From contig NZ_QGMY01000006.1 in the NCBI RefSeq assembly GCF_003173355.1, forward strand, positions 186,001 to 250,000: a stretch of 64,000 nucleotides of DNA, in the 5' to 3' direction. The notes beneath the pieces are model-generated. The model had not been told where the DNA came from. It was given only the letters and a program-made list of their open reading frames with translations, and did not search any database. Position numbers and translations under genes: made by a program. This DNA is from Methanospirillum lacunae. GTDB taxonomy: Archaea; Halobacteriota; Methanomicrobia; Methanomicrobiales; Methanospirillaceae. Positions 1-64,000 of the stretch are shown here, in pieces; positions within the stretch are counted from its first letter, which is position 1, and each line of letters starts with the position of its first letter.

Positions 1-4
1 AGAG

Positions 5-33
5 TGGTGCAGAGTCAGTGACACACTGCACCA
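5..33. other. Hairpin-forming inverted repeat
   Basis: Arms TGGTGCAG (5-12) and CTGCACCA (26-33) are perfectly complementary. A second small stem, GTCA/TGAC, is nested in the loop, and an A-run follows. It could be the terminator of a gene that ends before the window (the T-run would suit a minus-strand transcript) or a regulatory hairpin upstream of the YkgJ-type gene. Only the structure is seen; the role is a guess. Confidence 0.4.
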
Positions 34-83
34 AAAAAGCAGGCTGATGGTGAAAATGAATAGAAGCAGCACCAATACTCAGT

Positions 84-557
84 ATGGGTTTTGAGTGCCG
101 GATATGCGGTACCTGTTGCATGTATCTGGGTGATTACATCGTTATCGAGAAGCAGACAAGCCAGTACACATTTGACTGTTGCTGTGTCAGTACCGGGACA
201 GAGTTTTCAGCAGAGGTAGATTCTGACAAACAAAATCTGTTTGATGATCACACGTTTTCTGATCAGAACCCTACTGCCTGCCGGTTTCTCCGTCCACTTG
301 GTGAAGGAAGGATTGGATGTACCATTCATACAGACAGTCCAGCCCAGTGTAAATATTACCGGTGCAAAATTATGGATATATTTTCGACTGATGGAAATCA
401 GGCAGGATATATCACCGGAACACTTGCATTACACAGTAGTGATTCACTTCTCCGGGATACCTACAACGGGATTGTTACAGATGTATCAGGACCTGGAGAG
501 GACTCTGAAGAATATATTAAAAACCAACTCATCAAAGCCGGATATCAGGTACGGTAA
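84..557 (+). CDS. YkgJ-family cysteine-cluster protein
   Basis: A 157-residue protein with the CxxCxxCC signature of the YkgJ family (putative zinc- or iron-chelating proteins) at its start: Cys5, Cys8, Cys11 and Cys12 in FECRICGTCC. Further cysteines follow in DCCCV, ACRFL, GCTIH and QCKYYRC, as usual for the family. No signal peptide is seen, so it is probably cytoplasmic. The exact function of the family is unknown. The start at 84 has no strong Shine-Dalgarno. The stop lies 8 bases before a CheY-like gene, so the two are probably one transcript. A clear paralog of almost the same length (160 residues) lies at 15444-15926. Confidence 0.85.
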   Translation: MGFECRICGTCCMYLGDYIVIEKQTSQYTFDCCCVSTGTEFSAEVDSDKQNLFDDHTFSDQNPTACRFLRPLGEGRIGCTIHTDSPAQCKYYRCKIMDIFSTDGNQAGYITGTLALHSSDSLLRDTYNGIVTDVSGPGEDSEEYIKNQLIKAGYQVR

Positions 558-565
558 TTATCCAT

Positions 566-949
566 ATGACAGAACAGTTCTGTAATAAGAGACAGATCCT
601 GATCGTAGATGATGCTGAACTAGCCCGTGAAATTGAAGCCCTATTTTTACACCACGCAGGATGTACGGTAGTGGAAGCTGAAGACGGAGTTCAGGCACTG
701 CAGAAGTATCTGGAACTCAGGCCTGTTCTTGTTATTCTTGATATCATTATGCCAAACCTCAATGGAATTCAGACCCTTAAGCAACTGAAGAAGGTAGATC
801 CTGCAGTCAGGGTTCTGATCTGTACAGCAGCAGATGATTACCGGATGATTGACATGGCACTCAAGGAAGGGGCACTCGGATACATCATAAAGCCATTCAA
901 AGGCGAAGAATTCCTTAAAAAGGTTCATGATATCATCGGGGATATCTGA
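566..949 (+). CDS. Stand-alone CheY-like response regulator
   Basis: A single receiver domain of 127 residues with no output domain. The acidic pocket is Asp15-Asp16, the phosphoacceptor is Asp59 in ILDIIMP, and the conserved Thr87 and Lys109 (IIKPF) are present, so it should be phosphorylatable. It probably passes signals by protein contact, as CheY or Spo0F do. It follows the YkgJ-type gene by 8 bases on the same strand and is probably co-transcribed. No kinase lies beside it; the nearest in the window is the REC-PAS-PocR kinase at 11698. The partner is therefore unknown. Confidence 0.9.
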   Translation: MTEQFCNKRQILIVDDAELAREIEALFLHHAGCTVVEAEDGVQALQKYLELRPVLVILDIIMPNLNGIQTLKQLKKVDPAVRVLICTAADDYRMIDMALKEGALGYIIKPFKGEEFLKKVHDIIGDI

Positions 950-977
950 TTTCAGAATCTGGCACCTGTCAAATGGG

Positions 978-1547
978 TTACCGCTTTAGACAGGACGCAA
1001 TATCTGTAGATCGTATTATTTGCACTCCGATGTTGGCCATATCCCTTACATTATTCTGGTGAATCTCATCATTCTGAGCTGCGGTTGCGTCAGTAGCCAG
1101 AAAAGTATGATAATTGTACGCCATGGCATCAAAGACTGTTGTCCTGATGCAGTTCGGAGTCTGAATACCTGCAACAACGATTGTGTCCACTGCCAGTGTC
1201 CGCAGGGTCAGATCAAGCCCGGTTCCGATAAAGGCACTCATTCTGATCTTGGGAAGCAGGTACTCACACTCCAATGGTGCAAGTTCATGGATCACTGCTG
1301 CACCAGAAGTTCCTTCAACAGCAAACGGGCTTTTTTGGAAGAGTTCTTTGCGCATAATCTCAACATCTGAACCATCAGAACGATGAATACGGACAACATG
1401 AAAAACCGGGAGACCCGCAGATCTGAACTGATCCAGGACATGCCGTATATTCGGAATGATTGAACGAGCCCCTTTGACCTGAAGTGGTTTCCCTTCAAGG
1501 ACAAAGTCATTCTGCATGTCAATGAGAAGGAGGGCGGCTTTTGACAT
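978..1547 (-). CDS. Isochorismatase-like cysteine hydrolase
   Basis: A 189-residue protein of the isochorismatase/nicotinamidase superfamily. The catalytic triad of the fold is visible: Asp10 in LLIDMQNDF, Lys100 in LLPKIRMSAF and Cys133 in IQTPNCIRTT. The cis-peptide region before the cysteine is also recognisable. The family hydrolyses amides or vinyl ethers (nicotinamide, carbamoylsarcosine, isochorismate), and the substrate cannot be told from sequence. It is convergent with the CheY gene and divergent from the TauE gene, so it is probably transcribed alone. Confidence 0.85.
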   Translation of the reverse strand: MSKAALLLIDMQNDFVLEGKPLQVKGARSIIPNIRHVLDQFRSAGLPVFHVVRIHRSDGSDVEIMRKELFQKSPFAVEGTSGAAVIHELAPLECEYLLPKIRMSAFIGTGLDLTLRTLAVDTIVVAGIQTPNCIRTTVFDAMAYNYHTFLATDATAAQNDEIHQNNVRDMANIGVQIIRSTDIASCLKR

Positions 1548-1671
1548 ACTCTAGTACCTGACCTGTACCAGTATCATACCAGCTATCCCCACAAGCGTGG
1601 CGCAGAGCAATAAGTTCAGAGACACAAATACCCTGTGAGAAGTATCATCAACACCGGAGACCGGTTTATTC

Positions 1672-2475
1672 ATGGATATTATACTCTACCTGCTTTCTCT
1701 GATTACAACCGGATCTGTTGCCGGATTCGCATCAGGCATGGTTGGCGTCGGCGGATGTTTCATCATGGTGCCGGTGCAGTACTGGCTGCTCGTCAGCGAC
1801 GGACTTGACAGTACCCTTGCCATCAGGGTTGCTTTTGCAACCGGTCTTGCAGTCACCCTTCCCACGGTGATGACATCAGCACTCGGGCATCATCGGAGGA
1901 AAGCAGTTGACTGGCAGACTGCAATACCGATGGGAGGTGCAGCAGTGGTTGGGGCTGTCACAGGCGGGACAATTGCAACATTTCTGCCAGGTCAGGTTCT
2001 CAAAACTTTTTTTGCCGTGCTTGTGACCCTGATGGCTGTAAGAATGTTTTGGAATGTAAAGGAATGCTTAGTCTGTCCTCCCAGACAATCACTGCCTGTG
2101 CTTCTCTTTATCGGGTTTTGCATCGGCAACATTACGAGTCTTGCAGGGGTAGGCGGAGGTGTAGTCCTGGTCCCGGTCCTGGTTCTCCTTCTGCATTATC
2201 CGGTTCACACTGCAATCGGAACTTCTTCAGCCTGTCTTATATTTTCATCAGCAGGAGCGGTAGCAACGTATCTCTGGCATGGACTCGGAGTTGCAGGTCT
2301 GCCACCATACTCTATCGGATATGTTGATCTCGTTCAGTGGGGAGTTCTCGTAGCAACAACCATTCCCCTTTCAATAGTGGGAGTTAAATATGCACATCGG
2401 TGCCCTGCAAAAATTCTCAGGTACTTTTTTGCTGTCCTGATGTTTATTGTCGGTGTTCTGATGCTTATTCCCTGA
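1672..2475 (+). CDS. TauE/SafE-family anion permease
   Basis: A 267-residue integral membrane protein with about eight hydrophobic segments. It is built as two similar halves, each starting with a glycine-rich loop: SGMVGVGGCFIMVPV near the N-terminus and AGVGGGVVLVPVLVL in the middle. This inverted duplication is the mark of the TauE/SafE family, which moves sulfite, sulfoacetate or other organic anions across the cytoplasmic membrane. The substrate is not deducible. It is a single gene divergent from the isochorismatase-like gene and convergent with the subtilase. Confidence 0.88.
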   Translation: MDIILYLLSLITTGSVAGFASGMVGVGGCFIMVPVQYWLLVSDGLDSTLAIRVAFATGLAVTLPTVMTSALGHHRRKAVDWQTAIPMGGAAVVGAVTGGTIATFLPGQVLKTFFAVLVTLMAVRMFWNVKECLVCPPRQSLPVLLFIGFCIGNITSLAGVGGGVVLVPVLVLLLHYPVHTAIGTSSACLIFSSAGAVATYLWHGLGVAGLPPYSIGYVDLVQWGVLVATTIPLSIVGVKYAHRCPAKILRYFFAVLMFIVGVLMLIP

Positions 2476-2557
2476 AAAGAAAAATCGTTTCAAATAAGGT
2501 TTGATTTGGAATACCAACCAAAAAAAATATTATTCTATCAGGTAAATTCCAAGGTGC

Positions 2558-2606
2558 AAAAAAAATAAGAACCCAGACTGTTCCGGATTATTCCATAAAC
2601 AGTTGG
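2558..2606 (-). terminator. Intrinsic-type terminator of the subtilase gene
   Basis: On the minus strand, just after the subtilase stop, arms ACTGTT (2603-2598) and AACAGT (2582-2577) pair. They are extended by CCA/TGG with one bulge, and an inner GGA/TCC stem is present. Bases TTCTTATTTTTTTT follow (T8 at 2565-2558). Hairpin plus T-run is a convincing 3' end. Confidence 0.6.
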
Positions 2607-2626
2607 CACTTTTCGTTACCGGTTGC

Positions 2627-4537
2627 TTACTTTATGCTTCTGTAAAGGGTAAGGATATCAGTAAAGTCAATCCTGCCATTTCCTGAAAAGTCAAACGCAG
2701 ATACAGGCTCATTAGATGCAATCCATTCGATCATCCTGAAATAAAGCTCTACATCTGTCTGATTACTGACACCATCACCATTCAGATCTTCATACTTCCC
2801 ATCATTGTTGAGATCACGGGGCTGATTGTTTTGACCCTGGAGAGGCTGAACTCCAACAGAGGGACTTAAAGTCTGAGTCACCGTCGGGGTTACCGTAGGT
2901 ACTTGTGTTGGAATCTGGGTCGGAACAGTTGGAGTTGCGGTTGGTTGTACTGTTGGTACCTCGGTTGGAGCCTGAGTTGGTGCAGGAGTCTGCGTAACTG
3001 TTGGCATTACCGTAGGTGCCTGAGTTGGAACGGTCTGTGTTGCAGTAGGTACTGCAGTCGGTACCTCTGTGGGTGCTCCACCAGTCGCAGCATTGAGGGT
3101 CTTTCCTGCATTTATCCTGCCTCCGGATACTACTTTTCCTGAGAATGCAGGAACCTGATCAGCATTATTCAGGATTAATTGTTTGATCTGATCAGTTGAG
3201 AGGCTCGGATTGACTGACAGGAGGAGTGCAGCAAGACCTGATACCTGCGGGGTAGCCATTGAGGTTCCTTTCATCTTGATATAGTCATACCCAAGAGCTG
3301 TAGGATATGTTGAGAGGATCCAGTCACCAGGAGCTGCGACATCTACCGAGGTAGGACCATAGTTGGAGTACGAGGGAATTCCATCTTTGGCATCACTTGC
3401 AGCAACTGAAATGATCTGTGGACTGTCAAAGCAGGAAGGATACTGGGCGATAATATCAGTATTGACTCCTGAATTTCCGGCAGCACAGACAATCGGAAGA
3501 CTGGTCTGGGAAACAGCATCACCAAGAGCTTCACTGCGGGTTGTTCCTCCCCATGAACAACTGATAACTTTGGCACCCATTGTCCGTGCATATGCAAATG
3601 CCTTGATTATACTTGCCATGTCTCCGTTACCATCTTTTCCGAGAACTTTAAGTGGCATAATCTTTACTTTTTGATTTACACCAGAGATACCGACACCATT
3701 GTTTCCAACTGCACCAATCACCCCTGCGCAATGAGTTCCATGACCGTTGTCATCCATGGGGTCATTTGTGTTGCTGATGAAATTCCATCCATGAACATCA
3801 TCGACATACCCGTTACCATCATCATCAATTCCATTTCCAGGGATCTCTTTAGAGTTTGTCCATATGTTCTGGGCTAGATCAGGATGATTATAATCAGCAC
3901 CGGTATCAATGACTGCTACCACGATTGAGTCGGAACCGGTAGTTTTTGCCCAGGCAGGAATGACATTGATATCATCACCGCTGGAACCGCCGTCCTGACC
4001 GGTGTTGTAGAGCGCCCACTGTTCGTTGAACCTGGGATCATTCGGCCCGCCCGATACCGATTCGGCACTCATTTTTTCCGGTCCCGGCGGTGTCGAGTTC
4101 TCATTTGGCATCAGGGACACGATATAATTGGGCTCTGCATACTCCACAAAGGAGGAATTAGTCAATTCAGTGACCGCCTGCTGAACAGTGACATTCTCTC
4201 CGGTATGGATCATCTGCATATTTTTGAGGCCTTCTGCTGAGAAATCATCAGATAACTCGGCTCCCATTGCCATCAGACCGGGTGACATAACACTCTCTGC
4301 TGATACCCCGCCGGATGGTTTCTTGTACCTGACAATAACTTCGCCAGGCACATACGGAGCGCCGGAAGAGGTATACGCCACCTGCGTGGCCGTAGGTGCA
4401 ACATTACCCGTTAATTGCGTCACAGATTTGTTATCAACTGCAGTTCCAGATCCGTCAGCGTTTACTGCCGGGAACAGGATTATTCCAAGAAAAATGGTGA
4501 AGATAAGAGATCTCCACAATACATGCTGATTTAACAT
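2627..4537 (-). CDS. Secreted subtilisin-like protease with dockerin domain
   Basis: A 636-residue S8 serine protease. Order: signal peptide (about 1-27), inhibitor-like propeptide (about 60-145), catalytic domain (about 165-480), Pro/Thr-rich linker (about 485-560), and a type I dockerin-like domain (about 575-636). The triad is Asp211 (VIDTGAD), His266 (NGHGTH) and Ser426 (GTSMATP), with oxyanion Asn355 (AAGNSG). The dockerin shows two calcium-loop motifs, DLNNDGKYEDLNGDG and DFSGNGRIDFTD. The linker is probably O-glycosylated. It should act outside the cell, perhaps anchored through a cohesin partner that is not in this window. A Shine-Dalgarno-like GGGGAAGG precedes the ATG. Confidence 0.93.
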   Translation of the reverse strand: MLNQHVLWRSLIFTIFLGIILFPAVNADGSGTAVDNKSVTQLTGNVAPTATQVAYTSSGAPYVPGEVIVRYKKPSGGVSAESVMSPGLMAMGAELSDDFSAEGLKNMQMIHTGENVTVQQAVTELTNSSFVEYAEPNYIVSLMPNENSTPPGPEKMSAESVSGGPNDPRFNEQWALYNTGQDGGSSGDDINVIPAWAKTTGSDSIVVAVIDTGADYNHPDLAQNIWTNSKEIPGNGIDDDGNGYVDDVHGWNFISNTNDPMDDNGHGTHCAGVIGAVGNNGVGISGVNQKVKIMPLKVLGKDGNGDMASIIKAFAYARTMGAKVISCSWGGTTRSEALGDAVSQTSLPIVCAAGNSGVNTDIIAQYPSCFDSPQIISVAASDAKDGIPSYSNYGPTSVDVAAPGDWILSTYPTALGYDYIKMKGTSMATPQVSGLAALLLSVNPSLSTDQIKQLILNNADQVPAFSGKVVSGGRINAGKTLNAATGGAPTEVPTAVPTATQTVPTQAPTVMPTVTQTPAPTQAPTEVPTVQPTATPTVPTQIPTQVPTVTPTVTQTLSPSVGVQPLQGQNNQPRDLNNDGKYEDLNGDGVSNQTDVELYFRMIEWIASNEPVSAFDFSGNGRIDFTDILTLYRSIK

Positions 4538-4780
4538 AGCATACCTTCCCCACCAGGGCTATTGAGAGACACAACCCTGTTAGTATGAATATTGGACCCA
4601 TGAGAATTAAGTACTACCTGCGTAGGGTATCATCAGGTGGTCAGAGGATGACAGGGATCAAGATCTTTTTGGAAAGATTCTGGATCTAAAATCAAAAAAA
4701 TATAAAGAGGATCACGTAGCCGAAAAATATGAAGAGTTCCTGAGTTTACTATGCTCATACTTACGAGATATTCATCAGAA

Positions 4781-5218
4781 TTATTTCTTTTCACCTTCGG
4801 TTGATGAAATTACATCGGCATAGTAGAGTTTAATAGTACCAGCGCCTTTTATCTGAACCTGATTCAGATTAACTCCCTTTTTTACAAGAAATACTTTAAA
4901 TGCAGTCGCATTATCACTCTCACTCCCTGTTGTGTACCGACCTCTCCATTGTTTATACGGAGAAATTTCAGGAAATGTATCGTTACCGGTAGTGACAGGG
5001 CCATACCATTTGCCATCAGTATGTTTTCCGTAAATCAAAATTTCAAAATGGAGAGGGAACATAATATCGTTCACAGATCCCCAGACATATGAATCATCAT
5101 ACCCATCAATCGTAACCATCGGGTCGGCCAGCCCCGGACTTATTCCCCCAATCAAGCCAACGCAAATAAAACAGCAAACAACTGCACACCGGATAACGGG
5201 ATCCTTTCGTGCACTCAT
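4781..5218 (-). CDS. Secreted protein of unknown function
   Basis: A 145-residue protein I do not recognise. A basic N-terminus and a hydrophobic stretch (about 10-30) ending near LADP make a signal peptide, so it is probably exported. The mature part is rich in Tyr, Trp, Gly and Asp (DGYDDSYVWGSV, YKQWRGRYTTG), suggesting a beta-sandwich, and it has no cysteines after the signal. An AT-rich box at about 5241-5248 lies near -26 to the ATG, so the mRNA may be leaderless. It sits between the MFS and subtilase genes on the same strand but is separated from both by more than 200 bases. Confidence 0.7.
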   Translation of the reverse strand: MSARKDPVIRCAVVCCFICVGLIGGISPGLADPMVTIDGYDDSYVWGSVNDIMFPLHFEILIYGKHTDGKWYGPVTTGNDTFPEISPYKQWRGRYTTGSESDNATAFKVFLVKKGVNLNQVQIKGAGTIKLYYADVISSTEGEKK

Positions 5219-5518
5219 ACATTGTATATCTGCTGGTCACCGTATAAGGGTTAAACTATTTGTACCCGAAAAATAAGGGTCGAATTAATAAAGATTACGT
5301 GTATGTCATAAATCTGTATACACTATAGTTTGAGAAATGATGATTTCTCCTGTAAAAACCGCTTGTTCGTTGAAATCGTTATGCAAACAAAACTAAAGAG
5401 ATATCCGGGTAAAAAGCGCACTTGTCATTTCCAAACCCGGAAAAACACGATTACATTGAGGTTGAAAAAAACCACGACAATGGGATATGAGTGCTTATAA
5501 AAAACAGGGTTTTTTAGT
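5219..5518. other. Intergenic region with one small hairpin
   Basis: These 300 bases separate the MFS gene from the secreted protein downstream of it. A perfect 7-base inverted repeat GAGAAAT (5332-5338) / ATTTCTC (5343-5349) with a GATG loop is present; it may mark the end of the MFS transcript. A TATA-like box near 5241-5248 probably serves the secreted protein. I see no gene here. Confidence 0.4.
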
Positions 5519-6796
5519 TTACATTCGAATTCCTTTTTTTCCGGCCATAAATATCATCACAGCCCCCAGACAGAGGATGAAAGTAATCACCGGCCATCCA
5601 CTATCAAGGGTCTTAAAAAGGGAGATGAGATATCCGGTTATCACCGGTCCGACAAAACCTCCGAGATTTCCAATTGAATTTATGACCGCAACGCCGACAG
5701 GCTGCTCATCTGGAGTAAACACGGAGAGCACATACGACCAGAACGGCCCGATAATTGATAAAATTCCGGATAATGCAATCGTGATGCCCAGAAGAGAAAG
5801 TATGGGATCTTCTGCCAGCTGATCAAGGGTCAGACCGGCTCCGGCAATGAAAAACAGAATAATAATGTGATAGAGCCGCTCGCCCCTGAGATCAGAATGA
5901 GAAGATACAAGAAACATACAGATAAGGGTCACAATATAGGGAATCATCAAAATGAGTCCGATAACTCTCATGTCAAGATCGTGGAGAAATGAACTTGAAA
6001 GTGTTGGAAGAAAGAAGATGATTGCATACATTCCGACAGTTACTGCAAAATAGGTCCCTGAAAAAAGCAGAACCCTTGTATCTGTCAGAATATCCCCAAG
6101 ACGATGAGATTTCATCCTGATTGTTCCGGATTCGAGCTCTGAAACCAGCCACTGTTTTTGATCAGAATCAAGCCAACCGGCATCAGCAGGCCGGTTTTTG
6201 AGAATGAAAAGTGAAAGAACACCAAATAGGATGGCAGGAATCCCTTCAATAATAAAGAGCCATCTCCATGATGCAACAGAGCCCCAGTTTACTGTATCCA
6301 GGATATACATCGAGAGTGGGGCTCCGATAATATTTGAGATCACAATTGCTGTTGAGAAAAGTGCAATTGATCTGGCAAGATACCGGTGAGGGAACCACGT
6401 ACCGAGGTACCAGATCATTCCGGGAAAGAACCCGGCTTCTGCTATACCGAGTAAGAATCTGAGAATAATCAGGTGCTCAGGGCTCTGGACAAATCCCATC
6501 AGCACGGCAACAAGACCCCAGGAGATCATGATCCTTCCAATCCAGATCCTGGCGCCCACCTTTTGCATGATGATGTTGCTCGGAACCTCAAATATCAGGT
6601 AGCCGATGAAAAAAATCCCGGAAATAAACCCAAATAACTCGGCACTTATGCCAAGATCAGGATTCATAACAATAGCAGCATAACCAAGATTGACCCTGTC
6701 AAGAAATGCAACGATATAGAGAAGTAATGCAAACGGAATAATGTGGAGACGAATGAGGCTAATGATCCTCTTTTCTGACTCCTGGCTGACCAGCAT
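5519..6796 (-). CDS. MFS transporter, anion:cation symporter type
   Basis: A 425-residue protein with about twelve membrane segments. The N-terminal half resembles the ACS family (sugar acids, phthalate, tartrate and similar anions): FLDRVNLGYAAIVM in helix 1, GYLIFEVPSNIIMQKVGAR at the helix 2-3 loop, and LRFLLGIAEAGFFPGMIWYL. It would import an organic anion with protons or sodium; the substrate is unknown. It is a single gene preceded by a hairpin that could mask its ribosome-binding site. ACS transporters are mostly bacterial, so lateral gain is possible. Confidence 0.85.
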   Translation of the reverse strand: MLVSQESEKRIISLIRLHIIPFALLLYIVAFLDRVNLGYAAIVMNPDLGISAELFGFISGIFFIGYLIFEVPSNIIMQKVGARIWIGRIMISWGLVAVLMGFVQSPEHLIILRFLLGIAEAGFFPGMIWYLGTWFPHRYLARSIALFSTAIVISNIIGAPLSMYILDTVNWGSVASWRWLFIIEGIPAILFGVLSLFILKNRPADAGWLDSDQKQWLVSELESGTIRMKSHRLGDILTDTRVLLFSGTYFAVTVGMYAIIFFLPTLSSSFLHDLDMRVIGLILMIPYIVTLICMFLVSSHSDLRGERLYHIIILFFIAGAGLTLDQLAEDPILSLLGITIALSGILSIIGPFWSYVLSVFTPDEQPVGVAVINSIGNLGGFVGPVITGYLISLFKTLDSGWPVITFILCLGAVMIFMAGKKGIRM

Positions 6797-6803
6797 AGAT
6801 AAG

Positions 6804-6844
6804 CGTCACCTTTTTCATGAGAAATAGGTATCCAACCGGTGACG
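6804..6844 (-). promoter_or_regulatory. Hairpin that would mask the MFS ribosome-binding site
   Basis: On the minus strand CGTCACC (6844-6838) can pair with GGTGACG (6810-6804). The second arm contains the Shine-Dalgarno AAAGGTGA that lies about 9 bases before the MFS ATG at 6796. Seven consecutive base pairs, five of them G-C, would hide it. Regulation of translation is inferred from structure only. Confidence 0.4.
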
Positions 6845-6931
6845 GAGTTATGTAATTTCTTCTCTGCTTACCGGCCAGATCTTACGAACTTGATCAATGC
6901 CGACATTCCCCACATAATCAAGGAATAAGGG

Positions 6932-8506
6932 TCAGGATACCCTGCTAAAGATAACAGGAGGGCGGTCCGGGTTTGTCAGGCCTTGAGCAGATATGGTTTC
7001 GACCTTATTGTCAGAATTATATGTGAACGAGAAGAGTCCATCAGGAGTGGAAACATTCTGTATCAGCGGTTCAAACCTGAAGAGACTGGATGTCTTATTG
7101 ACTGGAGTCAGATTAAGTCTTAATGGCCTGGGACCGAGTTCAACAATGAAATCTCCGGATTCATTTCTGATATTCATCTCACCATAATAATTATTCAGAT
7201 ACGAACCCTGAAGACCTGAATAATCATACGTTCCCGGTTTTACACCAGAATATGGGGATACAGGAGCAGTTGGCCTGATATCACTACCAAGTGCACTGAT
7301 ATTGGTGAACTCGTAGTAATCTGTCGGATTTGATATCATGAACATGAAAGTATCTCCAATAAAATCAGCAACACCATTCTCACCGGCATTTGTCAGGACA
7401 ACAATCCCAATACCCTCCTCAGGGATGAATCCATTATACGAACTCATTCCGGCAGTTGCACCATTATGCCAGATTACCGGATAAGGCAGCATGGGATCAC
7501 ATTTTACCACCCAGCCTTTAGCATAAGTAAAATTAAATCCTGGCCCTGAAGCAATGGTGTTAGCCGGCCTTAAGATCTCCCTGATTGTTTCATTTTGCAG
7601 CACCCGATTACCGGATATTTTACCTTCATTGAGCCATAACCGAAGCCATTTTGTCATATCAATCACATTTGAACTGATACCACCCGCTCCAACCTCACCA
7701 TACTCTCCATAGAGATAGTCCTTGTCCATTGGAACCGGCACATAGCCATTTTCAGATATGATATGATGATCTGCAAACCCGCACCGCGTTGTTTCAGGAG
7801 AAGAGAGAAAATCAAATCCAATTGAAGTGTTCTGCATCCCAAGAGGAGTTAATAGTAGATCTTTCAGAGTGTAACTCAGGGGATAACCGGTCTTCTTGTT
7901 GATCATTTCGGATGCAACAAAGTAATGCAGATTGTTATACCCATATCCAGATCTAAACGGCTTTTCTGTTTCAAGATACCGCATCTGATGAACAATGTCA
8001 TTCGATTTAAGGCCCATTCTGAACAGAAGATCTCCATCATACTCAAAGAGCCCTGAATTATGAACCAGCAGATCACTGATGGTGATCTCCCGGGTTGTTT
8101 TAGGGTCACTCAGGGCAAAATCAGGAAGAATTGAAACGACAGTGTCATTCCAGGAGAAAACACCTCTGTCAATCAGAATACCGACAATTGCCGATGTAAA
8201 AGCCTTTGACATTGAATTTATCAGAAATATTGTATCAGGAGTTACCGGCTGCGGGTTTTCAAGAGATGTCATACCAAACCCCTTTGCATACAGTATATGG
8301 GAGCGATCTGTGATCGCAATCGCCATTCCGGGGATATCAGACTGATTGAATACATCGGTTGCAAACTGGTCAAAATCTACAATGATCGAATCCTGCGTTG
8401 ATGTATTCATCAGGGGTGCTGAAGAGACAGGACAGACAATGCTGCAGACTATGAGAAAAAACAGACACAACCGGATTTGATAATTTATTATATTTTTCTC
8501 TTTCAT
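6932..8506 (-). CDS. Secreted serine hydrolase, class C beta-lactamase fold
   Basis: A 524-residue protein with an N-terminal signal peptide (about 10-30) followed by a beta-lactamase/penicillin-binding fold. The three family motifs are visible: Ser98-Met-Ser-Lys101 (SxxK), Tyr190-Asn-Asn (YxN) and His347-Asn-Gly in place of KTG. The C-terminal 120 residues form an extra beta-rich domain often seen in esterase- or D-aminopeptidase-like members. Archaea of this group lack murein, so the substrate is more likely a peptide or ester than a beta-lactam. It is transcribed alone, divergent from the TPR gene. Confidence 0.88.
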   Translation of the reverse strand: MKEKNIINYQIRLCLFFLIVCSIVCPVSSAPLMNTSTQDSIIVDFDQFATDVFNQSDIPGMAIAITDRSHILYAKGFGMTSLENPQPVTPDTIFLINSMSKAFTSAIVGILIDRGVFSWNDTVVSILPDFALSDPKTTREITISDLLVHNSGLFEYDGDLLFRMGLKSNDIVHQMRYLETEKPFRSGYGYNNLHYFVASEMINKKTGYPLSYTLKDLLLTPLGMQNTSIGFDFLSSPETTRCGFADHHIISENGYVPVPMDKDYLYGEYGEVGAGGISSNVIDMTKWLRLWLNEGKISGNRVLQNETIREILRPANTIASGPGFNFTYAKGWVVKCDPMLPYPVIWHNGATAGMSSYNGFIPEEGIGIVVLTNAGENGVADFIGDTFMFMISNPTDYYEFTNISALGSDIRPTAPVSPYSGVKPGTYDYSGLQGSYLNNYYGEMNIRNESGDFIVELGPRPLRLNLTPVNKTSSLFRFEPLIQNVSTPDGLFSFTYNSDNKVETISAQGLTNPDRPPVIFSRVS

Positions 8507-8543
8507 CCAGGGTCAGTCATTAATATAATACACCCATTCCTGA

Positions 8544-8566
8544 AATAATCAGATAGTCCGATTATT
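8544..8566. promoter_or_regulatory. Inverted repeat between divergent genes
   Basis: AATAATC (8544-8550) and GATTATT (8560-8566) are perfect arms with a 9-base spacer, in the 137-base gap between the serine hydrolase and the TPR gene. The dyad could be an operator for one or both promoters. It is AT-rich and short, so chance is possible. Confidence 0.3.
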
Positions 8567-8643
8567 CATCATAATATTGAATGAACGTACCAGGGAACAT
8601 GACATATCGATAGCCATATGATATCAAAGATAAACCATTCTTT

Positions 8644-10218
8644 ATGAAAATGCTTCCTCTCCTCATCCTTCAGACTCTCATTTTAGGCGTTGTAATGAAC
8701 GGATGTTTCGCTGATAGTGATTCTGCTGATTCATGGATTAGCAGAGGAGAGGCGTTTATGGACCAGGGTAAAAATCAAGAGGCAATACAGGCCTTTGATA
8801 AGGCCATAGCACTTTTCCCACAGAATTCCAGTATTCAGGTTTATAAAGGAGATGCCCTGCAAAGATCGGGCCAGTGGGAAAAGGCTATCAGGGCATATGA
8901 TCAGGCTATCACACTCAGCCCAAGAAAGATAGAAGCGTGGCTTCATAAAGGGGAAGCTCTGTTAAAACTAAAAAAATACGATGAGGCTGTAAAGGCATTC
9001 GATACAACCATAGCAATCTCTCCAAAAGAAGAAGAAGGCTGGATAGGGATGGGGGATGCTCTGGTATGCCTGGAAAAATTCGAGCGTGCAGAAAAAGCAT
9101 ATGATCAGGCTCTTGAAATAAATCCTGAAAATTCACGGGCATGGACTGGTAAAGGGGAATCGCTCGCCAGGCAAGGACAATACACTGAGGCTATCACTAC
9201 ATTTGATAAAGCAACCTCAATTAACAAGAATGATGCAGAAACATGGAGAATAAAGGGGGAAGTCCTATCAGCACTTGGTAAGTATAGCGATGCAGCATCG
9301 ACATTCGGACAGGCATCAGCCATCAGCCCAAATAATCCGGAAATATTGACTGCAAAAGGAGATGCCCTTCTTAAACTCGGAAAATATCAGGAGGCATATG
9401 ATGTATTTAACAAATCTGCAGGATATGAACCTTCCAATATCTCGCCATTGATCGGCAAAGGTGTAGCACTAGCTGGGATTGGGAAAAAAACTGATGCAGT
9501 TGCAGTATTTGAACAGGCAATTTCCATAGATCCCACTACTGCTGAGGCCTGGTACCAAAAAGGGATCGTTCTTTCTGGACTCAACAAGACAGATGAAGCA
9601 TTGGATGCATATAGCGAGGCCATTAAAAGAAATCCACAAAATGCTGAGGCCTGGGTTAAAAAAGGAGATATACTGGTAGATCAGGGAGAAGATACCAATG
9701 CTGCCAAAGCATTTGATCAGGCTTCTGATATAACTCCTGATAACCTGACAACATGGATAAAAAAAGGAGACGCACTTGCCAGGAGTGGAAAATATCAGGG
9801 GGCTCTGGATGCATACAATTCAGCTCTTGATATTGATCCAAAAAGATATGATCTCTGGATCAAAAAGGGAACAATCCTCGTAGATATGGGTAAATATGGG
9901 GACGCTGTGGTTGCATACAACCAGTCACTCATTCAGTACCCTGATAACGCTGATCTCTGGAAAGCAAAAGGTGATGCATTAAAGAACATTGGAAAGAATG
10001 AGGAAGCCATTGAATCTTATAACAAGGCAATCGCCATTGATCCACAGAATAGTATCGTATGGAGTAGTAAAGGCGATGCATACAAAGGCCTTCTGAAATA
10101 CAAAGAAGCATTGCAGGCATATGGGCAGGCACTCAAAATCAATCCTTCAGATAACGGAACCATAATATCAAAAAGTTTTGTTCAGGATGCTATGAATAAG
10201 ACCAAGAAATATGTGTAA
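8644..10218 (+). CDS. Secreted or surface TPR-repeat protein
   Basis: A 524-residue protein with a signal peptide (about 1-24) followed by roughly fourteen tandem 34-residue tetratricopeptide repeats that fill the rest of the chain. The TPR consensus is clear in each unit: a W at position 4, G at 8, LG or GK at 11-12, Y at 15, A at 20, F or Y at 24 and P at 32. Such superhelices bind other proteins. With a signal peptide and no catalytic domain this is probably an extracytoplasmic scaffold. It is a single gene with no functional clue from its neighbours. Confidence 0.9.
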   Translation: MKMLPLLILQTLILGVVMNGCFADSDSADSWISRGEAFMDQGKNQEAIQAFDKAIALFPQNSSIQVYKGDALQRSGQWEKAIRAYDQAITLSPRKIEAWLHKGEALLKLKKYDEAVKAFDTTIAISPKEEEGWIGMGDALVCLEKFERAEKAYDQALEINPENSRAWTGKGESLARQGQYTEAITTFDKATSINKNDAETWRIKGEVLSALGKYSDAASTFGQASAISPNNPEILTAKGDALLKLGKYQEAYDVFNKSAGYEPSNISPLIGKGVALAGIGKKTDAVAVFEQAISIDPTTAEAWYQKGIVLSGLNKTDEALDAYSEAIKRNPQNAEAWVKKGDILVDQGEDTNAAKAFDQASDITPDNLTTWIKKGDALARSGKYQGALDAYNSALDIDPKRYDLWIKKGTILVDMGKYGDAVVAYNQSLIQYPDNADLWKAKGDALKNIGKNEEAIESYNKAIAIDPQNSIVWSSKGDAYKGLLKYKEALQAYGQALKINPSDNGTIISKSFVQDAMNKTKKYV

Positions 10219-10220
10219 TA

Positions 10221-10247
10221 TACAATTGGATTCTTAAAAAAATTGTA
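10221..10247. terminator. Hairpin between convergent genes
   Basis: TACAATT (10221-10227) and AATTGTA (10241-10247) form a 7-base inverted repeat in the gap between the convergent TPR and flavin-reductase genes, with A and T runs nearby. It may end the TPR transcript. Confidence 0.35.
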
Positions 10248-10278
10248 TTGTTATTCTTGTTAAGAGATAGCGGTATGA

Positions 10279-10830
10279 TTAAGGCGAATAAGTCTTCACC
10301 CAGGTGACATAGTGATCCATCCAGTTCTGCATAAATGGTCTGCTTCTTTCTCCAATGGTATTGTTCTCGTCAAACAACCCGTCCCTGAGTTGGATATAAG
10401 CTTCAGGCTGGCGAAGAACTGGAACATCAAGATATGAAAGGACATTACGGAGATGCTGTTGTGCCATGGCTGTTCCTGCAGATCCGGTTGATACACCCAG
10501 GATTCCGGCTGGCTTTCCAGCCCAGACATTCTTATCATGAGGACGGGATCCGTGATCAAGTGCATTTTTGAGCACACCAGGAATTGATCGGTTATATTCT
10601 GGAGTTACAAAAAGAATGCCTTCAGCCTGACTTATCTCATTCTTCATCCTCACAACAGAGGGAGCCTGGTTTTCATCATCATCCTGATTGTATAATGGCA
10701 AATCATCGATACGAATATGAGTAAATAAAAATTCAGAAGGTGCCAGTTTACCAATAGCAGTGGCCAGTTTCTGGTTATATGACTCCTTTCTCAAGCTTCC
10801 AACAATTATAGCAATGTGATAGGAACTCAT
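10279..10830 (-). CDS. NADPH-dependent FMN reductase
   Basis: A 183-residue flavodoxin-like protein of the NADPH-dependent FMN reductase family (azoreductase/chromate reductase type). The FMN phosphate-binding loop is GSLRKESYNQKLA near the N-terminus, and the family motif PEYNRSIPGVLKNALDH is in the middle, followed by GKPAGILGVSTGSAGT. It reduces FMN or quinones with NAD(P)H in the cytoplasm, usually as protection against redox stress. It is probably monocistronic and convergent with the TPR gene. Confidence 0.9.
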   Translation of the reverse strand: MSSYHIAIIVGSLRKESYNQKLATAIGKLAPSEFLFTHIRIDDLPLYNQDDDENQAPSVVRMKNEISQAEGILFVTPEYNRSIPGVLKNALDHGSRPHDKNVWAGKPAGILGVSTGSAGTAMAQQHLRNVLSYLDVPVLRQPEAYIQLRDGLFDENNTIGERSRPFMQNWMDHYVTWVKTYSP

Positions 10831-10907
10831 GATATCTCAACCATCTGTATGGAATAATCAGAGATAATATCAGATAAAAAATTCCAAGAAAGGTTATTCC
10901 ACCTTTC

Positions 10908-11525
10908 TTATATCTCAAGTTTCGTCTGTTTATATCCCTCATTAACAGGTTTAATCAGGCCAGGATCATCATTTACCACGTGATTAACCCGTGATGATAC
11001 CTGGTGCATTTCAAGTTCGATTGAAGGTGGAATATCCCCATCTGCAAGGTAATCTTTCACATCAGAAAGGGAGAGCAATACAGGCATACGGTTATGAACA
11101 TCAGCATAATGAGGCATAGCCTCGGTTGTGAGGATGGCTGCCTGATAACCAGTTTTCCCTTGTTTTAGCAAACCAGCAAACGCAAATAGCGGATCAGATG
11201 GTGGAAAGAAGTAATAAGGAACCTTCCGGTTCTTTTCTTGTTTCCATTCATAGAATCCAGAGGCTGGAATCAGACACCTATGAGTAGTGTCTGAATCAGT
11301 ACGGCTGATATACTCATTGATCGATTCACTCCTGATATTGATAATTCGTTTTTGATCATTGAATTGATAGCCCCATTCAACCATATGGGCTGCAGATCCG
11401 GTTATTACAAGGATCATCTGGCCTGGAGCAATATTATATCTGGGCCTGAACACGGTTGGAACAAAGACCTTAAACAGGTCTGTTATCTCCCCGGGAGAAG
11501 CCGCAATACAAAACCGCCCACACAT
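10908..11525 (-). CDS. SRAP-family DNA-protein crosslink protein (YedK/HMCES-like)
   Basis: Family members begin Met-Cys and use Cys2 to form a thiazolidine link to abasic sites in single-stranded DNA. Here the start is placed at 11525, giving 205 residues that begin MCGRF, although the frame is open further upstream to 11639. An AGAAGGAG ribosome-binding site before 11525 supports this. Other family motifs are ASGFYEWK, HNRMPVLL and the C-terminal NHVVND. The initiator Met must be removed to expose Cys2. It is divergent from the large kinase and probably acts in repair of damaged forks. Confidence 0.9.
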   Translation of the reverse strand: MCGRFCIAASPGEITDLFKVFVPTVFRPRYNIAPGQMILVITGSAAHMVEWGYQFNDQKRIINIRSESINEYISRTDSDTTHRCLIPASGFYEWKQEKNRKVPYYFFPPSDPLFAFAGLLKQGKTGYQAAILTTEAMPHYADVHNRMPVLLSLSDVKDYLADGDIPPSIELEMHQVSSRVNHVVNDDPGLIKPVNEGYKQTKLEI

Positions 11526-11697
11526 CTGAATTAATTCTCCTTCTCTCCTATGAGAATCTACCGACAGTACATTTTCGAAAAATTTGATCCTGTTAGAACC
11601 GAATACTTCGGCATATAAGTTTATATCTAATCCATACACTCTTACAATACCAGAACTATCTCTTGATTATCCGATTGATATTCACTAATGGAAGACA

Positions 11698-14600
11698 ATG
11701 ATAGTTGATAAATATCAGATCCTCTATGTTGACGATGATGAGGATCTGCTGACAATAGGTAAACTTTTTCTGGAGCGTTCCAGTGATTTTTCAGTAGATA
11801 TTATCCCTTCTCCTCGTGAGGCAATTGAAAGAATATTTTCAGGTTCATATCATGCTATAGTCTCTGATTACGAGATGCCTGCACTCAATGGAATTGAGTT
11901 GCTCCGAAAAATCAGAGAATCTGGAAATAACACACCTTTTATTATATTCACCGGAAGGGGACGCGAAGATGTTGTTATTGAAGCTCTCAACAGTGGGGCT
12001 GATTTTTATCTGCAAAAAGGAGGAGAACCAAAATCTGAGTTCGCCGAGCTGAGTCATAAAATCAGAAGTGCCATTGAACGAAGGGAGGCAATCGATGCAC
12101 TCAAAACCTCTAGGCTCCAGCTTTCAGAGATGATCTCCGCCCTTCCAGATCCCACCTTTGCCATTGATAAAGATCATCGTGTTACTGCATGGAATCGTGC
12201 CATTGAAAAATTTACAGGGGTTTCAGGAAAAGACATTATCGGCTTGTCAGGATATGTTTATTCCATCCCTTTCATGGGCATTGAAAAACCCCAGATTATT
12301 GATCTGATACTTGATGATATCCCGGGAGTTGCAGACGAATACCCGGAATTCAGGCATGAAGGCGATCAGATTATCGCTGAAAACTATTTTCATCTCCCAA
12401 ACGGTGAAAGATATCTGCGTATTCATGCAGGTCCTCTGTATTCATCTGAAATGCAAGTAACCGGTGCAATTGCAACTATCAGGGATATTACGGATCAGTT
12501 CCTTTCTGAACTTGAATTGCGCAATTACATGGATATTTACCAATATATCACAGATTACACTGCAGACTGGGAGTACTGGGAAAATCCGGACAATCAGATC
12601 ATTTACTGTTCCCCGACTGCCCTTACCGTAACCGGATACCCAAATACTGAATTTGTTCAGAACCGCTCTCTTATCACAGAAATAATTCACCCTGATGATA
12701 AGGAACTCTGGCAGAATCATATACAAATAAATGAAGATAAAAAAACCAGTGAAAGGATTGAATTCAGGATTATCAATCGCAACGGCAATATCAGATGGAT
12801 TGAACATATCTGCATCCCAGTGTTTGGATCACATGGAGCATATATCGGCAGAAGAGTAAGCAATCGGGATATAACTGAACGAAAACAGACTGAAGAAATC
12901 ATACGTGAAAATGAGTCACGGCTTCGAACCCTTATCAATGCAATGCCTGATATCATCTGCTTCAAGGATGGGGAAGGCAGGTGGATTGAAGCAAATGATT
13001 TTGATATTGAGTTATTCCAACTCGAGGGTGTGCAATATAAGAATAAAACAGATAGGGAACTTGCAGAATATAACTCATTTTACCGGGATGCATTCCTGGT
13101 CTGTCAAGATTCAGATGAAAAGGCATGGCAGGCAGGAACCAGTATCAGGGGAATAGAAAGTATCCCACGTCCTGATGGACCGGACAGGGTGTTTGACATC
13201 ATCAAGGTGCCAACTTTCCATGAAGACGGCAGCAGAAAAGGACTCGTAATTATCGGTAGGGACATCACAGAACTGTATTCAGCTCAGCAGGCGCTCAAAA
13301 AGAGTGAACGCGAATTCAGAAACATCTTTGACAATTCAGCACTTGGAATATTCCAGACTACCCCGGAGGGCAAGAACCGGGCTTTAAATCCGGCATTCGC
13401 CAGGATATTTGGATATGAATCCCCTGAACAGATGATTGAAGAAGTGGTCAATATTGGAGACCAGATTTATGTAAATCCAGAAAAACGCCTCGAATTTGTC
13501 AGGACACTATTGGATAAGGGATCAATTGAAGGGTATGAAGTTGAGATGTATCGCAAGGATTCAAAGAAGATTTGGATCTCACTTTATGCCCGGCTGGTTC
13601 AGGAAGGGGATGACATCTGGTTCGAAGGCACCATCGAAGAAATTACGGCACGAAAAAATGCTGAAAATGAGTTAGTTGAAGCATATGCAAACCTGCAGGC
13701 AGCCAACGAGGAACTCATCGCAACTGAAGAAGAACTTAAAAGACAATATGATACAAACGATGCGAATCTTAAAGAGTTGCTGCACAGCCAGTCCAGATTC
13801 AGGGATCTCTTCTTTAGTTCACCAATAGGGCACGAATGGTTCGATGCTGATGGGAAACTCCTTGAGATTAATCAGGCATGCCTGGATATTTTTGGTATCA
13901 CAAACTATGAGGGCCTGAAAGGATTCAACCTTTGGGAAGATCCAAATCTACCCGCTAATTTACGCGAAAAAGTGGAAAAGGGTGAAATTCAGAAATTTGA
14001 GGCCCTTTTTGACTTTGAAAAGATATGGTCACGGAACCAGTACCAGACCTCAAAATCCGGAACAATGTATCTGGAGGTGGTCATCAGTCCAATATGGGAT
14101 AGTCAGAACCTATCCCAGAGAGGATTTCTTGTTCATGTTATTGATATTACAGCAAAAAAGAATCTTGAAAAGTCACTGGTAGAAAGAATAGTGGCTCTTA
14201 CACAGCCTCTGAATGAACCAGGATCAGTTCAGTTTGCAGATCTCTTCAACATCGATCAGCTTCAGCAGCTTCAGGATGCATTTTCAGAGGCCACACAGGT
14301 AGGATCCTTGATTACCCTTCCTGATGGCACATGGATTACAAAGCCTAGCAACTTTTGCAGGCTTTGCAATGATATTATCCGAAAAACTGAGAAAGGAAAG
14401 GCAAACTGTACACATTCAGATCAGTCTATTGGCAGATTTCACCCGTCTGGTCCTGTTATCCAGCGATGTATGAGCGGAGGATTGTGGGATGCAGCTGCAA
14501 ACATTACCGTAGGGGGAAACCACATTGCAAGTTGGCTTATCGGGCAGGTAAAGAACGAGGATGTAAACGAAGATGAGGTTCTGGCATATGCTGATGAGAT

Positions 14601-15423
14601 TGGTGCAAACCGGGAGAAATTCAAAGAGGCATTTGCAGAAGTCCCGCAAATGTCAAGAGAACAATTTGGAAAAGTTGCTTCAATTCTCTATCTCTTTGCA
14701 AACGAACTTTCAGCCAGAGCATACCAGAATGTTCAGCAGGCCAGGTTCATCAGTGAACGACAACGTGCAGAAACTGCCCTCAAGAGAGCCAACGAACAGA
14801 TAAACCTGCTAACCAGCATTACCCGTCATGATATCAACAACAAATTAACTGCCATGATCGCATATCTCGTCCTGATAAAAGATAATCCAAATGATTCTGA
14901 ATGCAAAACCTACATAGGGAAGATTGAGCAGATCGCAAGTACCATGAGAAACCAGATTGAATTTACCAAAGTTTACCAGGATCTCGGTTCTCATGAACCT
15001 CTATGGCAGAAAATTCAGGAAATTCTTCCATATCAGGAAATTCCTCCTGAAATTGCCTTCAAATCAAACGTTTCAGGTTTGGAAGTATATGCTGATCCTA
15101 TGCTGGAAAAGGTCTTTCAGACCCTGCTTGATAATTCAATCAGACACGGTGAGAAAGTAACTATGATTGAAGTATCATATGTCCGGGAATCATCTGGCTG
15201 TACAATATTTTGGCAAGATAACGGAGCAGGGATTTCAGACCAGGAAAAAACATTTATCTTCGACAGGGGATATGGAAAAAATACCGGACTGGGACTCTTC
15301 CTTGCCAAAGAAATACTTGGGATTACTGGAGTTGAGATTCAAGAGACAGGAATTCATGGGAAAGGGGCCCGATTTGAGATACATATTCCTTCTGATATGT
15401 TCAGAATCCGGGGTTCTCAGTAG
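11698..15423 (+). CDS. Giant REC-PAS-PocR sensor histidine kinase
   Basis: A 1241-residue cytoplasmic signalling protein with no membrane segment. Order: receiver domain (about 1-125, phosphoacceptor Asp57 in SDYEMP), five PAS/PAC units (about 140-270, 275-395, 400-530, 535-660, 700-825) with a coiled coil near 660-700, a PocR sensory domain (about 830-1010), and a kinase core (about 1035-1241). PocR has the cysteine set FCRLCNDI...ANCTHSD and QRCMSGG. The phospho-histidine is His1044 in TRHDINNKL, the N-box is LDNSIRHG, and DNGAGI and GLGLFLAKEI follow. PocR domains are known to bind small hydrocarbon derivatives such as propanediol; here a redox or metal role for its cysteines is also possible. 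The receiver sits N-terminal, so it may receive as well as send phosphoryl groups. Confidence 0.92.
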   Translation: MIVDKYQILYVDDDEDLLTIGKLFLERSSDFSVDIIPSPREAIERIFSGSYHAIVSDYEMPALNGIELLRKIRESGNNTPFIIFTGRGREDVVIEALNSGADFYLQKGGEPKSEFAELSHKIRSAIERREAIDALKTSRLQLSEMISALPDPTFAIDKDHRVTAWNRAIEKFTGVSGKDIIGLSGYVYSIPFMGIEKPQIIDLILDDIPGVADEYPEFRHEGDQIIAENYFHLPNGERYLRIHAGPLYSSEMQVTGAIATIRDITDQFLSELELRNYMDIYQYITDYTADWEYWENPDNQIIYCSPTALTVTGYPNTEFVQNRSLITEIIHPDDKELWQNHIQINEDKKTSERIEFRIINRNGNIRWIEHICIPVFGSHGAYIGRRVSNRDITERKQTEEIIRENESRLRTLINAMPDIICFKDGEGRWIEANDFDIELFQLEGVQYKNKTDRELAEYNSFYRDAFLVCQDSDEKAWQAGTSIRGIESIPRPDGPDRVFDIIKVPTFHEDGSRKGLVIIGRDITELYSAQQALKKSEREFRNIFDNSALGIFQTTPEGKNRALNPAFARIFGYESPEQMIEEVVNIGDQIYVNPEKRLEFVRTLLDKGSIEGYEVEMYRKDSKKIWISLYARLVQEGDDIWFEGTIEEITARKNAENELVEAYANLQAANEELIATEEELKRQYDTNDANLKELLHSQSRFRDLFFSSPIGHEWFDADGKLLEINQACLDIFGITNYEGLKGFNLWEDPNLPANLREKVEKGEIQKFEALFDFEKIWSRNQYQTSKSGTMYLEVVISPIWDSQNLSQRGFLVHVIDITAKKNLEKSLVERIVALTQPLNEPGSVQFADLFNIDQLQQLQDAFSEATQVGSLITLPDGTWITKPSNFCRLCNDIIRKTEKGKANCTHSDQSIGRFHPSGPVIQRCMSGGLWDAAANITVGGNHIASWLIGQVKNEDVNEDEVLAYADEIGANREKFKEAFAEVPQMSREQFGKVASILYLFANELSARAYQNVQQARFISERQRAETALKRANEQINLLTSITRHDINNKLTAMIAYLVLIKDNPNDSECKTYIGKIEQIASTMRNQIEFTKVYQDLGSHEPLWQKIQEILPYQEIPPEIAFKSNVSGLEVYADPMLEKVFQTLLDNSIRHGEKVTMIEVSYVRESSGCTIFWQDNGAGISDQEKTFIFDRGYGKNTGLGLFLAKEILGITGVEIQETGIHGKGARFEIHIPSDMFRIRGSQ

Positions 15424-15443
15424 TAAAACTTGAAATTATCATA

Positions 15444-15926
15444 TTATGATCTAATCTGAAATCCAGCTCTCCGTACGATATCACACATCTTTTGATCCCA
15501 AACCTTATCATCAGGTTCATGAAGAGTTCTTACACTGGTATCCCAAATTTTTTCCAAATCCGGGTCTTCTGCATGGAGATGTCTGCTCTGCATCACTCGT
15601 CCGGCACGGTTACCAGATGAGTCAAGAATCAGAAACCGCCAACACCCATATTCCTGGCAGATATCAGGCCGTGTGAGATGGACTGTGCAGTAATGGAGAC
15701 CATCTTTATCATCTCTCCTGAAGAAAGGACAGGCATCAGGACGCTCAGTAAATATTGTCTGATCATCGTAGAGATGATGCATGTGTGGAGAGACCGATAC
15801 TTTATGCTTCATTCCGGTGTACTGGTTTTCAATCAGAAATGTGTATGGATTGCAGGGCTTTACAATACAAAAAACCAGCCCCAGGTAACTGCAACATTCA
15901 CCACATTGCTGGCACTCAAATGAGAT
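15444..15926 (-). CDS. YkgJ-family cysteine-cluster protein with non-standard start
   Basis: Paralog of the protein at 84-557. From the first in-frame ATG (15812) it would be only 122 residues and would lack the family's main cysteine motif. The frame stays open upstream to 15947 and encodes FECQQCGECCSYLG, matching FECRICGTCCMYLG of the paralog residue for residue. There is no ATG, GTG or TTG in that stretch. The codon at the paralog's start position is ATC (15926-15924), 8 bases after GGGAGG (15940-15935). Read from there the protein is 160 residues against 157 for the paralog. Later cysteines (DACPFF, HYCTVH, DICQEYGC) are intact. It is convergent with the PocR kinase. Confidence 0.75.
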   Translation of the reverse strand: MSFECQQCGECCSYLGLVFCIVKPCNPYTFLIENQYTGMKHKVSVSPHMHHLYDDQTIFTERPDACPFFRRDDKDGLHYCTVHLTRPDICQEYGCWRFLILDSSGNRAGRVMQSRHLHAEDPDLEKIWDTSVRTLHEPDDKVWDQKMCDIVRRAGFQIRS

Positions 15927-16258
15927 GATCCGTTCCTCCCTGTGAAGCTAAAGAAAATATACTCATTGGGTTTAGATAGTTCTTCCCGTGAAAATCTCAA
16001 AACTACAATTTATAGGTCCGGCATACATTCGGATATATTTCACCATGTGATCTGTCGAGAAGAAAGCATATGTAAAATACCTTTTACATATAGTATGGTA
16101 ACACCTGGAGCAACCCTCCAGATGAACCAGAACGTAAGTCACATGACAGGTTTAGAATGCAGAAATAAATAGCTGCAGAAAAAACATGGGAGGTCACAAA
16201 AACATCTTAATGAACCAGGAGACATGAAACTAGATCCATCCATCCCTTAGCGGGAAAG

Positions 16259-16308
16259 AAGTGAAACGGGAATCACTCTAAAATACCTCTCTCTTCACCG
16301 TTTCACTT
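16259..16308. repeat. 11-base perfect inverted repeat
   Basis: Left arm AAGTGAAACGG (16259-16269) and right arm CCGTTTCACTT (16298-16308) are exact reverse complements with a 28-base spacer. It could fold as a stem in RNA or be a paired protein-binding site. It is not part of any gene I can support. Confidence 0.5.
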
Positions 16309-16377
16309 TACAGCGTTCACCAATTCTCGAAAATTATCAGAAAACATCGAAGCGTCTTTTTCACTTACCTGCACACT

Positions 16378-16422
16378 GTCTTACTGATAATAAGACACTC
16401 AAATAAGGGAGTCAGTCTTATT
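16378..16422 (+). promoter_or_regulatory. Three-armed GTCTTA/TAAGAC switch-like element
   Basis: GTCTTA (16378-16383) can pair with TAAGAC (16391-16396). The same TAAGAC, as part of AATAAGAC (16389-16396), can instead pair with GTCTTATT (16415-16422), reinforced by an inner ACTC/GAGT stem, and this second hairpin runs into TTTT. The two folds exclude each other, as in an attenuator. Alternatively these are three half-sites for a DNA-binding protein. It lies about 130-175 bases upstream of the PEGA gene. Confidence 0.45.
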
Positions 16423-16551
16423 TTGATGAAATCATAATAATTGCCGCTCTTTTAATCTTAAACAGATTATAGTGATTTTTTTGTTTTGATAGAACCTGAA
16501 TAACTAAACTGATGGATATTGATATGTATGAAATAAGTGAAGATTCCCTGT

Positions 16552-17616
16552 ATGAAATGGTTTATTATAGCTTTAATTCTTGTTTTTGTACTCATAGTAA
16601 TTCCAGGTTTTTCGGACACAAACCAGTCACAAGCAGGATACCTCAGTATCATCTCATCCCCTTCCGGAGCTACGGTCACATTTGACGGGATTAATTCTGG
16701 AGTAACTCCGGTAATAATTCCGATCCCAAATAGCAGCAGACTTCCGCATTCTATTACCCTCGAAATGACCGGCTATCAGGACTGGACCACCACAGTAAAT
16801 AAAAATCCGGATACAGGAAGTGTTGAAACAATATCTGCAACCCTCACTGACAGCACAGATACCGGAACAATTCAGGTAATATCTGATCCAACAGGGGCGA
16901 CGGCAACCTGTGATGGATCAAATACACAGTTGACACCATATACATACCGCGGATTATCACCAGGCAAACATGAAATCAGCCTTTCTCTTAATGGATACTA
17001 TCCCTATTCTACTACTATATCTGTTGCATCAGGAGCTGAATCAGTTATATCAGCAGCACTCAGCCCGGAAGAAACCAGATCCACGGGATCAATATCTGTC
17101 TCTTCAGATCCGACCGGGGCTACAGTAACTCTTGATGAGATGCAATCAAAGATAACACCCAATACCTTCACAAATGTCAAGACCGGAACTCATACTATAG
17201 AGATCAAAAAATCAGGGTATTCATCATATACATCAACAGTGACGGTGACATCAGGTGTTGAATCTGAAATTTCTGCTTCACTTAGCCGTGTGAAAAATAC
17301 CGGGTCTCTTACCGTCAATTCAGACCCTTCAGGAGCTAGTATCTACCTTAATAACGTGTATTACGGAATCTCTCCAATTCACATCGATACACTGGATACA
17401 GGGATTTACACCATAAAAGCAGAAAAATCATCATACAACAGCGACACTGAGATCATCAACCTGATAAAAGGACAGGAGAATACGGTTCAGTTAACTCTCT
17501 CGTCAAAAATGCCTGAAAGACCATTCAATCGTTGGATGGATATTGCACCGATGGGTATTCCACTTGGAGGGGATATTCCGATGGGCAGTCCGGGTATGCC
17601 TCCCGGACCGCGATAA
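16552..17616 (+). CDS. Secreted PEGA-domain repeat protein
   Basis: A protein of 354 residues from the ATG at 16552; a GTG at 16537 would add five residues. A signal peptide or membrane anchor (MKWFIIALILVFVLIVIPGF) precedes four tandem PEGA domains of about 70 residues. Each has the pattern S-D-P-x-G-A-x-V, then TP near the middle, GxH or GxY and a final GYxxY (SDPTGATVTLD, SDPSGASIYLN). A short Met/Gly/Pro tail follows (IPMGSPGMPPGPR). PEGA domains are found in surface proteins and probably bind cell-envelope components. No neighbour is co-transcribed. Confidence 0.88.
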   Translation: MKWFIIALILVFVLIVIPGFSDTNQSQAGYLSIISSPSGATVTFDGINSGVTPVIIPIPNSSRLPHSITLEMTGYQDWTTTVNKNPDTGSVETISATLTDSTDTGTIQVISDPTGATATCDGSNTQLTPYTYRGLSPGKHEISLSLNGYYPYSTTISVASGAESVISAALSPEETRSTGSISVSSDPTGATVTLDEMQSKITPNTFTNVKTGTHTIEIKKSGYSSYTSTVTVTSGVESEISASLSRVKNTGSLTVNSDPSGASIYLNNVYYGISPIHIDTLDTGIYTIKAEKSSYNSDTEIINLIKGQENTVQLTLSSKMPERPFNRWMDIAPMGIPLGGDIPMGSPGMPPGPR

Positions 17617-17997
17617 TATCTGCAACTTTCCTTAATTAATGAAAAGATCCAGTATTACCTGAAAAAAGGATGAATCAGATCACATATTTTTTTACATAAA
17701 TCGGTTTGTGAAGAGAGATCCTATATTGAAAGAACAACATGTAATCGACCTACCTGCGGGTATTACTAAACTGCGGTATGTAGCAGACTTACTACAGGAT
17801 TTCCGCAACAACTCAAAATGAACCACGATTACCATCACATTCCGCTACAGCCTAACCAGGTAAAAAAAGATGCGAAAAGGCTTCGGATTGATAAGAGGTT
17901 ACCAGGGTTGGGAGAGTGACTGACAAGATTCGGAGATTGTGGATGATGGTGAGATACGCTTAAACCTGTTCCTCGATAAAATATCTCAAGAGTGTAT
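17617..17997. other. Intergenic region without recognised features
   Basis: About 380 bases lie between the PEGA gene and the flavin reductase gene. Both strands were read and no gene, RNA or strong inverted repeat was found. A direct repeat CTGCGG(G)TAT occurs twice near 17753-17780 but looks fortuitous. The promoter of the flavin reductase gene must lie at its right end. Confidence 0.35.
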
Positions 17998-18558
17998 ATG
18001 ACAGAAAAAATCACGCTCGGCCCAATGCCGTACATGAGTGTTATGCCTGCTGTCCTCGTTGGCAGTAATGTTAAAGGAAAACCAAATTATATGACTGCTG
18101 CATGGGCTACGGTAGCATCTATGGCCCCACCTATGGTGTGTGTTGCCCTCAACAAGGCCAGGTACACAGCTCTGGGTATTGAAGATAATAAATCCTTTAG
18201 TCTGAATGTTACAACCTCATCACAGGTTATTGAAACCGATTATTGCGGGATTACGTCTGGATCACAAAAAGACAAATCAGATATCTTTACTTCTTTCTAT
18301 GGAAAACTGGAAACAGCCCCAATGGCTGCAGAATGTCCGGTCAACATCGAATGTAAACTCTTCACTTCTGTTGATTGCGGCAGCCACCTGCTGTACATCG
18401 GAGAGGTTATAGAAGTACATGCCGACAAGAGTTGCGTAACAGATGGAAAGCCCGACATTAAAAAGATCAACCCGATTGTCTATGCTCAGGCAACATATTT
18501 TAGCGTTGGATCAGAAACCGGGAAGGCTTTTTCAGATGGAAGGAAGTACCAGCAATAA
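17998..18558 (+). CDS. Flavin reductase family (FMN-binding split barrel) protein
   Basis: A protein of 186 residues from ATG 17998 (an in-frame GTG at 17992 would add two). It has the flavoredoxin/flavin reductase split-barrel features: PAVLVGSNVKGKPNYMTAAWATVASMAPPMVCVALNK at the start, followed by SFSLNV and ECPVNIECKL, and a C-terminal Y-F-x-G-like segment. It binds FMN and transfers electrons from NAD(P)H or ferredoxin, a common soluble function in methanogens. It is monocistronic and convergent with lon. Confidence 0.87.
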   Translation: MTEKITLGPMPYMSVMPAVLVGSNVKGKPNYMTAAWATVASMAPPMVCVALNKARYTALGIEDNKSFSLNVTTSSQVIETDYCGITSGSQKDKSDIFTSFYGKLETAPMAAECPVNIECKLFTSVDCGSHLLYIGEVIEVHADKSCVTDGKPDIKKINPIVYAQATYFSVGSETGKAFSDGRKYQQ

Positions 18559-18611
18559 TTTAGGTTAAATATTACTTTTTTAAAAAATGGACTGGGTTTA
18601 TTCTACCCATT

Positions 18612-21005
18612 TCAAATATTCTGAACCGATGCAAGGGAAGATCGGGGAGTAAACAAGACCATTTCCGGAAGATCAATATCCAATGCTTCGCGAAGAACCT
18701 CTTCGATGCTCTCAACTGGAACAAAGGTCAGTTCATCCCTGACATCCGCCGGTATCTCCTCAATATCACGCTCATTCTCCTTCGGGAGAATGATCTTTGT
18801 CAACCCTGCCCGATGAGCTGCAAGAACCTTCTCCTTGATTCCGCCAACAGGGAGAACTGCTCCGCTCAGGGTGATCTCCCCTGTCATCCCAAGCTTTGGA
18901 TCCACTGTTTTTCCGGTAATGAGTGATACCAGAGCTGTGAACAATGTCACACCTGCTGAAGGGCCATCCTTAGGCGTCGCTCCAGATGGGACATGGATGT
19001 GTATGTCGCTGGTCATGAAATCAAACTGGTTTGCAGAATGGGCAAACCGTGACCTGATCAGACTCATGGAAATATTTGCCGACTCTTTCATAACATCACC
19101 AAGTTGGCCGGTAAGTGTTAGTTTTCCGGTGCCTGGCATGAAGGTTCCCTCAATAAAGAGGATCTCTCCTCCTACCGGTGTCCATGCAAGGCCGGTTGCA
19201 ACCCCTGGAGTAAGCCGGCTACGTGCTGCCTCATGCCTGAAGACTTCTTTCCCTAGTATCTCCCCAAGCATTTCCGCTGACACTACATATGGCAGATCAG
19301 CTCTTCCTGAAACGATCTTTTCAGATACATACCGGGCAATCCGGTCGAGCTGTTTCTTCAGACCTCGGACACCAGCTTCACGGGTATACTTCTCAATTAC
19401 GAGTGAGAGGGCATCATCCTCTATCTGCAGTTTCCCTCCATCAAGCCCATGTTCCTCAATTGTTTTTGGAAGCAGGTGCTGTTTGGCGATAGCAAATACC
19501 TCATGCTTCGTATAACTTGAGATCTCTATCAGTTCCATCCGGTCAAGGAGTGGTCCCGGGATAGATGAGAGAGAGTTTGCCGTTGCAATGAAGAGCACAT
19601 CAGAGAGATCATAAGGTACCTCAAGGTAATGATCTGAGAAACTGTTGTTCTGTTCAGGGTCGAGCACTTCAAGCAGGGCACTTGCCGGATCCCCTGAATA
19701 AGATGCACTTAATTTATCAATTTCATCAAGTACAAAGACAGGATTTTTTGTTGCTGCCCGCTTGATCCCCTGTATAATCCTTCCGGGAAGTGCTCCGATA
19801 TACGTACGGCGATGACCACGAATCTCTGCCTCATCCTTTATTCCACCAAGGCTTACTCGGACATATTCTCTACCCAGGGCCTCCGCAATACTCTTGCCAA
19901 GGCTTGTTTTTCCTGTTCCCGGAGGTCCGGCAAAGAGGAGGATAGAGCCCTGTTTGTCATTTTTTAGTTTCATGACTGCAAGATGTTGTATGATCCGTTC
20001 CTTGACTTTCTCAAGCCCGTAGTGGTTATTTTCCAGGACCTTTCTGGTTGTATCAATATCTATGCCAGATCTCTCCCCGGTAACCCATGGCAGATCAAGC
20101 AGAAGATCGAGATAGTTTCGTATAACCGGAGCTTCGTGATTATGCGGTCCGCCCATCTCGAGCTTCTTGACTTCAGCAAGAGCTTTTTTCTTTACATCTT
20201 CAGGCATCTGTGACTGATTGATTCGATCCCGGTATCCTGAATCTCCCGGACCATTTCCCTCAATATCATTCAGTTCTTCCTGAATCACACGGAGTTGCTC
20301 TCTGAGAATGGCTTCACGATTTGTCTTTGAGATCTTATCAGAAACCTTCCTGGTGACCTCAATCTTGAAATCTATCTGCTCCTTGACCTTGAGTAACAGA
20401 TCGAGAAATGCCAGAGCCCGTTCCTGCTGTGAAGAAATCTCCAGAAGTGCCTGTTTCTCTTCTAGTGAGACCGGAACATACGGCATGGTAAACCCAATCA
20501 CAGTATCTATTGAGGTCATTTTGTCAACCGGCTGGGTGAACTGTTCAGAACCCTGGAAATGATTACTTATTTCATGAATCGTCTCTTTAATTTCTCCAAG
20601 TACCTCGTCATGAGCCTGGGTATCAAGATCAGATGATTCTTCAGCCGGAACCCAGGTTGCAAATAATCGACCCTCACGGTCGGTGATAGTATCAGCCCTG
20701 ACTTTTTTGAGTGCATGAACACATACAAGGTATCCTTCCTCCGCCGGCTGAATGAATGAGATTTCGAGAAGATTACCAATGGGATATACAGAAGACGCAG
20801 ATATCTCTGACGGGATAGTTCCGGTTTTTACAGTCAGACCAATTGGATGACCATCACTCCTGCTCATCTCCTGCAGAAGAAGATTACCCGTTTCTTTGTC
20901 TACCATGATCTTTGTCCGCGTGTTGGGAAACACTACAATCTCGTAAAGGGGCAGTACGAAATGCTCCTGTTCTGCTGGTGATTGTGTGAATTCGGTGGTA
21001 CTCAT
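18612..21005 (-). CDS. lon: ATP-dependent Lon protease, bacterial LonA type
   Basis: A 797-residue Lon of the soluble A type. It has an N-terminal substrate-recognition domain (about 15-220), a coiled region, an AAA+ module with Walker A at 360-367 (Lys366 in GPPGTGKT) and Walker B VFVLDEIDKL, then the protease domain with catalytic Ser683 (KDGPSAG) and Lys726 (GGIKEK). The 43-residue spacing of the dyad matches E. coli Lon. Most archaea have membrane-anchored LonB instead; there are no membrane helices here. The gene lies 50 bases downstream of a marR gene on the same strand, with a MarR-like operator in the gap. Confidence 0.95.
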   Translation of the reverse strand: MSTTEFTQSPAEQEHFVLPLYEIVVFPNTRTKIMVDKETGNLLLQEMSRSDGHPIGLTVKTGTIPSEISASSVYPIGNLLEISFIQPAEEGYLVCVHALKKVRADTITDREGRLFATWVPAEESSDLDTQAHDEVLGEIKETIHEISNHFQGSEQFTQPVDKMTSIDTVIGFTMPYVPVSLEEKQALLEISSQQERALAFLDLLLKVKEQIDFKIEVTRKVSDKISKTNREAILREQLRVIQEELNDIEGNGPGDSGYRDRINQSQMPEDVKKKALAEVKKLEMGGPHNHEAPVIRNYLDLLLDLPWVTGERSGIDIDTTRKVLENNHYGLEKVKERIIQHLAVMKLKNDKQGSILLFAGPPGTGKTSLGKSIAEALGREYVRVSLGGIKDEAEIRGHRRTYIGALPGRIIQGIKRAATKNPVFVLDEIDKLSASYSGDPASALLEVLDPEQNNSFSDHYLEVPYDLSDVLFIATANSLSSIPGPLLDRMELIEISSYTKHEVFAIAKQHLLPKTIEEHGLDGGKLQIEDDALSLVIEKYTREAGVRGLKKQLDRIARYVSEKIVSGRADLPYVVSAEMLGEILGKEVFRHEAARSRLTPGVATGLAWTPVGGEILFIEGTFMPGTGKLTLTGQLGDVMKESANISMSLIRSRFAHSANQFDFMTSDIHIHVPSGATPKDGPSAGVTLFTALVSLITGKTVDPKLGMTGEITLSGAVLPVGGIKEKVLAAHRAGLTKIILPKENERDIEEIPADVRDELTFVPVESIEEVLREALDIDLPEMVLFTPRSSLASVQNI

Positions 21006-21029
21006 ATAAACCTTTAGTTTTGTTTAACC

Positions 21030-21039
21030 TAACTAGTTA
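21030..21039. promoter_or_regulatory. Operator-like palindrome before lon
   Basis: TAACTAGTTA is a perfect 10-base palindrome in the marR-lon gap. On the minus strand it reads on as TAACTAGTTAGG, sharing TAGTTAGG with a site before marR. It lies just downstream of an AT-rich TTTTATC box, so a bound protein would block transcription of lon. Function is inferred. Confidence 0.5.
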
Positions 21040-21055
21040 TTCAGATAAAATTTTT

Positions 21056-21475
21056 TTAGCTTACTTTTTGCAGGATCTCTATCAGAAGATTAATCTCATG
21101 ATCGTCCAGTGAATCGACGAGTCTTTCAACAACCTGCTGAAGGGCTCTCTGTTCTGAACGGGCGATACTTTCTCCTCTTCCGGTAAGACGGATGTAATTA
21201 ATTCTTCCATCATGTGGACAAGGCTGCCTGTATACGCAGCCCATCCGATCTAACTTATGCATCATCTCTGTGATGGTTGGCTTGGAATTCTGGGTGATCT
21301 CAGCAAGTCTGCTGAACGTGACCTCATCATGGGCATCAATCATTTTCAGGTAATTGATCTGCTTCACCGTGATATCCGAGAGCTCACAGGCAGAGAAGAT
21401 ACTACAAGAACATTCATTTTTCAGTCTGATCAGGGTATCAAAGACCTGAAAAAGATGTTCTTTCTTGGCCGTCAT
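21056..21475 (-). CDS. MarR-family transcriptional regulator
   Basis: A 139-residue winged-helix regulator of the MarR family. The DNA-binding core is recognisable in the middle: QINYLKMIDAHDEVTFSRLAEITQNSKPTITEMMHKLDRMGCVYRQPCPHDGR, with the wing RLTGRGESIA after it. It is followed by lon after 50 bases and probably controls both genes: near-identical TAGTTAGG sites lie at the start of each. Two adjacent cysteine-containing segments (ECSCSIFSACE) near the N-terminus might sense oxidants or metals. That last point is inference. Confidence 0.88.
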   Translation of the reverse strand: MTAKKEHLFQVFDTLIRLKNECSCSIFSACELSDITVKQINYLKMIDAHDEVTFSRLAEITQNSKPTITEMMHKLDRMGCVYRQPCPHDGRINYIRLTGRGESIARSEQRALQQVVERLVDSLDDHEINLLIEILQKVS

Positions 21476-21484
21476 GGATCCGTG

Positions 21485-21515
21485 CTAGTTAGTTAGGATT
21501 TACCAAACTATAAAG
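21485..21515 (-). promoter_or_regulatory. marR promoter with overlapping operator
   Basis: On the minus strand a TATA box CTTTATAGT (21515-21507) places transcription start near 21485. The repeated motif CTAGTTAGTTAGG (plus-strand reading, 21485-21497) covers that start. The motif shares TAGTTAGG with the site before lon, suggesting autorepression by MarR. Confidence 0.5.
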
Positions 21516-21834
21516 GTTCTGTATGAGGCAGTGATTGTCTTCAGTTATCAAAGATAGAATAATGGAAATTTTCATACCTCTTACCATACTCAAGATTCAT
21601 TATTCAGAAACACTAAAAATTAAGATGTGATGGACAACCATGACTGAGTGTTTTGTTGGTCCGAAAGGACATTACATCCAAGAAACGAGATACTGACGAA
21701 CTAACGTCTTCTTTTGATACTGCTTTAGAACGAATTCCAACCACCAAACAGGAACACCTGCACTCTTTATTACAGGATAACCAGGTTTACCTGCAGGTAT
21801 CTTCATCAAATCCAAATCCGAGAGGGTGGACCCG
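21498..21834. other. Divergent intergenic region ahead of ilvB
   Basis: About 340 bases lie between marR and the acetolactate synthase gene. Apart from the marR promoter, a short hairpin GTCC-GAAA-GGAC (21659-21670) with a GNRA-type loop is present about 165 bases before the ilvB ATG. A 61-codon frame from TTG 21653 overlaps the start of ilvB and is not convincing as a gene. A long leader for ilvB is possible. Confidence 0.35.
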
Positions 21835-23514
21835 ATGAGGACTGGAGCAAAAATTCTTCTTGATTCTCTCGAATTTCAGGGAGTTGAGACGATTTTTGGA
21901 TACCCCGGCGCTACAGTACTGCCAATCTATGATGAACTTCCTAAATCAGGGATCAGGCATATTCTTGTCAGGCATGAACAAGCTGCAGCTCATGCTGCAG
22001 ATGGCTATGCCAGAGCTGGAGGTGGGGCTGGTGTCTGCCTGGCAACTTCCGGACCTGGAGCCTGTAACCTGGTTACCGGTATAGCCACTGCATACATGGA
22101 CTCAATCCCGGTTATTGCAATAACCGGACAGGTTCCCACGGATCAGATTGGAAATCAATCATTCCAGGAAGCAAATATCACCGAGATCACCAGGCCGGTG
22201 ACCAAACAGAATTATCTGGTGACAAAAACTGCTGATCTTGCAAAAACGGTGAGTCAGGCATTCAGTGTCGCGATGACTGGACGACCTGGCCCGGTCCTGA
22301 TTGACATTCCAAAAGATGTTTCAACAGGCCTTGTTTCTGAAGAAAAGCAAATTGGGCTGAGAACAAAAATAATCCAGGAAAAGCAGATCGATCCTAATAC
22401 CAGAAGACTCTGTGTCAAAGCAGTTGAGATGATATCAAATGCAGAAACTCCGATCATCCTCGCAGGTGGAGGAGTTATCAGTAGTCATGCATCAGAAGAG
22501 ATCCAGATTCTTGCCAACCGGTTTGGTATACCTGTTACAACTACCCTGCTCGGTATTGGAACAATTCCTTCAGATAATCCCCTCAACCTGGGTATGATAG
22601 GAATGCATGGAACAATTGCGGCAAATCATGCGGTGGATACCTGTGACCTCCTTATTGCTATTGGTACCAGATTTTCAGACAGGAGTTGTGGGACCGGAGG
22701 TCTCTTTGCACCACATGCCGCAGTCATTCATGTTGACATTGATCCAGGTGAAATCGGAAAAAATCGCACCGTGGATCTTTCTCTTATCGGTGATGCAAAA
22801 GACATCCTTCAGGAGATTATCAGAAAAATCAGGAGATTGCGCACGACCATAGCATGGAGAGATCAGATCAATATCTGGAAACATCAGGCTGATCTATCAC
22901 CTATTTCTGAAAGTAATGGCCTCTATCCCCAACAGGTCATCAGAACTCTAGCTTCGATTCTGAAAGGGAGAGGGATCATCGTTTCAGAAGTGGGACAGAA
23001 TCAGATGTGGACCGCCCAGAACTACAGGTTTCAAAGACCACGATCATTTCTCACATCAGGAGGCTTGGGGACGATGGGTTTTGGACTACCGGCTGCAATG
23101 GGAGCCTCGTTTGCATGCCCGGATCAACAGATCTGTACCATTGCTGGGGACGGATCACTACAGATGAACATTCAGGAGTTTGCTACCCTGGCCGAATACA
23201 AGATTCCGGTCAAGATTCTGGTCTTGAATAATCAGTACCTCGGAATGGTGAGGCAATGGCAAGAGCTCTTCTATGCTCGAAGGTACTCATTTACTGAACT
23301 CCCATCAATTGAATTTACAAAGATTGCAGCAGCGTATGGAATCGAGGGAGTCAGAGTAGATAGTCCGGAGGAGATACCGGAGGCAATCAAGGATGCATTT
23401 ACAACCAAAGGACCTTTCCTCATAGATTTCAGGATCTTACGTGAGGAGAATGTCTTTCCTATGGTACCTGCAGGTGCAAAAGCAACCGAGATGATTTTTA
23501 AAAATACAGGTTAA
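21835..23514 (+). CDS. ilvB: Acetolactate synthase, large (catalytic) subunit
   Basis: A 559-residue ThDP enzyme from ATG 21835, chosen because GAGAGGG sits 7-12 bases before it; a GTG at 21826 is in frame but lacks this. Catalytic Glu48 (RHEQAAAHAADGYAR), the central FAD/regulatory domain, and the ThDP/Mg motif GDGSLQMNIQEFATL...LNNQYLGMVRQWQ are all present. It condenses two pyruvates, or pyruvate and 2-oxobutyrate, for branched amino acid synthesis. No ilvN regulatory subunit or ilvC lies beside it, so this may be a second, stand-alone copy. Other ThDP decarboxylases are less likely given the close match to IlvB motifs. Confidence 0.9.
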   Translation: MRTGAKILLDSLEFQGVETIFGYPGATVLPIYDELPKSGIRHILVRHEQAAAHAADGYARAGGGAGVCLATSGPGACNLVTGIATAYMDSIPVIAITGQVPTDQIGNQSFQEANITEITRPVTKQNYLVTKTADLAKTVSQAFSVAMTGRPGPVLIDIPKDVSTGLVSEEKQIGLRTKIIQEKQIDPNTRRLCVKAVEMISNAETPIILAGGGVISSHASEEIQILANRFGIPVTTTLLGIGTIPSDNPLNLGMIGMHGTIAANHAVDTCDLLIAIGTRFSDRSCGTGGLFAPHAAVIHVDIDPGEIGKNRTVDLSLIGDAKDILQEIIRKIRRLRTTIAWRDQINIWKHQADLSPISESNGLYPQQVIRTLASILKGRGIIVSEVGQNQMWTAQNYRFQRPRSFLTSGGLGTMGFGLPAAMGASFACPDQQICTIAGDGSLQMNIQEFATLAEYKIPVKILVLNNQYLGMVRQWQELFYARRYSFTELPSIEFTKIAAAYGIEGVRVDSPEEIPEAIKDAFTTKGPFLIDFRILREENVFPMVPAGAKATEMIFKNTG

Positions 23515-23576
23515 CAAAATTCTTTGAGTGCTTGACATTTCCTAATCTTTTTTTATTCAGATGTAACAGTTACTTC

Positions 23577-23999
23577 ATGCATATCAATCCCAGATCATTG
23601 ATGACAGCAGGATTTGCCGGGGGTTTTATTCTTCTCATTATCAGTTTTGTAGCAGATTTTGCCACCCAGTTTGTTACACCGTATAGTATCTTTGAGGTTC
23701 CCGGCATGCGGAGCATATCTGATCCGGTTATGATGCTGTATTTCGTATACCCCTTTATTTTTGCATTTATTGCGGCCATTATCTGGCAGATTATAAGAGG
23801 ATCTCTTCCTGAAAATCAGAAGAGTGCAGCATGGCAGTTTGCAGGGATTTTATTCATACTTGTTATCGTGCCAAATATCTGGGTGATGTATACTTCAATG
23901 TTATATCCAACCGGGTTCTACATCTCTAATATTCTTACCGGCGTTATTGGGTATCCAGCGATAGGATATCTTAACGCTCGATTTAATAGAGGAAAATAA
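23577..23999 (+). CDS. Membrane protein of unknown function
   Basis: A 140-residue hydrophobic protein from ATG 23577 (the frame is open from TTG 23532, but the extra residues look non-coding). About four membrane helices are visible: near residues 10-30, 45-70, 80-105 and 110-130. No family motif is recognised. It follows ilvB by 62 bases on the same strand, so it may be read through from it, but no functional link is evident. Confidence 0.65.
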   Translation: MHINPRSLMTAGFAGGFILLIISFVADFATQFVTPYSIFEVPGMRSISDPVMMLYFVYPFIFAFIAAIIWQIIRGSLPENQKSAAWQFAGILFILVIVPNIWVMYTSMLYPTGFYISNILTGVIGYPAIGYLNARFNRGK

Positions 24000-24095
24000 G
24001 ATTCAAAACGAAGAATTCTAAACTATTCAGAAGGTTCACACCGTTGTTATTCAGGATATATTTCATCACATTATTTTTATGAATCCTGAAATGAT

Positions 24096-24122
24096 AAAAA
24101 AAGGAACTGTTTTACAACAGTT
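24096..24122 (-). terminator. Intrinsic-type terminator of the repeat-protein gene
   Basis: Directly after the TGA at 24126-24124, the minus strand forms AACTGTT-GTAA-AACAGTT (24122-24105) followed by CC and T7. A 7-base stem with a 4-base loop and a T-run is a classic termination signal. Confidence 0.7.
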
Positions 24123-24123
24123 T

Positions 24124-25242
24124 TCAAGATTTATAGATTATTGAAATTATCTTTGGCATTCCGGAAGAATTTGACATCGCCGGATTTACTGGTCTCTTTT
24201 GTGTATCATGATTAAGACCGGAAGGACTTACATTCATTTTTGCGCTTTCATTACCGGTAACTTGTGAACTCTGATTCAGAACTTCTTTTGGAATAACCAC
24301 AGGAACACTTGCGTTTACCTTAACACTCTCATTCACAGTTACAGATTCACTCTGATTCAGAACTTCTTTTGAAGTGACTACAGGAACACTTGCGGTTGCC
24401 TTGACGCTCTCATTCACAGATACAGATTCACTCTGATTCAGAACTTCTTTTGGAGTGACTACAGGAACACTTGCGGTTGCCTTGACGCTCTCATTCACAG
24501 ATACAGATTCACTCTGATTCAGAACTTCTTTTGGAGTGACTACAGGAACACTTGCGTTTACCTTAACACTCTCATTGACTGGTGCTGGAGTACTCTGGTT
24601 CAGGACTTCTTTTGAAGTCACTACAGGAACACTTGCGTTTACCTTAACACTCTCATTGACTGGTGCTGGAGTACTCTGGTTCAGGACTTCTTTTGGAGTG
24701 ACTGCAGGAACACTTGCGTTTACCTTAACACTCTCATTGACTATTGCTGGAGTACTCTGGTTCAGAACTTCTTTCGGAGTGACTGCAGGAACACTTGCGT
24801 TTACCTTAACACTCTCATTGACTATTGCTGGAGTACTCTGGTTCAGAACTTCTTTCGGAGTGACTGCAGGAACACTTGCGTTTACCTTAACACTCTCATT
24901 GACTGGAGTTGGTGTACTCTGGTTCAGAACTTCTTTTGGAGTAACTACAGGAACGCTTTCGTTTACCTTCATACTCTCATTCACAGGTGCTGATGCATTC
25001 TGATGTATGGCAGTATTATTAGAACTTTTGTTGCCTGATCCCGGGTAATTGAGTATAACAATAACAACCGGATTCGAATCAGATGTTGTTGTTGTTTGAT
25101 TTACAAGATCAGATGCATTTTCTTTTGATGAAGACTGATTTTGGGGATCAGCTGACACACCCATAATCCCAAAACCAAACATCAGGAAACTCAAACAGAG
25201 AATAGTCGTAATAATAATTCGGTACCCATTACTTCTCATCAT
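24124..25242 (-). CDS. Secreted sequon-rich 27-residue repeat protein
   Basis: About 372 residues from ATG 25242 (ATG 25239 is equally possible; GGGGG precedes both). A signal peptide (up to about LMFGFGIMGVSA) is followed by an Asn/Ser/Thr-rich segment. Then come nine full copies and one degenerate copy of a 27-residue unit (81 bases) spanning 24256-24984, with consensus VNESVKVNASVPVVTPKEVLNQS plus a variable 4-residue end. Each unit carries three N-x-S/T sequons (NES, NAS, NQS), so the mature protein could carry about 30 N-glycans. No membrane anchor is obvious at the C-terminus. It is probably a surface or sheath-associated protein; the function is unknown. Confidence 0.8.
   Translation of the reverse strand: MMRSNGYRIIITTILCLSFLMFGFGIMGVSADPQNQSSSKENASDLVNQTTTTSDSNPVVIVILNYPGSGNKSSNNTAIHQNASAPVNESMKVNESVPVVTPKEVLNQSTPTPVNESVKVNASVPAVTPKEVLNQSTPAIVNESVKVNASVPAVTPKEVLNQSTPAIVNESVKVNASVPAVTPKEVLNQSTPAPVNESVKVNASVPVVTSKEVLNQSTPAPVNESVKVNASVPVVTPKEVLNQSESVSVNESVKATASVPVVTPKEVLNQSESVSVNESVKATASVPVVTSKEVLNQSESVTVNESVKVNASVPVVIPKEVLNQSSQVTGNESAKMNVSPSGLNHDTQKRPVNPAMSNSSGMPKIISIIYKS
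24256..24984 (-). repeat. Nine tandem 81-base coding repeats
   Basis: The period is exactly 81 bases, seen for example from AGGAACACTTGCG at 24301 to the same string at 24382. Central units are nearly identical at DNA level, which points to recent expansion or gene conversion. End units differ at the variable four residues and in VNAS versus ATAS. Copy number may vary between strains. Confidence 0.9.
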
Positions 25243-25431
25243 AACCCCCAATAAATCGCCAGAATGGAATATTTAAGACGTGATCCTACTCCGCATACGG
25301 CCGATTTATGTTTAGCATATCTATTCACTTAAGTTTATATTTATCGATAGAAGGATATCCATCCCTGTGTTGTAAATCCCACTGTCTTATCCAACTAGAA
25401 TATTTCACCCACTTGCAACAAGAATTTGTTT

Positions 25432-25447
25432 AAAAAAAGGAAAAAAG
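25432..25447 (-). terminator. T-rich terminator after gltX
   Basis: About 60 bases past the gltX stop the minus strand reads CCTTTTTTCCTTTTTTT. A weak TTTTCAT/ATGAAAA pairing precedes it. T-runs alone end transcription in archaea, and this is the end of the long minus-strand housekeeping block. Confidence 0.5.
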
Positions 25448-25506
25448 GATGATAATTTTCATCAGCGCAACCATATGAAAAAGCAAAGCATTTTCAGGAC
25501 AAATTA

Positions 25507-27192
25507 TTATCGGTGGCTGTAATATGCTACAATCCGTTGATCTGCAGAATCAATCCGGGAAAAACCCACCCTTTCAAACTGGACCATTTTACCTTTCCAG
25601 GTAGAGACTTCAGGTTCACAGACACCATTCATATCCCCGTCTGCTTTTCTGAGAAGACATGGAGTTCCATATCCTGAAGGAAGCCACTGGATAATCGGTG
25701 CCTTTGCTTCGCGGGCCTGCTGGAGATCGTCCCCGACATATGCAGCCGAATATGAACTCCCTTCTTTCCTGACTGAGATGTTGAAAAGATCCTTGAGCCT
25801 GATCATTGAAGCACCGGACTCAAGTTCTGCTTTTGGAACAACCAGTTTTCCAGTGAAAGGAATCTCACGAAATCCCCGGGCTTCATCTCCGGGATACCGC
25901 ATAGCCTTTGCAGTATGAGGGTTTGCTCCATCAATAGTGAGTTCTACCGGATCAGCCACAAAGAAGAAGCGGTCTGCTTTTGCATCCACAATATCCTTGT
26001 TCTTTGCATAGAGGTTCTCCCATGAGAACTGAATATCTGTATCACCAATACCAATGTCAATCACAGCATTACGGACTGCTTCAGGCTCTATTCCACGCCG
26101 GGCCATTGCTCGCAGTGTTCCCAGATGGACATCATCCCAACCGGTGTATTCACCGGCAAGGATTCCCTGCCTCATCTGTGAAGTTGAGAGTACAACACCC
26201 TCAATACCCATCCGGCCATAATGACGATATACGGGTTGTTTCCAACCCATGTAGTCAAAAATAAACTTCTGCCGGCCGGTATTGGCAATATGATCCTTGC
26301 CTCTGATCACATGGGTCATTCCAAGAAGATGATCATCGACCGCAACAGAGAGGTTCATGAGGGGGTAGACGATTGCATCAACCCGCTGATGTGAAACAGA
26401 TGTCAGAATTCGAAAGAGTGGGAAATCCCGCATTGCCGGATCAGGATGATTAAGATTGGTTTTAAGCCTAACAGAAACCTCCCCCTCGGCAAATCCTCCT
26501 TCAAGCATCTTATCAAAGAGTTCGCCAGCCTCTTCAGGGGTCTGGGAGCGGCAGGGGCATGCTGCCTTGTGCATCTTGAGGTTCTTGAATTCCTCATTAT
26601 CACAGTTACAGACATATGCTGCTCCTTTCTCGATCAGTTTCCTGCCGATATCATAGTAGAGCGGAAACCGGTCAGACTGGTAGATCGTCTCGGTGATGTT
26701 AAGCCCCATCCACTTGATGTCTTCAGGGACCATCTCGTATGCATCTGTATCGACCCTTTTTGGATCTGTATCTTCTATACGAAGGATATATTTCCCGCCA
26801 TACCTCTTGAGGTATTCATCATTGAGAAACGCTGCTCGTGCATGCCCGAGATGAAGAGGACCTGAAGGGTTTGGAGCAAACCTCATTACAACCCCGCCTT
26901 CTGTTTCTGGAAGGTCAGGAAGTGTATGTTTCTTCTTTTCTTTCTTTTCAGAAAGTGCTGCAAACAGATCAGGTGCAATTTCTTCAAGCCTGATCTCCTG
27001 TTCTTCATGCGAGAGGGCAGCAACCTCTGCGATAACTTCACCAAGAAGACCCTTGATCTCTCCAGACCGTGCCCGAAGCTCCGGATGCCCACCCATCACT
27101 GCGCCCATTACTGCACCAGCTGATGGAACACTCTTGTGTTTTACTGCATTCTGTAGTGCAGCACCGAGGAGAATGGACTTAAGATCGTCCAA
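25507..27192 (-). CDS. gltX: Glutamyl-tRNA synthetase, archaeal type
   Basis: A class I synthetase of 561 residues. The frame is open to 27288, but residues upstream of 27192 overlap the prenyl synthase and do not look like the family. A TTG at 27192, 6 bases after GGGGGT and one base after the upstream TGA, gives the usual archaeal GluRS start LDDLKSILLGAAL. The HIGH motif is HLGH in PSGPLHLGHARA; the KMSKS loop is the STSQMR variant. The C-terminal beta-barrel domain is of the GlnRS-like archaeal kind. It charges tRNA-Glu, and in archaea lacking GlnRS usually tRNA-Gln goes via GatDE. Confidence 0.94.
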   Translation of the reverse strand: MDDLKSILLGAALQNAVKHKSVPSAGAVMGAVMGGHPELRARSGEIKGLLGEVIAEVAALSHEEQEIRLEEIAPDLFAALSEKKEKKKHTLPDLPETEGGVVMRFAPNPSGPLHLGHARAAFLNDEYLKRYGGKYILRIEDTDPKRVDTDAYEMVPEDIKWMGLNITETIYQSDRFPLYYDIGRKLIEKGAAYVCNCDNEEFKNLKMHKAACPCRSQTPEEAGELFDKMLEGGFAEGEVSVRLKTNLNHPDPAMRDFPLFRILTSVSHQRVDAIVYPLMNLSVAVDDHLLGMTHVIRGKDHIANTGRQKFIFDYMGWKQPVYRHYGRMGIEGVVLSTSQMRQGILAGEYTGWDDVHLGTLRAMARRGIEPEAVRNAVIDIGIGDTDIQFSWENLYAKNKDIVDAKADRFFFVADPVELTIDGANPHTAKAMRYPGDEARGFREIPFTGKLVVPKAELESGASMIRLKDLFNISVRKEGSSYSAAYVGDDLQQAREAKAPIIQWLPSGYGTPCLLRKADGDMNGVCEPEVSTWKGKMVQFERVGFSRIDSADQRIVAYYSHR

Positions 27193-27193
27193 T

Positions 27194-28156
27194 TCAGTAC
27201 CCCCGTTGAACAAAGAAGTAGGCAAGGTCAGAGAGAAGTTGGCGTTCAGGACACTCACGAAGCACTGACAGACCATTGATAGCATCACGAACCATGTTGT
27301 CTGCTGTCGCCTGAACTTCAGAAATTACTTCCTTCTCCTGGAGAAGTCCGATGAGTTCCTTGATCTCTACAGGCTCAAGTTTTCTGCGGTACGGTGAGAG
27401 GTCAACACCTTTTTCACGGGCAGTAATCGCAATGATCGTCTGCTTTCCTTCCCTGATGTCAGAAGCCTGATCCTTTCCTGACTGCTCTGGAGGTGCCATC
27501 AGATCAATGATATCATCCTGGATCTGAAACGCTGCACCGATACTACACCCGTATATATACAATGCATCTATCTGTGGCCTGGTTGCACCGGCAAGTAATG
27601 CTCCCATTGCCGCCGCCGCTCCGTAAAGGACACCCGTCTTCTTGGTGACCATATCAAGGTACTCATCCCTGCTCACATCCTGCCTGGTCTCAAATGTCAT
27701 GTCGAGTTGTTGTCCTTCGCAAATCTCAACACAGGTCTTTGCAAGAAGTGCAGAGGCCTCAACCTTTGCAGCATCAGGAGCTATCGCGTCAGCAACAAGA
27801 CAGAATGATCGTGCAAAGAGCACATCACCTGCCAGTATTGCAGCGGGTTCTCCCCAAAGGGTGTGAACCGTCGGTTTGCCCCTGCGGGTTGCATCTCCGT
27901 CCATGATATCATCATGGATGAGAGTGAAGTTGTGGGTCACCTCAAGAGCCAGCCCTGCAGGTAAGATGCCTGCAGAACTTCCGGAGCGAATGGTGTCGGC
28001 TGCCAGTTTAAAGAGTGCCGGCCTCAGACGCTTCCCACCTGCAAAGAGCAGGTGGTTTGATGCCTTTGATAATTCGGTTCCGGGATTGCCATAATACTGG
28101 TCAAGCAGCGTGTTGACCTCGGTTGCAGTTTTTCGCAGATAGGTCTCCAGATCCAT
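27194..28156 (-). CDS. idsA: Short-chain isoprenyl diphosphate synthase (GGPP synthase)
   Basis: A 320-residue all-helical prenyltransferase. Both aspartate-rich motifs are intact: Asp82-Asp83-x-x-Asp86 (HDDIMDGD) and Asp214-Asp215-x-x-Asp218 (QDDIIDLM). The GGKRLRPAL substrate motif is near residue 40. It condenses IPP with allylic diphosphates to FPP and GGPP for archaeal ether lipids. It sits downstream of IPP isomerase and RNase J, and its stop abuts the TTG start of gltX. GGTGA precedes the ATG. Confidence 0.94.
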   Translation of the reverse strand: MDLETYLRKTATEVNTLLDQYYGNPGTELSKASNHLLFAGGKRLRPALFKLAADTIRSGSSAGILPAGLALEVTHNFTLIHDDIMDGDATRRGKPTVHTLWGEPAAILAGDVLFARSFCLVADAIAPDAAKVEASALLAKTCVEICEGQQLDMTFETRQDVSRDEYLDMVTKKTGVLYGAAAAMGALLAGATRPQIDALYIYGCSIGAAFQIQDDIIDLMAPPEQSGKDQASDIREGKQTIIAITAREKGVDLSPYRRKLEPVEIKELIGLLQEKEVISEVQATADNMVRDAINGLSVLRECPERQLLSDLAYFFVQRGY

Positions 28157-28169
28157 ACGTTTTCACCAA

Positions 28170-29507
28170 TCAGGCCAGTTTTTGACGCTGACCATTTGCC
28201 ATAAGGAAGAAATCCTTGTTCAGAGTATACCCGCAATCAGTTGCAAGATTCAGGTACTCGGAGGTGAGATTCACTCCTCCGTGTGCAGCAATTACAAACT
28301 GGGGGTTAAGCATGTTCAGAAATTCGTAGTGATCCTCACAGTATGCGTGTCCTGATACGTGAAGTTCATCAAAGATACGGCCACCCTGCTGACTGAGCAT
28401 CGTGAACATCCGGTACCGCTGGGCACGGTTCATGTCATTTGGGATCAGCTGGGCACTAATCATGATCTTATCACCTTTCTCGATCCGGTACGGAGTGTCT
28501 TTCTGTGCCATCCTGGTCAGGATAGAACCGGGTTCACCCTGGTGACCGGTTACGATAGGAACATACTCATCTCTGGGACCTTTGATGATCCGGCGTAGTG
28601 TCCGCTCCACGACCCTGCGGTTGCCAAAGATGCTGGTCGTGTCAGGGAACCTGACATATTTCATCTGCTCTGCAGTGCTACAGTAGCGTTCCATCGATCT
28701 GCCAAGGAGCAGGGGCTTTCGTCCAATCTCATGGGCACACTCTGCAATGGTTTTTACCCTTGCAATATGGGAAGCAAAGGTACTGACAATGAGGGCATTC
28801 TTATCATCCTCATAGCTCGTCATCACATCGCGGACCATGTTCTTAGCCAGTTGCTCACTCGGGCACCGGCCCTTTTTGTTCACGTTGGTGGACTCGGTGA
28901 TAAGGCAGAGGACTCCTTCCTTGCCAATTTTGCGGAATTTTGCAAAGTCAGGTGGTTCACCAAGGACCGGGTTGCGATCCAGTTTAAAATCAAGGGCATA
29001 TACGATTGCCCCTTTCGGGGTGTACAGTACAACCGTTGCCGTATCAATGATACTATGCTGGGTTCGCACGAGTTCAAGTGAGAGAGTGTTTGAGATTGTG
29101 TATCGTTGTGAGTATTTGAGCGGGTAAAGTTTGTTATTCACCCCGAACTTTTTCTCACCCTCTATCTGCTGACGGACGAGCTCGATCGTGTATGGCGTCC
29201 CGATGATCGGAGCATTATACCGGTGTGCCAGCTTTGGAACAGCACCGAGGTGATCAAGGTGACCATGGGAGAGAACAATTGCCTTGACTGTTCCCTCGAT
29301 CTGGTTCATCACCGTATCATCAGGGATCACACCCATCTCAATAAGGTCGAGTGAATGGGTATTCTCCATCTCAATATCGGGATGCATCATCAGGGAATCT
29401 AGCCTGATTCCCATATCGATTATAACTATTTCCTTTCCGCAGCGGACGGCGGTCATATTTCGGCCAAATTCATTATAGCCACCCACTGCAAGGACTTCAA
29501 TGTCCAA
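28170..29507 (-). CDS. Ribonuclease J (archaeal beta-CASP)
   Basis: A 445-residue metallo-beta-lactamase/beta-CASP ribonuclease. The zinc motif is His81-x-His83-x-Asp85-His86 in SHGHLDHLGAV; downstream are ITESTNVNKKG, VSTFASHIARV, the GHQGEPGS loop and the C-terminal SGHAYCEDHYEFLNML and HGG motifs. Length and motifs fit the RNase J group of euryarchaea, a 5'-3' exonuclease that also cuts internally. It is embedded between two isoprenoid genes, an arrangement also known in other euryarchaea, with short spacers that suggest co-transcription. Confidence 0.92.
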   Translation of the reverse strand: MDIEVLAVGGYNEFGRNMTAVRCGKEIVIIDMGIRLDSLMMHPDIEMENTHSLDLIEMGVIPDDTVMNQIEGTVKAIVLSHGHLDHLGAVPKLAHRYNAPIIGTPYTIELVRQQIEGEKKFGVNNKLYPLKYSQRYTISNTLSLELVRTQHSIIDTATVVLYTPKGAIVYALDFKLDRNPVLGEPPDFAKFRKIGKEGVLCLITESTNVNKKGRCPSEQLAKNMVRDVMTSYEDDKNALIVSTFASHIARVKTIAECAHEIGRKPLLLGRSMERYCSTAEQMKYVRFPDTTSIFGNRRVVERTLRRIIKGPRDEYVPIVTGHQGEPGSILTRMAQKDTPYRIEKGDKIMISAQLIPNDMNRAQRYRMFTMLSQQGGRIFDELHVSGHAYCEDHYEFLNMLNPQFVIAAHGGVNLTSEYLNLATDCGYTLNKDFFLMANGQRQKLA

Positions 29508-29526
29508 GTTGGTATCCTCCTGTAAA

Positions 29527-30594
29527 TTATTTTCTTTGTATCAGTTGCGCAGTCGGACCGGTTACGTACCATCTGGTATCGGGCATCTCTGACACCCGGG
29601 TATGCCCGGTCAGGAAGAGAGAGATTCGCAGTTGCTGCTGAATCGTCTCTATCGTCTCTGACAGGGCTTCTATTCCGTCGCATGCCGGTTTTAACAGGGG
29701 AAGAGCCATTCCACCGAGTTTAGCACCGAGAACCAGGGCCTTTGCAATATCAATCCCGGTTCTAATCCCGCCGCTTGCAATAACCGGGCCACCACATCTG
29801 ACAGCCTCAGTAACGCTCACCGCGGTGGGGATACCCCACTCTTTAAAAAGCAGGCCGAGATCCGAGAGCCGCTGATCTCCACCTGCTTCCCCTTTCCCTG
29901 CTCTGAAACTCTCGATCGCAGCCCACGATGAACCACCATACCCACCGACATCTACGCAGTCAGCTCCGGCTCCATAGCAGAGCCGTGCAACCTCTTCAGA
30001 AAATCCACAGCCGGTCTCTTTTACGATGACCGGTACTCGAAATTCCCTGCAGAGATCGCGAAGTGCATCAAGACATCCAACTGCATTGTGGTCTCCTTCA
30101 GGCTGGGTTGCCTCCTGAAGAAAATTCAGATGAATGGCAAGAGCGTTGGCATCTATCATTTCAACCGCGTTTTCAGCCCATTCGATCCCATGATCCCTGA
30201 GCTGAACGATACCAAGATTGCCAACGATGAAGGCATCAGGGGCACTGTCCCTTACAATCGAGAATGTTTCAGCGAGAGTTTTATCTTCAATTGCCGCTCG
30301 CTGTGATCCTACACCAATCCCGAGGCCGTATTTCTGTGCTGCCTGTGCAAGCACCTCGTTCACCCGGGTTGTCTCCGGGTGTCCTCCTGTCATTGCAGAG
30401 ATAAAAAGCGGAGATCCGAATGTATGCCCTAAGAGATCGGTTGAAAGATCCAGCGTATCCATATCTGAATCAGGAAGTGCATTGTGTACCAGTCTGATAT
30501 CTTCAAACCCGGTACTTCCAGACTCAATATCTTCTTCGAGACAGATCCGAAGGTGATCCAGTTTTCGCGATGATGTAAACCTTCCCCGGTTCAT
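29527..30594 (-). CDS. fni: Isopentenyl-diphosphate isomerase, type 2 (FMN)
   Basis: A 355-residue TIM-barrel flavoenzyme. Visible motifs: SSRKLDHLRIC at the N-terminus, the FMN loop SAMTGGHPETTRVN, GVGSQRAAIED, LNFLQEATQPEGD, VKETGCGFS, DVGGYGGSSWAAIE and the phosphate-binding ASGGIRTGIDIAKAL. It interconverts IPP and DMAPP using reduced FMN and Mg. Its start overlaps the stop of the isopentenyl phosphate kinase gene by four bases (ATGA). Confidence 0.95.
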   Translation of the reverse strand: MNRGRFTSSRKLDHLRICLEEDIESGSTGFEDIRLVHNALPDSDMDTLDLSTDLLGHTFGSPLFISAMTGGHPETTRVNEVLAQAAQKYGLGIGVGSQRAAIEDKTLAETFSIVRDSAPDAFIVGNLGIVQLRDHGIEWAENAVEMIDANALAIHLNFLQEATQPEGDHNAVGCLDALRDLCREFRVPVIVKETGCGFSEEVARLCYGAGADCVDVGGYGGSSWAAIESFRAGKGEAGGDQRLSDLGLLFKEWGIPTAVSVTEAVRCGGPVIASGGIRTGIDIAKALVLGAKLGGMALPLLKPACDGIEALSETIETIQQQLRISLFLTGHTRVSEMPDTRWYVTGPTAQLIQRK

Positions 30595-31361
30595 AATTCC
30601 TCCGGGAGGATACGTGTCCCGCCATGCTCCTTCCCGGCGAGAAACGCATCGACCTGCGAGACATGGAACATTTCTGATCTGATCCCATGATCGGCAAGAG
30701 CGAGAAGTTCGGCAATCTTTCCTTCCATTCCCCCGGTCACATCAATATGACCCGAGTTGCCGATGGTAACCTGGTGCGCCGTTGATCGACGCAATTCCCT
30801 CACAACTGATCCGTCACACTCGAGAAGACCTGGTACATCGGTCGCAAGACCAACCCGGTCCATTCCAAGCCCTTCTGCGAGGACCCGGATCAGCTGATCA
30901 CCGGAAACTATGCAGGCACCTCTTACGCGATCCATCACCACATCACCATGAATGACAGGAACCAGACCAAGGCTGATCATCCTGTCCAGGTGTCCGAAGA
31001 CTGGATCAATAAGTATGCCGTCTGATGCTTCACATCCATGAAGTGGATGGATTGGAACAGCTTCGATACCACTACTCCGCAGGGCATCAATCACAGCCGT
31101 ATTCAGTTCCCTGACTGCCTGATGGGTCTCAAAGATACCTTTTCGGTTCTCTCTGGTCACTCCTTCCTGAATATGGTATTCTTTAGCCTGGGGATGACCA
31201 AACGAACCCGCACCATGTACTATTAAGAGTGGCATATCAGGGTACAGCGCAAGATTCCTTGCAATAGCCTTCAGGGTATCATATCTGATAGCCCCGGCAG
31301 AGCCTGCTGACTTTTCGGTTATCACGCTCCCGCCGAGCTTGAGTATCGTTCGATTACGCAT
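30591..31361 (-). CDS. ipk: Isopentenyl phosphate kinase
   Basis: About 256 residues from ATG 31361, preferred because the family starts close to ILKLGGSVITEK; the frame is open to 31391 but that part overlaps mevalonate kinase. It is an amino-acid-kinase fold with the diagnostic GAGSFGHPQAKEYH loop, whose His contacts isopentenyl phosphate, and DVTGGMEGKI near the end. It makes IPP from isopentenyl phosphate, the last step of the archaeal alternative mevalonate route. It overlaps the mvk end by about 8 bases. Confidence 0.92.
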   Translation of the reverse strand: MRNRTILKLGGSVITEKSAGSAGAIRYDTLKAIARNLALYPDMPLLIVHGAGSFGHPQAKEYHIQEGVTRENRKGIFETHQAVRELNTAVIDALRSSGIEAVPIHPLHGCEASDGILIDPVFGHLDRMISLGLVPVIHGDVVMDRVRGACIVSGDQLIRVLAEGLGMDRVGLATDVPGLLECDGSVVRELRRSTAHQVTIGNSGHIDVTGGMEGKIAELLALADHGIRSEMFHVSQVDAFLAGKEHGGTRILPEEL

Positions 31362-32223
31362 CCTTTTCTTTCCGAAGTCCTTCTGTATCAAGACAGGTAA
31401 TAAGTGCCCGTCCCTCTGTGACCTCTAGTGCTCCGGCAATCCGGGCCTTGAGGTTTTTTGGAGCCAGTGCCACCATGCATCCCCCGCCTCCGGCACCAGT
31501 TATCTTTGCTCCGTATGCACCTGTTGCCCGGGCAGCAAGAACCAGTCTGGAGAGATGGGGATGGCCCACCCCTAGCACATCAAGGAGGGCGTGATTCATA
31601 TCCATGAGACGGCCGAGATATTGCGGCTCATCAAGATGTTTCATCGCGTCGAGGGTGATTGCCTCGATCGCATTCAATACAGGTTCACAGATCGTTGGGT
31701 ACTTGCCTTTCAGATCTGCAACCTTCTCGACCATTCTCGCGGTCGAATGCGTTGCCTGACTATTTCCCACAACAAGGTGATAATTCTGGGGGGCCAGACG
31801 TTTGCGTGTTCCTTCTTTTATCAGAAACATGCCACCGTATGTTGATACTGTAGTATCAGTTGGGCTTGCCCTGCCTTTCTGCACCCGCTTCTCGATCTTA
31901 AATGCAAGTTCAGCAATCTGATCGCGGGTTTTTCCAAGTCCGAACTCATCGTTGATGGCAGCAAGTGTAGCAACCGTTACTGCTGCCGATGAGCCGAGTC
32001 CTGAAGAACTGGGGAGTTGTGAGTTTATATAGACGCTCCCCTTCACGTTCAGTTCCTTGAAACATTGATCAATATAAGGCGATTTGGCATGGTGGGCATG
32101 ACTGGTTTTTCTGACTGTCACATAGACACGTGGCCGGATAGCAAGTGCTATACCTGGTTTTCCGTACACTACTGCATGTTCACCAAAGAGAAACACCTTT
32201 CCGGGTGCACTCCAAGTTGCCAA
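31354..32223 (-). CDS. mvk: Mevalonate kinase
   Basis: A 289-residue GHMP kinase. Motifs: APGKVFLFGEHAVVYGKPGIA at the N-terminus, the ATP loop LPSSSGLGSSAAVTVA (about 66-80), and the C-terminal KITGAGGGGCMVAL. It phosphorylates mevalonate to mevalonate 5-phosphate. The start is a TTG at 32223, placed directly after the TGA of the MEMO gene with GGTGA just before, so the two are translationally coupled. It is followed by ipk, fni and idsA in pathway order. Confidence 0.94.
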   Translation of the reverse strand: MATWSAPGKVFLFGEHAVVYGKPGIALAIRPRVYVTVRKTSHAHHAKSPYIDQCFKELNVKGSVYINSQLPSSSGLGSSAAVTVATLAAINDEFGLGKTRDQIAELAFKIEKRVQKGRASPTDTTVSTYGGMFLIKEGTRKRLAPQNYHLVVGNSQATHSTARMVEKVADLKGKYPTICEPVLNAIEAITLDAMKHLDEPQYLGRLMDMNHALLDVLGVGHPHLSRLVLAARATGAYGAKITGAGGGGCMVALAPKNLKARIAGALEVTEGRALITCLDTEGLRKEKDA

Positions 32224-33018
32224 TCAGTTCACCGCCAATGCCGCATATCCAACTACCTGCTGGTAATCCCCGCTGGACTCACCGCTGGTAGTATATGAGA
32301 TAAGATCGCACCGGGTTGCGCCTATTGGTTTGAGAGCCTCGATCATTGCGGCAATTGGCCCGTAACCGCAGGCAGAAATCCGGTGCTCTTGTATCCGATT
32401 ATAGAATTCCTGCACGTTCAGATCCTTCAGCGCTTCAATGACAAAAAGATCGTCTTTTTGTGCCTTATCTGCAGGAACATAATGCGAAAAGTCACTTGAA
32501 GCAACAATCCTTACATCTTTCTCATATTCACGAATTGCGCTCGAAATCAGCCTGGATACCCGCTCTATCTCCTGCCATGTCTGTGGACTCATCATTATGG
32601 CAACGATAGCCGCGTCAGGAAACCGGTATCTGATAAATGGGATCTGAACCTCAAGCGAGTTTTCATTTCCATATGCCATCGCCTGATCATCAACCAAAAG
32701 CCCTATTCGTTTGGCAAGATCGGTGTCAGTCCTGACAGGCCCAATCGGGGTATCCCATGGTATGCCAGAAACACATGTTGGAAATCCACGATGACTTGGC
32801 CCAATAAGGATAAACGTACCATTAAAACCCTCTTTAATAGCACCAAATGCATGGGCAGAGGTCTGACCAGAATAGATATATCCGGCATGCGGAGATGCAA
32901 TTCCCTTTGCATCCCCACCGGTACGAGCAGATCTGAAGAACGTGTCCAGCATGTGAGTCAGCTGAACCGGGTCAGCCGGGTAGAACATCCCGGCCACGCC
33001 ACAACGTCTGATCATCAT
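32224..33018 (-). CDS. MEMO1 family (AmmeMemoRadiSam system protein B)
   Basis: A 264-residue protein with the MEMO fold, related to extradiol dioxygenases. Conserved pieces include RRCGVAGMFYPADP, ASPHAGYIYSGQTSAHAF, ILIGPSHRGF, HSLEVQ-like NSLEVQIPFI, VASSDFSHYVP and the C-terminal SYTTSGESSGDYQQVVGYAAL. The histidines of PHAGY, PSHRG and DFSHY form the metal site. The biochemical role in archaea is unknown. In many archaea it stands in this same place between ribosomal protein S2 and mevalonate kinase; partners AMMECR1 and the radical SAM protein are not in the window. Confidence 0.9.
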   Translation of the reverse strand: MMIRRCGVAGMFYPADPVQLTHMLDTFFRSARTGGDAKGIASPHAGYIYSGQTSAHAFGAIKEGFNGTFILIGPSHRGFPTCVSGIPWDTPIGPVRTDTDLAKRIGLLVDDQAMAYGNENSLEVQIPFIRYRFPDAAIVAIMMSPQTWQEIERVSRLISSAIREYEKDVRIVASSDFSHYVPADKAQKDDLFVIEALKDLNVQEFYNRIQEHRISACGYGPIAAMIEALKPIGATRCDLISYTTSGESSGDYQQVVGYAALAVN

Positions 33019-33078
33019 GGGACTGTGTGTTGATGTGTGAGTACATCAGGGTATCGGCCCTGATGATAATACTCAAAT

Positions 33079-33687
33079 TTACAGATCAGTCTCGAAGTCC
33101 TCAGGAGTCAGGGAAGTTGAATATCCCTTGTGCCGGAGGAATTCTCTGGTGAGCAGGAAGTAGATCATGGAGAGAGCCTTGCGACCCTTGTTGTTGGTTG
33201 GAATAACAAAGTCTACAAGACTGGTCATGTTGTTGGTATCACAGAGTGCAACGACCGGGATTCCAATCTGAAGTGCCTCTTTGATAACCTGAATATCACT
33301 GACCGGGTCAGTTACGACAATGACCTCAGGTTCTGCATATTTGGGCAGAATCGGGTTGGTCAGGGTACCGGGGATATACCGGCCTGTCATTGGGAATGCA
33401 CCGATTGCATCGGCAAACTGGCGTGCAGGGAACTGCCCATACTGACGGGAGGTCACAACAAGAACCTTTGCAGGATCATACTGGGAGAGGAACTTTGCTG
33501 CGAGTTTTATACGCTCGTCTGTCTCTCTGATGTCCAGAATGTAGAGTCCATCTCCGCGGACGCGGTAGATGAAATTCTTCATGTCGCTGCTTTTCTGCTG
33601 TGTTCCAATGTGTACACCGGCCGCCAGGTACTCCTCAACAGAGACAAGGGGCTCGTTCAGTTCAATCTCCATCTCATTTCCGTTCAT
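33079..33687 (-). CDS. rps2: 30S ribosomal protein S2
   Basis: A 202-residue archaeal/eukaryotic-type S2 (uS2, SA family). Seen motifs: [48 protein letters not shown] and [23 protein letters not shown]. It is part of the small-subunit head/body junction. It starts 14 bases inside the end of enolase; a second ATG 15 bases later is possible. It belongs to the S13-to-S2 operon. Confidence 0.95.
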
Positions 33688-34882
33688 ACATACTCTCCTC
33701 TATCCGAATGAGTTCATTCAGTTTTTCTGTTCGTTCTCCGCCGACAACACCGGTCTTAATGAATACACATCCAAACGCACATCCCAGATGAGCAATGGTT
33801 GTGTCCCCGGTCTCCCCGGAACGATGGCTCATAACGGTCTCCATTCCATGCTTCTGGGCGAGTGAAATCGCTTCAAAAGTATCAGTCAGGGTTCCGATCT
33901 GGTTCGGCTTGATGAGCACACAATTTGCCGAACCTTCTGCTATTCCCTTCTCTATACGGGAAGGGTTCGTGACGAAGAGATCGTCACCACAGATGAGGCA
34001 GACACTCCCCATCTGTTCTGTCAGGGTAGCAAATGATTCAAAATCCTCTTCATAGAGAGGATCTTCTACATAAACAAGTCCGAATTCGTCGATGAGCTCA
34101 GCAACATAGTTGATCTGCTCTTCGGCTGTCCTGACAAGGCCACCTCTGTATTCATACAGTCCGGTTCCAGAGTTGTATAACTGGCTTGCAGCCACATCAA
34201 CACCGGAACTTATGGCGAACCCGACTTCATCAGACACCCGGGAAACTGCTTCAGTGACAACCTCAAAGGCGTCCTGATCAGATATTGCTGGTGCCCATGC
34301 TCCCTCATCGCCCTTACCACAGGAGATTCCACGATTTTTCAGGAGCTCTTTTACCACCGCATGAACACGGGCATTTGCATAGATACCTTCGCTGACACTT
34401 GAGCATCCGGTTGGGACAACCAGAAACTCTTGTATCTCAGTAGCATGCGTTGCATGTGCCCCACCCCCAATCACATTCCCTAATGGAAGGGGAGCAGAGG
34501 ATACAAACGATCCACCGAGATGTCTCCAGAGTGGTATCTTCATGGCTGCCGCAGCAGCCTTGGCATTTGCCATAGAAAGGGCAACCGCCACATTCGCGCC
34601 TATTCCTGCAAAGTTTTCTGTCCCATCTACTTCACGCAGAAGAGAGTCAAACCCTATCTGATCTGTTGAATCAAGTCCGGTCAGATATGGAATCACCTGA
34701 GAATATGCATCATCCACTGCCGCTGTTGCATCTTTGACTGCAGCTTCGTGAGCGCCGGTACTGGCACCACCCGGAGCTGCGGCTCTGCCAAATCCTCCAT
34801 CAACAGAAATATCTGCTTCAACAGTTTTGCGACCGCGGGAGTCGAGTATGACTCTCAGATCAACGGCACGTATGGTGGTCAT
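33674..34882 (-). CDS. eno: Enolase
   Basis: A 402-residue phosphopyruvate hydratase. Motifs: [14 protein letters not shown], the flexible catalytic loop [34 protein letters not shown], Mg ligands in [12 protein letters not shown] and [10 protein letters not shown], Lys in LIKPNQIGT and the signature [21 protein letters not shown]. It interconverts 2-phosphoglycerate and PEP in the cytoplasm. In this group it is carried inside the ribosomal/RNAP operon, directly after rpoK, as in other euryarchaea. Confidence 0.96.
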
Positions 34883-34894
34883 CCTGATCAGTAA

Positions 34895-35062
34895 TTATCT
34901 CCGCTTGACCGTGATGGGAATGACATCTTTGTCAAACTCCTCCATCGCGAGGTAGAGCGGATCTATGGTCGTGCTCGTGATGAGAATGGGAGCGCCCATC
35001 GAGATCTGTAACGCCCGGGCACCGACGATGCGGGCCTTTTCATAGCGTGTATAGTTCTGCAT
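34895..35062 (-). CDS. rpoK: DNA-directed RNA polymerase subunit K
   Basis: A 55-residue gene decoded by hand. It reads [19 protein letters not shown], then the family core [20 protein letters not shown] and VIPITVKRR. It is the archaeal homologue of bacterial omega and eukaryotic Rpb6, binding the assembled polymerase near the A' C-terminus. GAGG lies about 7 bases before the ATG. It sits between tRNA-Pro and enolase on the same strand, its stop 12 bases from the enolase start. Confidence 0.95.
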
Positions 35063-35093
35063 CCGATTCCTCAAGAATTAGTCAACACAAGAA

Positions 35094-35168
35094 TGGGGTC
35101 GCTGAGATTTGAACTCAGGTCAGAGCGTCCCGAACGCCCTAGGATGGTCCAGGCTACCCTACGACCCC
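35094..35168 (-). tRNA. tRNA-Pro (anticodon CGG)
   Basis: 75 bases including the discriminator A. Acceptor GGGGTCG/CGACCCC, D-arm GGGT...ATCC, anticodon arm GGGCG-TTCGGGA-CGCTC with anticodon CGG, and T-arm CTGAG-TTCAAAT-CTCAG. CCA is not encoded and there is no intron. It lies between rpoN and rpoK with no gap: its first base follows the last base of the rpoN stop codon, so it must be cut out of an mRNA or have its own promoter inside rpoN. Confidence 0.95.
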
Positions 35169-35357
35169 TCATTGATAAGGATTGAGTTCATCAATAATCT
35201 CCTTGTGCGTGAGCAACATACGCCGGCAGCAATACCGATCCATATTGAGATCGTCGAGGATCTTTTTAGGATCCTCGCCCGCATCTCGGCGGCGCTTATA
35301 TTCCTCATATGCAGTGGAGATTACTTTTCCACAAGTGAAACAGCGGACCGGTATCAT
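35169..35357 (-). CDS. rpoN: DNA-directed RNA polymerase subunit N
   Basis: A 62-residue zinc-bundle protein, homologue of eukaryotic Rpb10. The atypical zinc motif is complete: CFTCGK near the start and YCCRRML later, with the signature [13 protein letters not shown]. It anchors the D/L assembly platform of the polymerase. It lies between S9 (upstream) and tRNA-Pro (directly abutting). Confidence 0.96.
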
Positions 35358-35397
35358 ATGGTTGCACCACTAACGTAAGCTGTATTCGTAATAAAGC

Positions 35398-35799
35398 TCA
35401 CCGGTATGACTTCTGGAATTTCTTGCGTGCACCACGACCGTGTGGCTTCTTAGCTTCCTTCTGACGGGAATCATTTACCAGCAGGCTGCGATCATATGCA
35501 AGATAAACATCCTTAAGTTTCGGGTCACTGTGCCACTGTACAATCCCACGTGCAAGTGCTGTCCGGGCGGCTTCTGCCTGACCCATGACCCCACCACCGC
35601 GAACCTTAATCGCGACATCCACGCCTTCAAGCGCAGTCGGGACCAGTTGAAGCGGCTCGGCGATCTTCATCCGTGCAAGTTCGGTGGAAAAGACGTCAAG
35701 AATCAGGGAGTTAATCCTGACGACACCTTTTCCAGGTCTGAAGGTTGCACGGGCAATCGCTGTCTTCCGCTTACCACTCGTGTTGATCACTTTTGACAT
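35398..35799 (-). CDS. rps9: 30S ribosomal protein S9
   Basis: A 133-residue uS9. Motifs: GKRKTAIARATFRPGKGVVRIN and the C-terminal DSRQKEAKKPHGRGARKKFQKSYR tail that reaches the P-site tRNA. The ATG at 35799 is chosen over 35805 because AAGGAGG lies 7 bases before it and only 1 base before the other. It is in the ribosomal operon after L13. Confidence 0.95.
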   Translation of the reverse strand: MSKVINTSGKRKTAIARATFRPGKGVVRINSLILDVFSTELARMKIAEPLQLVPTALEGVDVAIKVRGGGVMGQAEAARTALARGIVQWHSDPKLKDVYLAYDRSLLVNDSRQKEAKKPHGRGARKKFQKSYR

Positions 35800-35811
35800 C
35801 TTCATCCCTCC

Positions 35812-36234
35812 TTAGAACTTTGCTCCAAGGAAATTGCTGACTGTTCCAAGGGTCACACATGCGGGCGTGTTCAGCCGTGTCTTGTGAGCGTCTGCAAGTT
35901 TCTCTGCTGCAATCCCGTCAAGTTCGCAGGGAATGCCAACATAGATCTTAATCCGCTTCATTGCCTCGACACCGCGCTGCCGCTTGTACGGAACCATCCC
36001 GCGGATGGTCCGCTTCAGGATGTGATCCGGCCTGCGTGGGAAGAACGGACCACCTTCACGTGATCCACGTTCCCTCTTGTGCTTGTAGTTGCCAAGAACA
36101 CGGGCACGGCTTCCTGAGATCACTGCCTTCTCTGCATTGATGACTGCGATCTCTTCACCGGCAAGTGCACGCTTTGCAACCACGCTGGAAAGTCTGCCTA
36201 CAAGCAGTCCGTCTCCATCGATTACCGTTACCAT
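35812..36234 (-). CDS. rpl13: 50S ribosomal protein L13
   Basis: A 140-residue archaeal uL13. It starts [21 protein letters not shown] and holds the family core [27 protein letters not shown]. An early large-subunit assembly protein. It lies between L18e and S9 in the usual euryarchaeal order. Confidence 0.95.
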
Positions 36235-36241
36235 CTGATAC

Positions 36242-36607
36242 TCACCTCAGAATCCTTACGTGGCTGCCTTTCGGGTTCTGTGCAAGGAGCTGCTCAATAC
36301 TGAGACATTCTCCCTGTTTCCCCGCGATCTTGTCTTCAGCTGCCTCTGAAAAGTTCAGTGCTGCAACTGTAACCCGGCAATCCAGAAGGCCGCTCCCCAG
36401 TACCTTTCCAGGCACCAGCAGGGTTTCGCCTTCCTTGGCGTACCGGTTGATCTTGCTCACGTTCACTTCTGCGTAGTTTTTACTTGACTTCTCAAGTCTG
36501 ACCGCGATGTCGCGCCAGATCTGCACCTCATTCTCACTCGACGTCTTCTTCAGGAGCCTGATGAGTTCGGTGAGGCGCGGATTGGACTTATCATAACTTT
36601 TGCTCAT
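36242..36607 (-). CDS. rpl18e: 50S ribosomal protein L18e
   Basis: A 121-residue archaeal/eukaryotic L18e (eL18). Motifs: [41 protein letters not shown] and the C-terminal KGSHVRILR. It belongs to the large subunit and has no bacterial counterpart. It follows RpoD and precedes L13 by 7 bases. Confidence 0.95.
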
Positions 36608-36613
36608 GATCCG

Positions 36614-37432
36614 TTACCCCCTGATTTCGCTGAGCGCTTCGAGGAGTCCGTCTGATTGATTCTTCAGAAACAGCAGCCCCTGGCTTAGGACCTCTCGTGC
36701 AGGAAGTGAACCATCACCCTCCATCGAGAAGATGAACCGCTTATCATCCATGATAATATGAATGGCAGGCTCATCGCCGATCCCACTGTTCAGGCAGGCC
36801 TGTTCACAGAGCCGGCAGAGTGAACACTGTATATCGCCACCCTCCTTTACTGTGACCTTTCCGCCTTTAACCTCCAGGATATTCTTGGGACAGACCTCCA
36901 CACACAATCCACATCCGTCGCATGTTTTTTCAGGACTGATGATTGGATAGTTCTTGTATCCGCAGACCGTTACCGGCTGCCACTTTGAGTGTTCAAAGCC
37001 GCGATCCAGGATTGCATATGCTTCAATTACGACTTTCTGGTTCTTCTCAAGCTTGACAATTGGAATATTGCCTGCTGCCGGATGAACCGCGGGATCCTGG
37101 GAGATGAGGTCTTCAGAAAGGACCATGCGTGGCCCTTCAACGCTCATCGTCAGGGTAACCGTGCACTTGGAACAGCCCTTGCCTTCGCAAGTGCATTGAT
37201 TCCGGGGTACGTAACTCTTCAGGTCTGTGGTGAGTGGTATGAGTCCGATCCGGTGTGCAAGCATTTCATCAAAGAGTGCGCTCGTATTGTCATAGATCTT
37301 AAGATCCTCGACAGCGAACGTCATGACTTCGCTCTGCATCGCCCGACGGAGTGCATTTGCAAATGCAATATGCGATTCACTCAGCACAAACGAGGTGCTG
37401 TTGTCCTCAAGGCTGCTGAATTCGATCTTCAT
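36614..37432 (-). CDS. rpoD: DNA-directed RNA polymerase subunit D with Fe-S domain
   Basis: A 272-residue homologue of bacterial alpha and eukaryotic Rpb3. The assembly domain (IAFANALRRAMQSEVMTFAVEDL) is at the start. A ferredoxin-like insert at about 170-225 has two 4Fe-4S-type motifs: CDGCGLCVEVCP and CSLCRLCEQACL. Four more cysteines lie earlier in CTCEGKGCSKC. Both clusters appear complete, as in many methanogens, whereas other archaea keep one or none. The gene start overlaps the S11 stop by one base. Confidence 0.96.
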   Translation of the reverse strand: MKIEFSSLEDNSTSFVLSESHIAFANALRRAMQSEVMTFAVEDLKIYDNTSALFDEMLAHRIGLIPLTTDLKSYVPRNQCTCEGKGCSKCTVTLTMSVEGPRMVLSEDLISQDPAVHPAAGNIPIVKLEKNQKVVIEAYAILDRGFEHSKWQPVTVCGYKNYPIISPEKTCDGCGLCVEVCPKNILEVKGGKVTVKEGGDIQCSLCRLCEQACLNSGIGDEPAIHIIMDDKRFIFSMEGDGSLPAREVLSQGLLFLKNQSDGLLEALSEIRG

Positions 37433-37827
37433 CAGACCCGACGACCTCTCTTCCCGCCCTTTGCCCTGCAGGAGTCGTGTGGTACTGGCGTGACATCTTC
37501 AATGATACCGATACGAACACCGGCACGGGCGAGAGCACGGATTGCTGCCTGGGCACCAGGCCCTGGTGAGCGCTGCTTTCCCCGTCCGGGTGCACGGACC
37601 TTCACATGAAGTCCGACAAGCCCTTTTTCCTTGGCTGCCTGGGCAACATTCTGTGCCATCTGCATGGCAGCGTATGGAGAACTTTCATTACGTGCCTGCT
37701 TGACGACCATTCCACCACTGCTCTTGGTGATCGTCTCGGCGCCGGTCTGATCGGTGACGGTGATGATGGTGTTGTTAAAGGAGGCGTAGATATGTGCAAC
37801 GCCCCACTTTTCCTTCCCTTCAGCCAT
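37432..37827 (-). CDS. rps11: 30S ribosomal protein S11
   Basis: A 131-residue uS11. Motifs: [42 protein letters not shown] and the C-terminal [20 protein letters not shown]. It forms the mRNA exit platform. It is in the S13-S4-S11-RpoD order universal in euryarchaea. Confidence 0.96.
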
Positions 37828-37829
37828 AT

Positions 37830-38375
37830 TTATCTCCCTACCTTGGCGATACGCTGTCTCTCTCCATGAATGTCACTGACCAGCGGTGAAGAGCCTGCAT
37901 ATGAGATCTGTTCCTGTTCAGCTGCACTGACAGTGTATCCCGGAATGGTTACTCTTCTGCCGTTGATGGAGATATGTCCGTGCGTAATGAATTGGCGTGC
38001 CTGTTTCGGCGAGCGTGCAAATCCACGGCGGTAGACCAGACTCTGCAGTCTGCGGTCGAGCTGCTGCTCAACGCGGACAGATAGAACATCATCTATACCT
38101 GCATTCTCACCAAGAATGCCGATGCGGTTTAAGTGCCCGATAAGTTCGGCTTTCTTCCGCTCGATGATCTCCTGACCTGCACCACCTGACTGCAGTGCGA
38201 TGATCTCACGGGCAGCCTTACGGTACCGTCGGAGCGCGCCCTTGGCGATCCAGACTTCCCGCTTGTTACGCAGACCGTACTCAATCACCAGTTTGGTCTC
38301 TTCCTCGATACGGGAGAGTTCAAATGGGCGTTTTGGGGTCTGGTACTGTTTATGGTTCTTTCCTGGATATCCCAT
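37830..38375 (-). CDS. rps4: 30S ribosomal protein S4
   Basis: A 181-residue archaeal uS4. It begins [19 protein letters not shown] and has the S4 RNA-binding domain [25 protein letters not shown] at about 105-150. A primary 16S rRNA-binding protein. Its stop is 2 bases from the S11 start. Confidence 0.96.
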
Positions 38376-38384
38376 GATTCACCC

Positions 38385-38840
38385 TCACGTAGTTTTTCTC
38401 TTGACACCAACAATCAGACCGGTTCTTCCGGTAGACTTGGTGCGCTGACCACGGACCTTCTGTCCGGTCTCGTGTCTGATTCCACGGTATGCACGAATCT
38501 TCTTGAGAATGTTGATGTCGTCCTCATTTGTGAGGGAGAGATCGCTTCCGATGATATGCTTAGGAGCACCGGTGTAGACATCTTTTGGCCGGTTGGTCAT
38601 CCATACCGGAATGCGTTCTGCATAGGTATTGACAACTTCACGAATCCGGTCAACAGACGCTTCATCGAGTTTTCCAATAAGTTCGTGCTTAGGGACCTCA
38701 GCCGCCTTCGCAATAATCTGGGCGGCATGTCTGCCAACCCCTTTGATACCTGTCAGTGCTACAATGACTGATTTGGTACCGTCGAGGTCAGTGTTGAGAA
38801 CCCTGACGAAATAATTAATTTCCTGATCTTCCTGAGCCAT
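38385..38840 (-). CDS. rps13: 30S ribosomal protein S13
   Basis: 151 residues from ATG 38840 ([21 protein letters not shown]). The frame is open to 38921 but that part overlaps tRNA-Ser. Motifs: [38 protein letters not shown] and a basic C-terminal tail. It is the first protein gene of the ribosomal/RNAP operon, 40 bases after tRNA-Ser. Confidence 0.95.
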
Positions 38841-38879
38841 GCAATGCCTCGCTTTATGAGAAAGCGCCTGCGTGTCAAG

Positions 38880-38964
38880 CGTTGAGGGAGGGATTTGAAC
38901 CCCCGAGTCCCAAGGGGACACAGGGTTAGCAACCCTGCGCCATACCTGGCTTGGCTACCTCAAC
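38880..38964 (-). tRNA. tRNA-Ser (anticodon GCT)
   Basis: 85 bases with a long variable arm, as expected for serine. Acceptor GTTGAGG/CCTCAAC with discriminator G, anticodon arm CAGGG-TTGCTAA-CCCTG with anticodon GCT, variable stem GTCCC/GGGAC, and T-arm GGGGG-TTCAAAT-CCCTC. CCA is not encoded. It lies directly upstream of S13 and is probably co-transcribed with it. Confidence 0.95.
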
Positions 38965-38992
38965 AATCAAATTCGCATCTGTGTAGACACTC

Positions 38993-39011
38993 GCAACAGA
39001 AACTCTGTTGC
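38993..39011 (-). promoter_or_regulatory. Strong hairpin before tRNA-Ser and S13
   Basis: GCAACAGA and TCTGTTGC form a perfect 8-base stem with a 3-base loop, 29 bases upstream of the 5' end of tRNA-Ser. On the minus strand TGTA/TACA can extend it. A TATA-like CTTATATC (about 39057-39050) lies further upstream, so the hairpin is probably in the leader of the tRNA/S13 transcript. Confidence 0.45.
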
Positions 39012-39117
39012 TACAGGAATTGTGCTTACCAATGTGGTAGAGATTCAGATATAAGAGTTATGATATTCAGGGCAATAATTGATAAGAAAAATTTCGAATT
39101 CAAAGAATCCGGGATGA

Positions 39118-40092
39118 TTATTCTTGTTTTTTTGCTGCACGTACTGCTCCTGATCCAATGAGCGCGGAGGTTACCAGCGGGAGAGCGATAGTGGCATCAC
39201 AGAAGCACTGAACATTTGAGCAGGTGCATGACTCCTTGCCCCAAGACATTGCCTCTTCAAACGTACATCCTGAAAGCCCGCCAAAGTGCGGCGTGTCAGT
39301 GGTGTACTGGATCGCATAGTCATGACCACTGCAGTCACTCTTATGAATCGATGCAATGACCTGAGTCTGCTGGATAAAGTTCTTGGGAACTCCACCTCCG
39401 ATGTAGACGACTCCAGTCTTTGCAGTTTTTTCAACAAGACTAGTTATCTCATCAGCATCCTGGATCTGATCAACAAGAATTCTGATCCCCTGCCGCCGGG
39501 CAATCACAAGGCCAATCCCTATTGAGGAGTCACACAGTGCAGGGATGAAGATTGGAACATTTGATGCTGCACAGGTTGCAGTCAGAGATCTCCCTTTTGG
39601 ATAGGTATCAATCAGCCATTGTCCAAGAACTCTGATAAATGAGGCCGATGAACCTTCAAACCCGCCATGGGATCGTGCAAACTCTGCTATAATATTGTCA
39701 ACTTTTCTGAACTGTTCCTCGTATGCAAAGACATCGTAGATACGATCGATTCCATTCTCAAAGAGTTCGATATCATCAACGTGATGGTGTCCGAGGTAAT
39801 GCCTGATTCCGCAGTGTTCACATATATCATGGAAAATGTTAGCTCCGGTAGAGACGATCGCATCTACAAACCGTCTGCTGACAAGTTCGATGAGACACTC
39901 CTGCATCCCTGCTGGAATCATTGCACCTGACAGACCAAGCAGGATCGTGACCTGTGGATCCTTCAGCATATCTTTCCAGACTGCCACCGATTCACCAAGT
40001 TTTCTTCCCTGAAATCCGGTCCTGCTCATACCATCAAGAAGGGCAGAAACATCAGAAACGGGCCTGACCGGTGTCGTTGGATCCAGCATCAT
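39118..40092 (-). CDS. dys: Deoxyhypusine synthase
   Basis: About 324 residues from ATG 40092 (ATG 40089 is also possible; the open frame begins at TTG 40155). NAD-binding and active-site motifs are visible: LLGLSGAMIPAGMQ, DAIVSTGANIFHDICEH, GGFEGSSASFIRVLG, SIGIGLVIARRQG and the catalytic lysine in IGGGVPKNFIQQTQ. It moves an aminobutyl group from spermidine to a lysine of aIF5A. The aIF5A gene is not in the window. It is transcribed toward tRNA-Ser. Confidence 0.94.
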   Translation of the reverse strand: MMLDPTTPVRPVSDVSALLDGMSRTGFQGRKLGESVAVWKDMLKDPQVTILLGLSGAMIPAGMQECLIELVSRRFVDAIVSTGANIFHDICEHCGIRHYLGHHHVDDIELFENGIDRIYDVFAYEEQFRKVDNIIAEFARSHGGFEGSSASFIRVLGQWLIDTYPKGRSLTATCAASNVPIFIPALCDSSIGIGLVIARRQGIRILVDQIQDADEITSLVEKTAKTGVVYIGGGVPKNFIQQTQVIASIHKSDCSGHDYAIQYTTDTPHFGGLSGCTFEEAMSWGKESCTCSNVQCFCDATIALPLVTSALIGSGAVRAAKKQE

Positions 40093-40222
40093 TGGATAGC
40101 GTTGGAAATCAGGAGATAAATAAGATAATGCAACAGTTCTGATACTCTGAACCAAGGAATCTCAAATGTTCTCAAATGATATGCAAAAGATAATTCAAAG
40201 ATAAATATCGTTGAAAAAAGGA

Positions 40223-41002
40223 TCAGAGTGCCTGGATTAATGACTGGCGGGTCACGATGCCAACGACCTTGCCATTCTCAGTTACCGGCACGCTGCTGAA
40301 ATTCTTGGTGCACATAAGATCTATCACCTTGTTCAGAGGCGATCCCATCTCAACACTCTGCACTGATGCGGTCATGATATCCTGCACAAGGATGTTACGG
40401 ACTTGATGCTCCTGGTGGCGGTCATCAACCGAGTCGCGGAACTTCAGAAGGGCAACAGCAACATCAGTTTCAGAAACAATGCCTGCCATCTTCCCCTCGT
40501 TCATGACAACAAACCGGGCAATATTCTCATCAATCATCTTTCTGCGCAGGTGAACCATTCTTTCACCGGAATCGATGAACTGGACACGCTCCATTACAGA
40601 TGTCAGATCACCATCAGGGACCATCTTTCCGAGAATGTCACCTGAATTAACCTGACCGATCAGTTTGTTATCTGAGTCATAAACAACCGCGAGTTTGTAC
40701 CGCTCCTGCAGGAGTGGGATGAGGACATCAACTTCCTGATCATCATAGATGAAGGTAAAATCATCATCGATTGTATTGGAAACGTGGATAGCATTCGGTG
40801 AGACCTCTGTGCTGTGCTTTGCACCAAGTTTCTCCACGATTTTGTGACGGGACACTGTGCCAACCACTTCATCGTTGTGGACTACGATCAACGGGTCCAT
40901 TCCGACATCGAGCATTTTATCCAGTGCTTCGGTTACCGGGACTGACTTTGCAACAGTCACCGGTTTGGACATAACATCCCTGACAAGTATAGTATTGGTC
41001 AT
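40223..41002 (-). CDS. Four-CBS-domain protein
   Basis: A 259-residue protein made only of four CBS motifs, i.e. two Bateman modules: VRDVMSKPVTVAKSVPV, a second unit with DEEVDVLIPLL-like sequence, MVHLRRKMIDENIARFVVMNEGKMAGIVSETD, and IMTASVQSVEMGSPLNKVIDLM...VVGIVTRQSL. CBS pairs bind adenine nucleotides or S-adenosylmethionine and act as sensors. The target is unknown. It is the last of four consecutive CBS genes and overlaps the one before by four bases (ATGA). Confidence 0.9.
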   Translation of the reverse strand: MTNTILVRDVMSKPVTVAKSVPVTEALDKMLDVGMDPLIVVHNDEVVGTVSRHKIVEKLGAKHSTEVSPNAIHVSNTIDDDFTFIYDDQEVDVLIPLLQERYKLAVVYDSDNKLIGQVNSGDILGKMVPDGDLTSVMERVQFIDSGERMVHLRRKMIDENIARFVVMNEGKMAGIVSETDVAVALLKFRDSVDDRHQEHQVRNILVQDIMTASVQSVEMGSPLNKVIDLMCTKNFSSVPVTENGKVVGIVTRQSLIQAL

Positions 41003-41760
41003 AAAATCACTTCTCCTATGATATCATCTCTGGTTATAATTCCTTTTAGTCCCTGTCCATTCGTGATAATAAGGCAAGATATATGTTTTTCTGCCATTTC
41101 ACGAATGACATCGCCAGTCCGCGCTTTGTCATCAAGTGTGATCACCGGTGATCTCATCACATCTCCAGCCTTGAGTTTTTCAGGTTGAGTTCGTCCTTCC
41201 TGTGCAAAGGTGAGATCACTTTCAGAAATAATACCACTCATGCTGCCATCTTCTCCGGTTACTACAACTTTTCCACAACCAGACTGCATCAGATCGATCA
41301 CATGATCGAGTGAATGTTCCTTTGTTACCTGTTGTACATCATGCATCACCCCGGATACCGGACGATCCAGGCTTTTTACAAGCGGGGATCGTATCATGTC
41401 AGATTTGGTCACCATTCCGAGAACCATTCCCTGGTCTATTACCGGAAATCCCGAGATCTTATGGGTTACCATCAGAACCAGTGCATCATGAATACTGCTG
41501 CCTGGTGATATACTGATGATATCTACAGTCATGACAGATGAAACTGGCTCATTATCAGGAGATCTCCGCCGCCAGGCCGGGTCACGACTCCTGAGTCTGT
41601 ACCCAATATCCTTTTTGGTGATGATCCCTACAGCCCTTTGACCATCCATAACCAGAACTCTGGAGATATGGTGTTTCAGCATGAGGTTTCTGACATAGGA
41701 GACAGTATCATCGGGACCACAGACCCGTACGGGTGAACTCATCAGATCAGATATCAGCAT
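40999..41760 (-). CDS. Four-CBS-domain protein
   Basis: A 253-residue protein of four CBS motifs and nothing else. Examples: MLISDLMSSPVRVCGPDDTVSYVRNLMLKHHI, SVMTVDIISISPGSSIHDALVLM, GVMHDVQQVTKEHSLDHVIDLM and DVMRSPVITLDDKARTGDVIREM. Each ends in a G-I-I/V-T/S-x-x-D segment. It probably binds a nucleotide ligand as a stand-alone regulatory subunit. GGGTGATG stands before the ATG, which is 6 bases past the stop of the previous CBS gene. Confidence 0.9.
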   Translation of the reverse strand: MLISDLMSSPVRVCGPDDTVSYVRNLMLKHHISRVLVMDGQRAVGIITKKDIGYRLRSRDPAWRRRSPDNEPVSSVMTVDIISISPGSSIHDALVLMVTHKISGFPVIDQGMVLGMVTKSDMIRSPLVKSLDRPVSGVMHDVQQVTKEHSLDHVIDLMQSGCGKVVVTGEDGSMSGIISESDLTFAQEGRTQPEKLKAGDVMRSPVITLDDKARTGDVIREMAEKHISCLIITNGQGLKGIITRDDIIGEVIL

Positions 41761-41766
41761 GGTTCA

Positions 41767-42678
41767 TCACCCACTCTGCTGTTCTGTCGAGAGAGCCCTG
41801 ACGAGATCAAATTCAGTTACGAGACCGGCAAGCCTGCTGTTCTCAATCACCGGGAGAGCACCTACACCTTTCTCAAGCATTCTTCTGGCCGCCTCAGTGA
41901 TGGTCTGGTCAGGTTCAATGGTGTACAGGTTTCCATTTACAAGATCTCTGACTGGTTTTGCCATCACCTCTGCAACGTGACCGGTTACAAGGCTCTCAAA
42001 CACTTTGCCTGAACCAATATACCGCACAATATCAGTGGCAGTGATAATCCCAAAGACCACATCATTCTTGACGATTGGAAGCCGTCTGAACTGGTGACTG
42101 GTCATTACTTTGGTCACCATCGAGAGCGGACAGTCAGGTTCCTGCACAAGAAGTGAGGAAGTCATCACATCACTCACCTTGAGAGTGCTGTATGCCCGGC
42201 AGAGAAGTTTGAGAACATCGCGTTCAGTGACGATGCCGGTGAGAACTCCTTCCTCATCAACAATTGGTATTCCACCGATACGATCCTGCAAAATGATCTG
42301 GATCGCTTCGGAAAGATTGGCGTGGGGAGGTAGCGTCCTGACATCAGGCTTCATGATCTTGCTGACGCTTTCATTGATGGCAGCAAGGAAGTTGCCATCA
42401 TGCTTGATGTTGATGAGGTTGAACTTCTCACCTCCACCAAGAAAGTCTACCACGTCACGTGCAGTAAGAATACCTTTGAGACGATGAGTCCCGGGATCGA
42501 CGATGGGCAGACGGCGGACACCCCACTCAGTGAGAGTCTCGATTGCACCTATGATCCGCATTGTTTGAGGAGCCGAGATGACCTGCCTGGTAGCAATTGA
42601 AAGTACTGTCCCTAGATCATTATCATGTCTGGTGTGCATAATTGGTCTGATATTTGAGAAATATGATCGCAAATCCAT
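41767..42678 (-). CDS. Four-CBS-domain protein
   Basis: A 303-residue protein with a 20-30-residue N-terminal lead (MDLRSYFSNIRPIM) and four CBS motifs: VLSIATRQVISAPQTMRIIGAIETL, ISKIMKP-like VSKIMKPDVRTLPPHANLSEAIQII, VSDVMTSSLLVQEPDCPLSMVTKVM and VAEVMAKPVRDLVNGNLYTIEPDQTITEAARRM. It is second in the CBS operon. No enzyme domain is fused, so it must work on another protein or as a ligand buffer. Confidence 0.9.
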   Translation of the reverse strand: MDLRSYFSNIRPIMHTRHDNDLGTVLSIATRQVISAPQTMRIIGAIETLTEWGVRRLPIVDPGTHRLKGILTARDVVDFLGGGEKFNLINIKHDGNFLAAINESVSKIMKPDVRTLPPHANLSEAIQIILQDRIGGIPIVDEEGVLTGIVTERDVLKLLCRAYSTLKVSDVMTSSLLVQEPDCPLSMVTKVMTSHQFRRLPIVKNDVVFGIITATDIVRYIGSGKVFESLVTGHVAEVMAKPVRDLVNGNLYTIEPDQTITEAARRMLEKGVGALPVIENSRLAGLVTEFDLVRALSTEQQSG

Positions 42679-42740
42679 CCGTTACCTGGAGATACAGGTC
42701 CCGGTCTTTTCAAAAAACCAAAGGGATGGAGTTATTCAGG

Positions 42741-43307
42741 TCAGAGGCGGTCTTCTTCGTTGCAGAGTGAGCAGATAAGAGAACCGTCAACATTTGAGAG
42801 ATCATCTGACATCCTCCCACATCTGCTACACATCCCTGAAGAAAGATCTTTCGCCTGATTGATATCAATGAGTTCACCCATGAGCTCATTGATCTCAGTC
42901 GAGACTGCCATAATATCCCTGACACTCACTATCCCGATGACAATCCCCTTATCATTAATAATCGGCAGACGACGAACCCGGTTCTTTATCATAAGATGGG
43001 CCGCATCTTCCACAGATTTATCACCATGAAGTGTTATGAGCGGGGATGTCATAATCTCGTAGACATGGGCCTCACTAGGCTTGATGTCTTTAGCCACAAC
43101 CTTACAGTTGAGGTCCTGCTCAGTTACGATGCCGACGGCAACATTTTCCTTGAGAACGATACAGCTTCCGGAGGGATCTTTGTTGCACATCTTCCGTGCT
43201 GCATCTGCAACCGTTGCTCTATAATCTATGGTTTTCGGGTTCCTTCGCATGATATCCCGCACGGCCACCGAAGTGTCGAGCTGGATCTTCTCATTTGCGT
43301 ATGTCAT
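42741..43307 (-). CDS. Two-CBS-domain protein with C-terminal zinc ribbon
   Basis: About 188 residues from ATG 43307, chosen because GAGGTGA lies 7 bases before it; a GTG at 43316 is in frame. Two CBS motifs (VRDIMRRNPKTIDYRATVADAARKM and VYEIMTSPLITLHGDKSVEDAAHLM) are followed by a small four-cysteine zinc-ribbon-like tail: CSRCGRM...LICSLC. Similar CBS plus zinc-ribbon proteins are known in methanogens, but their role is not. It is the first gene of the CBS operon. Confidence 0.88.
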   Translation of the reverse strand: MTYANEKIQLDTSVAVRDIMRRNPKTIDYRATVADAARKMCNKDPSGSCIVLKENVAVGIVTEQDLNCKVVAKDIKPSEAHVYEIMTSPLITLHGDKSVEDAAHLMIKNRVRRLPIINDKGIVIGIVSVRDIMAVSTEINELMGELIDINQAKDLSSGMCSRCGRMSDDLSNVDGSLICSLCNEEDRL

Positions 43308-43519
43308 GGCTTTCACCTCTGTTATACCCGGGCAGATGCATCCAATCAGTTAATCATCCGGTTCAGATATTAATCCATCGGTCCCGGAATTTTCAGAAAG
43401 GATAGGAAACCTGCCAGGGTGGGATAACAACAATAATAATCCCCTCTGATCATATCCATACAGAAGGAACTCCGGATTTGCGGGAGTAAATGCCGCTTCT
43501 GCCGGTCAGGACGATACAT

Positions 43520-44149
43520 ATGGGACTGAGTCAGACCTTCTCCAAAATTCTTACAAACCTCTTCCATAAGAAGACATCACGAATAGGAATTTACGGACCT
43601 CCAAATGCAGGAAAGACAACTCTGGCAAACCGGATCGCCAAAGAATGGTCAACAGGAGTTGAAGGGACGGTCAGTGAGATCCCTCATGAAACCCGGAGAG
43701 CGCTTCGGGCAGAAAATATCACGATTACCGGATCAAACGGAAAATCCATCACTATTGACATCGTTGACACCCCGGGAGTCACAACGAAGATTGATTATAA
43801 CGAGTTCATCGAATACGGTATTGAACGGAGTGAAGCAATCGACAGGGCACGGGAGGCAACAGAAGGAGTTGCCGAAGCGATGCACTGGCTCAGGGAAGAT
43901 ATCGACGGGGTCATCTATATGATAGATGCGACAGCGGATCCCTTTGCACAGGTGAACATCATGATGGTCGGCATCATCGAGAGCAGACATCTTCCGGTTG
44001 TAATCGCTGCGAACAAGACTGATCTCCCTGATGCATCACCACAGCGGATCAAGACAGCCTTCCCCCAGCACCCTGTGGTCCCGATATCCTGTATCAACGG
44101 AACCAGAGTGGAAGATCTCTATGAAGAAATGATCAGGACATTTCGGTGA
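43520..44149 (+). CDS. Era/Der-like archaeal GTPase
   Basis: 209 residues from ATG 43520 (the frame is open from 43490). G motifs: G1 GPPNAGKTT (26-34), G3 DTPG, G4 NKTD and G5-like ISCINGT. It belongs to the archaeal Era-like group always followed by DUF2073 and zinc-ribbon genes, as here. In haloarchaea homologous genes lie next to the replication origin and have been named oapABC (from memory). No orc1/cdc6 gene is near here. It is divergent from the CBS operon; the stop overlaps the next gene by four bases. Confidence 0.9.
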   Translation: MGLSQTFSKILTNLFHKKTSRIGIYGPPNAGKTTLANRIAKEWSTGVEGTVSEIPHETRRALRAENITITGSNGKSITIDIVDTPGVTTKIDYNEFIEYGIERSEAIDRAREATEGVAEAMHWLREDIDGVIYMIDATADPFAQVNIMMVGIIESRHLPVVIAANKTDLPDASPQRIKTAFPQHPVVPISCINGTRVEDLYEEMIRTFR

Positions 44150-44517
44150 AGACCATGCAGGGTGTTCAAATCGATCTTATTTCTGCAGAACGGCTATCAC
44201 GGATGCCATCCATGGAGAAAATCCGCCTGATTCTCGACAAGGTCAGGAGTGGAACCATCGTAATTCTTGAATCTGGTCTTTCGCCTGAAGAACAGAGTTC
44301 ACTTATAGAGATGACAATGCAGGAGATACTACCTGACGAATTCTCAGGAATCGAGATTGAGACCTACCCCTCAAAACAGAAGAGTGGGGGGATGTTATCC
44401 CGGTTTGTACGGGGAGAGGGAGAATTAAGAAGACTTACAGTGATAGGACCGGCAAACCAACTAAAAATGATTAGGCGTGACCGGGATTTCATTAGTGCCT
44501 GGATCTCAGCTCGGTAA
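44146..44517 (+). CDS. DUF2073 protein
   Basis: A 123-residue protein of the DUF2073 family, recognised by VQIDLISAERLSRMPSMEKIRLILDKVRSGTIVILE-type sequence and the C-terminal VIGPANQLKMIRRDRDFISAWI. Function unknown. The frame begins with GTG, and an ATG lies four residues later. It is always paired with the Era-like GTPase upstream and the zinc-ribbon gene downstream, which suggests one complex. Confidence 0.85.
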   Translation: MKTMQGVQIDLISAERLSRMPSMEKIRLILDKVRSGTIVILESGLSPEEQSSLIEMTMQEILPDEFSGIEIETYPSKQKSGGMLSRFVRGEGELRRLTVIGPANQLKMIRRDRDFISAWISAR

Positions 44518-44519
44518 TT

Positions 44520-44915
44520 ATGCCACACATCTGTCTCCGGTGTAAAACCCGCCTTGAAGCTGCCCCTGGTCTGGCACCCCGCTGTCCTGCATGCGGAGGA
44601 ACCAGATTTGCCTTTGAGTCGCCACGAAAGGCAGAAGCAGCAAAAGCACTAGAGTCTGTATCCCCCATTTCAGAAGAACCTCCACAGCCCACTAATGACA
44701 TCAACATTCCTGTGGAAACCAGGCAAGTTGAAGAAAAGCAAAGTGAGCCACTTACTCCTGAATCAGTTGAAAGTATACGCATTGTTGAACCTGGCAAGTA
44801 TGATCTGAATCTGCTCAGGCTTGCTGAGTCTGATGACCGCGTTATTCAGGTTGGAAAAGATGGAAACTTCCGGCTTGATCTTAACTCGATGATCAGGCCA
44901 AAGAAAAAACGTTGA
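44520..44915 (+). CDS. Zn-ribbon protein of the DUF2072 (OapC-like) family
   Basis: A 131-residue protein. The N-terminus is a zinc ribbon, CLRCKTRL...RCPACGGTRF, then a Glu/Pro-rich linker (about 45-90) and a conserved C-terminal block GKYDLNLLRLAESDDRVIQVGKDGNFRLDL. The family goes with the Era-like GTPase and DUF2073. It starts 2 bases after the previous stop, so the three form an operon. Role unknown. Confidence 0.85.
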   Translation: MPHICLRCKTRLEAAPGLAPRCPACGGTRFAFESPRKAEAAKALESVSPISEEPPQPTNDINIPVETRQVEEKQSEPLTPESVESIRIVEPGKYDLNLLRLAESDDRVIQVGKDGNFRLDLNSMIRPKKKR

Positions 44916-44918
44916 GTT

Positions 44919-44932
44919 ACGGGCATGCCCGT
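44919..44932. terminator. 14-base palindrome between convergent genes
   Basis: ACGGGCATGCCCGT is a perfect palindrome that fills the gap between two convergent stop codons (44913-44915 and 44932-44934). As RNA it can fold as a 5-base GC-rich stem with a CATG loop on either strand. A two-way terminator or a protein site is possible. Confidence 0.4.
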
Positions 44933-45237
44933 TATGTAATATTGTCCACCGCATACCCTTTGCTTGCGAGCAGATCGATAACCCGTTCACGATGGTTTCC
45001 CTGCAATTCAATCGAGTTTCCCTTCACCGTCCCCCCACAGGCGAGTTTACTCTTCATGAATTTAGAGAGGTCTTCGAGATCGATGTCAGTAGGATCAAGC
45101 CCCTCGATCACTGTGACTTCTTTCCCATAACGACGTTTATTGACCTTTACGTTAATTCTCTGCTGCTCTTTTGCAACTTCTTCACAGATACACAGTTCTT
45201 TTGGTAGCCCGCAAATGGAGCAAATACCACCATTCAT
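44932..45237 (-). CDS. Translation initiation factor aIF1 (SUI1)
   Basis: A 101-residue SUI1-domain protein. A small cysteine knuckle [15 protein letters not shown] precedes the SUI1 core: [56 protein letters not shown]. It works at the P site in start-codon selection. It is divergent from cobyric acid synthase and convergent with the Zn-ribbon gene. Confidence 0.94.
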
Positions 45238-45300
45238 TACTATACCATCTCCCGTTTTGTTATTAAAGCCTTTTTATTGTCCGGTATCGGAACAAACCCA

Positions 45301-45307
45301 TTTATAA
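45301..45307 (+). promoter_or_regulatory. TATA box candidate for cobyric acid synthase
   Basis: TTTATAA in CCCATTTATAACCG lies 60 bases before the cbiP ATG, which would give a leader of about 35 bases. Position and sequence fit an archaeal TATA box, but no start site is shown. Confidence 0.4.
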
Positions 45308-45366
45308 CCGAGATTAGAAAAGTCAGGCCATAGGAGATTATTACCCAGCCCATCCAACGTTGGATC

Positions 45367-46803
45367 ATGTCAATTATGGTGCTCGGTACAGCTTCTCATG
45401 TTGGAAAGAGTACCGTGGTTACCGCGATATGCAGATTACTCCACCGGCGTTCAATCAGGCATGCCCCATACAAATCTCAAAACATGAGTCTGAACTCATA
45501 TGTTACACGCGAGGGGGGTGAGATAGGAATTGCCCAGGCGATGCAGGCCATAGCAGCAGGTTTAGAGCCTGATATTTCAATGAACCCAATCCTGCTCAAG
45601 CCCAAAGGAGATCAGACCTCACAAATTGTGCTCATGGGAAAGCCATACCGTGACGTCAAAGCCTCCTCATATTATAATGAGACCGATTATCTCCTGGAGA
45701 TAGCGATAGAAGCTGCCAACGTATTGCTTGACCGGTATCAGCACCTGGTTATTGAAGGGGCCGGTGGTGCTGCCGAGGTGAATCTGTACTCCCGCGACAT
45801 CGCCAATATCAGACTTGCCCAGAAACTCAGATATCCAATCATTTTGGTTGCAGACATAGAACGTGGAGGCGTCTTTGCCCAGGTATATGGCACCATTTCA
45901 CTTCTCCCTGATGAGATAAGATCCCTTGTAAAGGGGGTAATTATCAACAAATTCAGGGGAGACCCTGCTCTCTTTGATGAAGGGATCACAATCCTTGAAG
46001 CTCTCTGTCATATCCCGGTACTGGGTCTCGTACCGGCAACAGACATAGCCATCCCGAGCGAAGATTCACTCTCACTACAAGACAAAAAAGTAGTGGTAAC
46101 ACCAATTCGAATTGCTGTAATCCATCTCCCGCGGATATCAAATTTCACAGACTTTGAACTTCTTGAGCGTCATGCATCTGTTTCCTATGTGAAACCCGGC
46201 GAAAACCTTGGCGATTATGATGCCATCATTATTCCAGGAACAAAAAATACGGTTGAAGATCTACAGGTAATTCAGGCATCGGGTGCAGCAGATCAGATCA
46301 GGGTAGCACGAGCGAGAGGCGCTCCAGTGATTGGAATCTGTGGGGGATACCAGATGCTCTGCACGACTATCATCGACTCAGGGGTTGAGTCATGTGAGGG
46401 AGAATATCGAGGAATCGGACTCATCCCGGGAACCACCCAGTTCATCGGGTACGAAAAGACTACCACCCAGGTAACCCGCTGCTCATCAGGAGTCGGTCCA
46501 ATCCTCTCACGTATCTCTGAAGTGAGCGGGTATGAGATTCATATGGGAGATACCAATCATCCAAAAGTTAAAACTGCTTTTTTGGATGAAGGGGCAGTCT
46601 CTGATGATGGTCTTGTAATAGGGACCTATATGCATGGCCTATTCACAAATCCATCTGCGGTTAAAGCCCTGGTCTCATATCTTTGCGAGCAGAAAGGAAT
46701 CATATGGAATGAAAGTGAGGAACAGGGAGATCCATTCGATGCCCTGGCAGATCACTTTGAAAAATATGTCCGATTTGATGAGATTCTGAAACACTTCAAA
46801 TAA
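45367..46803 (+). CDS. cbiP: Cobyric acid synthase
   Basis: A 478-residue amidotransferase. The N-terminal synthetase half has [36 protein letters not shown] and [19 protein letters not shown]; the C-terminal class I glutaminase-like half has the nucleophile cysteine in GICGGYQML and the histidine in YMHGLF. It amidates adenosyl-cobyrinic acid diamide on side chains b, d, e and g with glutamine and ATP, making cobyric acid for the corrinoids of methanogenesis. It is a single gene with no other cobalamin gene near it. Confidence 0.95.
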
Positions 46804-46820
46804 AAAGGAGAAATTTCCAG

Positions 46821-47080
46821 TTAACCGATGATATTCATGATACTACGAAACCCCTCTGATGAGAGATCATCGCATATAACTGCTTCAACTTTTGCAAGGT
46901 CAATCTCCTCGCTATGACGCTGAAGAGTGCAGTAAGCACGGGCAGGGGAGGCAACCTCTTTGCCAGCTACTCTGAACCTGACAGAATGGGCACAGAACCT
47001 GCAGTGATCTAGGTCCTCTTTTTTTGAAGACAGGCACTCCACATATCCTTTCTCTACCTGAAGTGTACGGACAGGACGGC

Positions 47081-47084
<4 letters not shown>
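46821..47084 (-). CDS. Small cysteine-containing protein of unknown function
   Basis: An 87-residue protein I do not recognise. Five cysteines are spread as ECLSSKKEDLDHCRFCAHSVRF, AYCTLQ and VICDD, enough for a zinc or Fe-S site. No signal peptide. It is the last gene of the larB-nadM-coiled-coil operon, and its ATG overlaps the stop of the coiled-coil gene by four bases (ATGA), so it is translated together with it. Confidence 0.7.
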
Positions 47085-49696
<2,612 letters not shown>

Positions 49697-49711
49697 ATAA
49701 GATAGTAAGAT

Positions 49712-50053
49712 ATGAGTCAAAGATTACATAATAGGTTCATTGTGGTGAGTTATCTCTTCTATATCGCCGTCTTCGGTTCGGCCGCCTGTCTCTTTTTATG
49801 GCTGCGCGATATCAGGATATTTATGAGAACCGGCCTTGATGGGTACCGGATTTCGGCACGAACAGGAGTTATTCACACCGCGATCACAACCGCTGGAGCA
49901 GGCGAGATAATGCTCTTTCCATCTGCCGATATTCTCGGAATCGGGATTGTCCTGCTTGGATTGTATCTCCAGGGACAGCAGAAGAGAGAGGTTGTTTTTT
50001 CAACAGAATCCGTCATAGACCGGGCACTTGGGAAGGCCCGGATAAAGCGATAG
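49712..50053 (+). CDS. Small membrane protein upstream of hisS
   Basis: A 113-residue protein with two hydrophobic segments, about 10-30 and 66-84 (ILGIGIVLLGLYLQG), and a charged C-terminal tail. I do not recognise a family. Its ATG is only 15 bases from the divergent larB ATG, so the promoters overlap the genes. It ends 15 bases before hisS and is probably co-transcribed with it. Confidence 0.65.
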   Translation: MSQRLHNRFIVVSYLFYIAVFGSAACLFLWLRDIRIFMRTGLDGYRISARTGVIHTAITTAGAGEIMLFPSADILGIGIVLLGLYLQGQQKREVVFSTESVIDRALGKARIKR

Positions 50054-50068
50054 TTACAGAGGATACAC

Positions 50069-51295
50069 ATGCTGAGTAGACCACGAGGAACACGTGATAT
50101 GCTCCCTGAAGAAATGGAGCAGCGCAGGGAGATCGAGGCACGACTGAGGGCAAAGGCCCGAACCTGGGGATACAGGGAAATATCCACGCCTACATTTGAA
50201 GAACTTGAACTCTTCACGATCCGTTCAGGTGAAGGGATCATCGATGAAATGTACGTCTTTGAAGACAAGGGTGGCAGATCTCTCGCCCTCAGGCCTGAAC
50301 TCACCGCACCTGTACTCAGAACCTTTGTCAATGAAGGTCGTTCCCTCACAAAACCAATTAAGTGGAATTACTTTGGAGACTGTTACCGGTACGAACGCCC
50401 GCAGAAAGGGAGATACAGGCAGTTCTGGCAGTTTGGAATCGAACTGATCGGTGCCGATTCTGCAATGGCTGATGCAGAAGTCATGATGGTTGCTGATGAT
50501 CTTCTCAGAACAACCGGTGTTACGTTTGTCATGAAAATTGGGCATCTCTCATTCATGCGGACACTTCTGAGAGATCTCCCTGCTGCCGACCAAAAGAAAG
50601 TCAGGGCATTTCTTGACAAACGAGACACTGAAGCGGCTTCGGTATTCCTGACAGAAATCGGGAGAAATGATCTTGCTCACCCACTTCAGCAGCTCATAAG
50701 TGCCCGGACGCTCGATGAAGTCTTTGCGGTTATCGGCGAGATCCCTGAAGCTGACCGGATACGAGAGACCTTTGGTATCCTCGACAGTCAGGGAATCCAG
50801 TATGAGATCAATCCTGCCATCGCCCGTGGTCTTGACTACTATACAGGAATTGTCTTTGAATGCTTTGCCGAAGGACTGGGAGCAGAGAACCAGATCCTCG
50901 GGGGCGGTGCATACCGGCTTGCTCACCTCTTTGGCGGGGAGGATACCCCGTCAGTCGGGTTTGCGATGGGATTTGACCGGGTGATGGTAGCTCTTGGCGA
51001 AAATATCTGGATGCCATTCCAGCCTCATGTTATTGTAATCTTTACCCCCAATGCCCGGGACAGAGCACTCGAAGTTGCACGTGAATTACGGGGGAGTGGA
51101 ATTCTCTGTAGCATTGATCTTATGGGAAGGGGGTTTTCTGCACAGATGAAAAATGCAGGAAAGAATGCTGACTATGTCATCATTATCGGTGACGATGAGG
51201 TAAAAACAGGTCTGGCAACACTTAAGAATATGAAAGGAGGAGATCAGCAGACCCTTCCGCTTACTGACGTGATATCTTCACTTACCACCCATTGA
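50069..51295 (+). CDS. hisS: Histidyl-tRNA synthetase
   Basis: A 408-residue class II synthetase. Motif 1 is near EIEARLRAKARTWGYREISTPTFEELELF, motif 2 is FGDCYRYERPQKGRYRQFWQFGIELIG, the HisA/B motifs are GLDYYTGIVFEC and GGAYRLAHLFGGEDTPSVGFAMGFDR, and a C-terminal anticodon-binding domain follows. It charges tRNA-His. The plus-strand series of informational genes starts here. Confidence 0.96.
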   Translation: MLSRPRGTRDMLPEEMEQRREIEARLRAKARTWGYREISTPTFEELELFTIRSGEGIIDEMYVFEDKGGRSLALRPELTAPVLRTFVNEGRSLTKPIKWNYFGDCYRYERPQKGRYRQFWQFGIELIGADSAMADAEVMMVADDLLRTTGVTFVMKIGHLSFMRTLLRDLPAADQKKVRAFLDKRDTEAASVFLTEIGRNDLAHPLQQLISARTLDEVFAVIGEIPEADRIRETFGILDSQGIQYEINPAIARGLDYYTGIVFECFAEGLGAENQILGGGAYRLAHLFGGEDTPSVGFAMGFDRVMVALGENIWMPFQPHVIVIFTPNARDRALEVARELRGSGILCSIDLMGRGFSAQMKNAGKNADYVIIIGDDEVKTGLATLKNMKGGDQQTLPLTDVISSLTTH

Positions 51296-51335
51296 AAATA
51301 CTGAGTACTGAATCTCCCACATTTTTCAAGGCACA

Positions 51336-53186
51336 ATGGCACGAAAGAAAGAACCCGTCCCTGTGCAGGCAGAACTGCCGGCTGAAACCCTTGCAGACGA
51401 ACTAGCCCGTCAGCAGCGTAGCATTAGTGTAGCCGAATTTTTTGAGAAGAACAAACACCTACTCGGTTTTGATTCGCCGGTCCGAGGAATCATCACTACA
51501 GTGAAGGAAGCGATTGACAATGCGTTAGATGCCTGCGAAGAGGCTGGAGTGCTCCCAGACATCTACCTTGGTATCTTCAGGATGCAGGAAGATGTCTTCA
51601 AGGTCGTTGTTGAGGATAACGGGCCGGGAATAGTTCCAGAAAATATACCATTTGTCTTTGGAAAACTCCTCTATGGCTCCCGGTTCCATCAGATCCGCCA
51701 GTCCCGTGGACAGCAGGGTATCGGAATTTCTGCAGCAGTCCTCTATGCCCAGCTGACAACCGGTACGCCAACTCTTGTCATCTCCCGGTGTGGTGCTGAC
51801 CGGGGAGCATTCAGGATGCTCATTCAGATAAAGACTGAGACAAACGAGCCCGAGATCCTCTCTCGCGAAGAGATAACCTGGGACCGTACCCACGGAACCA
51901 GAATCGAGATAGAATTCAGGAGCAGCCTAACTGCACGAAAACGGCTCATCGAATACCTCAGGTACACCTCGGTTGTAAACCCGCACTGTCGGATCAGGGT
52001 TGATCTCGACGGTGAAACGATGACCTTTGATCGTGCAAGCGAGGAGCCCATAGTCCCGCCAAAAGCGATCAAGCCACATCCCCACGGGGTCGAACTGGGC
52101 GAACTCAAACGAATGGCAGCTGCCACCAATGAAACGCTCAGGACATTTCTGATTGAAGGGTTCACCAGGGTCGGTGAGAAGACAGCAACTGAGATCCTGA
52201 ATACGGCCGGAATGCCAGATGACCGCAAGGCTTCCTCTCTGAAAATAAAAGAACTTGGTACCCTGCTGGCAGCAATGCAGAGTGCAAATGTACCTCCGCC
52301 GCCAGCCCAGCAGTGTCTCTCCCCGATAGGCGAAGATCTCATCAGACAGGGCCTTGAGAAAGAGTTCCAGCTCGATTACATCTCGGCACGGACACGGCCT
52401 GCCGCAGTGTACCATGGACACCCGTTTATCGTAGAGGCCGCCCTTGGCTGGGGAGGTAAACTCGAAGCAGAGGGGACTGCAAGGATTATGAGATTTGCAA
52501 ACCGGGTGCCACTCATGTATCAACAGGGAGCCTGTGCTGTCACTGGCTGTATCAGCGGGGTAAACTGGAAGACATACGGGATCGGCCAGCAGGGACTTCC
52601 AACAGGACCATTGATCATCCTCGTGCATGTGGCATCAACCAATGTCCCGTTTACAAGTGAGAGCAAGGATGCTGTTGCATCAATTCCTGAGATCGAGCGG
52701 GAGATAACCCTGGCTTTGCAGGATCTCGGGCGTGATCTCAAGACATTTATCCAGCGCCGTGACCGGAGCAGACAGAGTGAAGAACGGGCCCGGGCTATCT
52801 GTTCGATCATTCCCGATATTGCGGCAAAGGTCGCAGAGACTCTGGATCTTCCGGTCCCTGATACTTCACCTATTGAAGGGCAGATCATGCGACGGCTGGT
52901 AGCCAAGAAGAGGACTACAGATGGAATAGTCTCTATTCTTGTGAGCAACTACACCTCACATGCAGTTGACATCTCTCTTTATGCAATCACCCAGGATGAT
53001 CCACAGAAAGCAGACAAACCACCGGTTTTTGTTGAAAAAATGGGCGATGATTACTCGGCAGTATGGCAGCTCCGCCTTGCAGCTTCAGAGACCTGGATCA
53101 CTGAATTCCCCGGGACAGGGAGGGGAAGTATCGACATCAGGGGAATAGACGAGAAAAAGAAAGTGGTGGTGGATCTTGATAGATAA
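51336..53186 (+). CDS. top6B: DNA topoisomerase VI subunit B
   Basis: A 616-residue GHKL ATPase subunit. Motifs: [37 protein letters not shown] (N-box), [36 protein letters not shown] and a helix-two-turn-helix and transducer domain after residue 230, with the switch lysine region in GKPL-like sequence near 420. Together with Top6A it relaxes and decatenates DNA by double-strand passage. It overlaps top6A by 11 bases. Confidence 0.96.
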
Positions 53187-54273
53187 GGAAGCCAGAAAAA
53201 AGGAGACCCTGAATAAGCTGCTGGGAATTCCAAGGCAGTGGTACTCCCAGATGACCAGGGGGGATCTTCCATCCATCACGATGCCGACCAGAACCAAAAA
53301 GAACATCGAGTACGATGAAGACACCGAGGTCTGGAAGTACGGAGACAGGGAGAGACTTCGTGAGGCAGGCAGCGAGAAGAGCGCCCTGCATATTCTCAAG
53401 ATGGCATATGTGATCTGGTTTATCAGACACCAGATCGTGGAGAACCGTTCATCCACATTAAGAGAACTGTATTACATCTCTGAGGGCTGGAAGAGGGCTA
53501 AGTTTGGAGCCCAGAATGATTCCAACCTCCTTATTGAAGATCTTGAGATCCTGACAGATGTTCAACGTGAGCAGTTCAACCTCAGACCAGAAGAAGACGG
53601 GGCTAGTATATTTGGCCCGCTAAAAATAAGAGAAGAGACCAGGCGTGGTCCTAAAGAGATCCACTGTGGTAATGATGTCGGTGAGACCGGGTACCAGATC
53701 CCAACAAACGTAGAGAAACTGGAACTTGTGGATCATGACGCAAAAATGGTTATCGCAATTGAAACCGGTGGTATGTATGCCCGTCTGATTGAAAACGGGT
53801 TTGATGAGAAGTACGATGCCATCCTCGTCCATCTCAAAGGTCAGCCTGCCCGATCAACACGACGTGTGCTCAATCGACTTGCCAAAGAGTTCGAACTCCC
53901 GGTCACGGTCTTCACCGATGGCGACCCATGGTCATACCGCATCTATGCATCAGTTGCGTACGGATCGATAAAAAGTGCTCACATTTCGGAGATTCTTGCA
54001 ACTCCATCAGCCCGGTTCATCGGTGTTCAGCCGACTGACATCAGGGATTATGATCTCCCTTCAGATAAACTAACTGACCAGGATATTTCAGCTCTCAGAG
54101 CAGAGCTCACAGATCCGAGGTTTGCAACTGACTACTGGCGTGAACAGATAGATCTCCAGCTCTCACTAAACCTGAAGTCAGAACAACAGGCATTCGCTGC
54201 CCGAGGGCTTGACTTCGTCACTGACGAGTACCTCCCGGCCCGACTTTCCGAGATGGGTGTTCTGAAACGGTGA
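53176..54273 (+). CDS. top6A: DNA topoisomerase VI subunit A
   Basis: A 365-residue Spo11-like DNA-cleaving subunit. The catalytic tyrosine is in STLRELYY (93-100). The Toprim domain has [39 protein letters not shown] and [20 protein letters not shown] with DxD Mg ligands. The start is a TTG at 53176 inside the end of top6B, 11 bases before its stop, with GGTGG just upstream. Translation is probably coupled to top6B to keep a 1:1 ratio. Confidence 0.95.
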
Positions 54274-54324
54274 TTGCACGAAAAAGATCGAACAGAAGAT
54301 TAAGGATCACAAAGAAGAGGTATC

Positions 54325-55149
54325 ATGGATATATTCAGCATGCCTGCGGTCATGCTTCCTCTTGCAGTTAATGCCCTTGTTCTGATTATTACACTCATCT
54401 ACGGATGTAGAGAGGACATCCGGGAGCGTGCAGTACCGGTTGTGATGTGGTATCCCGCACTTGCAATCGGTATTCCCATGCTCATCTGGTTCTGGTACTC
54501 AGTAGCAGAAGCTGGAGACCTGCGCATGATGATGCCACTCATCCCTTTGATTCTCTTCTTTGTAGTTGCCTTCTACCTCTTTACCAGGTTCAACCTGATG
54601 GGTATGGCAGATACAAAAGCCCTGATACTCATTACCGTTCTCATTCCTTGTTTTCCGTTTGCCCCAGTCACCGGTTATCCCATCTTTGGCTTCCCACCGT
54701 ACGTGTTCCTGCCATTCAGCGTTCTCTTCAATGCTGTAGTCATCAATCTCATTCTTCCGGTTACGTTCTTTATTATGAATGTAATCAGGGGAAACCGTGC
54801 ACCATTGCCATATCTCTTTCTCGGATTTCCAGTGCAGGGATCTGATATTGAAAACCAGTTTGGGATAGTCATGGAAGAGTTTACCGAGGTTAACGGGGAA
54901 CTGCAACGAAAATTTATCGGAGTAGGAGCCGCAATAAAAGATCTTGTAGCAGGGGGAAAGCGGGTATACACCAAATCGCTTAAAGAGCATCCAGAACGGT
55001 ACCGCAAAGAACTTGCGTTATATCGGAAGGCTGGCACAGTCTGGATCAGTTATGGTGTACCCTTTTTGATCCCAATCACCGGTGGACTCATCTCTGCTCT
55101 CTTCCTTGGTGATCTTTTCGGATTTCTGATCAGGCTGGTTGTTTCATGA
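54325..55149 (+). CDS. Archaeal prepilin peptidase (A24, type II C-terminal domain)
   Basis: A 274-residue membrane aspartyl protease. The first catalytic Asp is in GCREDIRERAVPVVMW; the second is in the GxxD motif GMADTKALILI near residue 96-100. About six membrane helices are present. A soluble loop (about 165-235) and a last helix form the archaeal type II C-terminal domain. It cleaves class III signal peptides of archaellins or pilins at the inner membrane face. Substrate genes are not in the window. Its stop overlaps the hisI start by four bases. Confidence 0.9.
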   Translation: MDIFSMPAVMLPLAVNALVLIITLIYGCREDIRERAVPVVMWYPALAIGIPMLIWFWYSVAEAGDLRMMMPLIPLILFFVVAFYLFTRFNLMGMADTKALILITVLIPCFPFAPVTGYPIFGFPPYVFLPFSVLFNAVVINLILPVTFFIMNVIRGNRAPLPYLFLGFPVQGSDIENQFGIVMEEFTEVNGELQRKFIGVGAAIKDLVAGGKRVYTKSLKEHPERYRKELALYRKAGTVWISYGVPFLIPITGGLISALFLGDLFGFLIRLVVS

Positions 55150-55538
55150 AGGATGTTGAATCAGGACTGGTAGAACTCAGTTTTGATGAGCAAGGGCTGA
55201 TCCCGGTTATCACACAGGACCATGAGACCAAGGATGTTCTCATGCTCGCCTATGCTACCCGTGAAGCTGTAGACCTCACACAGAAAAGCGGTTACGCACA
55301 TTATTACAGCAGATCACGTAAAAAGATCTGGAAGAAAGGTGAGGAGTCAGGAAACCTGCAGAAGGTTTATGAGATCAGGGTTGATTGTGATGCAGACACC
55401 CTGATCTATATTGTCTCACAACAATGCGCTGCATGTCACACCGGCCACTGGACCTGTTTTTATCGGACTATCAGCGGTAAAATTATAGCAGACCGCCTAT
55501 TTGAGCCGGATAAGGTATATAATAAAAGCAATGAATGA
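55146..55538 (+). CDS. hisI: Phosphoribosyl-AMP cyclohydrolase
   Basis: A 130-residue HisI. Motifs: LIPVITQDHETKDVLMLAYATREAVDLT, YYSRSRKKIWKKGEESGNLQKV, the Mg/Zn site VDCDADTLIYIV and the catalytic QQCAACHTGHWTCFYR. It opens the purine ring in step 3 of histidine synthesis. No HisE domain is fused. It overlaps the prepilin peptidase by four bases and the PIN-ATPase by eight. Confidence 0.95.
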   Translation: MKDVESGLVELSFDEQGLIPVITQDHETKDVLMLAYATREAVDLTQKSGYAHYYSRSRKKIWKKGEESGNLQKVYEIRVDCDADTLIYIVSQQCAACHTGHWTCFYRTISGKIIADRLFEPDKVYNKSNE

Positions 55539-57558
55539 CCACGTTATAAGTGGTGAATATTTTTTGAAATTGGTGCCAGATACTAGCGTCGTCATAGACG
55601 GTCGCATCACCACTCTCATCGATACAGGTGAATATAACGGAGCTCAAATAATAATACCGGAAGCAGTAGTTGCTGAACTGGAGGCGCAGGCAAACCAGGG
55701 ACGGGAGATCGGATTTTCAGGTCTGACCGAACTTCAGGAACTGTGTAAGCTCGCTGAAAGAGGTATAATATCAATAGAGTTCTACGGCGAACGCCCGACA
55801 CTTGAGCAGGTAAAACTTGCCAGTGGCGGTGAAATAGATTCACTGATCCGGAGGGTGGCAATAACCCATGGTGCAAGATTTATCACCAGTGATGTTGTCC
55901 AGTCCGAGGTTGCAAAGGCAAAAGGTCTTGACGTATTATACCTGCGACCTCAGGTAGAGGATTTTACGCCTCTTGCAATTGATCAGTTTTTTGACGAATA
56001 CACGATAGCAGTTTATCTGAAAGAGCGTGCAAAGCCGATGGTTCGCAGAGGAACCATCGGAAAGACTGAGACGTTTACTGCCAGAGATACCCTTTGTACT
56101 GAGTACGAACTCAGGTCCATGGCACAGGAGATTCTTGAGCGTGCCAAACGCGATCCTGATGGTTTCATCGAGATAGAGAAGCGTGGAGTTACTGTTGTGC
56201 AGATCGGATCCATGCGGATATCGATCGCCCGCCGCCCCTTCTCTGACGGTATGGAGATCACCGCAGTCAGGCCTATCGTTGATCTCTCTCTCCAGGATTA
56301 CAGCCAGGCAGAAATAATCAAAAAAATCCTGCTCAGCGAAAAACCAGGCGTTCTGATCACCGGCACACCAGGGTGTGGAAAGACCACTCTTGCCCAGGCT
56401 ATTGCCACATACCTATCTGATTCAGGTTGCATTGTCAAGACAATGGAACAGCCACGGGAGATGCAGGTTCCGGACCAGATCACCCAGTATACAGCCCTTG
56501 ACGGTAGTATGGTCAATACAGCCGACGTCATGCTCCTTGTTCGTCCGGATTATGTCATCTTTGATGAACTGCGGAAGAATGATGACTTTGATGTCTTTGC
56601 TGATATGCGACTTGCCGGGATTGGCATGGTTGGTATTCTCCACGCAGTCTCACCGCTTGAGGCACTTCAGCGGATGGCATACCGCATAGACTTCTCTGCT
56701 CTTTCACAGGTCTTTGGAAGTCTTATCTACATGAAGGATGGGCAGATTCAACACATCTACTCAACCAGTTTCTCGATGAAGATACCGGAAGGCGCAGACA
56801 ATGAGATGCACATCCGTCCGGTTACAACCCTTTCAGAACTCCAGACTGGTGATGTGGCCTTTGAGATCTTCAAGTTCGGTACTGAGACCGTTGTACTTCC
56901 AATAGCCCCTGTTGAGGAAGAAGAGGCACCGGCATATGAGCCACCACAGGAGACTGGTAAGGGTCTTGAACCAGAGAAGGCTGTGGTTGCGGTTGCAACA
57001 GTTCAGAACTCTGAACCCCAACAGTCTGAAGACGAGAATGAGAATGAAGACGAGGATGAAGAGAGTTCCACCTGGGAAGTTACTGAACGGGATATCCAGC
57101 GTGAGATCGGCAGATACTCTAATGGTGAGATCCTTGTCGAGATGCTCTCAGCAACCAAGGCTGTTGTATACATTGACGATCGCGACGTTCCAGCTGCAAT
57201 CGGTAAGGGCGGCAAGAACATCGCTGCAATCGTGAACAAGGTGGGTGTCGGGATTGACATCAGACCTGCCAGTGAACTTGCCAAGAAGGCAAAGGTTGCA
57301 GCAGCCTCAGCCCCGGTCGAGAAAGAGGAACTGAACCTTGGTGAGGGACTGCAGGTCAGGATTGACAAGAAGCAACTCTCAATCATATCCTCTGATAACA
57401 CTGGCAAGATAGTGGATGTCTTTGCAGGGAGGGAGTATCTCTTCACAGCCACAGTCAATGACTCTGGTGAGATTCACCTCGCAAAGAACAGTACTATTGC
57501 ACAGGAGATGCTGCGCAGGTATAATGAGGGCGAGCCCATCAGGCTCAAGACGGTCTAA
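55531..57558 (+). CDS. PIN-ATPase-KH protein
   Basis: 675 residues from ATG 55531, which overlaps the end of hisI; the frame is open from 55501. Order: PIN nuclease domain (about 8-140, [12 protein letters not shown] and [14 protein letters not shown]), a VirB11/PilT-like ATPase (about 230-440, Walker [10 protein letters not shown] at 278-286, then [31 protein letters not shown]), an acidic segment ([14 protein letters not shown]), and a KH RNA-binding domain (about 530-590, [12 protein letters not shown]). A soluble RNA-linked ATPase of euryarchaea whose role is not settled; RNA decay or ribosome work is plausible. Confidence 0.88.
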
Positions 57559-57582
57559 AGGTGGAATCAAAGAGGACATATC

Positions 57583-60363
57583 GTGACTCAGGATACCATT
57601 AACCAGGAGGCCGCAGTCAGGGCCAGATGGGAAGGGGCATTTGTCACAAAACCATCTGACAAGCAGAAGTTCTATCTCACCGTTGCATATCCGTACCCAA
57701 GCGGGGCGATGCATGTCGGCCATGGCAGGACATACATCGTTCCAGATGTTATCGCACGGTTCTGGAGGATGCGGGGTCGTGAAGTACTGTACCCGATGGC
57801 ATTCCATGTCACCGGTGCACCAGTGGTCGGGATTTCAAAACGGATTGCACGAAAGGATGAGAAGGCAATCAAACTGTACCGGGATCTTTATCGGGTTCCC
57901 CAGGATGTGCTGGATTCATTCACTGATCCCCTCAATATTGTCAATCACTTTGCGAACGAATACGAACGGGTGATGAAACAGGCCGGGCTTTCGATTGACT
58001 GGACCAGGAGGTTTACCACCGTTGAGCCTACCTACAGCAAGTTCATCGAATGGCAATGGAAACACCTCAACGAGGCAGGGCATGTTGTAAAAGGTGCCCA
58101 CCCGGTCAGGTACTGCCCACAGGATGATAACCCGGTCGGTGATCACGATCTTCTTGAGGGAGACAAGGCAGAGATTCAGAAGTTCACTCTGATCCTCTTC
58201 AAGTATGGGGATATCACCATCCCATGCGCAACACTCAGACCTGAAACCATTTATGGTGTCACCAATCTCTGGGTAAATCCGGATGTCGAGTACGTAAGAG
58301 CAGCCGTGGACGGGAAAGAGTGGATTCTCTCCCGCGAAGCGATGATCAAACTCGGTCTTCAGGATCACGAAGTAAAGGAACTTGGCGTTATCAGGGGATC
58401 TGAACTCGTTGATAAAACCGTAACCCACCCATTCTGTGGTGAAATCCCTATTCTTCCGGCAGTATTCGTAGACCCGGACATGGCAACAGGTCTTGTAATG
58501 AGTGTGCCTGCCCATGCACCCTATGATTACATTGCACTGCGTGATCTGCAGCAGAAAGGAAAGTACACCTCAATTAAGCCTGTTGGTCTTATCAAGGTCG
58601 ACGGGTTTGGAGAATTCCCGGCTGTTGAGGCAGTGGAAAAGGCAGATATCATCAACCAGGATGATCCCAACCTTGAAGCCCTGACCCAGGAGGTCTATTC
58701 CGCAGAGCACAGCACCGGAAAGATGTATGAACAATACGGGGGAAAACCGGTAAAGTTCGCACGGGATGAGATAGGCCAGCTGCTCACAGACAAGCATGGC
58801 TCCTTTGTCATGTATGAGTTTGACACCCGCCCGGTTGTCTGCAGATGTGGCTCCCGGGTGTATGTCAAGGTCCTGCATGACCAGTGGTTCCTTGAGTACA
58901 GTGATCCGGCCTGGAAAAAACAGGTCTATGATCAGCTTGCAAATATGGAACTTGTGCCTTCAGAGGTCAGGATAGAGTTTGACCGGACAGTTGGCTGGCT
59001 CAAGGACTGGGCATGTTCACGGCGGGTAGGACTTGGTACAAAGATGCCATGGGATCCTGAGTGGCTCATTGAGCCTCTCTCTGATTCCACTATTTACATG
59101 GCGTATTACACCATTGCCGCACGGATAAAGAAGATGAACCCTGCCATCCTGACACCGGAAGTCTTCGATTACATCTTCCTGGGCAAAGAGTCACCGGATC
59201 TTCCTGAGCGTGCAGAACTTGATGCAATGAGGAAAGAATTCCTCTTCTGGTATCCGTATGACTTCAGGTTCTCAGCAAAGGACCTCATCTCCAATCACCT
59301 GACGTTCCAGATATTCCACCACTGTTCGATATTCCCAAAGAACTTACTTCCACACGGAATGGTAGTCTTCGGGATGGGTCTTCTGAACGGTGCTAAGATG
59401 TCATCCTCGAAAGGCAACGTCTATCTGCTCGAAGATGCTATCAACGACTTCGGTGCTGACACAGTCAGAATGTTTTTGATTGGTAGCGGCGAACCGTGGC
59501 AGGACTTTGACTGGAGAAATGAACTGGTCGCTTCAACCAGAAAACAGATTGAGAGGTTTGCATCAACCATTCGCGAGGCAAACACAGCAGGAGGAAGTCC
59601 GGCGTCTATTGACCGTTGGATCATCTCACGGGTTCAGGAACATATCAGGGAAGTTACCAGGGCGATGGAAAACTTCCAGACCAGGCAGGCTCTTCAGGAG
59701 GCTTTCTTCGGACTTGAATCTGATCTGAAGTGGTACAGACGTCGTCTCGGAGGAGGACTCACTGGTGGCAAGGAGACCCTTCATGAGATCAGTTCTACCT
59801 GGGTCCGCCTGCTGGCACCGATCATTCCCTTTACTGCAGAAGGACTCTGGAAAGAGATGGGTCATGATGAATTGATCTCTTTCGCATCATGGCCAGAGGC
59901 AGACGAGACTAAGATAGATATCAGCGCAGAGATAGGCGAGGACCTTCTCGCACGCACTGTAGAGGATATTGAATCGCTGCTTCGCATCATCAAGATGAAA
60001 CCTCAGCAGGTTACTATCTGTGTATCTCCCGAATGGAAGTGGGAGATCTTTACAATGATCGCATCGGCTCCTGACAAGAAGAATGTCATGCGAGAGATCA
60101 TGCAGCAGGAAAGCGTGAGAGCACGGGGCAAAGAGGCTGCTGATGCGGTAAAGAACTGCACAACCCACTATCACCGGCTTTCATCAGAACTAGTTGACCA
60201 GATAGTGGAGAGTAGACCTGACGAACTGGCTGTCTTTATTGCAGCCCAGAAGTTCCTTGAGAATGAATTCAACCTCAAGTTCACCATGGTAGCAGCAGAA
60301 AACTGCTCACATGAAAAAGCAGGAAATGCTCTGCCTTATAAACCAGCAATAATAATCGAATAA
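57583..60363 (+). CDS. leuS: Leucyl-tRNA synthetase, archaeal type
   Basis: A 926-residue class I synthetase beginning with GTG. HIGH motif PYPSGAMHVGHGRTY, CP1 editing domain (TLRPETIYGVTNLWVNPD and the DATGLVMSVPAHAPYD-like pocket), a Cys pair in CRCGSR, and the KMSKS loop NGAKMSSSKGNVYLLEDAI. The CP1 insertion lies before the KMSKS region as in archaeal/eukaryotic LeuRS. It follows the PIN-ATPase by 24 bases. A terminator hairpin follows. Confidence 0.96.
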   Translation: MTQDTINQEAAVRARWEGAFVTKPSDKQKFYLTVAYPYPSGAMHVGHGRTYIVPDVIARFWRMRGREVLYPMAFHVTGAPVVGISKRIARKDEKAIKLYRDLYRVPQDVLDSFTDPLNIVNHFANEYERVMKQAGLSIDWTRRFTTVEPTYSKFIEWQWKHLNEAGHVVKGAHPVRYCPQDDNPVGDHDLLEGDKAEIQKFTLILFKYGDITIPCATLRPETIYGVTNLWVNPDVEYVRAAVDGKEWILSREAMIKLGLQDHEVKELGVIRGSELVDKTVTHPFCGEIPILPAVFVDPDMATGLVMSVPAHAPYDYIALRDLQQKGKYTSIKPVGLIKVDGFGEFPAVEAVEKADIINQDDPNLEALTQEVYSAEHSTGKMYEQYGGKPVKFARDEIGQLLTDKHGSFVMYEFDTRPVVCRCGSRVYVKVLHDQWFLEYSDPAWKKQVYDQLANMELVPSEVRIEFDRTVGWLKDWACSRRVGLGTKMPWDPEWLIEPLSDSTIYMAYYTIAARIKKMNPAILTPEVFDYIFLGKESPDLPERAELDAMRKEFLFWYPYDFRFSAKDLISNHLTFQIFHHCSIFPKNLLPHGMVVFGMGLLNGAKMSSSKGNVYLLEDAINDFGADTVRMFLIGSGEPWQDFDWRNELVASTRKQIERFASTIREANTAGGSPASIDRWIISRVQEHIREVTRAMENFQTRQALQEAFFGLESDLKWYRRRLGGGLTGGKETLHEISSTWVRLLAPIIPFTAEGLWKEMGHDELISFASWPEADETKIDISAEIGEDLLARTVEDIESLLRIIKMKPQQVTICVSPEWKWEIFTMIASAPDKKNVMREIMQQESVRARGKEAADAVKNCTTHYHRLSSELVDQIVESRPDELAVFIAAQKFLENEFNLKFTMVAAENCSHEKAGNALPYKPAIIIE

Positions 60364-60368
60364 AAGAG

Positions 60369-60387
60369 ACGGTTATTCAACCGTTTT
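60369..60387 (+). terminator. Terminator of leuS
   Basis: ACGGTT (60369-60374), loop ATTC and AACCGT (60379-60384) followed by TTT. The hairpin is 6 bases after the leuS stop and overlaps the stop of the convergent DUF5611 gene, so it may serve both strands. Confidence 0.55.
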
Positions 60388-60687
60388 AGCTTTTTTTACC
60401 CGTTCTTTTGTTGTGTATCCAGTTACTGCATCAAGATACCGCCTGAACCTGCGGTTTGTGTCAAGAATGATCTGTTCATCTTCGATACCGGTCTTTGACT
60501 TTGTCTCAACGAGCATGGTTTTTCCTGTTGCCCCGACCTTTACCTGCATTGATTCGATGGCACCGAAGCTGATCTGATAGAACCCGTCAACCTCTTTTGG
60601 TTCAATTTCGAAGTGCTCTTTGAGTTTTTCAACTATGTTCTCAGAAAGTTGCTTTATATGAGTCCGCTTGATTGGATACTCCTGCAT
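60373..60687 (-). CDS. DUF5611 protein
   Basis: A small methanogen protein of 104 residues from the ATG at 60687 (60693 would add two). It begins MQEYPIKRTHIKQL and continues with a conserved alpha/beta core (FEIEPKEVDGFYQISFGAIESMQVKV) and a basic C-terminus. Function unknown. It is divergent from the PAC2 gene; the TTAAGATA box near -26 of 60687 suggests a leaderless mRNA. Convergent with leuS. Confidence 0.75.
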   Translation of the reverse strand: MQEYPIKRTHIKQLSENIVEKLKEHFEIEPKEVDGFYQISFGAIESMQVKVGATGKTMLVETKSKTGIEDEQIILDTNRRFRRYLDAVTGYTTKERVKKAKTVE

Positions 60688-60693
60688 ACTCAT

Positions 60694-60722
60694 TTTATAG
60701 CTTCGATGGGTATCTTAATGTA
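60694..60722. promoter_or_regulatory. Compact divergent promoter pair
   Basis: Plus strand: TTTTATAG (about 60693-60700) centred 26 bases before the PAC2 ATG at 60723. Minus strand: TTAAGATA (about 60717-60710) about 26 bases before the DUF5611 ATG at 60687. Both spacings fit leaderless transcription, with the two promoters overlapping in about 35 bases. Confidence 0.5.
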
Positions 60723-61457
60723 ATGATGAACAGTCAGGTGCCCGACGTCATCGTGCATTCACCACCTCCATCTGGTCAGCCGGTTACGGTTTTTATCGGA
60801 TTTCCCGGAAGTGGCCTTGTTGGGAGCATAGCACTCTCATACATCGTAGAGAAACTTGGATTCACCCAGATCGGGGTGATAACCAGTAAGTACTTCCCGC
60901 CGATGGCAATGATGACTGAAGGAGTCATAGCAGTTCCCGTTCGAATCTATGAGAAAGATGCAACAATCGCAATATTTGCTGATATCCCGATTCATCCACA
61001 GATCTGTTATGAAGTCGCCAATGCGATCCTTGACTGGCTCAAACCGGTAACGATTGCCGAAGTGGTAACCATTGCAGGTATCATCACAAATGAACCGGAG
61101 AAACGGGTGTTCTGTGTCACCACTGCAAAGGAATTACTTGACAAGATCGGTGAAAATGCACTCAAACTTCCCATTGGAAGCATATCAGGTATTGCCAGCA
61201 GTATCCTCACCGAATGCAAAGTCAGGGGAATACCTGGCATCGGGCTTCTTGGTGAGACAATAAACGCTCCTGATCCCCGAGCTGCAGCAGCAACGATAGA
61301 GGTAATGAAAACGATATATCAATTCCCTGTTGATACAAGCGGCCTATTAGAACAGGCAGATGAGATTGAGGCACAGATGCATCGTCTCTCTGAAGAGGTG
61401 CAGTCTGCAGAAGAGCAGCCAGTAAAGACTGATCCCTTACTTCCAATGTACGGGTGA
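60723..61457 (+). CDS. PAC2-family protein (proteasome assembly chaperone-like)
   Basis: A protein of about 244 residues from ATG 60723, chosen over the open frame from 60672 because a TATA box is centred 26 bases before it. PAC2-family features: VFIGFPGSGLVGSIALSYIVEKLGF, AIFADIPIHPQICYEVANAILDWL, VVTIAGIITNEP, ISGIASSILTECKVRGIPGIGLLGET and DPRAAAATIEVMKTIY. The C-terminal 25 residues are acidic. In archaea these may help proteasome assembly, but this is not settled. It is followed by DUF473 with overlap. Confidence 0.88.
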   Translation: MMNSQVPDVIVHSPPPSGQPVTVFIGFPGSGLVGSIALSYIVEKLGFTQIGVITSKYFPPMAMMTEGVIAVPVRIYEKDATIAIFADIPIHPQICYEVANAILDWLKPVTIAEVVTIAGIITNEPEKRVFCVTTAKELLDKIGENALKLPIGSISGIASSILTECKVRGIPGIGLLGETINAPDPRAAAATIEVMKTIYQFPVDTSGLLEQADEIEAQMHRLSEEVQSAEEQPVKTDPLLPMYG

Positions 61458-61462
61458 CCACC

Positions 61463-61858
61463 ATGGAGTGTATCACATTATCAGGGATCTCACCGCAGGT
61501 AATCGAAGAACTTAGGAAAGGAGTCCCACGGACTGTAGAGCTCACGAGTGCTCACAATGTCATAGCATTGTCAACTGTAGCTCCGGGCGCAAGGGTCTTC
61601 ATGACATCAGTTGACTGCGAAGATATCGTAATTGGCGACACAGGTATCATCGTAGAGATCCAATCAGTCTCCATCACTATGAAACACGTTGTTGAGGTTT
61701 CACAAGGATATCATGTCATGGAAAGGGAACGTATGTCTGCACGATGTAAACTGAAATATATCTCAAACACCACCATCAAGGCAACGGTAAGTCCCTGCCG
61801 ACTGACTGAACCACGCAGGGTTGATGTTGTAAGACCTGTAATTTTTCATGCAGGATAA
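61463..61858 (+). CDS. DUF473 protein
   Basis: A protein of 131 residues from ATG 61463; a GTG at 61454 overlaps the PAC2 stop and is also possible. It belongs to DUF473, a family nearly limited to methanogens, recognised by MECITLSGISPQVIEEL and ARVFMTSVDCEDIVIGDTGIIVEI. Beta-rich, small and cytoplasmic; no known function. Co-transcribed with the PAC2 gene. Confidence 0.83.
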   Translation: MECITLSGISPQVIEELRKGVPRTVELTSAHNVIALSTVAPGARVFMTSVDCEDIVIGDTGIIVEIQSVSITMKHVVEVSQGYHVMERERMSARCKLKYISNTTIKATVSPCRLTEPRRVDVVRPVIFHAG

Positions 61859-61859
61859 C

Positions 61860-61868
61860 CCTTTTTTT
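61860..61868 (+). terminator. T-run after DUF473
   Basis: Nine bases after TAACC read TTTTTTTT and end the PAC2-DUF473 transcript before the tRNA-Arg gene. No hairpin accompanies it; a T-run alone is enough in archaea. Confidence 0.4.
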
Positions 61869-61912
61869 CGCTAGGTTTAAACCAGTCCAGATGCAATATA
61901 TAGAGGCACAGT

Positions 61913-61987
61913 GGACCTGTGGCTTAGCCTGGATATAGCGTCGGGCTTCTAACCCGAATGTCGGGGGTTCGAATCCCCCCAGGTCCG
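61913..61987 (+). tRNA. tRNA-Arg (anticodon TCT)
   Basis: 75 bases. Acceptor GGACCTG/CAGGTCC with discriminator G, anticodon arm TCGGG-CTTCTAA-CCCGA with anticodon TCT, and T-arm GGGGG-TTCGAAT-CCCCC. No intron or encoded CCA. A GGTTTAAACC palindrome at 61874-61883 is placed well for a promoter; AATATATAG at 61895-61903 looks too close. A T-rich stretch follows. Confidence 0.96.
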
Positions 61988-62054
61988 TAAAACTATTTTC
62001 TGAAAAATTTTGTGCTCATTATGCCTCTTATGAGCAACACTGGAAATAAAAAAA

Positions 62055-62819
62055 TTATTGGGTTCTGCTGATATGAAGAACCTGATCAAAGAAATGGTAC
62101 TGAGTCCCGTCCATAAAGGCTACATCAGCACCTATTCGCTCCATGCAATTGTTTGAGGCAATGAAATTGACTGTAGATCCAACTTTGTTTCCAAGATCCT
62201 TGGTTTCAGTTGTTCCATCCGGAGCATACCTTGTCACTTTCAGCGACTTGATGAGATTTTGACCAAAACCACCACGGAATTCAACGGTGATGGTGCTGAT
62301 GTCAACATTCGCCTGAATGGCTACAGATTTGTTTCCTGGAATCTCTTCAACCGGAGCAGTCTTCAAGGATGGTGAAGCAGCGATCTCTTCGCAGGGATCA
62401 ATCACTTTCTTAAAACCAACGCTACAGATACCAGATACTACAGGAAGTACTTCATTCAGGAACGGGTACTCAATTCCATCCATATATACCGCGGTCCCTG
62501 TCACCTGGTCACCACACCCAGTTCCTGTAAATTTGACTGTATCTCCAGTTTGCCATCCAAGGTTCTTTGTCTCTGTTTTTCCGTCTGGTGATGTTACAGT
62601 TATCTGTAAGGATTTTAGAAGATTCTGACCGAATCCACCACGGAATGTTGCAGTGATCGATGTTCCCATCTGATCAACCTGAACACCTATAGAGAGATTT
62701 GCAGGAGGCTGAATTGTTTCTACGGGTACTGGAAATACACCATCTGTTGCTGTTACAATCCCCATTGCCATCAATGAAAGCAACGCAAGTCCCACCAGTA
62801 GCGCTCTGGTTCCATCCAT
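62055..62819 (-). CDS. Secreted protein with two copies of an unknown domain
   Basis: A 254-residue protein not recognised. Signal peptide about 1-25. Two homologous domains of about 83 residues at 45-127 and 167-250 share FRGGFGQNLLKSL, a T-x-P/Y-DG-T-T-E-T-K-x-LG segment, TVxF, a Cys (102 and 225) and MDGxxYxFxxxVLxI. A linker with Cys132 and Cys143 lies between them. The fold is probably beta-sandwich. A 6-base inverted repeat lies just upstream. It stands after nusA on the same strand but with a T-run in between, so it is its own unit. Confidence 0.75.
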   Translation of the reverse strand: MDGTRALLVGLALLSLMAMGIVTATDGVFPVPVETIQPPANLSIGVQVDQMGTSITATFRGGFGQNLLKSLQITVTSPDGKTETKNLGWQTGDTVKFTGTGCGDQVTGTAVYMDGIEYPFLNEVLPVVSGICSVGFKKVIDPCEEIAASPSLKTAPVEEIPGNKSVAIQANVDISTITVEFRGGFGQNLIKSLKVTRYAPDGTTETKDLGNKVGSTVNFIASNNCMERIGADVAFMDGTQYHFFDQVLHISRTQ

Positions 62820-62836
62820 AATAGGAGTCTGTTCAA

Positions 62837-62854
62837 CCTGAATACTATTTCAGG
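62837..62854. promoter_or_regulatory. Operator-like inverted repeat
   Basis: CCTGAA-TACTAT-TTCAGG is a perfect 6-6-6 dyad lying 18-35 bases before the ATG of the duplicated-domain secreted protein. It covers the expected promoter region, suggesting a regulator site. Confidence 0.45.
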
Positions 62855-62885
62855 ATTATGGTATGAATCAAAGAACGAAATTCAA

Positions 62886-62893
62886 TGAAAAAA
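62886..62893 (-). terminator. T-run after nusA
   Basis: The minus strand reads TTCTTTTTTTC directly after the nusA stop. It suggests that the rpoA2-L30e-nusA operon ends here and does not continue into the secreted protein gene. Confidence 0.5.
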
Positions 62894-62897
62894 AGAA

Positions 62898-63326
62898 TTA
62901 CTCGAGAATAATGTTCTGGATATTATGTTCGCGGAGAGCAAGCATCTTTGTGCGGTTCAAATTTTTACCCGCTTTCCCTATTGCTAGTCCGCGATCCTCA
63001 TCCCTGATCACCACGTGGGCGATCTGGTCACCATGATAATCCGAGTATTGTATCTCGGTCACCTTGGCAGGATGGAAGCAGTTCTTGAGGAACTGGGTCG
63101 GATCATCCGAGTACTCCACAACCTCACAGCGCTTGCCAAGTGTCTCGGCTGCTTTCTTAATATTGGCACCCTGTTTGCCAATGGCAAGCCCCATCTCACC
63201 GTTATTTACGATGAAGATAAACCGGTTATTCTCTTCGTCGGCGATGACGTCACGGCTTCCAGCACCAGTCAGGTGTTCAAACCGGGCAATCAGAGCCAGT
63301 TTCTCTTCGTTAAGAACTACTCCCAT
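62898..63326 (-). CDS. nusA: NusA-like transcription factor
   Basis: A 142-residue archaeal NusA: two KH domains only, lacking the bacterial N-terminal and S1 parts. KH1: IVNNGEMGLAIGKQGANIKKAAETLGKRCEVVEYS; KH2: VVIRDEDRGLAIGKAGKNLNRTKMLALREH. It binds RNA and probably affects termination or rRNA. It is in the conserved rpoA2-L30e-nusA order, 9 bases after L30e. Confidence 0.95.
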   Translation of the reverse strand: MGVVLNEEKLALIARFEHLTGAGSRDVIADEENNRFIFIVNNGEMGLAIGKQGANIKKAAETLGKRCEVVEYSDDPTQFLKNCFHPAKVTEIQYSDYHGDQIAHVVIRDEDRGLAIGKAGKNLNRTKMLALREHNIQNIILE

Positions 63327-63335
63327 ATCACTCGC

Positions 63336-63623
63336 TTACCTTGAAAGGCTCAGAATGTCAGACTCGCCTGCTTCTACAACTGCCAGGGCGCTTACCATGA
63401 ATGGCTTACCACAGGCACGGCCGAGCTGGACACTTGAACCCGGGAAGGTATGAGCCTTTACATCTTCCTTACCAGAAAGAAACTCGACAAACTCCTTCGG
63501 GCAGTTTCCTGCAACCACGATGAGCTGTGCTTTTTTGCTCTCAATACACTCTTTTGTCTCATTCTGACCAAGGATCACAGTCCCGGTCTTGATAGCCCGT
63601 CTAAGGGAAGTGTTGAAATCCAT
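63336..63623 (-). CDS. rpl30e: 50S ribosomal protein L30e
   Basis: A 95-residue eL30 of the L7Ae/L30e fold. Motifs: SLRRAIKTGTVILGQNETKECIESKKAQLIVVAGNCP and the RNA-binding loop FPGSSVQLGRACGKPFMVSALAVV. A kink-turn binding protein of the large subunit. It lies 10 bases after rpoA2, as in all euryarchaea. Confidence 0.95.
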   Translation of the reverse strand: MDFNTSLRRAIKTGTVILGQNETKECIESKKAQLIVVAGNCPKEFVEFLSGKEDVKAHTFPGSSVQLGRACGKPFMVSALAVVEAGESDILSLSR

Positions 63624-63633
63624 ATGAAATACC

Positions 63634-64000
63634 CTATACTTTCTGCCTTACTACTAATTTAACATCCCCGGTCCCGAGCTGAATCGGCTGGCCGACAATG
63701 ACATTCTCAGTAACTCCGCAGAGAACATCTGCTTCGTGAGCTACCGCTGCATCCAGGAGGTGATTGACAGTCACTTCGAATGCTGCACGTGAGAGAACAC
63801 TCTCCTTCTCTCCTGCAATTCCGTGACGTCCGATCTGCTTGACTTCGCCTTCCATGCACATCATATCTGCAACGAGCATGATATGACGGACATCGACCAT
63901 GATACCCTGTTCACCAAGGGTTGCAAGGGCTTCATTGATGATGGCATTACGGGCGGCTTCAATACCAAGAACCTGGGAGATCTCGTTGATGTTGTTGGTC
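63634..64000 (-). CDS. rpoA2: RNA polymerase subunit A'' (C-terminal part, cut by window end)
   Basis: Only the last 122 residues or so are in the window; the N-terminal part lies beyond base 64000. The frame is open to the edge. Seen: [61 protein letters not shown] and the final GTGDVKLVV. These are the jaw/cleft segments of subunit A'' (equal to the C-terminal third of Rpb1). It is followed by L30e. Confidence 0.95.

Follow-up and report, generated by a model that had tools for sequence, protein, structure and literature searches.

A putative ATC start codon in a PF03692-like gene of Methanospirillum lacunae and recurrent near-cognate starts among its archaeal orthologs

RESULTS

The window analyzed here is a 64,000-nucleotide stretch of the Methanospirillum lacunae genome (contig NZ_QGMY01000006.1, positions 186,001 to 250,000). 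On its minus strand, a frame is open from 15947, directly after an in-frame TAG stop (15950-15948), to the stop codon at 15446-15444. Direct reading of the sequence agreed with the original prediction that no ATG, GTG, or TTG lies between this upstream stop and the motif FECQQCGECC, and that an ATC codon (15926-15924) follows the Shine-Dalgarno (SD) sequence GGGAGG (15940-15935) at a distance of 8 nt. The 16S rRNA of the same genome ends GGATCACCTCCT. Two ATC codons stand in tandem at this site (15929-15927 and 15926-15924), and homology points to the second as the putative start position. Read from there, the coding sequence (15926-15444, minus strand) would encode 160 amino acids plus the stop codon, with a CxxCGECC metal-ligand motif at residues 5 to 12 (15914-15891). 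A rule-based caller chooses the ATG at 15812-15810 (Met39), which yields a 122-amino-acid product from which the motif is missing, as had been anticipated.

The window also carries a paralog on the plus strand (84-557), which starts with ATG and encodes 157 amino acids, again the length given originally. These two proteins had been described as matching residue for residue. They do agree in position and cysteine pattern (FECRICGTCC in the paralog, FECQQCGECC in the minus-strand gene), and both open with Met-x-Phe-Glu-Cys, but across their sequences they are only ~32% identical.

The product of the minus-strand gene is a small PF03692-like protein that probably binds iron-sulfur or zinc. Like PF03692 (YkgJ-type) proteins, it has an N-terminal CxxCxxCC motif (CQQCGECC, residues 5 to 12), whose cysteines C5, C8, C11, and C12 are invariant in 40 aligned orthologs; the 26 invariant columns of that alignment also include C66, C80, C90, and C95. 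At E ≤ 0.01, the PF03692 model recognizes each of these 40 orthologs (best, 3.2e-8); the window protein itself scores 21.9 bits (E = 2.9e-4) against a gathering cutoff of 23. A [4Fe-4S] cluster is present in FliB, a flagellin lysine methyltransferase whose CX4CX3CC motif is related (PMC8598068). This makes Fe-S binding by the window protein plausible, although the cysteine spacing of FliB differs. A sequence search of solved structures returned no relative at a convincing E value, and a fold search with an AlphaFold model (pLDDT 82, pTM 0.55, N-terminal residues 1 to 10 under 50) returned nothing at E ≤ 0.001 or at Z ≥ 5.

No conserved gene neighborhood was found across Methanomicrobiales. In six Methanoregula-type loci (L040, L042, L043, L068, L069, and L071), an apparent aIF1A gene, recognized from sequence, lies close downstream of the CxxCGxCC gene on the opposite strand; this arrangement is not order-wide. 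Upstream of the window gene is a strongly conserved intergenic element (16050-16310, minus strand), 80% identical in the nearest relative (G007) and partially present in G002. Its inverted repeats include AGTGAAACGG...CCGTTTCACT, a hairpin (CATCTGGAGG...CTCCAGGTG), and ATATGTAAAAGGTATTTTACATAT with a T-rich stretch after it. With a fold z-score of −2.25 and no Rfam match, it is possibly a small noncoding RNA gene. We considered this element as a regulator of the gene and rejected it: in G002 the element is on contig C295 and the gene on contig C262, and the element therefore travels separately from the gene.

Orthologs were found throughout Methanomicrobiales, their DNA was fetched, and duplicates were removed, leaving 126 readable at the aligned start; a class-wide search gave the same 232 genomes as the order-wide search. 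Across these 126 nonredundant orthologs, the aligned codon is ATG in 69, CTG in 30, GTG in 10, ATC in 7, TTG in 6, ACG in 2, and ATT and ATA in 1 each, so that 41 of 126 carry a noncanonical codon (not ATG, GTG, or TTG). Every non-ATG codon at this position (57/57) is one base from ATG, which would be very unlikely were the aligned codon not the start. In 26 orthologs, the stretch from the in-frame stop upstream to the motif has no ATG, GTG, or TTG, and in L006 the TAA stop directly abuts the CTG start. Of 27 genera, 12 contain noncanonical starts, as do four of the six families, and ATC at the aligned start also recurs in other genera and families. Within the genus Methanospirillum, the window's own codon included, we found ATC, ATT, TTG, and six CTG, with ATG in none. 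G007, the nearest relative (79% identical, a single complete contig), has ATT at the start and keeps GGGAGGA. The proposed comparison of the start base in related genomes thus had a divided outcome: by alignment, the start position is conserved and the near-cognate class is kept there, but ATC itself is not conserved (ATT in the nearest species, CTG or TTG in the rest of the genus).

Three alternatives had been offered for the window gene: a true ATC start, a start-codon mutation that had just disabled the gene, or a base-call error. Only the rarity of ATC as a start speaks for an error or a fresh knockout. However, either event would be unique to this genome, yet relatives share near-cognate starts, with ATT in the complete genome of G007, CTG or TTG in the rest of the genus, and ATC in other genera. 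Furthermore, when the window gene is compared with that of G007, neither of which has a canonical start, dN/dS comes to 0.098 for the whole protein and 0.167 for residues 2 to 38, the 37 residues upstream of the sole alternative ATG (the pair L116/L139, compared without aligning gaps, was left out of this analysis). The near-cognate starts in relatives rule out both events, the knockout being opposed also by a dN/dS of 0.10, and we assign them next to no probability. The same near-cognate starts, together with strong purifying selection, support the remaining alternative: the gene is functional, with a near-cognate codon at its start position, and we infer that initiation occurs at ATC 15926. 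A downstream start at ATG 15812 was rejected, as Met39 is not conserved as a start; residue 39 is Gln in G007, the nearest relative, and usually Glu elsewhere.

Entry into the frame by an RF2-like programmed +1 frameshift was also considered. Both the window and G007 have an out-of-frame upstream ATG (~15966 in the window, running to ATT TGA G) that reaches a TGA at a TTTGAG they share. Nevertheless, TTTGA is absent there in 66 of 126 orthologs, and a frameshift explains neither where the SD lies nor why near-cognate codons stand at the aligned position. We regard this route as very improbable.

As controls, start codons of three other genes were read in the same genomes. ATG and GTG accounted for 32 and 6 starts of NMN adenylyltransferase (NMNAT), 28 and 2 of SRAP, and 38 and 2 of HisRS, and no clear noncanonical start was present among these ~110 control sequences. 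A check of the few odd control codons found an ATG within one to four codons upstream of four of them, whereas one, in the NMNAT gene of L252 (a draft genome), was ambiguous. The frequency of noncanonical starts differs significantly between the target family and the controls (41/126 versus 0/110; Fisher P = 2e-13), and the conclusion is the same if L252 is counted as noncanonical. When the window was compared with the syntenic 80 kb of G007, annotated-length genes other than the target had canonical codons aligned in both sequences close to where homology begins. In the target alone, the first canonical codon common to both lies far inside the homologous region, at 55 amino acids. The window's own SRAP-family gene (10908-11639, minus strand) has its longest frame from GTG 11639; conservation of MCGRF puts its true start at ATG 11525.

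In the paralog subfamily (the 84-557 type, n = 70), starts are ATG in 58, CTG in 9, and GTG in 2, with one offset (ACA and then ATG). By alignment, CTG starts arise in this subfamily too, less often than in the target family. The CTG-start paralogs (L160, L162, L176, L179, L282, L288, L291, L292, and L303) come mainly from Methanoregula-like genomes, and their SD sequences are stronger than those of ATG-start members of the same subfamily.

The history of the codon was traced on a quick maximum-likelihood tree from which the first three residues were omitted; many inner branches are weakly supported, and the counts of change are approximate. At least 33 start-codon changes were counted, at least 19 of them between canonical and noncanonical codons. 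By parsimony, the counts per codon were at least 13 for CTG, 9 for GTG, 6 for TTG, and at least 6 for ATC. Published counts for 61,358 ancestral AUG starts in 36 prokaryote groups are 363 changes to GUG, 113 to UUG, 2 to CUG, and 1 to AUU (PMC5622118), a comparison that is rough because evolutionary depths differ and our parsimony counts are undirected.

SD strength varied with start type. Stronger SD compensation has been reported at GTG and TTG starts (PMC5622118), and the conserved AUU and AUA starts of Staphylococcus aureus likewise carry an extended SD (PMC13009471). Among the orthologs, mean predicted anti-SD pairing was −10.2 kcal/mol for noncanonical starts, −9.2 for GTG/TTG, and −5.8 for ATG, with shifted control positions at approximately −4 (noncanonical versus ATG, Mann-Whitney P = 3e-12). 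Phylogenetically paired comparison of SD and start type gave the same direction and was not significant (2.5 pairs for, 0.1 against), the informative pairs being few.

DISCUSSION

Starts other than ATG, GTG, and TTG are very rare in prokaryotes, and conserved noncanonical starts are known from bacteria and plastids. The gene described here fits the class represented by infC, pcnB, and ccpN in having a near-cognate codon at the homologous position, with canonical starts absent in 26 orthologs, and in having a strong SD at proper spacing (GGGAGG and 8 nt in the window). Like infC, which encodes IF3 and starts with AUU in Escherichia coli and AUA in S. aureus, it combines a conserved noncanonical start with a strong SD. 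The infC product, however, discriminates among start codons and feeds back on its own synthesis, whereas no such role is known for the window protein. S. aureus cvfC1 (AUU) and ccpN (AUA) similarly pair a conserved noncanonical start with an extended SD, and cvfC1 encodes a small putative zinc-finger protein (PMC13009471). These are unrelated bacterial proteins, and their output has been measured at ~10 to 30% of that from AUG. A further parallel is E. coli pcnB, an otherwise ordinary gene with a near-cognate start, for which an AUU codon is described as limiting synthesis (Binns & Masters 2002, as cited in PMC13009471); low output is what we propose here. Whereas pcnB is bacterial and uses AUU, the window family is archaeal and uses several near-cognates, mainly CTG. 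No comparable archaeal case was found in the literature searched, which omits most subscription journals.

We consider it probable that the window gene is intact and translated from ATC by way of its strong SD, and that the weak start caps synthesis in a pcnB-like form of dosage control. The GGGAGG sequence would place the ribosome on ATC 15926, and SD-directed initiation would proceed there at reduced efficiency. The weak start would then limit the synthesis rate, setting a ceiling on protein dosage as in pcnB, while the strong SD would keep initiation sufficient for the protein to be made. The return of this gene to near-cognate starts, again and again within Methanomicrobiales, would follow if their weakness limits output. 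In S. aureus reporters, AUU or AUA combined with an extended SD yielded roughly 10% of the output from AUG, with ccpN reaching as much as 30% in rich medium (PMC13009471). We infer both low protein output and selection for start weakness; as a counterpoint, ATG is present in over half of the orthologs, and a weak start is thus not obligatory.

The same data might instead reflect neutral tolerance, in which little protein is needed and a strong SD lets the start drift among near-cognates with no selection for weakness. We regard this explanation as possible, if rather unlikely. Many different near-cognates are in use, ATG recurs, and non-ATG starts go with a strong SD, all as drift would have it. 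Yet drift should favor transitions (GTG, ACG, and ATA) and better starters, whereas the transversions CTG (30) and ATC (7) outnumber GTG (10), ACG (2), and ATA (1). Moreover, SRAP, which is likely expressed at a low level too, has only ATG and GTG. Drift by itself would not predict so many CTG and ATC starts, though it is compatible with them.

A selected weak start could also serve regulation rather than a fixed cap, coupling the gene to initiation-factor or metabolic state as in infC or ccpN, perhaps with feedback. The architecture of a noncanonical start with an extended SD, as in infC, ccpN, and cvfC1, agrees with such regulation, and archaeal aIF1 discriminates against non-AUG start codons (PMC6237735). 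However, no domain or conserved neighbor ties the protein to translation: family searches gave no match to an initiation-factor family, and the aIF1A-like neighbor lies on the other strand and is no general feature, being seen in some Methanoregula-type loci. We consider regulated initiation improbable. Bolder still is the idea that CxxCGxCC proteins are part of a circuit for archaeal start-codon fidelity, in which their near-cognate-driven synthesis would report on, or feed back to, the initiation stringency set by aIF1 and aIF2. We hold this to be a long shot; if true, archaea would have an equivalent of the infC loop that is built on an unrelated protein.

With a dosage cap as the favored reading, the family bears on archaeal gene expression more broadly. 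It is an archaeal family with noncanonical starts in a third of 126 orthologs, CTG being the commonest, and its natural ATC, ATT, CTG, and ATG versions of one gene make archaeal start-codon stringency directly testable. Annotation restricted to ATG, GTG, and TTG would shorten or miss such proteins, dropping the metal-binding motif, as it does with the call at 15812.

Follow-up and report, generated by a model that had tools for sequence, protein, structure and literature searches.

A predicted exported repeat protein of Methanospirillum lacunae with periodic N-glycosylation sequons, and sequon-bearing repeat families of its genus

The repeat gene and its sequon array

The window, a stretch of 64,000 nucleotides from Methanospirillum lacunae, carries on its minus strand a gene for a tandem-repeat protein (Table 1), and the preliminary description of a protein with 27-residue, sequon-bearing units was confirmed in one open frame. 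Repeat detection delimited the 81-base array as 9.0 copies at 24268-24994, all within this single frame on the minus strand. The ATG at 25239 is preceded, at a distance of 5 bases, by a GGGGG run (25245-25249). A plus-strand frame of 155 aa through the repeats (24536-25003) was read as the mirror of the 3n-periodic array and not as a gene; long opposite-strand open frames were also observed in the 13-aa and 14-aa families described below and were likewise ascribed to the 3n periodicity.

Table 1. Positions of the features at the repeat-protein locus (window coordinates) and at the sheath-protein locus of genome G024 (L114 coordinates)
Feature	Position	Strand	Remarks
Repeat-protein gene, stop included	24124..25242	-	371 aa from ATG 25239, 372 aa from ATG 25242
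Predicted Sec signal peptide, residues 1-30, ending V-S-A, then D-P	25150..25239	-	Hydropathy
N-terminal flank, residues 31-86, 6 sequons	24982..25149	-	Shuffling test
Nine 81-base (27-aa) units, residues 87-329, 25 sequons	24253..24981	-	Repeat and sequon count
C-terminal flank: degenerate start of a tenth unit (NES, NVS), 3 sequons, stop codon, without membrane anchor	24124..24252	-	
TATA-box-like ATAAATATAAA, possible promoter	25334..25344	-	By eye; ~90 bases 5' of the start codon
Upstream neighbour, gltX-like, used for synteny	25507..27288	-	
Downstream neighbour, small membrane protein	23532..23999	+	Sub-threshold Pfam match only
Probable mspA	L114 (G024) 4901-6034		Same strand as the AglB/STT3 gene
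AglB/STT3 oligosaccharyltransferase gene	L114 (G024) 2219-4741		Pfam STT3, AglB core and AglB_L1 domains
mspA-like paralogue	L114 (G024) 1310-2140		Same strand as the AglB/STT3 gene

Hydropathy analysis showed a maximum of 2.31 over 17 residues at the N terminus against at most 1.02 elsewhere, with a single N-terminal hydrophobic stretch ending in V-S-A and a second membrane segment absent, which supports export through a predicted Sec signal peptide. Proline, serine and threonine together make up 109 of the 341 mature residues, laid out in tandem units. Searches of Pfam and NCBIfam gave no domain above cut-off for the window protein. The matches of repeat proteins in these collections were set aside as repeat noise, among them PF10438 (in P0002) and PF07671 (in P0004), which passed the whole-protein cut-off narrowly, with no single stretch passing.

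The sequons occupy positions 1, 7 and 20 of the 27-aa unit. The nine units hold 25 N-X-S sequons, namely nine NES at position 1, seven at the middle position and nine NQS, and the start of the tenth unit adds two; the earlier figure of about 27 in the repeats is thus reached only with this partial unit counted. The middle NAS had been described as lost only in the two ATAS units, and units 7 and 8 indeed lack it, but unit 1 carries NES there instead. The whole protein bears 34 sequons, which take up 34 of its 39 mature asparagines, whereas shuffled mature residues gave a mean of 7.96 and reached 34 in 0 of 20,000 shuffles. The further sequons noted in the flanks were borne out as well, both non-repeat flanks being enriched by themselves: the N flank with 6 sequons against 2.19 expected (reached in 88 of 20,000 shuffles) and the C flank with 3 against 0.93 (780 of 20,000).

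The units diverge more than was first thought. Pairwise DNA identity ranges from 75 to 100% with a mean of 85%, and only units 2 and 3 are identical in DNA, so that "near-identical" was too strong a term; homogenisation is seen in two blocks, units 2-5 and units 6-8, and a recent duplication giving rise to the identical pair is plausible from the sequence. Amino-acid variation was found at 1 of the 6 sequon-critical codons and at 11 of the 21 other unit codons. With few independent changes this difference was not significant (Fisher p = 0.18), and the array alone does not support the proposal that its sequon positions are selectively kept. Selection on the sequon was argued from the 14-aa family below for this reason.

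Since tandem copying multiplies whatever a unit contains, other proteins are a fairer control than shuffling. The background sample covered 459 kb, or ~12% of the window genome, with 379 called ORFs drawn non-randomly and mostly from contig C6, and among these the window protein ranked first by two measures, sequon density per residue and the fraction of asparagines lying in sequons. With the window protein left out and ORF classes assigned by hydropathy, that fraction was 321/1254 (0.256) in secreted ORFs, 172/1184 (0.145) in membrane ORFs and 383/3248 (0.118) in cytosolic ORFs. The rise in secreted ORFs could be a trace of a working N-glycosylation system, and is explained in part by their higher content of serine and threonine (0.168 vs 0.121). 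Three STT3/AglB matches above the Pfam cut-off were found in the window genome.

The same data bear on a neutral or contingency origin, in which slippage would have multiplied an exported low-complexity stretch that held three sequons by chance, any sugars being incidental. The identical units 2 and 3 and the lack of significant conservation of the sequon codons agree with such an origin, as does the presence of a sequon in ~20% of the 14-residue windows of secreted ORFs; yet at least three sequons occur in only ~1.1% of their 27-residue windows, and sequons are enriched in the non-repeat flanks as well.

Distribution of the gene and the two other sequon-repeat families

The upstream neighbour, which we take to be a glutamyl-tRNA synthetase-like gene (gltX-like), was used to locate the syntenic place in relatives, and the relatives found with its protein bear the name Methanospirillum. 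In G032, the nearest complete relative, whose gltX-like protein is 93% identical, this gene is followed after ~230 bases by the gene of the small membrane protein, and the repeat gene is absent there. In all, 11 genomes of the genus besides that of the window were searched (among them four incomplete bins of 64-88% and another of 84%), and the window gene was found in none, G012 (M. stamsii) giving a single low-complexity match; this pattern fits the neutral origin. The sole match of the protein besides itself among 61 family-level genomes was a low-complexity hit, 0 of 4 genus genomes searched beyond these had it, and among 199 order-level genomes it matched 1, its own. In addition, no homologues were found in genome_contigs, viral_contigs, phages or PDB sequences, collections from which records of its own genome were possibly excluded. 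As far as these searches reach, the window protein is lineage-restricted and without a detectable homologue.

An exported, lineage-restricted repeat protein might also serve as a variable surface antigen or a decoy for viruses or syntrophic partners, its value lying in repeat turnover and not in bulk glycan, and unit number does vary in the analogous families. We consider this very unlikely for a protein that has no anchor, no Pfam or NCBIfam domain above cut-off and no match in the viral or phage collections.

The low-complexity match in G012 turned out to be an unrelated exported protein made of 13-residue units with NKT or NKS. A search from it recovered its own family (P0002) and weakly matched a third exported family, the 14-aa FNSS family (P0003, P0004), with units like KFNSSEIGTMQNSQ. 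The main result of the wider search is that two other exported Methanospirillum repeat families are, by their predicted sequences, built on a periodic sequon, although the route by which they were reached favours sequon-like repeats and biases any count of convergence. All three designs combine export and tandem repetition with a sequon that has a fixed place in the unit. The window protein gave only low-complexity matches to the 13-aa and 14-aa units (E 0.001-0.2), and no homology was found between them.

Of 100 family-level genomes, 5 carry the 13-aa family, and each of these belongs to Methanospirillum. Like the window protein it is exported and tandemly built, with the sequon at a fixed position of a shorter unit and no proven homology. 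The asparagine is present in 49/49 units, whereas the full sequon stands in 37/49; the 12 units without it speak against a strict need for every sequon.

The 14-aa family was recovered from 9 of the 12 genomes of the genus and from 7/7 of the good ones. Its query matched 10 of 100 family-level genomes, the tenth through a hit in G011 (L093), outside the genus, that was rejected as spurious since it sits opposite another gene and lacks a sequon repeat; no relative was found in viral_contigs. These proteins share with the window protein a Sec-type N terminus, tandem units, the lack of an anchor and the genus, and differ from it in having one sequon per 14-aa unit and, in the window's clade, an mspA-like locus. 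Full units number from 2 in the window genome to 20 in G052, in proteins complete in their stretch, and the near relatives G032 and G062 have 8 and 10 against the two of the window genome.

When the 14-aa units were located by an anchor downstream of the sequon, F-N-X-S was present in 108/108 units from 8 genomes. The +2 serine is encoded by TCN in G024, G052, G046, G012 and G039 and by AGY in G062, G032 and the window genome (G000), and no single base step leads from TCN to AGY without an intermediate residue. A sequon kept in every unit across such codon switches argues against the neutral origin, which we regard as possible but rather unlikely for the window protein. The units are not independent events, because arrays homogenise within themselves, and the constraint may be on the FNSS motif instead of the bare sequon, since the phenylalanine before the asparagine is invariant and X is nearly always serine. 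The glycan reading of the window protein, a plausible one, is strengthened by this genus-wide pattern.

A tandem-repeat contrast to these exported families was observed in G052, where L090:717-2099 encodes a methyltransferase-like protein with a long ENQVQEYEAHIQGY-type coiled-coil repeat array and 1 sequon in 461 residues.

Sheath-protein loci and the stacked-fibre alternative

The sheath of Methanospirillum is an amyloid according to the accessible text of PMC6242892. In the window genome, G032 and G062, the 14-aa gene lies directly 3' of two mspA-like paralogues, whereas the 14-aa genes of G024, G052 and G012 sit away from the sheath-protein locus. The window gene itself is not near a sheath locus. 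mspA-like matches, several of them pieces of one gene, numbered 18 in G000, 26 in G032 and 19 in G062; G024, G052 and G012 gave 10, 10 and 12, some again being pieces of one gene. The mspA-like family thus appeared much larger in the window's clade than in the latter three.

At the corresponding place in G024, which is probably M. hungatei JF-1, the same methyltransferase-like gene is accompanied by a gene for a protein of 377 aa and 40.53 kDa with C271 and a predicted signal-peptide end at residue 23. These features agree with the JF-1 sheath amyloid MspA as published, for which a single cysteine is stated in the accessible text (PMC6242892). The G024 protein has C257 besides C271, so its identification as JF-1 MspA is given as probable only. 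The gene order within L114:1310-6034 (Table 1), with the predicted AglB gene between mspA-type genes, suggests that N-glycosylation and the assembly of the sheath are linked. The sequon-repeat gene in one clade and the oligosaccharyltransferase gene in the other share the sheath locus.

An amyloid sheath raises the alternative that the window protein forms a structural or adhesin fibre, either a beta-solenoid or amyloid-like, with stacked Asn/Gln/Ser ladders as in curli, whose N-X-S pattern would arise from stacking and not from glycans. AlphaFold2 modelled the protein as a beta-solenoid with strands throughout the repeats and block pLDDT ~57-81, and valines alternate in the units. However, even random perfect repeats are modelled as solenoids with confidence by single-sequence AlphaFold2, as described in the accessible text of PMC11795689, and the model was set aside as evidence for a rod, being of a type known as an artefact for repeats (PMC11795689). 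Moreover, prolines stand at several unit positions, stacking alone does not require that nearly all asparagines lie in sequons, and none of the 18 mspA-like matches of its genome is the window gene. Taken with these points, the stacked fibre is improbable. The dense surface glycan rod of the preliminary description fared unevenly: its glycan half is plausible in view of export, sequon density, oligosaccharyltransferase genes and the two further families, and its rod half is unsupported.

A putative glycopolymer and its known counterparts

We favour, with a probability of roughly 0.5, the reading that the window encodes an envelope protein which is dispensable, evolves fast, is saturated with sequons and probably N-glycosylated, and would serve as a hydrated spacer or filler. 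What could be found from sequence for an AglB substrate is the export signal (by hydropathy), the 34 N-X-S/T sequons (X not Pro) and STT3 genes in the genome. The Sec signal peptide would carry the protein across the membrane, an AglB-type oligosaccharyltransferase would decorate many of the closely spaced sites, and the unanchored chain, rich in V, P, S, T and N, would become a glycoprotein of extended, hydrated, bottlebrush-like form. As a soluble glycopolymer it could be kept between S-layer and amyloid sheath as a spacer, gel filler or lubricant with no need for an anchor, because the cells are enclosed by both layers. Glycan number and density would then matter more than any particular backbone, which would explain the unrelated 27-, 14- and 13-aa units, the varying unit number and the gene's absence in close relatives.

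A more far-reaching form of the proposal is that the S-layer/sheath compartment is filled by a class of N-glycan bottlebrushes in which only sequon density and spacing are selected, backbones being swapped freely between species (27, 14 or 13 aa), and whose connection with the sheath lies in the locus that 14-aa genes, mspA-like genes and aglB have in common. In this form, the long window array might even take the place of the 14-aa protein, which has only two full units in the window genome. This extension we hold to be unlikely as a whole.

Two known classes of repeat glycoproteins offer comparisons. Mucins carry O-linked glycans on the serines and threonines of tandem repeats of variable copy number; mucin-like repeat proteins resemble the window protein in being tandem, probably extended, saturated with sugar sites and variable in copy number, whereas the periodic element of the window protein is an N-linked sequon. 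HMW1-type adhesins are large bacterial proteins with many N-X-S/T glycosites modified by a cytoplasmic enzyme, and resemble it in being repetitive, exported and densely set with N-X-S/T sites, although no sequence relation was found (Pfam search only). If glycosylated, the window protein and its analogues would represent an archaeal, N-linked counterpart to mucins.

Archaeal S-layer glycoproteins, which are AglB substrates, are likewise exported and rich in N-X-S/T. For those of Sulfolobales the accessible text of PMC12153357 gives about one glycosite every 30-40 residues, compared with one sequon per 10.9 residues in the window protein; if all of its sequons were glycosylated, its site density would be ~3 times or more the figure given there for the densest archaeal S-layers. 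Sequons may stay unoccupied: an archaeal S-layer protein with eight of them is reported to have shown no glycan (PMC12153357). The S-layer protein of M. hungatei, built of Ig-like domains with PGF-CTERM, stains as a glycoprotein, and unidentified connecting densities were described in the gap between S-layer and sheath (accessible text of PMC11641113). The window protein gave no Pfam match to DUF3821, Ig-like domains or PGF-CTERM, only one sub-threshold unrelated hit.

No description of sequon-periodic archaeal repeats or of Methanospirillum repeats was found in the literature searched, including the accessible texts of PMC10266531, PMC11607397, PMC2913515, PMC12153357, PMC11641113 and PMC6242892. 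Sequon-rich exported archaeal proteins are already known; the periodic design of the window protein is unusual and has no known relative. The repeat families are short, regular and testable objects for the function of archaeal envelope N-glycans, and point to unstudied components between S-layer and sheath.

Elsewhere in the window, two features stood out on inspection by eye. One is an apparently exported, subtilisin-like protease (2627-4537, minus strand) that has a linker rich in Pro/Thr and ends in a dockerin-like segment; the other is a run of four consecutive genes resembling those of CBS-domain proteins (40223-43316, minus strand).
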